Assembly: GCF_007556705.1 (NCBI RefSeq)
Contig: NZ_VJOL01000029.1
Span: 1-35,671, forward strand
Length of the DNA stretch: 35,671 bases
From: Tepidimonas thermarum
Lineage (GTDB): Bacteria; Pseudomonadota; Gammaproteobacteria; Burkholderiales; Burkholderiaceae_C
Direction: 5' to 3'
Shown: positions 1 to 35,671 of the stretch, piece after piece
Position numbering within the stretch: the stretch's first letter is position 1
How the letters are laid out: each line of letters starts with the position of its first letter
The notes under the pieces: model-generated
What the model was told of the DNA's origin: nothing
What the model saw: the letters and a program-made list of their open reading frames with translations, nothing else
Database searches by the model: none
Program-made: the position numbers and the translations under genes

Positions 1-45
1 GATGTAGCTGAACATCGCCCCCTGGAAGTCTTGACTGCCTCTCAT
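1..45 (-). CDS. Transposase, N-terminal 15 codons only
   Basis: Reading leftward from an ATG at 45-43, the frame gives MRGSQDFQGAMFSYI and runs off the window. The pattern MRG...(M/L)FSY(I/V/L) is the usual N-terminus of a group of IS5/IS1182-like DDE transposases, where it is normally followed by a conserved EERVPxDHPLR-like stretch that would lie outside the window. The catalytic domain is not visible, so activity cannot be judged. Its position about 85 bp inside a plausible IS terminus fits the gene leading into the element. Confidence 0.6.
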   Translation of the reverse strand, partial: MRGSQDFQGAMFSYI

Positions 46-131
46 CGTGCTCGTCTGCGTTGTTCTCGGTTGGCCTCAGATCGTACCGCCCGACGCGGGG
101 GGTGGCGAGGGATTTTTCAACGGCCTGCTAA
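1..131 (-). mobile_element. End of an insertion sequence (IS5/IS1182-like), cut by window edge
   Basis: The first 45 bases, read on the minus strand, give a typical DDE transposase start (MRGSQDFQGAMFSYI). About 70 bp upstream of that start codon, positions 113-130 read TTTTTCAACGGCCTGCTA, which I recognise as a common type of terminal inverted repeat in IS elements carrying such transposases. I therefore place the outer end of the element near 130. The rest of the element lies outside the window, so neither the second repeat nor a target duplication can be seen. Family assignment is from memory of related elements. Confidence 0.6.
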
Positions 132-333
132 CAATTGCGGCCCCACCAAACCTGGCGACCCCAAAACCTCTACTTGCTAAAGCATGAACTATCCGGCACC
201 GCGAGCTTTGCGCTCGCGGTGGTATGTGCAAGCTTGCCCGTTTCCGATAACGTAGCATGTTTTGATGCGACGAAATGGTACGGTATCAGCTTGGGTTGCG
301 TGTCGGGTTTGAAGTCTTGAAAAACGTGCGATC
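131..333. other. Non-coding stretch between IS end and lipoprotein gene
   Basis: No convincing gene lies here. The stretch is less GC-rich than most of the window. It holds one perfect 10 bp hairpin (197-221) and must contain the leader of the lipoprotein gene. A weak -35-like TTGCCC lies at 235-240, but no good -10 follows it, so no promoter is assigned. Confidence 0.5.
197..221. repeat. Perfect 10 bp inverted repeat, 5-base loop
   Basis: CACCGCGAGC at 197-206 pairs exactly with GCTCGCGGTG at 212-221 around the loop TTTGC. No T-run follows on either strand, so it is not a standard intrinsic terminator. It lies between the IS end and the lipoprotein start at 334 and could be a leader structure or a REP-like unit. 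Function unknown. Confidence 0.6.
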
Positions 334-1095
334 ATGCAAAAAGGGGCCGTACTCTACCTTGTCGTGAGCGCATTGCTGGCAGGATGCTCCACTGCACCAG
401 TCCTGGGTGGTGACGATCCTGTTACCAAAGGAGCGGCTGCTGGTGAGCGCCAGATTGCAGCGCCAGAACAGCTGGAGCGCTGCACCGATCCGCTGGGCAC
501 CGTGGGTCTGGCGGATACGGGCGACGATCCTTACGTGCCGATCGTGCGCATGCTGGTGCAGCAGTCCAATTGCTTCATCGTCGTCGAGCGCGGACGCGCC
601 TACAACAATGTCGACCTGGAGCGTCAGCTCAAAGAAGCTGGTTTGACGCGCAACGCCAAAACGCAAACGGCGGGCGGCACGCTGCTTGCGGCCGATTACA
701 CGCTGGTGCCGTCGGTCACTTTTGCCGAGCCGTCGGGATTTGCATTGACCAGCGGTTTGGGCGGCATCTTCGGCCGTCGCTCCAACAACATCGACGCCTC
801 TGGTCAGGTACAAGCCTTGGGCGCGTCGACCAGCCTGCTGCTCGTGGACAACGCCAGCGGAGCGCAGATTCTTGCCGCACAGGGCAGCGCCAAAAACTAC
901 AACCTCGGGGTCGGTGTCGGTGTGTTGGGCGGGTTGGTCGCGGGTGTGAACGCCTACGCCAATACGCCTCAGGGCAAGGTTGTCGCGGCGGCGTTTCTCG
1001 ATGCGTACAACAAACTCGTGCTCGCCGCGCGGCAGTACACTGCGCAAAAAGCCCAAGGTTCCGTCGGACAAGGTGGCAAACTCAAGGGTCCCTGA
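334..1095 (+). CDS. Outer-membrane-type lipoprotein, CsgG-like
   Basis: This 253-residue protein opens with a type II signal peptide ending in the lipobox LLAGC, with Cys18 as the predicted lipidated residue, so it should be anchored on the periplasmic side of a membrane. The body contains a segment (PYVPIVRMLVQQSNCFIVVERG, about residues 70-91) that resembles the CsgG/HfaB fold, in which a conserved domain precedes a variable-ligand region. A Gly-rich stretch (GVGVGVLGGLVAG) lies near residue 195. I see no curli or holdfast genes nearby, so an exporter role is not supported; related proteins are often annotated as peptidoglycan-binding or CsgG-family lipoproteins. It precedes tadA by 54 bp on the same strand. 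Base composition is somewhat lower in GC than that of its neighbours. Function is uncertain. Confidence 0.75.
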   Translation: MQKGAVLYLVVSALLAGCSTAPVLGGDDPVTKGAAAGERQIAAPEQLERCTDPLGTVGLADTGDDPYVPIVRMLVQQSNCFIVVERGRAYNNVDLERQLKEAGLTRNAKTQTAGGTLLAADYTLVPSVTFAEPSGFALTSGLGGIFGRRSNNIDASGQVQALGASTSLLLVDNASGAQILAAQGSAKNYNLGVGVGVLGGLVAGVNAYANTPQGKVVAAAFLDAYNKLVLAARQYTAQKAQGSVGQGGKLKGP

Positions 1096-1149
1096 TGTGT
1101 TCCCCGATAACGGTTTCAGACCGTCGCGGCTAATGTCGCGCGGCGATGC

Positions 1150-2187
1150 ATGAGCGGTACCGACGATCGCTACATGGCCGAGGCGTTGGCCCTGGCCCGG
1201 CAGGCGGCTGAGGCGGGCGAGGTGCCGGTGGGCGCTGTCGTCGTGCGCGATGGCGTGATCGTGGGCCGTGGCCACAACCAGCCGGTCACCAGTGGCGACC
1301 CCACGGCGCACGCCGAAATCGTGGCGCTGCGCGAGGCCGCACGCGCCCTGGGCAACTACCGCCTCACCGACTGCACGCTCTACGTCACCCTCGAGCCCTG
1401 CGCCATGTGTGCGCAAGCGGCCTTGCATGCGCGGCTGAGCCGGGTGGTCTATGGCGCACCGGAGCCGCGTACCGGTGCGGCGGGATCGGTGGTGGATTTG
1501 TTTGCGCAACCGCTGCTCAACGCCCACACGGCGGTGCAGGGCGGCGTGTTGGCAACGGCGGCGCGTGACCTCTTGCGCGCGTTTTTTGCCCAGCGCCGGG
1601 CCCAGCGGCGCGCACAGGCGCAGCCGTTGCGGGACGATGCGCTGCGCACGCCGGCATCGGCATTCCACGCGGTCTGGCAACGGGCGGCAGCGTGGGGCAT
1701 TGCAGCGGCGGCGTCGCACACCGCCGCGATGCCCGACGGGCTGCGGTTGCATTGGCTCGATCTGGGGCCGGCAGACGCCACGCTGCCATGGTTGTGCCTG
1801 CATGGGCCGATGGCGTGGTGGCCTCAGTGGGGCCCGTGGCTGCCACCCCGCGTGGCTGCAGGCGATCGCTGCCTGGTGCCTGACTTGATCGGCTTTGGAC
1901 AGAGCGACAAGCCCAAGAAGCCTGCCTGGCACACGCCGCAGCGCCACGCCGCGGTGCTGAGTGATTGGCTGGACACGCTGGCGGTGGGGCCGTGCCGCGT
2001 GGCGCTGGCACCAGGCGCCGAGTGGCTGCTGCCGGCGCTGCGTGCCCGGCTGGGCGAGCGCATCCGCGCCGAGGTGGCCGTGCCCGCCCCCGACTTGTTG
2101 CCACCAGCAGCGCAGTGGCTGGATGCGCCGTTCCCGGACCGCGGGCACCGTGCGGGGCCGCGGGCGCTGGGAGCGGCAGCCGCATAA
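1150..2187 (+). CDS. tadA: tRNA adenosine(34) deaminase TadA with hydrolase-like C-terminal extension
   Basis: The first ~155 residues are a clear TadA, which converts adenosine to inosine at the wobble position of tRNA-Arg(ACG). The zinc-site residues are visible: His54-Ala-Glu56, with Glu56 the proton shuttle, and Pro83-Cys84-Ala-Met-Cys87. TadA is normally about 150-170 residues, but this protein has 345. From about residue 190 the extra part resembles an alpha/beta hydrolase, with an LHG oxyanion-type motif and the segment DLIGFGQSDKP. At the expected nucleophile elbow (usually GxSxG), residues 286-291 read LAPGAE, so the catalytic Ser is absent, and the protein ends before a normal catalytic His. 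The tail is probably a non-catalytic fold remnant. An adjacent hydrolase gene is ruled out because one frame is continuous. ldcA starts 8 bp after the stop. Confidence 0.92.
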   Translation: MSGTDDRYMAEALALARQAAEAGEVPVGAVVVRDGVIVGRGHNQPVTSGDPTAHAEIVALREAARALGNYRLTDCTLYVTLEPCAMCAQAALHARLSRVVYGAPEPRTGAAGSVVDLFAQPLLNAHTAVQGGVLATAARDLLRAFFAQRRAQRRAQAQPLRDDALRTPASAFHAVWQRAAAWGIAAAASHTAAMPDGLRLHWLDLGPADATLPWLCLHGPMAWWPQWGPWLPPRVAAGDRCLVPDLIGFGQSDKPKKPAWHTPQRHAAVLSDWLDTLAVGPCRVALAPGAEWLLPALRARLGERIRAEVAVPAPDLLPPAAQWLDAPFPDRGHRAGPRALGAAAA

Positions 2188-2194
2188 TCGGGCC

Positions 2195-3115
2195 ATGCCC
2201 AGCCTCTACCTCTATTCCCCCAGTGGGGCGGTGCGCGACCGCGCTGCCTTTCGGCGCGCCGTGCGCCGCTTGCAAGCCGCTGGCTACGACGTGGCGGTGG
2301 ACCCCGCCGCGCTGGCCAGCCACCAGCGCTTTGCCGGCGACGACGACGAGCGGCTCGCTGCGATCGCGCGTGCGGCGGCCAGTGGTGCCGACGTCGCGAT
2401 GACGACCCGCGGCGGCTACGGGCTTACCCGCCTGTTGCCCCGGCTGCCGTATGACGCGATTGCCGCCTCGGTGCGCGCGGGCATGGCCTGGGTGGGGTTG
2501 AGCGACTTCACCGCTTTGCAAATGGCTGTGCTGGCCCAGCGCGGCACGCCGACCTGGGCTGGCCCAGCAGTCATGGAAGACTGGGCGGTGGAAGCTCCCG
2601 ACGACATCACGCTGGCCTGCTTTGACGACCTGGCGCGCGGGGTGGGGGAGGGGGCCGGCTGGCGGCTGCCGCCGTCCGATTTGCGCGCCCACCCCGAACT
2701 CGGCACGGGCTGGCGGCTGGAGGGCTGCCCGCTGTGGGGCGGGAATCTGTCGATCCTCGCCGGACTGGTGGGCACGCCGTATTTGCCGACCGTCGATGGC
2801 GGCGTGCTGTTTTTGGAGGATGTGGGCGAGCACCCCTACCGCATCGAGCGCTTGCTGACCCAGTTGCTGTGGGCGGGCGTGCTCGGGCGGCAACGCGCGA
2901 TCGTGCTGGGCGCTTTCAACCGCTTTGCGCTCACCGCGCACGACCGCGGGTTTCGGCTGGCCACCGTGGTGGCATGGCTGCGCGCCCAGCTGCCTGGGGT
3001 GCCGGTGCTCACGGGGCTGCCCTTTGGTCATGTCCCGACCAAGGTTGTGCTGCCTGTTGGCCGTCCCGTGGATATGGTGGTCGAGGGGCGCGAGGCGCTG
3101 CTGTTCTGGGGCTGA
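2195..3115 (+). CDS. ldcA: Muramoyltetrapeptide LD-carboxypeptidase (peptidase family S66)
   Basis: This 306-residue protein matches the S66 LD-carboxypeptidases that remove the terminal D-Ala from tetrapeptide muropeptides during cytoplasmic peptidoglycan recycling. The fold marker TTRGGYGLTRLL is present, and the catalytic triad can be placed at Ser103 (GLSDFT), Glu208 (LEDVGE) and His279 (FGHVPTK). Length is normal for the family. I chose the ATG at 2195, giving MPSLYLYSPSG, because an earlier in-frame ATG would place most of the added residues inside tadA. A CATAAT hexamer overlaps the tadA stop, 7 bp before the start codon, and could give a nearly leaderless transcript. The gene converges on cphA with only 4 bp between the two stop codons. 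Confidence 0.92.
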   Translation: MPSLYLYSPSGAVRDRAAFRRAVRRLQAAGYDVAVDPAALASHQRFAGDDDERLAAIARAAASGADVAMTTRGGYGLTRLLPRLPYDAIAASVRAGMAWVGLSDFTALQMAVLAQRGTPTWAGPAVMEDWAVEAPDDITLACFDDLARGVGEGAGWRLPPSDLRAHPELGTGWRLEGCPLWGGNLSILAGLVGTPYLPTVDGGVLFLEDVGEHPYRIERLLTQLLWAGVLGRQRAIVLGAFNRFALTAHDRGFRLATVVAWLRAQLPGVPVLTGLPFGHVPTKVVLPVGRPVDMVVEGREALLFWG

Positions 3116-3119
3116 CCGA

Positions 3120-5705
3120 TTAGGCGGAGACGGCCGCCGCCTCGGCGACGCGGCGAGCGATGTGCGCTAGGGCCTCGTCCACCTGATCGACCAGGATCAG
3201 GCACCAGTCGCCTGGCTGCAGCCGCTCGAGCGCCGCATCGATGGCCGCAAACTCGCCCCGGATGGCCGTGTGCCAGCGGGTCTTGGGCGCGCCTTGCAGC
3301 CCTTGCTCGAGCAGGGCAATGACCTCGCCGTCGGCACGGCCACGCTGGCAAGCGTCTTCGAACAGCACCGCCTCGTCAAATACGCGGCCGATGAGGCGGG
3401 TTTGCTCGACGATGTCCTGATCGCGCCGGTCGCCAGCCGCGCTGATGACCACCACCCGTTTACCCGCCGGCGTTGATTCGGCGGCTTGGCACAGCGCGGC
3501 AATCGCGTCGGGGTTGTGACCGTAGTCGGCCACCACGGTGGCGCCGCGATAGCTGAAGCGGTTGAAGCGTCCCGGCACCGTCGCGGCGTCGGCGGTGAAG
3601 GTTTCCAGCCCGCGCGCGATCGCTTCCCAGCTCACGCCCACGGCCCACGCGGCGGCAATGGCCGCCATGGCGTTGTCCACCTGAAAAGCGAGCCGGCCAC
3701 CGTCGGTGAGCGGAATACCCTCCAGCGGCAGACGTACCTGCCACCCCCCTTCGGCCGCGACGATGTGGCCATCTTCCACAAACACCACGCGCTTGCCCAA
3801 GGCGCGGTGGGTGGCGATGACAGGGTGGTGCGCCGCAGGCCCAAAGTAGGTGATCTGGCCCGGGCAAAAATCGGCCATGGCCACGCAGTGGGGGTCGGCG
3901 GCGTTGAGGACGGCCGTGCCGCCCGGCGCCACGTTCTGGACGACGACGCGTTTGAGGACGCTCAGATCCTCGATCGTGGTGATGTAGTTCAGGCCAAGGT
4001 GGTCGCCAGAGCCGATGTTGGTGACGACCGCGACCTGACTGCGGTCGAATGCCAGCCCCTCGCGCAAAATTCCCCCGCGCGCGGTCTCCAGCACCGCCGC
4101 ATCCACGTCCGGGTGCGCAAGCACGCGCCGGGCGCTGCGCGGGCCACTGCAGTCGCCACTGTCGATTTGGCGGCCATTGACGTACACGCCGTTGGTGTCG
4201 GTAAAGCCGACACGCCAGCCGTGTTGGCGCAGCAGGTGTGCCGTCAGCCGCACCGTGGTGGTTTTGCCGTTGGTGCCGGTGACGGCGATGAGCGGGATGC
4301 GCCCGTCCTCGCCCGGCGCAAACATGTGGTCGATGATTGCCTCGCCGACGTTGCGGCCTTTGCCAAACGATGGGCTCAAGTGCATGCGCAGGCCCGGCGC
4401 GGCGTTGACTTCGACGATACCGCCGTTTTGCACCTCCAGCGGCTCGACCACGTTCTGGCACACGACATCGACGCCACACACGTCCAACCCAACGGTGACG
4501 GCCGCGGCAATGGCACGTTGGGCCACCAGGGGATGCACCTCGTCGGTCACATCGGTGGCCGTGCCGCCGGTGGAGAGGTTGGCGTTGTTGCGCAGCACCA
4601 CCCGCATGCCCAGCGGTGGCACGTCGTCGGGGGTCAGGCCTTGCTGGGCCAGGCGGTCGATGGCGATCTCGTCGAGCCGGATGCGCGTCAACGGTGTCGC
4701 ATGACCGTCACCGCGGCGCGGATCGGCGTTGACCGCTTCGACCAGCTGGCGCACGGTGTGCACACCATCGCCGACGACCAGTGGCGGATCGCGCCGTGCT
4801 GCCGCCACCAGTTTGCGCCCCACCACCAGCAGCCGAAAGTCGATGCCCGGCAAATAGCGCTCGACCAGAACCTCGCTGCTGTAGCGGCAGGCCACCTCGT
4901 ACGCCGCCACGACCTGCTCGCGCGTTTGGATGTTGACCGTCACGCCCTTGCCCTGGTGGCCGTCGCGCGGCTTGACGACGACCGGCGTACCGATGGCCTG
5001 CGCGGCACGCCACGCGTCCTCCGCATCGGTGACCGGGCGTCCGAGCGGCACCGGCACTCCAGCCGTATGCAGCAGCTTTTTGGTCAGCTCCTTGTCTTGG
5101 GCGATGTCTTCGGCGATGGCGCTGGTGGTGTCGCACTCCGCGGCCTGGATACGGCGCTGTTTGCTGCCCCAGCCAAACTGCACCAGGCTGCCGGACGTCA
5201 GACGGCGGTAGGGAATGCCGCGTGCCACGGCGGCCTCGACGATGGCACCGGTCGAGGGGCCAAGGCGCAGGTCTTCGTCCAGCTCCCGCAATCGGTTGAT
5301 GGCCGCTGCCGTGTCGTACGGTTGATCGTCCCGAGCGGCTTGCAGCAGCGCCAGCGCCTCGTCGAATGCCAAGCGGCCCACTTCCTCGACCGTGTACTCG
5401 ACCACGACCTGGAACACCCCGGGCTCCGGGGCTGCGATGGTGCGGCTAAAGCTCACCGGGCAACCGGCGTGGGTCTGCAGCGCCAAGGCCGTGATCTCCA
5501 GCGCATGGGCCATCGAGACGACGCCGCTGGCCGTGGGTTCGGGCAGCATGCCCAGCTCTGGAAAGCGTTGCCGCAACCGCACATCGAAGCCCGGCAGACG
5601 GTGCAAATCCAGCTCCTGCGGTGCGCACTGCACCGTCGCTTCGATGGCGGTGTAGCGGCTCCAGAGGTTGGGGCCCCGCAAGGCCCTCAGTCGAGTGACG
5701 TTCAT
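3120..5705 (-). CDS. cphA: Cyanophycin synthetase CphA
   Basis: CphA makes cyanophycin, a polymer with a poly-aspartate backbone and arginine (sometimes lysine) side chains, by ATP-driven addition of Asp and then Arg; the product accumulates as cytoplasmic granules. The 861 residues fit the usual length. The N domain begins with the family signature LRALRGPNLWS. An ATP-grasp domain (about residues 165-475) has the lysine and glycine-rich loop VVVKPRDGHQGKGV and the EVNAAPG metal-site segment. A Mur-ligase-like domain follows, with an intact P-loop VTGTNGKTTT near residue 480 and the C-terminal Mur domain containing VVADYGHNPDAIAAL. All catalytic parts look intact. It lies 21 bp downstream of cphA' on the same strand and is probably co-transcribed with it. 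No cyanophycinase gene is present in the window. Confidence 0.96.
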   Translation of the reverse strand: MNVTRLRALRGPNLWSRYTAIEATVQCAPQELDLHRLPGFDVRLRQRFPELGMLPEPTASGVVSMAHALEITALALQTHAGCPVSFSRTIAAPEPGVFQVVVEYTVEEVGRLAFDEALALLQAARDDQPYDTAAAINRLRELDEDLRLGPSTGAIVEAAVARGIPYRRLTSGSLVQFGWGSKQRRIQAAECDTTSAIAEDIAQDKELTKKLLHTAGVPVPLGRPVTDAEDAWRAAQAIGTPVVVKPRDGHQGKGVTVNIQTREQVVAAYEVACRYSSEVLVERYLPGIDFRLLVVGRKLVAAARRDPPLVVGDGVHTVRQLVEAVNADPRRGDGHATPLTRIRLDEIAIDRLAQQGLTPDDVPPLGMRVVLRNNANLSTGGTATDVTDEVHPLVAQRAIAAAVTVGLDVCGVDVVCQNVVEPLEVQNGGIVEVNAAPGLRMHLSPSFGKGRNVGEAIIDHMFAPGEDGRIPLIAVTGTNGKTTTVRLTAHLLRQHGWRVGFTDTNGVYVNGRQIDSGDCSGPRSARRVLAHPDVDAAVLETARGGILREGLAFDRSQVAVVTNIGSGDHLGLNYITTIEDLSVLKRVVVQNVAPGGTAVLNAADPHCVAMADFCPGQITYFGPAAHHPVIATHRALGKRVVFVEDGHIVAAEGGWQVRLPLEGIPLTDGGRLAFQVDNAMAAIAAAWAVGVSWEAIARGLETFTADAATVPGRFNRFSYRGATVVADYGHNPDAIAALCQAAESTPAGKRVVVISAAGDRRDQDIVEQTRLIGRVFDEAVLFEDACQRGRADGEVIALLEQGLQGAPKTRWHTAIRGEFAAIDAALERLQPGDWCLILVDQVDEALAHIARRVAEAAAVSA

Positions 5706-5726
5706 GGTGGTGAGACGGCAGAGGAT

Positions 5727-7898
5727 TCAGCGATCGGACAGCAGGGGCGCCGCGGTTTCGATGCCGGCGCGAACCAGGTCCACGGGCAATCCAAGCGCCA
5801 CCGCGGCGCCCAGCGTGGCCAACAGCGTTGGCCGCCCGATGCGGGCCAGCACGGCCTGCACGCCGGTGTGTTCCAGATCCAGGATGGGGGTGGTGCCGCT
5901 GGCACGGACGAGCACCACTTGCGCGCCATCGATGGTCAGAAAGCGCCGGCCGTCGGTCACGTGCGCCTCACGCGAGGTGTGGCGCGGGTCGGCGCTGTAG
6001 AGCAGCACATCGCCGTCGCACAACTCGGCCAGCCCTGCGCAGACGTCGCAGTCGGCGTTGAGCACGGCGCAGCCGTTGGGCAGCACCACGTCCACCTGCG
6101 TGCGCAGCACCTTGCGCATGTGGTCGCGGGTGGTGATGTAGTGATCTTCCAAACCCTGCGGCTCGGGCACATCGGTGACGATGCCCACCAGGCAACGGTC
6201 GTAGGACAGGCCTTCGTCCAGGATGCTGCGCGGTGAGCTCTCGATCACCGCCGCATCGACGCAGCGGTTCATGAGGATGCGCTGCCCGGCCTCCCAGTCC
6301 GACGGGACGCTGGTGTCGATGGGCTGCATCTGCAGGTACAGGCGCCCCCCGCTCGAGACGCCGACCGTGTGCCCGGCGCGCTGCAGCAGCGCCCCCAGCA
6401 GCACGGCGATGGCTGCGGTCTCGCGCGTGCCCGTGATGCCGACGACGGGGATGCGGCCATCGTCTTCCCCCGGGAAGAGGTGCGCGACGATCGCCTCGCC
6501 AACGGGGCGCGGCTGGCCGCGCGCCGGCTTGAGGTGGGGCAGCAGACCCGGACCGGCGTTGACCTCGACGATGGCACCGCCCTGGGCCGCCATGGGCTGG
6601 CCGATGTCTTCCACCACCAAATCGATGCCAGCGATGTCCAGGCCGACCACGCGCGCCGCCAAGGCGGCCAGCTCGGCCACATCCGGGTGCACTTCATCGG
6701 TGACATCGTCGGTGAGCAACCCGGTGCGCTGCACCAGCACCACCCGTCCGGCCTCGGGCACGCTGTCGGGCTCCAGGCCCTGACGGCGCAGCTCCAGCAT
6801 CACGTCGCGGTTTTCGGGCAAGCGGATGGTGTCGAGCGGGAATTCCTCTTCCTCCCCGCGCCGCGGATCGCTGTTGATGTCGCGCTCGATCAACGCACGC
6901 ACCGTGTGCACACCGTCGCCCACCACCGTCGCGTGTTCACCGCGGGCGGCGGCGACCATGCGGCCGCCGATCACCAGCACCCGATGTTCACGGCCACGGA
7001 TGTAGCGCTCCACCATCACCTCCGAGCCTTCACGCTCGGCCAACTCGTAGGCAATGGCCACTTCCGCTTCGGTGCGCACATCCAGCGACACCCCGCGCGC
7101 GTGGTTGGCATCGACCGGTTTGACGACCACGGGCAAGCCGATTTCCTGCGCCGCCGCCCAGGCATCCTCCGCGCTGCTGACCACCCGCCCCTGCGGCACC
7201 GGAACGCCGCACTCTTCGAGCAGGCGCTTGGTCAGGTCTTTGTCGCGCGAGATGTTTTCGGCGATGGCGCTGGTACGGTCGGTCTCGGCGGTCCAAATGC
7301 GGCGTTGCGCTGCCCCGTAGCCGAGTTGCACCAGGTTCCCATCCGTCAGCCGGATGTGCGGAATGCGCCGCGCGGTGGCCGCATCGACGATGGCTGCCGT
7401 GCTGGGCCCCAGCGCGTGGCGGTCGATGAGCCCCTTGAGCCGCTTGATCGCCGCGCCGACGTCGTACGCGCGGCCTTCGATAGCGGCCATCAGCAAATCG
7501 CGCGCATCGAGCAGCGCCTGCCGCGCGACTTCTTCCTGCCGCGCGCGAATGACCAGCTTGTACACGCCGCGCGCGTCGGTCGAGCGGGTTTGCCCGAAAC
7601 TGGTGGCCATGCCCGCGCAGTTGAGCAGCTCAATGGCCACGTGTTCCATGATGTGCCCGGGCCAGGTGCCTTCGCGCAGGCGCTGCAAAAAACCCCCGCG
7701 TTCACCGACGCCGCAATGGTGCTCCACCAGCCCCGGCAGCCACGCCGTGAGGCGCTCATACAAGCCGGGGATGGTGTTGGAGGGGTGGTCCTCGAGCTCG
7801 CCGATGTCGATCACGGCCTCGATCGCGGCCCGGTAGGTCCAGAGGTTGGGCCCGCGCAAATGGCGCATGCGCAGGATCCGAATGGTCTTGTGCGACAT
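5727..7898 (-). CDS. cphA': Shortened cyanophycin synthetase homologue CphA' (CphA2-like)
   Basis: This 723-residue paralogue of the adjacent CphA starts with ILRMRHLRGPNLW and retains the N and ATP-grasp domains, but three features differ. Near residue 490 the Mur-type P-loop reads GITGTRETAAIA where CphA has GTNGKTTT, so the Lys needed for ATP binding is gone. The protein ends before the C-terminal Mur-ligase domain that occupies the last ~130 residues of CphA. The ATP-grasp loop reads KPVDANHARGV, with Ala replacing both of the first two glycines of the loop. Cyanobacterial CphA2 also lacks the C-terminal part and polymerises beta-Asp-Arg dipeptides with one ATP-grasp site, so a similar role is a reasonable inference. 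A regulatory or inactive subunit is the alternative. The ATG at 7898 was chosen because it keeps the conserved N-terminal strand; an internal ATG at 7868 is possible. Confidence 0.9.
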   Translation of the reverse strand: MSHKTIRILRMRHLRGPNLWTYRAAIEAVIDIGELEDHPSNTIPGLYERLTAWLPGLVEHHCGVGERGGFLQRLREGTWPGHIMEHVAIELLNCAGMATSFGQTRSTDARGVYKLVIRARQEEVARQALLDARDLLMAAIEGRAYDVGAAIKRLKGLIDRHALGPSTAAIVDAATARRIPHIRLTDGNLVQLGYGAAQRRIWTAETDRTSAIAENISRDKDLTKRLLEECGVPVPQGRVVSSAEDAWAAAQEIGLPVVVKPVDANHARGVSLDVRTEAEVAIAYELAEREGSEVMVERYIRGREHRVLVIGGRMVAAARGEHATVVGDGVHTVRALIERDINSDPRRGEEEEFPLDTIRLPENRDVMLELRRQGLEPDSVPEAGRVVLVQRTGLLTDDVTDEVHPDVAELAALAARVVGLDIAGIDLVVEDIGQPMAAQGGAIVEVNAGPGLLPHLKPARGQPRPVGEAIVAHLFPGEDDGRIPVVGITGTRETAAIAVLLGALLQRAGHTVGVSSGGRLYLQMQPIDTSVPSDWEAGQRILMNRCVDAAVIESSPRSILDEGLSYDRCLVGIVTDVPEPQGLEDHYITTRDHMRKVLRTQVDVVLPNGCAVLNADCDVCAGLAELCDGDVLLYSADPRHTSREAHVTDGRRFLTIDGAQVVLVRASGTTPILDLEHTGVQAVLARIGRPTLLATLGAAVALGLPVDLVRAGIETAAPLLSDR

Positions 7899-8028
7899 GA
7901 ATAGAGGCGTAAGGGCAGTCGTAGAATCCAGCGCTCGCACGCCGCCGTCGTGCGTGGGCTGCGCTGAGCGCCTATTGTCATCTCCTGGGTCTGGGCGCGG
8001 TGGCTCGGGCTGCCAAAAATTTTGCAAC
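7899..8028. promoter_or_regulatory. Shared divergent upstream region of cphA' and the ABC transporter gene
   Basis: This 130 bp region must carry the start signals for the cphA'-cphA operon (leftward) and the ABC transporter/DUF1854 pair (rightward). On plus, a good -10-like TAGAAT lies near 7924-7929 and a second -10-like TATTGT near 7973-7978, but neither has a clear -35. An AT-rich block (8015-8028) lies directly before the ABC start. Joint control of the two transcripts is an inference from the layout. Confidence 0.5.
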
Positions 8029-10314
8029 ATGTCGTATCCGCCTCCATCGTCCCCCGCTTGGGCGGGGCTGCCAACGGCCTGGCACGGTGCGGTGGCCGCC
8101 GCGGGCGCGGACAGCGCCGATGCGGCGGCCGTTTGGCTGATCACCGACCTCGACACGCAGCTGCGTTTTCGGGAGAGCCTGCTGTGGATTGCCGGGCGCC
8201 GGCTGTGGTGGGCGGCCGCGCCCGACGCCACGGCACAGTCGTGGTCGATTGAGCCGGGTTTGGCGCTGTGGGTGAGCGACCACAACGGCGTGGCCGCACT
8301 GGAGCTGGTGCAGCTAGCCCACGACGGCACGCCGGTCAAACGCCTGGCCGTGTGGCGCTACACGCTGGGGCGCCAGGTGGCAGCGCGGCGGCTGATCGAG
8401 CGCTTTGAGAGCCTGCGCGACGCCGGTGGTACCGATGCGCCGCCGCCGCAAGCCGCGACACGGCAATGCCCCCTGTGCCATGCGCCGATGGAGCCCGACG
8501 ACGAGGAATGCGCCACCTGTGCCCAGGTGGTGCACACCCCGCCGTCGACGTTGACGCTGTTGCGCCTGTGGCGCTTTGCCCGGCCCTACCGTTGGCAACT
8601 GCTGGCGGGTTTTTTGTTGACGCTGGCGTCCACAGCGGCCACCCTGGTGCCGCCGTATTTGACGATCCCGTTGATGGACGACGTGCTCATTCCCTACCAG
8701 AGCGGGCAGCCCATCGACGTGGCGCGGGTGGCCGCGTTGTTGGGCGGGCTGCTGGCAGCCGCCTTGCTCGCCTGGGGCCTGGGTTGGGCCAAAACCTACA
8801 TCCTGGCGCTGGTGTCCGAGCGCATCGGCGCCGATTTGCGCACCACCACCTACGAGCACCTGCTGGGGCTGTCGCTGGAGTACTTCGGCAACCGCCGCAC
8901 CGGCGACTTGATGGCGCGCATCGGGTCCGAAACCGACCGCATCAACATCTTTTTGTCGCTGCACCTGCTGGACTTTGCCACCGACGTGCTCATGATCGTG
9001 ATGACGTCGGTGATCCTGTTTTCCATCAGCCCCACGCTGGCGCTGGCCACGCTGCTGCCGCTGCCGCTGATCGGCTGGCTCATCCACGTCGTGCGCGACC
9101 GGCTGCGCACCGGCTTCGAAAAAATCGACCGTGTCTGGGCCGAGGTCACGAGCGTGCTGGCCGACACCATCCCCGGCATCCGCGTGGTCAAGGCCTTTGC
9201 GCAGGAAGGGCGCGAGGCGCAGCGCTTTCGCGAGGCCAACCGGCACAACCTGGAGGTCAACGACCGGCTCAACCGGCTGTGGTCGCTGTTTTCGCCCACG
9301 GTGTCGCTGCTGACCGAAATCGGCCTGCTGGTGGTTTGGGGGTTTGGCATTTGGCTGGTGGCACGCGGCTCGGTCACGGTGGGGGTGCTCACCGCGTTTC
9401 TGGCCTACATCGGGCGCTTCTACACCCGCCTGGACTCGATGAGCCGCATCGTCTCGGTCACGCAAAAAGCGGCCGCGGGCGCCAAGCGGATCTTTGACAT
9501 CCTGGACCACAAAAGCAGCGTGCCCGAGCCGGCGCAGCCGGTGCCGCTGCCGACGGTGCAGGGCCACATCGCGTTGCGTGGTGTGACCTTTCGCTACGGC
9601 AACCGCACCGTGATCCAAGACCTGGACCTGGACGTGCGGCCCGGTGAGATGATTGGTCTGGTGGGCCACAGCGGCTCGGGCAAGAGCACCCTGGTCAACC
9701 TAATCTGCCGCTTCTACGACGTGGTCGAGGGTCAGATTCTGGTCGACGGTGTGGACATCCGTCAGTTGCGCGTGGCCGACTACCGGCGCCACATCGGCCT
9801 GGTGCTGCAGGAGCCGTTTTTGTTCTTTGGCACCATCGCCGAAAACATCGCCTACGGCAAGCCGGATGCAACGCGCGAGGAGATCATCGCCGCCGCGCGC
9901 GCCGCGCACGCACACGACTTCATTTTGCGCTTGCCGCAAGGCTACGACTCGTTGGTGGGGGAGCGGGGGCAGGGCCTGTCGGGCGGCGAGCGCCAGCGCA
10001 TCAGCATCGCCCGCGCCCTGCTCATCAACCCGCGCATCCTGATCCTGGACGAGGCCACCTCCAGCGTGGACACCGAAACCGAAAAGGAAATCCAAAAAGC
10101 GCTGGACAACCTGGTGCGCGGGCGCACCACGATCGCCATCGCGCACCGCCTGTCCACGCTGCGCCGCGCCGACCGGCTGGTGGTCATGGACAAAGGCCGC
10201 AAGGTGGAAGAGGGCAGCCACGACGCGCTGATGGCGCGCCAGGGTGCCTACTGGCGGCTGTACCAGGCACAGGCCCGACAGGCCGAAGCCGAGCGCCACA
10301 TGCTGGAGGATTGA
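8029..10314 (+). CDS. Cyanophycin-associated ABC transporter (fused exporter type) with N-terminal zinc ribbon
   Basis: The 761 residues fall into three parts. An unusual N-terminal domain (about 1-140) is followed by a four-cysteine knuckle, C147-x2-C150 and C161-x2-C164, that should bind zinc. A membrane domain with several hydrophobic helices spans about 180-480. A nucleotide-binding domain has Walker A GHSGSGKST (546-554), signature LSGGE (650-654), Walker B ILILDE ending at Asp674-Glu675, and switch His706. This is the MsbA-like half-transporter plan, working as a dimer, and all ATPase motifs are intact. I recall close relatives being annotated as cyanophycin metabolism-associated ABC transporters; the substrate is unknown. 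The gene is divergent from cphA' and is followed 4 bp later by the DUF1854 gene. The start at 8029 was preferred because the frame upstream reaches back into cphA' with no family-like sequence. Confidence 0.9.
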   Translation: MSYPPPSSPAWAGLPTAWHGAVAAAGADSADAAAVWLITDLDTQLRFRESLLWIAGRRLWWAAAPDATAQSWSIEPGLALWVSDHNGVAALELVQLAHDGTPVKRLAVWRYTLGRQVAARRLIERFESLRDAGGTDAPPPQAATRQCPLCHAPMEPDDEECATCAQVVHTPPSTLTLLRLWRFARPYRWQLLAGFLLTLASTAATLVPPYLTIPLMDDVLIPYQSGQPIDVARVAALLGGLLAAALLAWGLGWAKTYILALVSERIGADLRTTTYEHLLGLSLEYFGNRRTGDLMARIGSETDRINIFLSLHLLDFATDVLMIVMTSVILFSISPTLALATLLPLPLIGWLIHVVRDRLRTGFEKIDRVWAEVTSVLADTIPGIRVVKAFAQEGREAQRFREANRHNLEVNDRLNRLWSLFSPTVSLLTEIGLLVVWGFGIWLVARGSVTVGVLTAFLAYIGRFYTRLDSMSRIVSVTQKAAAGAKRIFDILDHKSSVPEPAQPVPLPTVQGHIALRGVTFRYGNRTVIQDLDLDVRPGEMIGLVGHSGSGKSTLVNLICRFYDVVEGQILVDGVDIRQLRVADYRRHIGLVLQEPFLFFGTIAENIAYGKPDATREEIIAAARAAHAHDFILRLPQGYDSLVGERGQGLSGGERQRISIARALLINPRILILDEATSSVDTETEKEIQKALDNLVRGRTTIAIAHRLSTLRRADRLVVMDKGRKVEEGSHDALMARQGAYWRLYQAQARQAEAERHMLED

Positions 10315-10318
10315 CACC

Positions 10319-10816
10319 ATGACGACAGCGACCGATGCCGCACCGACAGACAGCGGCCAGCCCGTGCTGCGCCGCAACGCCTGTGGCCGCCTGGAGTGGC
10401 GCCGCCCCGACGGCGCATGGATCAGCGGCGTGGTACCCGTGCGCGCCTTTCCGATTCAGGCGCCCGAGCGGCACATCTCGCTCGTCGGACCCGACGGGCA
10501 CGAAGTGGCCACCATCGACGCGTTGGCGTCGCTGCCCCCCCCGGCGCGGGCACTCATCGAAGAGGCGCTGCGCGAACGCGAGTTCACCCCGGTGATTCAA
10601 CGCCTGTTGGAGGTGAGCTCGTTTGCCACCCCGAGCACGTGGACGGTGGAAACCGACCGGGGCGTGACCCGCTTCGTCCTCAAAGGCGAGGAGGACATCC
10701 GCCGCCTGACGCGCGACGTGCTGCTGATCCAGGACGCGCACGGGGTGCAGTACCTGATTCGCCAGCCGCGCGACCTGGACCGGCACAGCCGGCGCTTGCT
10801 CGATCGGTTTTTGTGA
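10319..10816 (+). CDS. DUF1854 protein, cyanophycin-associated
   Basis: This 165-residue soluble protein has no signal peptide or membrane segment. The sequence (LRRNACGRLEWRRPDGAWISGVVPVRAFPI, then LIQDAHGVQYLI near the end) matches my memory of the DUF1854 family, members of which are annotated as cyanophycin metabolism-associated when beside cphA genes. No catalytic motif is apparent. It starts 4 bp after the stop of the ABC transporter, which implies co-translation and probably a shared function, for example as an accessory subunit or regulator of the transporter. That role is inference; the biochemical activity of the family is not known to me. Confidence 0.8.
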   Translation: MTTATDAAPTDSGQPVLRRNACGRLEWRRPDGAWISGVVPVRAFPIQAPERHISLVGPDGHEVATIDALASLPPPARALIEEALREREFTPVIQRLLEVSSFATPSTWTVETDRGVTRFVLKGEEDIRRLTRDVLLIQDAHGVQYLIRQPRDLDRHSRRLLDRFL

Positions 10817-10830
10817 CGGCGTTCCGCCTA

Positions 10831-10859
10831 AAAGTATCAGAAATTCAAACGGATACTTT
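10831..10859. terminator. Inverted repeat between convergent genes, possible weak bidirectional terminator
   Basis: AAAGTATC at 10831-10838 pairs with GATACTTT at 10852-10859 across a 13-base loop. It lies in the 45 bp between the convergent DUF1854 and hisP genes, where a two-way terminator is expected. The stem is AT-rich and no long T-run follows, so termination strength is doubtful. Confidence 0.4.
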
Positions 10860-10861
10860 GC

Positions 10862-11638
10862 TTACTTCAGGTTTCCACTGAGGAATTGCTGCAACCGCTC
10901 GCTGCGCGGCGCGGTCAGCACCTGCTTGGGATCGCCCTGTTCTTCGATGCGGCCCTGGTGCAAAAAGACGACGTGGTTGGAGACTTCGCGCGCAAAGCCC
11001 ATCTCGTGCGTGACCACGACCATGGTGCGATGCTCCTCGGCCAAGCCCTGCATCACGCGCAGCACCTCGATGACCAGCTCGGGGTCGAGCGCGCTGGTCG
11101 GCTCGTCGAACAGCATGACCTCGGGCTCGACGGCCAGCGCGCGCGCGATGGCCACGCGCTGCTGCTGCCCCCCGCTCATGTGCGCGGGGTAGCGGTCTTC
11201 CACGCCCTTGAGGCCGACGCGCTCCAGGTATTTGCGCGCCGTGGCCACGGCCTGGTCGCGCGGGACTTTGAGCACATGCACCGGCACTTCGATGATGTTT
11301 TGCAGCACCGTCATGTGCGCCCAGAGATTGAAGTTCTGGAACACCATGGCCAGCTTGGTGCGCAGGCGCTGCAACTGGGCGGGATCGGCCGCGTGCAGCT
11401 CGCCGTCGGCGGCGGGCTTGAGCCGCAGCTCCTCATTGGCCACGACGATACGGCCGGCGTGGGGCTTTTCCAGCAAGTTGATGCAGCGCAAAAACGTGCT
11501 CTTGCCAGAGCCCGAGCTACCAATGATGCTGATCACGTCGCCGGCACGGGCGGTGAGCGACACCCCTTTGAGCACCTCGTGCGTGCCGTAGCGCTTGTGG
11601 ATGTCCTCGACTTGGAGTTTGATGGGGGCGTTGCTCAT
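10862..11638 (-). CDS. hisP: Basic amino acid ABC importer, ATPase HisP
   Basis: This 258-residue ATPase energises uptake through the HisQ-HisM membrane pair. It is very close to enterobacterial HisP over its whole length: the start ([23 protein letters not shown]), Walker [10 protein letters not shown], the Q-loop region [15 protein letters not shown], signature LSGGQQQR with one change to MSGGQQQR, Walker [15 protein letters not shown], and the switch region [10 protein letters not shown] are all present. It is the last gene of the minus-strand operon hisJ-hisQ-hisM-(M14-like)-hisP, separated from the M14-like gene by 31 bp. Expected substrates are histidine, arginine, lysine and ornithine, by analogy only. 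Confidence 0.95.
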
Positions 11639-11669
11639 GGTGTCAAGACAAAGAGGCCGCGCGGACCGG

Positions 11670-12800
11670 TCATTCGGACAGCAGGTTGCCGTGGCGAAAC
11701 GCCTGCTCGCCCGCCACTTTGGCCACCACCAGCCCGGCCGGGGCGTAGCGTTCGCGCACGCGGGCGTACAACACGCCACCGTGCTCGGTGCGCAGCTCCA
11801 CGGTGTGTCCCAAGGTCGGCTCGATGATCTGGGCCACGGCCTCACCCGGCTGCAGCCGCTGTCCCACCTGTGCCACGAACACCAACACGCCCGGACGGTG
11901 CGCGCGGATGGGTTCGGAGCCCGCCAGTGGGGTGGGGGCGCAGGCCGCGGGCGGCATGGGGCCGGGGTCCCCCGCCACCACGCCCAGGTGCTGCCAGTAG
12001 CGCCAGATGCCGTCGGCGTCACGTTCGGCCCAGGCGTGGCCGACGTCGGCTTCACCGCGCAGCTCGACCGTGGCGCTGGCGCAAGCCTGGGGCAGCGGGG
12101 CCTCGATCCCGGCCTGGCGCAGGCGGCGCGCAAGCTGCGACCACAACCCCGACAGCTGCTCATCGAACGGCTGTCCGCCGGCCCCGTAGTCCGCCACCAA
12201 AACGGTTTGCGCCCCCAGCCAGCGGGCCAGGGGTTGCAACGCGGGCCAGCAAGCCGTCTCACTGTACAGGTGCAGCACGGCTTCGGCGTCGCAGTGCAAA
12301 TCGAGCACGACGTCGGCATCGGCGGCCAGCCGGAACAAGGCCAGCCGCAACCCCTCGAGCTCGGTGACCGGTTGCTGCTCAGCCAACCAGTCGCACACGG
12401 CTTGGCGCACGCACCGCACGTTGGCCTCGGCATCCGGTCCCAAGGCATGGGCCACGCGCTCAAACGCAGCGGCGGCCAAATCGGGGTAGCCGCGATTGAA
12501 ATTTTCCGAGGTGTTGAGCTCGAAGCGCCCCAGCGGCCGGTGGTCGATGCGCTGCGCCAGCCCGATCGGGTTGGCCACGGGCACCAGCACGACTTCGCCA
12601 CGGATGGCGCCGGCCGCCTCGGCCTGCACGAGCCGCTGGCGCAGATGGTGGGCGACCAGCATCCCGGGCAGCTCATCGGCGTGCAAACTGGCCTGCACAT
12701 AGACCTTGGGCCGTGCGCCGGCCACACCAAAATGCAGGCTGGTGACGGTGCGGGCGCTGCCCAAACTGGCGCAGGGTAGGGGGTGGTGTTGGATGTCCAT
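11670..12800 (-). CDS. Succinylglutamate desuccinylase/aspartoacylase-family zinc hydrolase
   Basis: This 376-residue protein belongs to the M14-like AstE/AspA group, zinc enzymes that remove acyl groups from N-acyl amino acids. The first two zinc ligands are seen in H40-A-D-E43 and the third in LDLHC (His169). A C-terminal biotinyl-like beta domain is suggested by [16 protein letters not shown] and the following Gly-rich segment. It starts directly at the end of hisM, with no gap, and precedes hisP, so it is embedded in a basic amino acid importer operon. This suggests it acts on an acylated form of a transported amino acid. The true substrate cannot be read from sequence; the full AST arginine-catabolic cluster, of which AstE is part, is absent here, so astE is not assigned. 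Confidence 0.85.
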
Positions 12801-13514
12801 TTAGCGACGGCGCGGCGCCAGATGGGCCAGGAAGCGGCGCTCGGCCAGCTTGAACAGCCCCACCAGCAAGAACGTGATGCACAGGTAGATGGCCCCGGCG
12901 AACAGGTACGCCTCAAACGGCAGGTAGAAGTCCGAATAGACGCGGCTGGCCGCGGCGGTCAGATCCAGCATGGCCGGGACCGTGCTGGCCAGGCTGGTGC
13001 TGTGCAGCATCATGACCACCTCGTTGCTGTAGGCGGGCAGGGTGCGGCGCAAGGCGCTGGGCATGACGATGCGCCACAGCACCTGGCGGGGGGACATGCC
13101 CATGGCGCGTGCCGCCTCGATTTCACCGTGCGACGTCTCGCGGATGGCGCCCGCCAGCATTTCCGCGGTGTAGCCCGCCGTGTTCAGGGCAAACGCCAGC
13201 AGCGCGCAAAAAAACGCTTCCTTGAACCAGGTCCACGGCCAGATGTCGTCCCAGCGCGCCTGGATCCAATCCAGCTGCGCAATCCCGTAGTAGATCAGAT
13301 AGACCTGAATCAACAGCGGGGTGCCGCGGATGACATAGGTGTAGCTGCCCACCAGCCAGCGCAGCCAGGTATGACGGCTGTTGAGCGCCAGCGCCATGAA
13401 CAGGGCCAGCACCCCACCCACCAGCAGCGACGACAGCAGCAGCTTGAGCGTGGTCACCAGCCCTTCGGCATACAGCTGCAGCTGGGCAGGCTCGAAAATG
13501 ACAGACCAGTTCAC
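12801..13514 (-). CDS. hisM: Basic amino acid ABC importer, permease HisM
   Basis: This 237-residue inner-membrane protein has about five hydrophobic helices and the cytoplasmic coupling loop [22 protein letters not shown], which carries the EAA motif of importer permeases. [19 protein letters not shown] and [18 protein letters not shown] closely resemble E. coli HisM. It forms the translocation channel with HisQ. The gene follows hisQ with an 18 bp gap and ends exactly where the M14-like gene begins, consistent with one transcript and coupled translation. Confidence 0.93.
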
Positions 13515-13532
13515 GGTGACAACCCGCCCCCA

Positions 13533-14228
13533 TCAGCCCTGCCACGACGTGGCGCGCCGCACCCCAAGGCTAAAGCGCGCATCGAGCCGGCGCAGCGCCC
13601 ACAACGACACGGATGTGTAGATCAGGAACAGCGCGCCCACGAACAGGAAAAAGAAAAACGGCTCGCGTGTGGCAGCAGAGGCCTGTTTGGCGAGAAAGGT
13701 CATGTCCTTGAGGCCAATGAGGCTGACCAATGCCGTGCTCTTGATGAGCACGAGCCAGTTGTTGGTAAAGCCGGGCAGGGCGTAGCGCACCATTTGCGGC
13801 AGCGTGATGCGCACAAAGGTCTGCAGCCGACCCATGCCAAACGCCCAGGCGGCTTCCATTTGTCCGCGCGGGATGGCCAAGATCGCGCCGCGAAACGTCT
13901 CGGTCATGTAGGCGCCGTAGATGAACCCAATGGTGAGCACGCCCGCAAAAAACGGGTTGATATCGACCGGTTCGGCGCGCCCAAGCGAATCCAACAGCGC
14001 ATTGAGGCCGATCGTGCCGCCGTAGAACACGAGCAGCATCAGCACCAGCTCGGGCACGCCGCGCACCACGGTGGTGTAGAGCGTGGCCAGCGCCACCAGC
14101 GGGCGCCGCCCCGAGAGCTTGGCCGTTGCCCCGAGCAGGCCGAGCACGATCGAGACGGCCAGCGACAGCAGCGACACCGCCACCGTCAGCAGCGCCCCCA
14201 GGAGGATCCCAGGAATGTAGTCCAGCAT
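13533..14228 (-). CDS. hisQ: Basic amino acid ABC importer, permease HisQ
   Basis: The 231 residues form a second His-type permease. TTVVRGVPELVLMLLVFYGG, GFIYGAYMTETFRGAILAIPRGQMEAAWAFGM and RYALPGFTNNWLVLIKSTALVSLIGL closely track E. coli HisQ, including the EAA loop. Five or so membrane helices are expected. The gene lies 59 bp after the binding-protein gene hisJ, and the gap holds a strong intrinsic terminator, so hisQ and downstream genes are probably transcribed less than hisJ through partial read-through. The start ATG at 14228 has no obvious ribosome binding site. Confidence 0.93.
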   Translation of the reverse strand: MLDYIPGILLGALLTVAVSLLSLAVSIVLGLLGATAKLSGRRPLVALATLYTTVVRGVPELVLMLLVFYGGTIGLNALLDSLGRAEPVDINPFFAGVLTIGFIYGAYMTETFRGAILAIPRGQMEAAWAFGMGRLQTFVRITLPQMVRYALPGFTNNWLVLIKSTALVSLIGLKDMTFLAKQASAATREPFFFFLFVGALFLIYTSVSLWALRRLDARFSLGVRRATSWQG

Positions 14229-14237
14229 GTACCAATG

Positions 14238-14276
14238 AAAAACGCGTCGCGCCGGCAGCCACCGGCAGGCGACGCG
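14238..14276 (-). terminator. Intrinsic terminator between hisJ and hisQ
   Basis: On the minus strand, GC-rich arms at 14276-14269 and 14250-14243 (GCGACGCG type, 8 bp perfect) enclose a second inner pairing (CCGGC/GCCGG), and the stem is followed at once by TTTTT (14242-14238). This is a textbook intrinsic terminator. Sitting after the binding-protein gene and before the permease genes, it would keep the binding protein in excess, as is common in ABC importer operons. Confidence 0.8.
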
Positions 14277-14287
14277 CCGTTCACCCG

Positions 14288-15067
14288 TCAGTTACCGTAG
14301 GGGTCGAAGTCGAAGTATTTCTTCGCGATCTTGTCGTAGGTGCCGTCGCTGCGGATGGCTTTGATGGCCGCGTTGATGTCGGCCTTGAGCTTGTCCTGGC
14401 CCTTGCGCATGCCCACCCCGACGCCGTAGCCAAAGTACTTCACGTCGTAGAGGTCGGGGCCCACGAAGCCGTAGCCCTTGCCTTCGGGCTTGCGCAAGAA
14501 GCCGCCGGTCACTTCCACCTTGTCGGCCACGGTGCCGTCCAGCCGGCCGGCCTTGATGTCGAGGTAGACCTGGTCCTGCGCCTCGTACGGGATGACCTGC
14601 ACGCCGGCGGGCTTGAGCTCGCCCATGGCGTATTTCTCTTGCGTGCTGCCCTTGAGAACACCGATTTTTTTACCCTTGAGCGACGCCGGGCCGCTGTAGG
14701 GCGTGCCTTCTTTGACCACGATGCCGCTGGGGGTCTTGTAGTACTTGTCGCTGAAGTCGATGACCTTTTTGCGGTCGTCGGTGATCGACATCGAGCTGAT
14801 GATCACATCGTACTTGCGTGCCTGCAGGCCGGGAATCATGCTGTCCCACACCTGTTCGACGTAGACGCACTTGCGGTTGAGCTTGGCGCAGATGGCTTCG
14901 GCGATATCGACGTCGAAGCCGGTCGGCTTGCCATCGGGGGTTTTGTAGGTAAACGGCTCGTACGTCGCGTCGATGGCGACCTTGAGTTCGTTGTTCTGAG
15001 CCTGCACGGCACCCGCGCCGACGACGGCGGCGAGCCCGATGGCCTGAAGGATGTGACGACGCTTCAT
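14288..15067 (-). CDS. hisJ: Periplasmic binding protein for basic amino acids (HisJ/ArgT-like)
   Basis: This 259-residue secreted protein has an N-terminal signal peptide (MKRRHILQAIGLAAVVGAGAVQAQ), probably cut after Ala-Gln-type residues near 22-24. The mature part starts LKVAIDATYEPFTYKTPDGKPTGFDVDIAEAIC, the hallmark of polar amino acid binding proteins (SBP_bac_3 family). The Cys pair near VCAKLNRKCVYVEQ-like residues (AICAKLNRKC) matches the disulfide of HisJ/LAO proteins. It delivers His, Arg, Lys or Ornithine to HisQMP; which ligand is preferred cannot be told. The gene heads the minus-strand operon, with a candidate promoter near 15216-15243 and a terminator just after its stop. Confidence 0.92.
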   Translation of the reverse strand: MKRRHILQAIGLAAVVGAGAVQAQNNELKVAIDATYEPFTYKTPDGKPTGFDVDIAEAICAKLNRKCVYVEQVWDSMIPGLQARKYDVIISSMSITDDRKKVIDFSDKYYKTPSGIVVKEGTPYSGPASLKGKKIGVLKGSTQEKYAMGELKPAGVQVIPYEAQDQVYLDIKAGRLDGTVADKVEVTGGFLRKPEGKGYGFVGPDLYDVKYFGYGVGVGMRKGQDKLKADINAAIKAIRSDGTYDKIAKKYFDFDPYGN

Positions 15068-15215
15068 GGGGCGATCACCCGAAGTTGAACATGGTCGCCA
15101 TTGTAGACAGCGGGCAGGGGTGCCGGTGCTTCGTACTTACCCGCGGGGTGGGCCGCCGGACGATGGTGTGCGGGGACGGTGCTTGCCCTCCATCGTGACG
15201 GCCCCTTGACTTAAC

Positions 15216-15243
15216 ATAATACACATTGTGGAACTCATGTGAC
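15216..15243 (-). promoter_or_regulatory. Candidate sigma-70 promoter for hisJ operon
   Basis: On minus, GTCACA (15243-15238, 4 of 6 to TTGACA) stands 16 bp from TATTAT (15221-15216, 5 of 6 to TATAAT), in the most AT-rich spot of the region. Transcription would start near 15209, about 140 bases before hisJ. CACAT and ATGTG repeats flank the spacer (15222-15241) and might be an operator. Sequence inference only. Confidence 0.4.
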
Positions 15244-15288
15244 CCCAAACACCGGGAATGCGGCCACGCTGCGAGGCTCGTGCGTCCA

Positions 15289-15324
15289 CGTCCACATGCA
15301 CGTCCACATGCACGTCCACAGCCA
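15289..15324. repeat. 12 bp direct repeat, two exact copies plus one partial
   Basis: CGTCCACATGCA occurs exactly at 15289-15300 and 15301-15312, followed by a diverged copy at 15313-15324. It lies just outside the hisJ promoter island. It could be a small tandem duplication or a repeated binding site. Confidence 0.6.
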
Positions 15325-15368
15325 CGGCGGCCGCCGCTGCGTTGCCTCAGTGATGGTCCACCGGGGCC

Positions 15369-16040
15369 TCACCACTGCCCACGCGGCTGGCGCGCGCGAA
15401 TCGCGCTGGCGATGACGTCCACCAGGCCGTCGCGGCCAACCTGGCGGGCAAAGTCGATGGCGTCCAGCCCCTGTTCGTTGCGCAGCGTGGGGTCGGCACC
15501 TTCCTCAAGCAACAGGCGCACCACCTCCTCACGTCCATAACGCGCCGCCATCATCAGCGGCGTGGTGCGGTTGGGCGACTCGGCGTCGATGTAGGCGTAA
15601 TGCTCGAGCAACAAACGGGTGATGGCCGCAGCCTGGTCGCCTTTGTTGGTGGCGGCGTAATGCAGCGCGGTCCACCCGGGCCGGTTGACTTGGGCGCCGC
15701 GGGCCAGCAGGCGCTCCACCACGTCGCGGTGATTGCGCAAGGCCGCGATCATCAACGCGGTCTCGCCGACGGCGTTGCGCGCCTCGACATCGACGTCGCG
15801 CTGCTCGACCAAATAGCGCGCGACGGCCAGCGCGTCGCGCTGCAGCGCGAGCACCAGCGCCGGGTTGAGGTCGGGATCGGGGGTGTTGAGGTCAAAGCCG
15901 CGCGCGTGCAGCTGGCGCACGGTGGCTGCGTCATCGCGCACCACGGCGGTGATGAATTGCTCGTAGGAGCGCTGCGCCCAGGCGGAGCTGGAAACGACGA
16001 TAAACAAAACGCTGACAATGAGTTGTAAGATCTTTTTCAT
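15369..16040 (-). CDS. Exported ankyrin-repeat protein
   Basis: The 223-residue protein starts with a classical signal peptide (MKKILQLIVSVLFIVVSSSAWA) and then shows about five ankyrin repeats, recognisable by GETALMIAALRNHRDVVERLLARGAQVN, GWTALHYAATNKGDQAAAITRLLLEH and TPLMMAARYGREEVVRLLLEEGADPTLRNEQG. It is probably a periplasmic protein-binding adaptor; the partner is unknown. Its ATG overlaps the tatD stop (ATGA, 4 bp), so it belongs to the mltG-tatD transcript and is probably translationally coupled. I chose this ATG rather than a longer frame because the signal peptide starts here and the overlap is typical of this operon. Confidence 0.9.
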   Translation of the reverse strand: MKKILQLIVSVLFIVVSSSAWAQRSYEQFITAVVRDDAATVRQLHARGFDLNTPDPDLNPALVLALQRDALAVARYLVEQRDVDVEARNAVGETALMIAALRNHRDVVERLLARGAQVNRPGWTALHYAATNKGDQAAAITRLLLEHYAYIDAESPNRTTPLMMAARYGREEVVRLLLEEGADPTLRNEQGLDAIDFARQVGRDGLVDVIASAIRARQPRGQW

Positions 16041-16891
16041 GTCAAGCTTGAAGTCACAGAAGGCGCGCACGCACGGGCGGCACGGGTGAACAGACGGTCG
16101 AAATTGGCGCTGGTGGCCTCGGCCACGGCCTCGACGGACAGGCCTTTGAGCTCGGCCAATTGCGCGGCCACATACGGCACCCACGCGGGTGTGTTGGTTT
16201 TGCCGCGATGCGGCACCGGGGCCAAATAGGGGCTGTCGGTTTCGATCAGGCAGCGGTCCAGCGGCACGAAGCGTGCCACCTCGCGCAAATCGGTGGCATT
16301 TTTGAACGTCAATATGCCCGAAAACGAAATGTCAAAACCCAAGTCGAGGGCGGCGCGCGCCACCTCACGCGTTTCCGTGAAGCAGTGAAACACGCCCCGC
16401 GCGGGCGGACCACCCCCGTCGGTGCGGCTGGTGCAACCGCCCTCCTCGCGCAAAATGGCCAGGGTGTCCTCCGACGCGGCCCGGGTGTGGATGATCAGCG
16501 GCAAGTCCGTCTGGCGCGCGGCGCGGATGTGGACGCGGAAGCGCTCGCGTTGCCAGGCCATGTCGGCAACCGACCGTTCGCCCAAGCGGTAGTAATCGAG
16601 CCCCGTCTCGCCGATGCCCACGACACGCGGCAGTGCCGCGCGCTCGACGAGATCGGCCAACATGGGCTCGCGCACCCCTTCGTTGTCCGGGTGCACGCCG
16701 ACCGTGGCCCACAGCTCGGGGTCGCCCGTCGCGGCGTCGAGTGCCAGCCGGTGCACGGCGTCGAAGCCTTCGAGCGTCGTGCAAATGCACAGCGCGCGGT
16801 GCACGCGCGCCGCGCGCATGGCGGCCAGCACGTCCGGGTACATGGCCTGGAGTTCCGGAAAATCCAAGTGGCAGTGCGAATCGGTAAACAT
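16037..16891 (-). CDS. tatD: TatD-family metal-dependent hydrolase
   Basis: This 284-residue TIM-barrel hydrolase has the whole TatD metal site: FTDSHCHLDF (HxH), GIGETGLDYYR (Glu), IHTRAA (His), FHCFTET (His) and ETDSPYLAP (Asp). TatD proteins act as 3'-5' exonucleases or deoxyribonucleases, though cellular roles vary. A Gly-rich insertion (EEGGCTSRTDGGGPPARG) precedes the FHCF motif and is longer than in E. coli. It follows pilZ by 64 bp and overlaps the ankyrin gene by 4 bp. The ATG at 16891 gives the standard N-terminus MFTDSHCH. Confidence 0.93.
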   Translation of the reverse strand: MFTDSHCHLDFPELQAMYPDVLAAMRAARVHRALCICTTLEGFDAVHRLALDAATGDPELWATVGVHPDNEGVREPMLADLVERAALPRVVGIGETGLDYYRLGERSVADMAWQRERFRVHIRAARQTDLPLIIHTRAASEDTLAILREEGGCTSRTDGGGPPARGVFHCFTETREVARAALDLGFDISFSGILTFKNATDLREVARFVPLDRCLIETDSPYLAPVPHRGKTNTPAWVPYVAAQLAELKGLSVEAVAEATSANFDRLFTRAARACAPSVTSSLT

Positions 16892-16955
16892 GGCAGATGG
16901 CGCCGGATCGGCGCGGTCAACGGTCGGGGCGCCAGCGCAGGGACGCCCCAGGGGG

Positions 16956-17336
16956 TCAAAGGGTCTGGGTAGGCCGGTCGGATGCCAAGTGCGCGCCGAG
17001 GATTTCTTCGATGCGTGCCTTGAGGGCGCGTGACTTTTCATCCGCCGGAAAGCGCACGCCGATGCCCTGCGTGCGCGCACCGGCCACGCCCGGTGGGTTG
17101 ATCCACGCGACCTTGCCCGCAATCGGGTAGCGTTGCGGGTCGTCGGGCAGCGTCAGCAGCACGTACACATCCTGCCCCAAGGTGTATTGGCGCGACGACG
17201 GCACGAAAATACCGCCCTCGGTGAACAGGGGGATGTAGGCGGCATAGAGCGCGCCCTTTTCCTTGATGGTGAGTTGGATAACGGTGGGGCGCGCGTGGGT
17301 GCCAGCGTCGCCACCGGCCGATGGGCCCATAGTCAT
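16956..17336 (-). CDS. pilZ: PilZ-domain type IV pilus protein
   Basis: The 126-residue protein is a single PilZ domain. Its position directly after holB and before tatD matches the location of the founding pilZ gene of Pseudomonas. The RxxxR and (D/N)xSxxG motifs that bind cyclic di-GMP are not seen: the corresponding region reads TIKEKGALYAAYIPLFTEGGIFVPS. The Pseudomonas protein likewise lacks these and works in type IV pilus assembly without the nucleotide, so I infer the same here. No pilus structural gene is in the window. The start lies 2 bp after the holB stop; a second ATG two codons on (17330) is equally possible. Confidence 0.88.
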   Translation of the reverse strand: MTMGPSAGGDAGTHARPTVIQLTIKEKGALYAAYIPLFTEGGIFVPSSRQYTLGQDVYVLLTLPDDPQRYPIAGKVAWINPPGVAGARTQGIGVRFPADEKSRALKARIEEILGAHLASDRPTQTL

Positions 17337-17338
17337 GG

Positions 17339-18391
17339 TCACGAGTGTAGCGCCGCTGCAGGGTGTGGTTCGCCCGCACCGCGGCTGGGGCGTGCGAAGA
17401 CCGCCCGGGTGCGCTCGGCCCAGGCCTCGTTCCACAACCCTGGCTGGACGGGGTGTTCCACGCTGCGGGCGGCTTGCTGCAGCGCCCGCCAATAGGCGTC
17501 CAGGCGTGCCGGTACCGGCACCGGCGGCACGGCTTCGGCCGGGAAATACCGCGGCGGCGCACCCGTGGCAACGGCCAGCGCGTCGTGGCACAGCAGCATG
17601 AACACCTGCAGTTGTCGCGCCAGCGGCCACTCGGCCATGGCCGATGCGTCGCCTTGGGCCAGCCGCCGCGGCAGGGCGGCCCACAGCGCGTCGGTCAAGC
17701 CCAAACGCACCCAGGCCAGCGCCTCCTGCGGGCGTGCGCCTGCAGCACGCCAGCAAGCCGCCACGTCGGCGGCGCTCGCATCGGGCCGCTCGGCCGCCGC
17801 CACCTGCTGCAGCCAAGCCTGCCCCTCGGACTCGGTGGGCCAGGCCATGGTGTGCGACTGGCAACGGCTGCCGATGGTGGGCAGCAGCAGGTGCGCCGCC
17901 TCTGTTGCCAGGATGAAGCGCACCCGCCCCGGCGGCTCCTCCAGCGTTTTGAGCAGGGTGTTGGCCGATTCCGGGTTGAGGCGCTCGGCCGGGTGGATCA
18001 GCACCACCTTGCCCTGCCCCCGCGCCTGCGTCACCTGCGTGAAGGCCACCGCGGCCCGCGTGGCCTCCACGCGTATCTGGCGGCTGGGTTTGATCTCTTT
18101 GCGCTCGAGGCGCTCCTGCGTCAGCGCATCCAGTGGCCACCCCAGTTCCAGCGCCTGTTGCTCGGGCATGAGCACGAACAGGTCGGCGTGCGTGCGCACC
18201 TCCACCGCATGGCACGACGAACACGTGCCGCAGGCGCCGTCGGGCCCCGGCTGCTCGCACAGCCAGGTGCGCGCCAGCGCCAGCGCCAGGTCATACTGCC
18301 CCAGGCCCGCCGGCCCGGCGAGCAGGACCGCATGCCCCTGCAAGCGCAGCACATCGCGCAGCTGACGTTGCAACCACGGCGCCAGGCTCAT
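17339..18391 (-). CDS. holB: DNA polymerase III subunit delta prime
   Basis: HolB is the stator of the clamp loader that places the beta clamp on DNA. The 350 residues contain the zinc module ([16 protein letters not shown]), the [18 protein letters not shown] segment with the SRC motif ([10 protein letters not shown]) typical of clamp-loader subunits, and a C-terminal helical region. The Walker A position reads [11 protein letters not shown], without the Lys, which is normal for delta prime because it does not hydrolyse ATP (E. coli HolB also lacks it). The gene overlaps tmk by 4 bp (ATGA) and is followed 2 bp later by pilZ. Confidence 0.94.
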
Positions 18392-19038
18392 GGCAACCAC
18401 CCCCGCTGGCGGCAGGCATCTTGCACCTGCTGCCACACCGCGGGCACGTCCAGCGCCGCGTCGATGCGCACGATGCGCTGCGGCGCCTCCTGCGCGCGCT
18501 GCGCGTAGCCAGCGGCCACGCGTTCGAAAAACGCTTGCGGCTCGGATTCGAACTTGTCGGGCGCACGGGCGCCCGCCAGGCGCGCGGCGGCCACCGCCGG
18601 TGGCACATCGAACCAAAGGGTCATGTCGGGCTGCCGCCAGCCCGACGGCGTGGTCTGGACCCAGCCCTCGAGCGTGCGCAGGATGCCCAGATCGAAACCG
18701 CGCCCGTGGCCCTGGTAGGCAAAGGTGGCATCGGTGAAGCGGTCGCACAGCACCACGCCCCCCGCCAGCAGAGCGGGCTCGATCACGCGGACCAGATGGT
18801 CGCGCCGCGCGGCAAACATCAACAGCGCCTCGGTCAGCGCATCCATGCCCGTGTGCAGCAGACACGCCCGCAGCTCCTCGGCCAGCGGCGTGCCGCCGGG
18901 CTCGCGCGTCACCGTGACCGCGTAGCCCTGGTGGCGCAGCGCATCCGCCAGGGCGGTGATGTGGGTGGACTTCCCTGCCCCATCGATGCCCTCGAAGGTG
19001 ATGAACAGACCAGTGGCAGGAGGCGCGACGACACTCAT
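18388..19038 (-). CDS. tmk: Thymidylate kinase
   Basis: Tmk phosphorylates dTMP to dTDP with ATP in the cytoplasm. The 216-residue protein shows the P-loop GIDGAGKST (residues 17-25), the [14 protein letters not shown] substrate segment, and [18 protein letters not shown], which holds the DR(F/Y) motif and the LID-like glycine region. Length is normal. It overlaps the glycosyltransferase gene upstream and holB downstream, each by 4 bp, indicating tight translational coupling. The ATG at 19038 matches the overlap and the family N-terminus. Confidence 0.95.
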
Positions 19039-20576
19039 GGCCGCTGATGGTACACGGCTGCACCCTCCGGGCACGGGCGCTGGTGGGTGGTCCACACCTG
19101 CGCCTCCACCGCCAACCCCGAATCGGGCAACCGCCTGTGGGGCCAGACGCGCCTGACCACGGGGCCGGCGGGCGCAAACCCCAAAGCGCTGAGCCGCTCG
19201 GCGTTGGCCAGAGGCGTCGCCGCGTCGACGAGCACGATGGCGCAGATGCGGGTGCCCTCCCACACCGGCGGGGCACTTTCGCGGTACAGCACCCGGCGCC
19301 CGCGCTGCCCGTATGCCGCCAGCGCACCGGCAAGCTGGATGGGCCGCGCCACGACCACGGCATCATCCGGCCCCAGGCGGTCAACCCAGGCGGCCACCTC
19401 CCGCACGGGCAGGCGGTTGGGCGATGCCGTCCCATGCTGTGCCAGCCACCAAGGCCGCCACAGCAGCAGGGCCAAACCGGTTATCACCAACGCGGCCGCC
19501 GTGGCCTGGATAACCCCAGAACGGCGCTCGATGGCCGGCGCAGCCCACGCTGCCAGCAGCGCCAGCAGCGGTGCGGCCAGGGGCATGATCCAACGCTCCC
19601 GCACGTCGGTGAGAAGGCCAGTGGCCACCATCGCCCCCATGGCGCTAACCACCACCGCGGCGTAAAGGAACGCATACCGCCCCCAAGGCGGTAGCGTGCT
19701 TGCAGACACCGGCGCCCTGGCCATTTGACAGGGCCAGCGGCGGGTCAGTCCCCACAGAAGGGCCAGCGGCAACCCCAGGTGGGCGATCCATGCCACCACC
19801 AGCTCGACGGTGCCGTGCCACGGGCCGTGCGCCACACCGGAGAGCATTTTTTCGGCAATGGGTGCCTGGACCGTATCCCAGTTGCGCATCACGACACTGG
19901 CGTGCCACGCGAGCGGGACCAGACCCGGCGCCATCCACGCGAGGCCCCGCACCCAGGGCATCACGGTATGGCGACCCTGGCCGACCGACCCTGCCAGCGC
20001 CGACCGCCGTGCGGCCACGAGCGCCAACAGGCCGCAAGCACCCACGGCCATGGCGGTGTTGTACTTCGACATCAGCGCAGCCGTGATCGCGATCCCCAGT
20101 GCCAGCCAGCGTGTCGGGCGCATCGCCGCGGCGTCGCCCCGCAACAAGGGCGCACCGGCGGCCAGTGCACCCACAACGCTTGCGGTCGCCAGCAGGCTGT
20201 GGGTCAGGGTACGGGGGCCATCCCACAGCAGCAGGGCTGGCGTCAGTGCCCACCAGCCGGCGGCTGCCGCCGCGCGTGGGCGGTGCGTCAACTGTTCCAC
20301 GACACTCGCCGTGCCCACACCGATGGTGCACAGCGCGGCGACTTTGACCACCATCACCGCCTGCAACGCGCTCAGCGGCAACACGCCACACAAGCCCGCG
20401 ACCAGCCACTCGAACAAGGGCGGTTGCGCACCGTACAGGGGCAGCAGCGCTTGGCGATGCAGCACTTGCTCGGCTTCATCGAACTCCAATGCGGGCGTCA
20501 CGACCAGCCGGCCAACGGCCCACAGCCCGTACACCAGGGCCAACAGCGCCCCCCAACGCCACCGGTCGCGCTTCAT
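19035..20576 (-). CDS. Membrane glycosyltransferase, ArnT/PMT (GT-C) superfamily
   Basis: This 513-residue protein has many hydrophobic segments and starts with a membrane helix followed by LEFDEAEQ, in which Asp33-Glu34 match the catalytic DE pair in the first periplasmic loop of GT-C enzymes such as ArnT and dolichyl-phosphate mannosyltransferase relatives. These enzymes move a sugar from a lipid-phosphate carrier onto lipid A, protein or another acceptor on the periplasmic side. Donor and acceptor cannot be read from sequence. It sits between mltG and tmk, where most bacteria have no gene, with 4 bp ATGA overlaps on both sides, so it is a full member of this transcript. Confidence 0.88.
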
Positions 20577-21613
20577 CGATTGCCTTGATACCGCCGCACC
20601 GCCCGGTTGTGTTCCTCGAGGGTGTGGCTGAACGCGCTCGAGCCGTCGCCGCGCGCCACGAAGTACAGCGCCCGACTGGCGGCCGGCTGGACCACCGCCT
20701 GCAACGACGCCCAGCCCGGTAGGGCGATCGGCGTCGGGGGCAAGCCGGCGCGGGTGTAGGTGTTGTACGGCGTGTCGGTCAGCAGATCACGACGGCGCAG
20801 ATTGCCGTCAAACGCTTCGCCCAGGCCGTAGATGACGGTCGGGTCGGTCTGCAGCCGCATGCCGATGCGCAGCCGGTTGAGAAACACCGCCGCCACCAGC
20901 GGCCGATCGGCTTCAAGCCCGGTTTCCTTTTCCACGATGCTGGCCAGGATCAACAACTCGTCGGGCGAACGCAGCGGCAGACCCGGTTGCCGCTGTGACC
21001 ACGCCTGCGCCAGGCGCGCGTCCATCGCGGCGGCGGCCTGCCGCAGCACGCGCGAGGCCGGCGAACGCTTGGGGTACAGGTAGGTGTCCGGGAAAAACCG
21101 CCCTTCCGCATGCGCCGCGGCCAGGCCCAGGTGGCGGGCCAGTGCCACCGGATCGTGGCCGGGGGGCAGATCGTCGATCAAATCGTCCGCCCCCCGCACC
21201 GCTTGCAGCACCTGACGGATGTTCCACCCCTCGACCAACGTCAGCCGCCGCAGCGCCTGCTCCCCCCGCACCAGCTTGTCCAGCAGCTGGACCGGGGTGG
21301 TGCCCGGCGCGATCTCGTAACTGCCGGCCTTGAGCGCGCGCGCCTGCCCCGAGAGCCGAAACCACGCAAACAAGGCCAGCGCCGGGGCCTCCACCCCAGA
21401 CGCCACCAGCGCATCGGCGACCTGGGCGGCCGACATCCCCGGCTCGATCACCACGTCGATGACCGGTTGGCCCTGCAGCCGCAACGGCAACGGGCGGTGC
21501 AGCCAGACCGCCACCGCGGTGGCGGCTGCCACCAGCAGCAGCGCCGCCAGCAGGGGCCAGCGCCAAACAGCGGAATGCGGGGGTTGCGGCACGGGTCTTT
21601 GTGGGGCCGCCAT
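20573..21613 (-). CDS. mltG: Endolytic murein transglycosylase MltG
   Basis: MltG cuts newly made glycan strands in the inner membrane and sets their length. The 346-residue protein has a short cytoplasmic N-terminus, one membrane helix (about 18-40), a LysM-like region, and the YceG domain with the catalytic Glu in LASIVEKETG. Further conserved segments are FFPDTYLY, TDPTVIYGLG and TPYNTYTRAGLPPTPIALPG. The ATG at 21613 was chosen because longer frames would extend into the divergent ygfZ leader. It heads the seven-gene operon running left, overlapping the next gene by 4 bp. Confidence 0.93.
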   Translation of the reverse strand: MAAPQRPVPQPPHSAVWRWPLLAALLLVAAATAVAVWLHRPLPLRLQGQPVIDVVIEPGMSAAQVADALVASGVEAPALALFAWFRLSGQARALKAGSYEIAPGTTPVQLLDKLVRGEQALRRLTLVEGWNIRQVLQAVRGADDLIDDLPPGHDPVALARHLGLAAAHAEGRFFPDTYLYPKRSPASRVLRQAAAAMDARLAQAWSQRQPGLPLRSPDELLILASIVEKETGLEADRPLVAAVFLNRLRIGMRLQTDPTVIYGLGEAFDGNLRRRDLLTDTPYNTYTRAGLPPTPIALPGWASLQAVVQPAASRALYFVARGDGSSAFSHTLEEHNRAVRRYQGNR

Positions 21614-21634
21614 ACGCGGCCCCAGGGGTGCGGG

Positions 21635-21662
21635 ACAATATGGGCCACGATGATAGTCGCAA
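21635..21662 (-). promoter_or_regulatory. Candidate promoter for the mltG operon
   Basis: On minus, TTGCGA (21662-21657) and TATTGT (21640-21635) are separated by 16 bp, each with 4 of 6 consensus bases. The start of transcription would be near 21628, about 15 bases before the mltG ATG. It lies in the 62 bp divergent region shared with ygfZ. Confidence 0.35.
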
Positions 21663-21675
21663 CCGCTGCCACGCC

Positions 21676-22614
21676 ATGAATCGCATCGACACCCCACACA
21701 CCACCGATGGGCCGACCTTGCACGGGATATGCCGCCTGGATGACTGGGGCGTGCTCAGCGCCCAGGGCGACGATACGGCCGCCTTCTTGCACGGCCAGTT
21801 GACACAAGATTTTTTGCTGCAGCGCGATGCCGAGGCGCGCCTGGCCGCCTACTGCACGCCCAAGGGCCGGATGTTGTTCAGCGCCATCGGCGTGCGGCGC
21901 GACGGCGCGATCTTGTTGTGTGCGCCGCGCGAGCGCATCGCCCCCACGCTCAAGCGCCTGTCGATGTTCGTGCTGCGGGCCAAGGTTCGGCTTGCCGACG
22001 CCACCGCGGATTGGGCACTGTGGGGGTGCGCCGGCGCTGCCGTGCCATCCGCCCTGCCTGCCGCGACGTGGTCGGTCTGGCACGACGGTGTACGCACCTG
22101 GGTGCGGCTGCCGCCTGGCGCGGGCACCGCACGTGCGCTGCTGCTGCAGCCCGCCGCCGAAGCCGCGCCGCAGGGCGCAGGCTTGGCGCTGCCCCATTGG
22201 CACTGGCTGGAGGTGATGAGCGGCGTCGCCCCCATCACGGAGCCGGTGGTGGAGGCGTTCGTTCCCCAGATGCTCAATTACGAATCCGTGGGCGGCGTCA
22301 ACTTCAAAAAAGGCTGCTACCCGGGGCAGGAGGTGGTGGCGCGCAGCCAGTTTCGCGGCACGCTCAAGCGCCGCGCGTTTTTGGTCCACGCCGACGCGCC
22401 GCTGACCGCGGGGCAAGCGGTGTTTCACGCCAGCGACCCCGAGCAGCCCGTGGGCATGGTGGCCCATGCCGCCCCCCACCCGGCCCACGGGTGGGACGCC
22501 ATCGTGTCCATGCAAACCAGCGCCGCCGACGGTCAGGCGCTGACCGTCGGTGCACCGGATGGCCCCGTGCTGCGCCTGCAACCCCTGCCCTACGAGCTGC
22601 TGCAGGACATCTGA
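21676..22614 (+). CDS. ygfZ: Folate-binding protein YgfZ (GcvT-like, iron-sulfur cluster maintenance)
   Basis: The 312-residue protein has the diagnostic KGCYPGQE motif at residues 212-219, with the redox-active Cys214, in the setting NYESVGGVNFKKGCYPGQEVVAR. YgfZ proteins bind tetrahydrofolate and support repair or assembly of certain iron-sulfur enzymes. The fold is that of the glycine-cleavage T protein without its aminomethyl activity. I chose ATG 21676 (MNRIDTPH), since the longer frame would begin at the divergent mltG start. The NRDE gene follows after 4 bp, so the two are probably co-transcribed. RlhA, a member of a Fe-S-associated family, lies further downstream. Confidence 0.92.
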   Translation: MNRIDTPHTTDGPTLHGICRLDDWGVLSAQGDDTAAFLHGQLTQDFLLQRDAEARLAAYCTPKGRMLFSAIGVRRDGAILLCAPRERIAPTLKRLSMFVLRAKVRLADATADWALWGCAGAAVPSALPAATWSVWHDGVRTWVRLPPGAGTARALLLQPAAEAAPQGAGLALPHWHWLEVMSGVAPITEPVVEAFVPQMLNYESVGGVNFKKGCYPGQEVVARSQFRGTLKRRAFLVHADAPLTAGQAVFHASDPEQPVGMVAHAAPHPAHGWDAIVSMQTSAADGQALTVGAPDGPVLRLQPLPYELLQDI

Positions 22615-22618
22615 CGCC

Positions 22619-23458
22619 ATGTGCCTGATTGCCTGGGCGGTGCAACAGGCCCCGGCTGCCCCCTTGTGGGTGGCCGCCAACCGCGACGAGGCATGGGAGC
22701 GCCCCACCCTGCCGTTGCATGCCTGGACCCTCCCCGACGGAATCCAGGTCTGGAGTGGGCGCGATGCCCGCGCCGGCGGCGCCTGGCTGGCTTTTGGGGC
22801 GACGGGCCGGGTGGCGATGCTGACCAACGTGCGTGCCTGGCCACCCGAGCCGCCGCGCGCGCGCAGCCGCGGCGAGCTGGTGACCCGTTGGCTCCAACGC
22901 GATGCGCCGCTCGATGGGGCCGCGTTCGCCGCCGCGCACGACGCCCGCGACTACAACGGCTGCAACCTGGTCCTGGGCGATGTGCGGCGCGGCCACTGGG
23001 CCTGGCTGACCAATCGGGATCCCGCGCGGCACACCGCCGACAGCGTATCAGCCAAACGCGTCCAGGGCTGGTGGATACGCGCGCTGCCCCCGGGGCTGTA
23101 TGGCCTGTCCAACGCCGCGCTCGACACCCCGTGGCCCAAGCTGCTGCGCCTCAAGGCCGCGTTGGGTGCAGCCTTGCACGCCCCCGACCATGACGCCGCG
23201 ACCGCGGCGCTGTGGGGGACGTTGCGCTCCCATGTGCCGGCGGCCGACGCCACCGAGCACCTGACGTCCAGCCCCTATGTGCACCTGCCCCAGCGCCGCT
23301 ACGGCACCCGCAGCAGCCTGGTTGCGCGCTGGGATGGCGCCGGTGCCCTCACGCTGACCGAGTGGACCTACCCCAGCCCGCAGGGGCCGCAGGCAGCCGA
23401 GCAGGCCGATCAGAGGCGGATTTCCATCGCCTGGTGCGCAATGCCCACCTCGTCGTAG
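22619..23458 (+). CDS. NRDE-family (TANGO2-like) protein
   Basis: The 279-residue protein begins MCLIAWA and carries the naming motif ANRDEAWERP near residues 20-29, with further conserved sequence (GRDARAGGAWLAF, RVAMLTNVR, NGCNLVLGD, GLYGLSNAALDTPWPK). This is the NRDE/TANGO2 family, whose N-terminal Cys2 has been suggested to act in an Ntn-hydrolase-like fold; work on animal relatives points to heme or lipid handling, but bacterial roles are not settled. It follows ygfZ by 4 bp. Its last 49 bp overlap the 3' end of the convergent thioesterase-GNAT gene, so the C-termini of both are encoded by the same DNA. Confidence 0.88.
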   Translation: MCLIAWAVQQAPAAPLWVAANRDEAWERPTLPLHAWTLPDGIQVWSGRDARAGGAWLAFGATGRVAMLTNVRAWPPEPPRARSRGELVTRWLQRDAPLDGAAFAAAHDARDYNGCNLVLGDVRRGHWAWLTNRDPARHTADSVSAKRVQGWWIRALPPGLYGLSNAALDTPWPKLLRLKAALGAALHAPDHDAATAALWGTLRSHVPAADATEHLTSSPYVHLPQRRYGTRSSLVARWDGAGALTLTEWTYPSPQGPQAAEQADQRRISIAWCAMPTSS

Positions 23459-24267
23459 GGCTCGCCCACCCGCCGCCAGCCCAGACGCTCGTAAAAGCCC
23501 ACGGCGGTGCGCTGCGCGCTCAGGCGCAGGGTGTGGTCGCCGCGTGCGCGCGCGGCGTCCACCAACGCCTGCAGCACGCGTGCCCCCACGCCACTGCCCC
23601 GCAGCACCCGGTGCACGGCCATGCGGCCGATCTTGCCCACCCCCGGCTCGGCCGTGAGCAACCGCCCCGTACCGACCGCCTGCCCCAGGTGGTTGTACGC
23701 CACCGCGTGCAGCGCGCTGGCATCGGCCGCGTCCCACTCTTCCGATTCCGGGATGCCCTGCTCGTCGACGAACACCGCGCGCCGCAGCGGCGCGGCATCG
23801 CGCTCCAGGGTGTGCCACGGGCCGGTGACGACGCGCAGCACCTCCTGGCCAGCCTCGTAGCGCTGCACCAGCTCGCGCAGCGCCGCCGGCACCGGGCGCG
23901 AGGTCTGCGTGGCCGGATCGGCAAACACATAGACGATCTCCGCCCCCACCAACGCGCGCTCGCCCAGGAACAGCGCACCGGTCATCGTCATCGACGAGTT
24001 GCCGATGCGCTCGCAGCGCAGCGCCACGTCCACCTGGTCATCCATGCGCGCGCTGGCGGCAAACTCCAGGGTGGCTTTTTTGACGTAGAGCTCGCCACCC
24101 AGCTGGTGCATCGCCTCGGCATAGGGCAGGCCCAGCGCGCGCCAGTACTCGGTGATGCCGACGTCGAAATACATCAGGTAGTGGGCGTTGAACACGATGC
24201 CCTGCATGTCCACCTCCGACCAGCGCACGCGCAGGCGGTGGAAGCAGCGGAATTCATGGCGTTTCAT
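23410..24267 (-). CDS. YbgC-like acyl-CoA thioesterase fused to a GNAT acetyltransferase
   Basis: The 285 residues hold two domains. Residues 1-135 are a hot-dog-fold thioesterase of the YbgC/FadM group, with the active-site segment VRWSEVDMQGIVFNAHYLMYFD containing the conserved Asp. Residues 140-285 are a GNAT acetyltransferase with VFVDEQGIPESEEWD and the acetyl-CoA-binding RGSGVGARVLQALV. The first part would hydrolyse acyl-CoA; the second would transfer an acyl group to an unknown amine. The joint is a single frame with no stop, so this is a real fusion. Transcription converges on the NRDE gene with a 49 bp overlap, and the start is 47 bp from the divergent rlhA. Confidence 0.9.
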   Translation of the reverse strand: MKRHEFRCFHRLRVRWSEVDMQGIVFNAHYLMYFDVGITEYWRALGLPYAEAMHQLGGELYVKKATLEFAASARMDDQVDVALRCERIGNSSMTMTGALFLGERALVGAEIVYVFADPATQTSRPVPAALRELVQRYEAGQEVLRVVTGPWHTLERDAAPLRRAVFVDEQGIPESEEWDAADASALHAVAYNHLGQAVGTGRLLTAEPGVGKIGRMAVHRVLRGSGVGARVLQALVDAARARGDHTLRLSAQRTAVGFYERLGWRRVGEPYDEVGIAHQAMEIRL

Positions 24268-24314
24268 GGCGGGATTTGGGACAATGATGGGTTTTTGGAC
24301 GACACGGCCCGATT

Positions 24315-26321
24315 ATGTTGCCCCACCAGCTCGAACTCCTGTCACCGGCGCGCGACGCCGACATCGGCATCGAAGCGGTCAACCACGGGGCGGATGCGGT
24401 CTACATCGGCGGCCCGGGCTTTGGAGCGCGCGCCAACGCCGCCAATCCGGTGCGCGACATCGAACGGCTGGTGCGCCACGCGCACCGCTACCACGCCCGG
24501 GTTTTCGTCACGCTCAACACCATCTTGCGCGACGACGAGCTCGAGCCCGCACGGCGCCTCATCCACGAGCTGTACGACATCGGCGTGGACGCGCTGATCG
24601 TGCAGGACATGGGACTGCTGGAGCTGGACCTGCCCCCCATCCAGTTGCATGCCAGCACCCAATGCGACATTCGCACCCCGCAGAAAGCGCGGTTTTTGCA
24701 GGATGTGGGCTTTTCCCAGGTGGTGCTGGCACGGGAGCTGACGCTGGAGCAGATCGCCGCGGTCGATGCGGCGCTGGGGCCGCGCGCTGCGCCCGGGCGA
24801 GCGGTGCTGGAGTTCTTCATCCACGGCGCACTGTGCGTGGCCTACAGCGGCCAGTGCTACATCAGCCATGCGCACACGGGCCGCAGCGCCAACCGCGGCG
24901 ACTGCTCGCAGGCCTGCCGCCTGCCCTACGAAGTGCGCGACGCGCAAGGGCGCATCCTCGCCCACGACAAGCACGTGTTGTCCATGAAGGACAACAACCA
25001 AAGCGCCAACCTGCGCGCGCTCATCGACGCCGGCGTGCGCAGCTTCAAGATCGAGGGCCGCTACAAGGACATGGGCTACGTGAAAAACATCACCGCCCAC
25101 TACCGCCGGCTGCTCGACGAGATCTTGGAGGAGCGGCCGGCATTGGCGGCCTCCTCCAGCGGCCGCTGCACCTACACGTTCACGCCGGATCCGGACCAGA
25201 ACTTCAACCGCGCGTTCACCGATTACTTCGTGAACGGTCGGCAGATCGACATCGGTGCCTTCGACAGCCCCAAGAACCCCGGCCGCCCGATCGGCTGGGT
25301 GGTGCGCACGACCGCGGACCATGTCGAGATCGAAACCCACGACCCCGCCACCGCATTGGCCAACGGCGACGGCCTGTGTTACCTGGACCTGCAGCACAAC
25401 CTGATCGGTCTGCAGACCAACCGGGTCGAGCGGCTGGGGCCGGGAGCGGAAGGGGGCATGCGCTGGCGCATCCATCCCAAGGATGCGATGGCGAGCCTCA
25501 AGGACCTGCGCCCGGGCACGGTGGTCAACCGCAACCGCAGCATGGCCTGGGTGCGGGCACTGGAGCGGCCCTCGGCCGAGCGGCGCATCGACCTGTGGAT
25601 GCGTCTGGCGGCGCACGGGGACGGCCTGCGCCTGTCGCTCACCGATGCGGATGGCTGCACGGGCAGCGCCGACCTGGACGGCCCGCTGGAGCCCGCTCGC
25701 GACGCAGAGGTCAACGCCGCCCGCCTGGCCGAAGGGCTCAAGCGGCTGGGCGACACCGTGTTTCAGGCGGTCTCGGTCGATGTTGCGGCAGCAGCGCCGT
25801 GGTTCGTGCCGGCGTCGCGCCTCAACGCGCTGCGCCGCGAGGCGGTGGCAGCCCTGATGGCCGCGCGCGAGGCCGCCCGTGTGCGGCCGGTCCGTGCGCC
25901 GGCCGTGCAGCCGCCCGTGCCCTACCCCGACGATGTGCTGACCTACCTGGGCAACGTCTACAACCACAAGGCGCGTGACTTTTATGCCCGCCACGGCGTG
26001 CGTGTGATCGCTGCCGCCTACGAAAGCCATGAAGAGCCGGGCGAGGTCAGCCTGATGATCACCAAGCACTGCGTGCGCTACAGCCTGAGCCTGTGCCCCA
26101 AACAGGCCAAGGGCGTAACGGGCGTGCAGGGGACGATCCGCGCCGAACCGCTGGTGCTGGTGCACGGCGACGAAAAACTCACCCTGCGCTTTGACTGCAA
26201 GCCGTGCGAGATGCACGTCGTCGGGCGCTTGAAGCGCCACGTGGTGCGCGAGGCGCAGCGCCAGGCGCGCGAGGCGCCGCTGCGCTTTTATCGCACCCGA
26301 CCCGCGCCGACGGCCCCCTGA
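24315..26321 (+). CDS. rlhA: U32-family 23S rRNA hydroxylase RlhA
   Basis: RlhA (formerly YdcP) hydroxylates cytidine 2501 of 23S rRNA in E. coli. The 668-residue length fits RlhA and is much longer than the ~450-residue tRNA-modifying relative TrhP. The U32 signature is clear (ELLSPARDADIGIEAVNHGADAVYIGG at the start; FIHGALCVAYSGQCYISHAHTGRSANRGDCSQACRLPY with several Cys). The C-terminal region has further cysteines (ITKHCVRYSLSLCPKQ and FDCKPCEMH) typical of family members that hold an iron-sulfur cluster. ATG 24315 gives the normal N-terminus. It is divergent from the thioesterase-GNAT gene. Confidence 0.88.
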   Translation: MLPHQLELLSPARDADIGIEAVNHGADAVYIGGPGFGARANAANPVRDIERLVRHAHRYHARVFVTLNTILRDDELEPARRLIHELYDIGVDALIVQDMGLLELDLPPIQLHASTQCDIRTPQKARFLQDVGFSQVVLARELTLEQIAAVDAALGPRAAPGRAVLEFFIHGALCVAYSGQCYISHAHTGRSANRGDCSQACRLPYEVRDAQGRILAHDKHVLSMKDNNQSANLRALIDAGVRSFKIEGRYKDMGYVKNITAHYRRLLDEILEERPALAASSSGRCTYTFTPDPDQNFNRAFTDYFVNGRQIDIGAFDSPKNPGRPIGWVVRTTADHVEIETHDPATALANGDGLCYLDLQHNLIGLQTNRVERLGPGAEGGMRWRIHPKDAMASLKDLRPGTVVNRNRSMAWVRALERPSAERRIDLWMRLAAHGDGLRLSLTDADGCTGSADLDGPLEPARDAEVNAARLAEGLKRLGDTVFQAVSVDVAAAAPWFVPASRLNALRREAVAALMAAREAARVRPVRAPAVQPPVPYPDDVLTYLGNVYNHKARDFYARHGVRVIAAAYESHEEPGEVSLMITKHCVRYSLSLCPKQAKGVTGVQGTIRAEPLVLVHGDEKLTLRFDCKPCEMHVVGRLKRHVVREAQRQAREAPLRFYRTRPAPTAP

Positions 26322-26340
26322 CGGCCGGGGGGCCTCGCGG

Positions 26341-26886
26341 TCAGACGTAACCCGCCACTGGCATGGGCGTGTGGCGCATGTGCAGCGCCAGCCCCAGGGC
26401 GGCCATGTGGTCGCCGTTGCGGCTCAGGATCGCCTGGGCCATGGGCAAAAACTCGGTCTCTTCGAAGCGGGCGTGGGCCCGGTACTGGGCGACCAGCGCT
26501 TCCAGGGCGGCGGTGTCCAGTTCGAACGACTGGCCTTTGGCCACTTTCTTGAGTCCGCCCTCCAGTCGCTTCCACAGCGTCTCCAGCGCGCGGTGCTCAT
26601 CGGTCAGCCGCCGCACCAAGGCCTGGGTGCGATCGCGCTCCGCCCCGGCTTCGCTGCTGGCGATCACGGCCGGGAACAGCTCGCGCTCTTCATCCAGATG
26701 GTGCTCGAAGATGGCCTCGCGGAAGAACTCGACCGACTGCTCGGCCACCTCGCGCGCGCGGGCCGCCGGCTGCAACAGCGCCGGCAGCTCCGCCAGCCCG
26801 TCGAGCTTGCGCAGGATGCCGGCATGGCATTGCGAGAAATCTGCGATCGGCTGATCGACGGTGCTGGGCGCATCGGATCCGGACAT
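26341..26886 (-). CDS. Hemerythrin-domain (HHE) protein
   Basis: The 181-residue protein carries the iron-ligand pattern of bacterial hemerythrin-like domains: a first His (FSQCHAGILRKLDGL), the pair with Glu (IFEHHLDEERELFP), a later His (LTDEHRALETLWKRL) and the last ligand group (YRAHARFEETEFLPMA). Such proteins bind a di-iron centre that senses or handles oxygen, nitric oxide or peroxide. The ATG at 26886 (MSGSDAP) was chosen because it leaves a leader of about 27 bases after a plausible -10. Starts at 26907 (ATG) or 26910 (GTG) are possible. An FNR-like site lies just upstream, which fits oxygen-dependent control. It ends 20 bp from the rlhA stop. Confidence 0.88.
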   Translation of the reverse strand: MSGSDAPSTVDQPIADFSQCHAGILRKLDGLAELPALLQPAARAREVAEQSVEFFREAIFEHHLDEERELFPAVIASSEAGAERDRTQALVRRLTDEHRALETLWKRLEGGLKKVAKGQSFELDTAALEALVAQYRAHARFEETEFLPMAQAILSRNGDHMAALGLALHMRHTPMPVAGYV

Positions 26887-26919
26887 GGCAACACCGTTTT
26901 GCAACATCACGATGTGGCC

Positions 26920-26925
26920 AGTCTA
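26920..26925 (-). promoter_or_regulatory. Candidate -10 element for the hemerythrin gene
   Basis: TAGACT on minus (26925-26920, 4 of 6 to TATAAT) stands 21 bp from the FNR-like site. An activating FNR dimer at -41.5 would leave about 22 bp, so the geometry is close to that of a class II FNR promoter. Confidence 0.35.
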
Positions 26926-26942
26926 GCCGCTGGGCTGCCGCA

Positions 26943-26964
26943 AACCTTGACACGCATCAAGGTT
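26943..26964 (-). promoter_or_regulatory. FNR/Anr-like binding site, 8 bp perfect palindrome
   Basis: Positions 26947-26960 read TTGAC-ACGC-ATCAA; on the minus strand this is TTGAT-GCGT-GTCAA, one mismatch from the FNR consensus TTGAT-N4-ATCAA. The palindrome extends to AACCTTGA/TCAAGGTT (26943-26964). It lies about 60 bp upstream of the chosen hemerythrin start. Binding is inferred, not shown. Confidence 0.55.
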
Positions 26965-26966
26965 CG

Positions 26967-26985
26967 GTCCACCGCTCAGGTGGAC
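26967..26985 (-). terminator. Hairpin just after purL, weak terminator candidate
   Basis: GTCCACC (26967-26973) and GGTGGAC (26979-26985) form a perfect 7 bp stem with a 5-base loop, 13 bp past the purL stop on the minus strand. No T-run follows, so it may only stabilise the 3' end. Confidence 0.4.
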
Positions 26986-26998
26986 GCGGGGTTCGCGC

Positions 26999-29900
26999 TC
27001 AGCCGATCCAGCGCCGGGCGTTGCGGAACATGCGCATCCACGGGCTGTACGCTTCGATACCGCCGGTGGCACCGAGGTCGGTCCAGCTCATCTGCACGTT
27101 GCGGAACACCCGCTCCGGGTGCGGCATCATCGCCGTGAAGCGGCCGTCCGGCGTGGTGACTGCCGTGATGCCGCGGGGGCTGCCGTTGGGGTTGTAGGGA
27201 TAGGCCTCGGTCGGCTGCCCGTGGTGGTCCACGTAGCGCATGGCCACCGCCACCGCCTCGATATGGCCGCGCTGGCCGAAGTTGGCGTAACCCTCGCCGT
27301 GCGCCACCGCAATGGGCAAGCGGCTGCCCGCCATGCCCTGGAAGAACAGGCTGGGCGAGTCGGTCACCTCCACCAGCGACAGCCGGGCCTCGAAGCGTTC
27401 GCTGACGTTGGTGGTGAAGCGCGGCCAGTGCTCGGCGCCGGGAATGATGGCGGCGAGCTCGGCAAACATCTGGCAGCCGTTGCACACGCCCAGCCCGAAG
27501 GTGTCCGGCCGCGCGAAGAAAGCGGCAAACTGCTCCGACAGCTCCGGATGGAAGGTGATGGAGCGCGCCCAGCCGATGCCGGCGCCCAGCGTGTCGCCGT
27601 AGCTGAAGCCGCCACAGGCCACCAGGCCGCTGAACGCTGCCAGCGTGGTGCGGCCACTGAGCAGGTCGGTCATGTGCACGTCCACCGCTTCGAAGCCGGC
27701 GCTGTCGAAGGCGTAGGCCATCTCGACATGCGAGTTGACGCCCTGCTCGCGCAGGATGGCCACACGCGGCCGCGCCAACTGCAGGTACGGCGCAGCCACG
27801 TCCTGCGCGGGATCGAACGTCAGCGCCACGTGCATGCCGGGGTCGTCGGCGCGGCCGGCCGCGGCGTGTTCGGCGTCGGCGCAGGCGGGGTTGTCGCGCA
27901 GCTGGCAGATCTTCCAGCTCACGCTGTCCCAGACCTGGTGCAAATCCTCCAGCCGGGCGCTGAAGATGCACTTGGCGTCGCGCCAGATTTGCAGCTCGCC
28001 CTTGCCCGCATCGATCGGGCTCGCGGCGGGGCGCGTCTTGCCGATGACATGGCTGCAGGCGGACAGCCCATGCGCGCGCAGGGTTTGCAGCACATGGTCG
28101 CGCTCGGCGCTGCGCGCCTGCAGCACGACGCCCAGCTCCTCGCTGAAGAGGGCCTTGAGGGTGAGCTCCTCCCGGCGCGCGCTGACCTGCGCGGCCCAGT
28201 TCTTGGCGTCGCCGTAGTCGGCGCGGCTGTCCTGGATGCCGTCGCTTTCGGTCACCAGCAAATCCACGTTGAGCGTGACGCCCACGTGGCCGGCGAAGGC
28301 CATCTCGGCCACACAGGCCAGCAGCCCGCCGTCGCTGCGGTCGTGGTAGGCCAGGATGAGGCCCTCGGCGCGCAGCGCATTGACGGCATCGACCAGCCGC
28401 ACCAAATCCTGCGGCGCGTCCAGGTCGGGCACCGCGCCGCCCGGCTGGTCCAGCACCTGGGCCAGAATCGAGCCGCCCATGCGGTGGCGCCCGCGCCCCA
28501 GGTCGATCAGGATCAGCGTGGTGTCCTGCTGCGCGTCGAGCTGCGGCGTCAGCGTCCCCCGCACGTCCGGCAGGGTGGCAAACGCGCTCACGATCAGGCT
28601 CACCGGCGCCACCACGTTGCGGGTGTGGCCATCGGCGGTGCGCCACTGGGTGCGCATGGACAGGCTGTCCTTGCCCACCGGGATGCCGATGCCCAGCTGC
28701 GGGCACAGCTCCAGCCCCACCGCCTTGACCGTGTCGTAGAGCGCCGCATCTTCACCCGGCTCGCCACAGGCGGCCATCCAGTTGGCCGAGAGCTTGACGC
28801 GTGCCAGCTCGATGGGCGCGGCCAGCAGGTTGGTGATGGCCTCGGCCACCGCCATGCGGCCCGCTGCCGGGGCGTCCAGCGCGGCGATCGGCGTGCGCTC
28901 GCCCATGGCCATGGCCTCGCCCGCCAGGCCACGAAAGTCCGCCAACGTCACCGCGCAATCGGCCACCGGCACCTGCCACGGGCCCACCATCTGGTCGCGG
29001 TGGGTCAGCCCGCCCACCGTGCGGTCGCCAATCGTGATCAAAAAGCGCTTGGACGCCACGGTGGGGTGCGACAGCACGTCGATGACGGCCTGCTGCAACG
29101 TCACCCCGGTGCCGTCGAAGGGGGCAAAGCGGCGCGCGATGCGCGTGACCTCGCGCCGCATGCGCGGGGGCTTGCCCAGCAACACGTCCATCGGCATGTC
29201 CACCGGGCGGGCGTCGGCCGCGTCGCGCGCCTGCGCATCGGCCAGCACGAGCTGGCGCTCCTCGGTGGCCACGCCCACCACCGCAAACGGGCAGCGTTCG
29301 CGTTCGCACAGCGCGGCAAAACGCGGCAGCGCATCGGGGGCCAGGGCCAGCACGTAGCGCTCCTGGCTTTCGTTGCACCAGATTTCCTTGGGCGCCAGGC
29401 CGCTTTCTTCGAGCGGAATCGCACGCAGATCGAAACGCGCACCGCGCCCGGCGTCGTTGACCAACTCCGGAAACGCATTGGACAGCCCGCCGGCGCCGAC
29501 GTCGTGGATGGCCAGGATGGGGTTGTCCGCCCCCAGCGCCCAGCAGTGGTTGATCACCTCCTGCGCGCGGCGCTGGATTTCGGGGTTGCCGCGCTGCACC
29601 GAGTCGAAGTCGAGCTCGGCCGCGTTGGCGCCGCTGGCCATGGAGCTGGCTGCCCCACCGCCCATCCCGATGCGCATGCCCGGCCCGCCCAGCTGCACCA
29701 GCAGCGTGCCGGCCGGGAACGTGATCTTGTGCGTGAGCGTGGCGTCGATCTGCCCCACCCCACCGGCGATCATGATGGGCTTGTGGTAGCCGCGCTCGAG
29801 CGCGTCCACGTCCGAAACGATGCGCTGCTCGTAGGCGCGGAAATACCCCAGCAGATTGGGACGGCCAAACTCGTTGTTGAACGCGGCCCCTCCCAAGGGG

Positions 29901-31057
29901 CCTTCGATCATGATCTGCAGCGGGCTGGCGATGTGGTGCGGCTTGCCCTCGGGCTGGTCGGACCAGCCATCCCACAGCCGCGACACGGAAAACCCCGTCA
30001 AACCCGCCTTGGGCCGCGCGCCGCGCCCCGTCGCCCCCTCGTCACGGATTTCGCCCCCGGCGCCCGTGGCCGCCCCCGGAAACGGCGAGATCGCCGTCGG
30101 GTGGTTGTGCGTCTCCACCTTCATCAGGATGTGGTGCTGGGCCTGGCTGCGCCGGTAGCTGGGGCTGCCCTGGCCATCGGGCACTGCCACGAAGCGTTCG
30201 ACCGTGTGCCCCTCCATCACCGCGGCGTTGTCCGCATAGGCCACGACGGTGTGCTGCGGCGCCATGCGGTGCGTGTGGCGGATCATGCCAAACAGGGTGT
30301 GGGGCTGTTCCTCGCCGTCGATCACAAACTGGGCGTTGAAAATCTTGTGCCGACAGTGCTCGCTGTTGGCTTGGGCAAACATCATCAGCTCGACGTCGCT
30401 GGGGTTGCGGCCCAGGCGCCCAAACGCCTCCACCAGGTAGTCGATTTCATCGTCCGCCAGCGCCAGGCCCCAGGCGGTGTTGGCCTCTTGCAGCGCCGCG
30501 CGGCCGCGCCCGAGCACATCCACCCGCGCCATGGGCGGCGCGGCCAGCGGCGCAAACAGCGCGCCCGCATCGGCGGTGTCACGCAGCACGCTTTCGGTCA
30601 TGCGGTCGTGCAACAGCGCCGCGCAGGCCTGCCACGCCGCTTCATCCAGCGCGGCCGGGCGGCCCAGCATCCCCGCCAGCGTCCCGGGTTGCACGGTCAA
30701 CCAATACTCGATGACGCGCTCGACCCGGCGCGCGGCCAGCCCGCAGTTGCGCGCGATGTCGGTGGCCTTGGACGCCCAGGGTGAGACCGTGCCCAGACGC
30801 GGGGTGACGACCACGCGCACGCCCTGCGTCGGCCCGGCATAGGGCTCGCCGTAGGTCAGCAGCGCCGCCCAGCGCGCGCGCGCGGCGTCGTCCAGCGCCG
30901 CGTCGGTGGCCACCAGGTGCACGTAGCGCGCCGCGATGCCGGTGATGCGTGCATCGACGGCCTGCAGGCGTGGCAACAAACGGCGGGCACGAAAGTGACC
31001 CAGGGCATCCCCCCCGGGAAACGTGGACAGATGGATGGGGGTGTCGGATGCGGTCAC
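26999..31057 (-). CDS. purL: Phosphoribosylformylglycinamidine synthase, large single-chain form
   Basis: PurL (FGAM synthase) converts FGAR to FGAM in de novo purine synthesis, using ATP and glutamine. At 1352 residues this is the long gammaproteobacterial/betaproteobacterial form, with an N-terminal domain, two synthetase halves and a C-terminal glutamine amidotransferase. The amidotransferase nucleophile Cys1192 is in [12 protein letters not shown], and HGEGYANF carries a conserved His region. The central parts ([33 protein letters not shown], and GKDSLSMRT) are as expected. The start codon is GTG at 31057. A 1221-codon open frame on the opposite strand is a codon-bias shadow and is not a gene. 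Confidence 0.96.
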
Positions 31058-31090
31058 GGCGGGCTGGACGAAGACGTAGAACAGCCGGCG

Positions 31091-31096
31091 ATTTTA
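31091..31096 (-). promoter_or_regulatory. Candidate -10 for purL
   Basis: TAAAAT on minus (31096-31091, 5 of 6 to TATAAT) sits 33 bp before the purL GTG, in GC-rich surroundings. No good -35 is found at the normal distance. Confidence 0.3.
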
Positions 31097-31144
31097 TCCG
31101 CCCCCTTCGCGGTGGACCGGGCGGTCAATTAGGGTTTGCCCCGC

Positions 31145-31172
31145 TTGCTGGCCCCACAGCATGAAGTATCCT
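31145..31172 (+). promoter_or_regulatory. Candidate promoter for the liv-type operon
   Basis: TTGCTG (31145-31150) and TATCCT (31167-31172) are 16 bp apart, giving a leader of about 40 bases. A consensus TTGACA lies just downstream at 31178-31183 but has no matching -10, so it is not used. The gene has a strong ribosome binding site, GAGGAG, 7 bp before its ATG. Confidence 0.35.
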
Positions 31173-31217
31173 GCATGTTGACAAACGGCATCGTTCCCTA
31201 CACCGAGGAGACACACC

Positions 31218-32405
31218 ATGACCACCCGCCGCGTCGTTTTGACCCGCAGCGCCGCCGTGATCGGCGCCGCCTCCACCGGCCTGCTGCTGCCTTCGATCGT
31301 CCGCGCCCAGGCGGCGCGTGTGCGTGTGGGCTTCATGCTGCCCTACACCGGCACCTTCGCCCAACTGGGTGTGGCCATCGAAAACGGCGTGCGCATGGCG
31401 CTCGATGAGGCCGGTGGCAAGCTGGGCGGGCGCGACATCGACTTCGTCAAGGTCGACGACGAATCCAACCCGGCCAAGGGGGTGGAAAACGCCAACCGGC
31501 TCGTGCAGCGCGACAAGGTCGATGTCTTGATCGGCACGGTCCACTCCGGCGTGCAAATGGGCATCCACAAGGTCGCGCGCGAGTCGGGCGTGCTCAACCT
31601 GATCCCCAACGCGGGAATGCACGCGGCCACGCGCCAGCTGTGCGCCCCCAACGTGTTTCGCACCAGCTTCACCAACGCGCAGCCCACGCTGGCGCTGGGC
31701 AAACCGATGGTGGAGCGCGGCCACAAGCGCGCCGTGTGGATCACCTGGAACTACGCGGCCGGCGACGAGGCCTTCGAGGGCTTTGAGCAGAGCTACACCG
31801 CGGCCGGCGGCACCATCGTCAAAAAGCTCGGGCTGCCCTTCCCCAACGTCGAATTCCAAGCCCTGCTGACCGAAATCGCCGCGCTCAAGCCCGATGCGGT
31901 GGCGTGCTTCTTTGCCGGCGGCGGCGCCGCCAAGTTCCTGCGCGACTACGCGGCAGCGGGCCTCAACCGCAGCATCCAGCTCTATGGGTCGGGCTTCTTG
32001 ACCGAAGGCGTGCTCGACGCCGCCGGGGATGCCGCCGAGGGCGTCATCACCACCATGCACTACAGCGACGCGCTGGACACCCCGCGCAACAAGCAGTTCC
32101 GCCTGAATTACGCCAAAACCTTCAAGATGCAGCCGGATGTGTACGCCGTGCAGGGCTACGACACCGGCTTGTTGCTGCTGCAGGGTGCCAAAGCGGTGGG
32201 GGGCGACTTCTCCAACAAAAAGGCACTCTACGCGGCGATGGAAGGCGCTGTCATCGACAGCCCGCGCGGGCAGTGGCGCATGAGCAAGGCGCACAACCCG
32301 ATCCAGGACATCTACCTGCGCCAGGTCAAGGGCAAGGAAAACCGCGTGATCGGCATTGCCGCCAAGGCCGTCGAAGACCCGGGCACCGGCTGCCGCATGG
32401 GTTGA
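31218..32405 (+). CDS. Branched-chain-type ABC importer, periplasmic binding protein
   Basis: The 395-residue protein has a twin-arginine-like signal (MTTRRVVLTRSAAVIGAASTG, cut near AQA at about 32) and a Peripla_BP_6 binding fold, opening VRVGFMLPYTGTFAQLGVAIENGVRMAL. The pattern fits Liv-type binding proteins, which bind leucine, isoleucine, valine, urea, short amides or aromatic acids. The ligand cannot be read from sequence. It heads the operon with LivH, LivM, LivG and LivF homologues, 18 bp before the next gene. Because livM is frameshifted and livF is cut, the transporter may be non-functional in this strain. Confidence 0.9.
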   Translation: MTTRRVVLTRSAAVIGAASTGLLLPSIVRAQAARVRVGFMLPYTGTFAQLGVAIENGVRMALDEAGGKLGGRDIDFVKVDDESNPAKGVENANRLVQRDKVDVLIGTVHSGVQMGIHKVARESGVLNLIPNAGMHAATRQLCAPNVFRTSFTNAQPTLALGKPMVERGHKRAVWITWNYAAGDEAFEGFEQSYTAAGGTIVKKLGLPFPNVEFQALLTEIAALKPDAVACFFAGGGAAKFLRDYAAAGLNRSIQLYGSGFLTEGVLDAAGDAAEGVITTMHYSDALDTPRNKQFRLNYAKTFKMQPDVYAVQGYDTGLLLLQGAKAVGGDFSNKKALYAAMEGAVIDSPRGQWRMSKAHNPIQDIYLRQVKGKENRVIGIAAKAVEDPGTGCRMG

Positions 32406-32423
32406 ACGGGGATTGACGCGTCC

Positions 32424-33287
32424 ATGGACCTGGCCAACTTCCTGATTCAGCTGCTCAACGGCGTCCAGTACGGCCTGCTGCTGTTCATGCTGGCAGCGGG
32501 CTTGACGCTGATTTTCGGCATCATGGGCGTGGTCAATCTGGCGCACGGCAGCTTCTACATGCTGGGCGCCTACCTGGCTTGGTGGTTGGTGGGGGCCATC
32601 GACAGCCTGCTGCTGGCCATCGTGCTGGGGGCGGCGCTCGCGTTCGTCCTGGGCTGGCTGCTGGAGTGGGGCTTGTTCCGACATCTGTACCAGCGCGACC
32701 ACCTCGACCAGGTGCTGCTGACGTTCGGGTTGATTTACCTGTTCGAAGAAGCCCGCTCGCTGCTGTGGGGCGACGATGTGCACGCGGTGGCCGTGCCGCC
32801 GCTGCTCGAGGGTTCGATCGCGCTCACCGATACCCTGGCCTACCCGGTGTACCGCCTGTTCATCATGGGGTTGTGCGTGTTGCTGGCGCTGGGGCTGTAC
32901 GTGCTGATCGCGCGCACACGGCTGGGCATGAAGATCCGTGCCGGCGCGTTCAACCGCGCGATGGCCGAGGCCTTGGGCATCAACATCCGGCTCGTGCACG
33001 GGGTGGTGTTTGCGCTGGGCGTTACCCTGGCGGTGGTCGCCGGCATGATGGCCGCCCCCCTGTCCAGCGTCTACCCCAACATGGGCGCCCCGGTGCTGAT
33101 CATGTGCTTCGTCGTCGTGGTCATCGGCGGCATCGGCTCGGTGCGCGGCGCCTTCGTCGCGGCCCTGATGGTGGGGTTGGTGGACACCTTCGGCAAAGTG
33201 CTCGTGCCCCAGATCGCCAGCATGCTGATCTACATGTTGATGGCGGCCGTGCTGCTGTACCGGCCCGAAGGCCTGTTCAAACAATAA
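32424..33287 (+). CDS. livH: Branched-chain-type ABC importer, permease LivH
   Basis: This 287-residue inner-membrane protein has about eight hydrophobic segments. It begins with LNGVQYGLLLFMLAAGLTLIFGIMGVVNLAHGSFYMLGAY, the conserved N-terminus of LivH-type permeases, and has GLDVT-like loop sequence late (ALGINIRLVHGVVFALGVTLAVVAGMMAAPL) and GGIGSVRGAF near the end. It pairs with LivM to form the channel. No frame lesion is seen. The gene ends 7 bp before livM. Confidence 0.93.
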   Translation: MDLANFLIQLLNGVQYGLLLFMLAAGLTLIFGIMGVVNLAHGSFYMLGAYLAWWLVGAIDSLLLAIVLGAALAFVLGWLLEWGLFRHLYQRDHLDQVLLTFGLIYLFEEARSLLWGDDVHAVAVPPLLEGSIALTDTLAYPVYRLFIMGLCVLLALGLYVLIARTRLGMKIRAGAFNRAMAEALGINIRLVHGVVFALGVTLAVVAGMMAAPLSSVYPNMGAPVLIMCFVVVVIGGIGSVRGAFVAALMVGLVDTFGKVLVPQIASMLIYMLMAAVLLYRPEGLFKQ

Positions 33288-33294
33288 CCCTCCC

Positions 33295-34330
33295 ATGTCG
33301 ATCGCCGCCCCCATCGAACGGCTGCCGCGCAGCCTGCAGCTCACGCTGGCCCTGGGCGCCGTCGCGCTCGCCGCCTTTCCCTGGCTGGGGCTGGAAAACG
33401 AGCGCTACTACCTGCAAATGCTCACCCAGATGATGATCCTAGCCATTTTGGCCATGAGCCTGGACCTGCTGCAAGGGGTGACCGGGCTGGTATCGCTGGG
33501 CCACGCCGCCTTCTTTGGCTTGGCCGGCTATGTGCTGGCGTTCGTGACGCCCTCGTCTGGCCCGCCCAGCCTGTGGTGGTCGCTGCCGGTGGCCGTGGGC
33601 GCGGCGGCGCTGGCGGCGCTGGTCATCGGATTTTTCGTCGTGCGCACCAAGGGCATTTACTTCATCATGGTGACCATGGCCTTTGCGCAGATGCTGTATT
33701 ACCTGTTCTTTGACAACAAGGCGCTGGGGGGGGTCGGACGGCATCTACGTGCTGTTCAAGCCGTCCACCGGCTGGGGTGGGGACTGGCAGCCTCTCGACC
33801 TGGAAAACCCCGTGACCTTTTACTACCTGACGCTGGCATGCCTGGTGGGGGTGTATGCGTTTTTGCGCCGCTTGCTGTTTTCGCCGTTTGGGCGGGTGCT
33901 GGGGGGCATCCGGGTCAACGAACACCGCTTGCGCGCGGTGGGCTACCGCACGTTTGGCTACAAGCTCACCGCCTTTACGCTGGCCGGTGCGCTGGCGGGC
34001 CTGGCGGGCTACTTGTGGGCGGCGCAGACCGGATTCGTCAACCCCGAGCTGCTGGGTTTTCATCAAAGCGCGCACGCCATCATGATGGTCATCCTGGGCG
34101 GCATGGGCAATTTTGCCGGCGCCATCGTCGGCGCCTTTGCCTTTGAGTACCTGTTGCACGTCTTCAAAGACCTGACCAAGCACTGGCAGCTGCTCATGGG
34201 CGGCTTTATCGTGCTCGTGGTCTTTGTGGCCCCACGTGGCCTCATTGGCCTGGGGGACACGCTGCTGCAACGGCGGCGCCGCGCCCAAGCGCTGGTGGCC
34301 GAGTCGGTTCCCGGGGGGCATCATGGCTGA
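33295..34330 (+). pseudogene. livM: Branched-chain-type permease LivM, frameshifted at a G8 run
   Basis: The first part (from 33295) reads as LivM up to FFDNKALGG, the last normal residue being near 33732. At 33726-33733 the sequence has eight G in a row. With seven G the reading continues directly into SDGIYVLFKPSTGWGGDWQPLDLENPVTFYYL and the rest of a standard LivM, ending at 34330. With eight G, translation shifts and the normal C-terminal half, including the second membrane part and EAA-like loop (GIRVNEHRLRAVGYRTFGYK), is lost. Corrected, the protein would have 344 residues. The run could be a sequencing error, a real mutation, or phase variation; the sequence alone cannot tell. livG starts 8 bp before the livM stop. 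Confidence 0.9.
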
Positions 34331-35072
34331 GGTGCTGCTCCAAGCCCATGAGCTCACCAAGCGCTTCGGTGGGCTGGCCGCCGTGGACCGCGTGTCGCTG
34401 ACGCTGCAGCGCGATCGCCTGCACGCAGTCATCGGCCCCAACGGGGCGGGCAAGTCCACCCTGACCAACCTGCTGTCCGGCGATTTGCCCCCAACGTCCG
34501 GGCGCCTGGTGCTGGCCGGCCGCGACGTGACCGGCGCCCCGCCCGAGGCGATCGCGCGCCTGGGGTTGGGCCGCAGTTACCAAAAAACCAACATTTTTTT
34601 GCCCTTCACCGTGTGGGAGAACATCCGTCTGGCCGCCCAGGCGCGCACGCCATGTGCGGCGCGCTGGCTCGCCCGCGCCGACGGCATCGCCGCCATCAAC
34701 CGGCGCGCCGAGCGCGCGCTCGAGCTCGCGGGCCTGACCGCACGCGCCCACCGCATCGCGGGCACCATCAGCCACGGCGAGCAGCGCCAGCTCGAAATCG
34801 CGATGACGCTGGCCACCGAGCCACAGGTGCTGCTGCTCGACGAGCCGCTGGCCGGCATGGGCACGGCCGAGGCCGAACGCATGATTGAGCTGCTGCAGAC
34901 CCTCAAGCGCGGACACGCGCTGATGCTGGTCGAACACGACATGGACGCCGTCTTTGCCCTGGCCGACACCTTGACGGTGATGGTCAACGGCCAGGTGATC
35001 GCATCGGGGGAACCCGCGGCCGTGCGCGCCGACGCCGGCGTGCAGGCCGCCTACTTGGGGGAGGACGCGTGA
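34323..35072 (+). CDS. livG: Branched-chain-type ABC importer, ATPase LivG
   Basis: The 249-residue ATPase has Walker A GPNGAGKST, the Q-loop region LGLGRSYQKTNIFLPFTVWENI, signature ISHGEQRQLEIA (a common LivG variant of LSGGQ), Walker B VLLLDEPLAGMG and switch His in VEHDMDAVF. It belongs to the LivG subtype, with the family's usual loop between Walker A and the signature. It starts 8 bp before the livM stop and overlaps livF by 4 bp (GTGA). All motifs are intact. Confidence 0.94.
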   Translation: MAEVLLQAHELTKRFGGLAAVDRVSLTLQRDRLHAVIGPNGAGKSTLTNLLSGDLPPTSGRLVLAGRDVTGAPPEAIARLGLGRSYQKTNIFLPFTVWENIRLAAQARTPCAARWLARADGIAAINRRAERALELAGLTARAHRIAGTISHGEQRQLEIAMTLATEPQVLLLDEPLAGMGTAEAERMIELLQTLKRGHALMLVEHDMDAVFALADTLTVMVNGQVIASGEPAAVRADAGVQAAYLGEDA

Positions 35073-35476
35073 GCGCCGAGACGCTGATCGAAACACACGG
35101 CCTGCACACCCACTACGGGGCCAGCCACATCCTGCACGGCATCGATTTTCGTGTGCGACGCGGCGAAACCATCGGCCTGATGGGGCGCAACGGCATGGGC
35201 AAGTCCACCCTGCTCAAAACCCTTGTGGGGCTGGTGCGCCCCAGCGACGGGGAGGTGCGTGTCAGGGGCCGCCCCACGCGCGGGCTGGCCACGTTCGAGG
35301 TGGCGCGGCTGGGCGTGGCCTATGTGCCGGAAGGGCGCGGCATCTTTGGCAACCTGAGCGTGCGCGAAAACCTGATCATGGCGGCCCGGCCCGGGGTCGA
35401 TGGCCGCCGCGACTGGACCTACGAGCGGGTGCTGGAAACCTTTCCCCGCCTGGCCGAGCGGCTCGGACCACAGTTG
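35069..35476 (+). pseudogene. livF: LivF ATPase, truncated by foreign sequence
   Basis: From a GTG at 35069, which overlaps the livG stop by 4 bp, the frame reads as LivF for about 135 codons: ETLIETHGLHTHYGASHILHGIDF, Walker A GRNGMGKST, and VAYVPEGRGIFGNLSVRENL, up to LAERLGPQL. LivF should continue with LSGGEQQ, but after CAGTTG at about 35476 the sequence becomes unlike LivF and much less GC-rich. The signature motif, Walker B and the C-terminal half are missing. The frame stays open through the foreign DNA to the window end, so a chimeric product is possible. The break is best explained by an insertion sequence; the far side is outside the window. Confidence 0.85.
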
Positions 35477-35511
35477 TGTATCGTTCTTTCTGTAAATTCC
35501 ATTTTGCCGGT

Positions 35512-35568
35512 TGTCTGCTGGGCGGGGATCTCCGGCGCTACGCGCCTACGCTCCCCGCCCAGCAGACA
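35512..35568. repeat. Perfect 17 bp inverted repeat with 23-base loop
   Basis: TGTCTGCTGGGCGGGGA (35512-35528) pairs exactly with TCCCCGCCCAGCAGACA (35552-35568). The loop can form a further short hairpin. It lies 50 bp upstream of the ORF start at 35619 and could block read-through transcription from livF into the element or control the transposase. No T-run follows. Confidence 0.8.
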
Positions 35569-35618
35569 GCGCGAGGGTGGGTCTGACGCCATGACTTCGA
35601 GAAAGGAGTGTAACCCTC

Positions 35619-35671
35619 ATGGCAATACGAGTCGAAACCAACCCCTTGGAAGCCGCTTATGCGATCTTGCT
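35619..35671 (+). CDS. N-terminus of a probable transposase
   Basis: An ATG at 35619, with AAAGGAG 10 bp upstream, opens a frame giving MAIRVETNPLEAAYAIL before the window ends. The NPLEAAYxxL-type start resembles, from memory, some IS256-family transposases, but 17 residues are not enough for a firm call. A second ATG in another frame at 35591 gives a less likely product. Confidence 0.45.
   Translation, partial: MAIRVETNPLEAAYAIL

Follow-up and report, generated by a model that had tools for sequence, protein, structure and literature searches.

The window analysed here (the whole stretch of 35,671 nucleotides) carries two cyanophycin synthetase-related genes on the reverse strand, cphA (3120–5705; 861 amino acids; 972.7 bits to NCBIfam TIGR02068, cut-off 850) and its truncated paralogue cphA' (5727–7898; 723 amino acids; NF010623, 951.4 bits), and two forward-strand genes that adjoin them divergently. 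The first of the latter (8029–10314) encodes a 761-amino-acid ABC exporter half-transporter and the second (10319–10816) a 165-amino-acid DUF1854 protein. The first-pass annotation had described this pair, and both genes are indeed present, intact and in the order it gave, but the start it placed near position 7899 is an in-frame ATG that overlaps the cphA' start. The ATG at 8029 is the likely start codon, because the protein read from it begins MSYP, as does that of relative L084. The 4 bp spacing, which was said to part the synthetase operon from this pair, in fact separates the ABC stop codon (TGA, 10312–10314) from the DUF1854 ATG at 10319; the divergent start codons of cphA' and the ABC gene are 130 bp apart (7899–8028), and within this region a consensus scan found no sigma-70-type promoter match, nor was a terminator match found. 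A lysine/arginine/ornithine-type importer lies a short way downstream in the window.

Both proteins are clear members of curated NCBIfam equivalogs, from which no difference was found: the ABC protein of NF052233, "cyanophycin metabolism-associated ABC transporter" (1363.3 bits, cut-off 880; profile positions 15–752 of 766), and the DUF1854 protein of NF052234, "cyanophycin metabolism-associated DUF1854 family protein" (223.6 bits, cut-off 150). What these entries supply is a name and an association but no function, and a passage of PMC10687191 mentions a cluster, lacking cphB, in which two cphA genes stand with an ATP-binding ABC transporter of no assigned class. The pair is thus not undescribed, as the first-pass annotation had it, except in the sense that our literature search for the pair returned no paper assigning it a function. 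What is new here is the co-distribution of the pair, its exclusion with cyanophycinase, the complementarity of CphA and CphA', and, for the exporter, the PH-like domain, the zinc ribbon that usually follows it and the strong conservation of the membrane domain, with no solved fold matching DUF1854.

The ABC exporter and DUF1854 proteins

In the ABC protein, membrane and ATPase parts are fused into a half-transporter (Pfam PF00664, amino acids [AAs] 191–464, and PF00005, AAs 530–678). Its transmembrane domain covers AAs ~176–500 (8554–9528), and its ATPase domain at AAs ~512–745 (9562–10263) has, as first claimed, every motif intact: Walker A GHSGSGKS (AAs 546–553), Q-loop, signature LSGGERQR, Walker B ILILDE, D-loop and H-switch. 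It therefore falls in the general ABC exporter class by its membrane domain and complete ATPase motifs, transport itself being predicted. MsbA-type exporters are fused half-transporters of the same kind with complete ATPase motifs, and the MsbA lipid A exporter model TIGR02203 is the best general match after the protein's own family (472.3 bits), as might be expected if the pair were a lipid or other envelope flippase merely co-regulated with cyanophycin. We consider this very unlikely: the score falls below the MsbA cut-off of 602, an MsbA over cut-off is also found in 35 of the 40 pair-bearing genomes examined, and one would not expect a general flippase to co-occur with cph genes, even when unlinked (see below). 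The window protein also differs from MsbA-type exporters in its additional N-terminal PH-like domain and zinc ribbon, and its family is accompanied by a DUF1854 partner in every genome that has it.

The predicted PH-like domain (AAs 35–131; 8131–8421) was recognised in an AlphaFold2 model (mean pLDDT 87.4) as seven strands capped by a C-terminal helix. In a Foldseek search with this domain 49 of the 50 matches listed are proteins that by title or known domain content hold a PH, PTB or FERM domain, counting whole multi-domain chains, with probabilities mostly of 0.9–1.0; the best E value is 1.6e-3, none of the matches listed being at E ≤ 0.001, and Pfam gives no PH family match. Between it and the membrane domain is a zinc-ribbon-like CPLC...CATC sequence pattern (AAs 147–164; 8467–8520), to which the Pfam zinc-ribbon matches are weak and below cut-off; a pattern of this kind is present in 70 of 77 relatives. 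Exporters with an N-terminal peptidase or C39-like domain, such as PCAT and HlyB, also carry a cytoplasmic domain that precedes the membrane part, in the same position, but the domain of the window protein is PH-like in its model instead of C39; Pfam found no C39 peptidase match in the protein, and HlyB and bacteriocin-exporter models align to it only from AAs 172–192 on.

Within the family the membrane domain is 77% and the ATPase domain 80% identical (39 sequences), and the PH-like domain is much less conserved (43%); for MsbA orthologues (29 of 30 loci used, largely from the same genomes) the membrane and ATPase values are 43% and 63%. The membrane domain is thus strongly conserved and appears to be under strong constraint, although at matched ATPase identity (0.75–0.80) it is barely above MsbA (0.748 versus 0.726, from only 4 MsbA pairs). 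Ten charged membrane-domain residues, E264, R265, H312, D315, H353, R356, E430, R467, D469 and R473, are fixed in the family and seldom occur in the 18 other exporters examined, in a comparison that left out eleven Achromobacter loci and short ABC rows. The ABC alignment, A2, holds 61 of the 77 available relatives, mostly near-identical rows having been dropped.

The DUF1854 protein matches PF08909 at 172.9 bits (cut-off 26.8). A model of it (pLDDT 84.8) gave no convincing PDB fold match in a structure search (best probability among the matches listed 0.44), and a sequence search for a solved relative gave none (best E 0.3). Its alignment (A3, with 64 of 80 relatives after mostly near-identical rows were dropped; 65 aligned sequences) shows not one His or Cys that is invariant or nearly so, and a single nearly invariant Ser, S157, so the protein does not resemble a Ser-His or cysteine hydrolase and is unlikely to be the missing hydrolase. 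Kinship with the ABC N-terminal domain was also considered and rejected (profile comparison probability 7.6%).

Division of synthetase motifs between CphA and CphA'

The window CphA has intact Mur-ligase motifs and lacks the N-domain Cx19HxxEH pattern, which PMC9262961, in the part that we cite, describes as the primer-making endo-cyanophycinase site of the CphA1 N domain. CphA' keeps this pattern (C62, H82, E85 and H86; 7641–7715, reverse strand) and has lost the Mur P-loop and the C-terminal lobe; its score to TIGR02068, 672.2 bits, is below cut-off. The rows compared were length-filtered (74 CphA and 77 CphA', window included, from 80 loci). Cx19HxxEH is present in 77/77 CphA' rows and in 39/39 of a more diverse set, the two overlapping in organisms and so not being independent. 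A strict Mur P-loop is found in 0/77 CphA' rows; a looser pattern applied to the more diverse set finds a P-loop-like stretch in 4/39, the GDH motif in 2/39 and YGHNP in 0/39, so loss of the Mur site in CphA' is not universal. By these motifs CphA and CphA' are complementary, since the Mur-ligase site retained by CphA is mostly gone from CphA', and CphA' may be a cutting enzyme. The classical storage system, CphA1 plus CphB, has a synthetase of the same family as the window CphA; the window differs in that the synthetase motifs are divided between CphA and CphA', and its genome lacks a cytoplasmic-type cyanophycinase and adds the ABC–DUF1854 pair.

Distribution of the pair

Among 250 genomes of the order, the ABC and DUF1854 families are found in an identical set of 85. 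The first-pass annotation linked the pair to cyanophycin and held that wide occurrence of the pair in genomes without any cphA would refute this; the survey did not refute it, 0/85 genomes lacking a cphA-family gene, and the link is strongly supported: cphA is over cut-off in 82 of the 85, and each of the remaining three holds cphA' or a fragment of cphA. Within six genera of mixed pair presence cphA and the pair agree in 31/31 genomes (genus g7 left out). Among 80 fetched loci the pair is on the same stretch as cphA' in 79, in one of two gene orders, the sole exception being a 3-kb contig, so the arrangement is not due to chance. These observations strongly support the pair as part of a cph cassette. 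That its genes are passengers of a mobile cassette, with no working link to cyanophycin, is highly improbable, given that the pair is still found in genomes where it and cphA sit unlinked on a single contig (G146, 0.77 Mb apart; G205, 0.35 Mb; G183), that both gene orders retain it, that no PLSDB plasmid matches the DUF1854 protein at E 1e-3, and that no flank cluster among the 25 largest, from a clustering not aimed at transposases, spans most genera. In that clustering (pairs ≥ 95% identical left out; 25 largest clusters listed) no further conserved flank gene was found; the largest families, Achromobacter-led, reach 13/80 loci and the largest outside that group 9/80, and no widely recurring family offers a periplasmic or outer-membrane partner.

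Among the cphA genomes scored, the pair and cytoplasmic-type cyanophycinase exclude each other. A cyanophycinase without export signal is found in 11/11 scored cphA genomes that lack the pair (7/7 in the order and 4/4 outside it, where pair absence is judged by DUF1854 search only). This count includes G229 despite a cphA below cut-off and leaves out G122 (a contig ends inside a 569-bit ABC match; no cyanophycinase) and G136 (79% complete; cphA match at E 3.8e-173, no pair and no cyanophycinase); with these two as pair-negative it becomes 11/13. A cytoplasmic-type enzyme occurs in 1 of 86 pair-bearing genomes, and that genome also has another cphA pair of a different kind. Pair-bearing genomes hold seven cyanophycinase-family proteins over cut-off, of which six, that of the window genome among them, start with a signal-peptide-like stretch; four more such genomes (G005, G075, G112 and G183) have sub-cut-off cyanophycinase-like matches. 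The window genome has one TIGR02069 match (G000:C58:8646–9392), with a signal-peptide-like N-terminus, and no cytoplasmic-type enzyme by this search, export signals being judged by hydropathy and eye only.

A cphA-linked pair where the usual cyanophycinase is mostly missing suggests that cyanophycin, a nitrogen-rich polymer, is shipped out or otherwise handled, and the exclusion could alternatively reflect another intracellular degradation route. The pair might act within the cell, assembling granules or turning over the polymer, with the DUF1854 protein and the PH-like domain binding polymer or synthetases at the membrane, and ATP hydrolysis driving a remodelling that, with the CphA' cutting site, would replace cyanophycinase-based mobilisation. 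The exclusion and the retention of Cx19HxxEH in both overlapping CphA' sets fit this, but we regard it as unlikely: constraint on the membrane domain comes close to that on the ATPase, which favours a path for translocation, conservation of the PH-like domain is far lower, and the DUF1854 protein is unlike the hydrolases considered above. Export of arginine, aspartate or β-Asp-Arg dipeptides, as overflow or cross-feeding, would suit the importer immediately downstream in the window and a family that by eye resembles the permease of that importer, in the flanks of 5/80 loci (L084, L086, L144, L149 and L152). By the same test 75/80 loci lack such a family, and dipeptide export, an option raised in the first-pass annotation, is disfavoured because the cytoplasmic cyanophycinase that would make the dipeptides is missing from 85 of the 86 pair-bearing genomes; we find this explanation quite improbable.

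Possible export of cyanophycin

The reading that we prefer, held tentatively and at somewhat less than an even chance, is that the pair is dedicated to exporting cyanophycin chains, or oligomers cut by CphA', for a system that does not recycle the polymer within the cell. CphA would elongate the chain, and the endo-cleaving site of CphA' would create fresh ends or short chains that are soluble. The ABC protein, which is probably a homodimer and whose PH-like domain and zinc ribbon would serve for docking or recognition on the cytoplasmic side, would form with the DUF1854 protein the dedicated exporter that carries such chains or oligomers from the cytoplasm. The co-distribution with cphA, persistence of the pair when unlinked, cyanophycinase exclusion and membrane-domain conservation argue for export. 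Mature cyanophycin is long and insoluble, and so would be a hard load for an MsbA-type exporter. Bordetella is a betaproteobacterium. Statements in PMC8560796, a review whose cited part counts Bordetella among cyanophycin organisms and places intracellular cyanophycinases in any accumulating bacterium, and in PMC9239080, where the relevant passage calls Nitrosospira cyanophycin an intracellular store from genes alone, argue against export, as do the lack of a widely recurring envelope partner in the flanks, the near parity with MsbA in membrane-domain conservation at matched ATPase identity, and the sub-cut-off cyanophycinase-like matches in four pair-bearing genomes.

That betaproteobacteria lack a cyanophycinase is already known as a puzzle. 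The cited part of PMC5178258 (which cites work of 2002, with its own searches of 2016) describes betaproteobacteria with cyanophycin synthetases and hardly any recognisable cyanophycinase, and that of PMC10206079, on the same scarcity, gives 2.8% of 903 genomes. The pair marks this gap with a mirrored presence and absence, and so reduces the puzzle to a direct test on two genes. It is possible, if rather doubtful, that there is a second kind of betaproteobacterial cyanophycin biology, in which a split synthetase feeds a PH-domain ABC–DUF1854 exporter and the product is exported, not stored; this would explain why the cytoplasmic cyanophycinase is missing, and the exported product would be matrix, surface material or shared nitrogen. 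If the pair does export cyanophycin, bacteria credited with nitrogen storage may actually secrete nitrogen, a point that would be relevant to nitrogen recovery in activated sludge and to secreted polymer production.

Gene layout, family names and flanks

The ABC exporter gene (8029–10314) and the DUF1854 gene (10319–10816) lie on the forward strand of the window, divergent from the reverse-strand genes cphA' (5727–7898) and cphA (3120–5705), which encode the truncated paralogue of cyanophycin synthetase and the synthetase itself; we call all four the cassette. The first-pass annotation correctly described the divergence from cphA'/cphA and the intact ATPase motifs of the ABC protein, but the ABC gene probably starts at 8029 and not at 7899, as the same MSYP N-terminus is present in the relative at locus L084. 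NCBIfam includes both proteins, as NF052233 "cyanophycin metabolism-associated ABC transporter" (1363.3 bits, cut-off 880) and NF052234 "cyanophycin metabolism-associated DUF1854 family protein" (223.6 bits, cut-off 150), so the association is already catalogued, and the initial description of the pair as a candidate undescribed system holds only in part. In the literature collection used, full-text searches on the domain name and on the NCBIfam phrase returned no paper, and in a wider search we recognised none that assigns a function to the pair.

A DUF1854 scan of the genome collection gave at least 585 relatives, of which 80 loci were taken. In 63 of these cphA-cphA' is divergent from ABC-DUF1854, in 12 the order is ABC-DUF1854-cphA'-cphA in one direction, in four a contig end cuts the locus with cphA' still visible, and in one the pair is alone on a 3-kb contig. 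Many of the locus titles name genera that we take to be betaproteobacterial; some are unspecific, and one is Moraxellaceae. No additional widely recurring flank family was found in the 80 loci. In the window a lysine/arginine/ornithine-histidine type amino-acid importer (10865–15067, reverse strand; HisP-, HisM- and HisQ-like parts, with a binding protein that scores above the TIGR01096 cut-off) converges on the DUF1854 gene, and with its genes lies one for an AstE/AspA-like protein (11670–12800, reverse strand); judged by eye, a permease-like family akin to this importer flanks 5 of the 80 loci. A 271 aa ankyrin-repeat protein is encoded at 15369–16184 (reverse strand).

Co-occurrence with cyanophycin genes

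A single draw of 250 Burkholderiales genomes was used under identical handles throughout. The DUF1854 and ABC genes are over cut-off in the same 85 genomes, and cphA (TIGR02068) in 89, 82 of which bear the pair (Fisher p 2e-53, kinship ignored). The first-pass annotation had proposed this survey. Three genomes bear the pair but no full cphA (G011, G030 and G174), and each of them has cphA' or a fragment. Kinship was treated only through genus-level concordance and family counts; the six genera mixed for the pair contain 16 genomes with both cphA and the pair, 15 with neither and no discordant ones (genus g7, with two cphA fragments, is excluded). The pair is retained though unlinked from cphA, on one contig, in G146, G183 and G205. 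In a phylum-wide draw DUF1854 is found in 16 of 299 genomes, 15 of them inside the order; the other, G428, is a MAG with 8% contamination.

Cyanophycinase, sought in the same 250 genomes with TIGR02069 (which enzymes of an unknown family would escape), is over cut-off in 18. All seven scored genomes with cphA but not the pair have it, at 233–251 bits (G041, G086, G113, G127, G165, G199 and G229, six from one genus), as do 6 of the 85 pair-bearing genomes; weaker, sub-cut-off matches occur in four pair-bearing genomes (G005, G075, G112 and G183). Five genomes (G125, G189, G198, G220 and G228) have a cyanophycinase without cphA over cut-off and are perhaps scavengers. Outside the order, four genomes with cphA and no DUF1854 (G333, G501, G330 and G525) have a cyanophycinase adjoining cphA (231–278 bits), and G428, with cphA and the pair, has no match.

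The six pair-bearing genomes carry seven cyanophycinases. Six of these start with a signal-peptide-like stretch, as called from hydropathy and by eye: one each in G000 (the window's own genome), G213, G102, G068 and G021, and one of G056's two. The other enzyme of G056 has no such stretch and adjoins a second cphA pair of different type; this locus (L061, G056:C1:5333000–5347500) has two CphA with the signal-less cyanophycinase, and the genome has the cassette as well. None of the 11 cyanophycinases of pair-negative genomes has a signal-like stretch ahead of the fold. The cytoplasmic type is thus present in 11 of 11 genomes without the pair, spanning six families (G122 and G136 were omitted), versus 1 of 86 with it (Fisher p 1e-13, kinship ignored). 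The cyanophycinase of the window's genome (L060, G000:C58:8646–9392, 236 bits) has a twin-arginine-like start and neighbours a gene that by eye resembles hemL; by the same kind of judgement it would be an exported enzyme alongside a putative exporter.

This exclusion agrees with the table in PMC10206079, where 2.8% of 903 betaproteobacterial CphA1 genomes and 70–100% of those in other groups have a recognisable cyanophycinase, and with a remark in PMC5178258, according to which betaproteobacteria yielded none in 2002, nor in 2016. The exported enzymes found here fit the extracellular cyanophycinases that the review PMC8560796 names for Nitrosomonas and Ralstonia.

Division of motifs between CphA and CphA'

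The Cx19HxxEH motif in the N domain of many CphA1 is an endo-cyanophycinase site that makes primers (PMC9262961). That paper alone was found in a full-text search for cyanophycin and HxxEH, and its main text names neither Cupriavidus, Ralstonia nor betaproteobacteria. Among proteins of the window and the 80 loci (of at least 585 relatives) that pass length filters, the motif is present in 77 of 77 CphA', and the strict Mur P-loop, GDHL and DYGHNP in none; the P-loop is kept in all 74 CphA, Cx19HxxEH in none and bare HxxEH in one. A second, more diverse set that overlaps the first has Cx19HxxEH in 39/39 CphA' versus 0/37 cassette CphA, and by pattern a P-loop-like stretch in 4/39 versus 35/37. 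Four longer CphA' (816–883 aa; L022:4623–7070, L035:4944–7664, L052:5493–8108 and L082:4324–7137) keep parts of the Mur site and may be intermediates of its loss.

In a tree of 37 rows CphA and CphA' form clades with full support, the cyanophycinase-linked CphA type is separate, and the single CphA of G428 joins the CphA' side on a short branch (97/85, midpoint root). At its locus (L078, G428:C9) this unsplit CphA, with Cx19HxxEH, is divergent from DUF1854 and an ABC gene whose product is 59% identical; the locus may preserve an early stage of the cassette, or be a contaminant. This one MAG suggests that the pair follows the absence of cyanophycinase more closely than it follows the split.

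The ABC and DUF1854 proteins and their proposed role

A confident model of the first 184 residues of the ABC protein (pLDDT 87.4) has seven strands and a C-terminal helix, and the Foldseek matches listed from the PDB are almost all PH, PTB or FERM proteins, with moderate TM and a best E of 1.6e-3 (none ≤0.001). A CxxC...CxxC ribbon follows this PH-like domain in 70 of 77 relatives. Mean identity among 105 sequences is 79% in the membrane domain, 82% in the ATPase and 43% in the PH-like domain; for 39 of these sequences the first two values are 77% and 80%, versus 43% and 63% for 29 MsbA orthologues, mostly from the same genomes. Pairs matched for ATPase identity make the excess in membrane-domain conservation smaller than these raw figures imply: 0.70 versus 0.56 for MsbA at ATPase identity 0.70–0.75 (62 and 24 pairs), and 0.748 versus 0.726 at 0.75–0.80 (326 and 4 pairs). 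Many membrane-domain positions, including charged and aromatic ones, are invariant in the family, and 18 other exporters have different residues there. The DUF1854 protein is predicted to be beta-rich (pLDDT 84.8), and sequence and fold comparison gave no convincing solved relative. According to Pfam, some ABC proteins carry DUF1854 at their C-terminal end, and a Sulfolobus control is over cut-off with PF08909 and below it with NF052234, so the domain is present in archaea too.

The constrained membrane domain, intact ATPase, constant small partner and docking-type domain speak for a transporter dedicated to a single substrate of fixed chemistry. The cassette should synthesise beta-Asp-Arg chains; it retains a putative cutting site, in CphA', and has no enzyme for recycling the polymer in the cytoplasm, and the simplest account is that the pair exports the chains or cut oligomers. 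The main rival is that the pair acts inside the cell, in turnover or in a granule role. We infer the substrate, direction and subunit contacts of the putative exporter, and the activity of CphA'. What is new is that the pair marks cphA systems without a cytoplasmic cyanophycinase.
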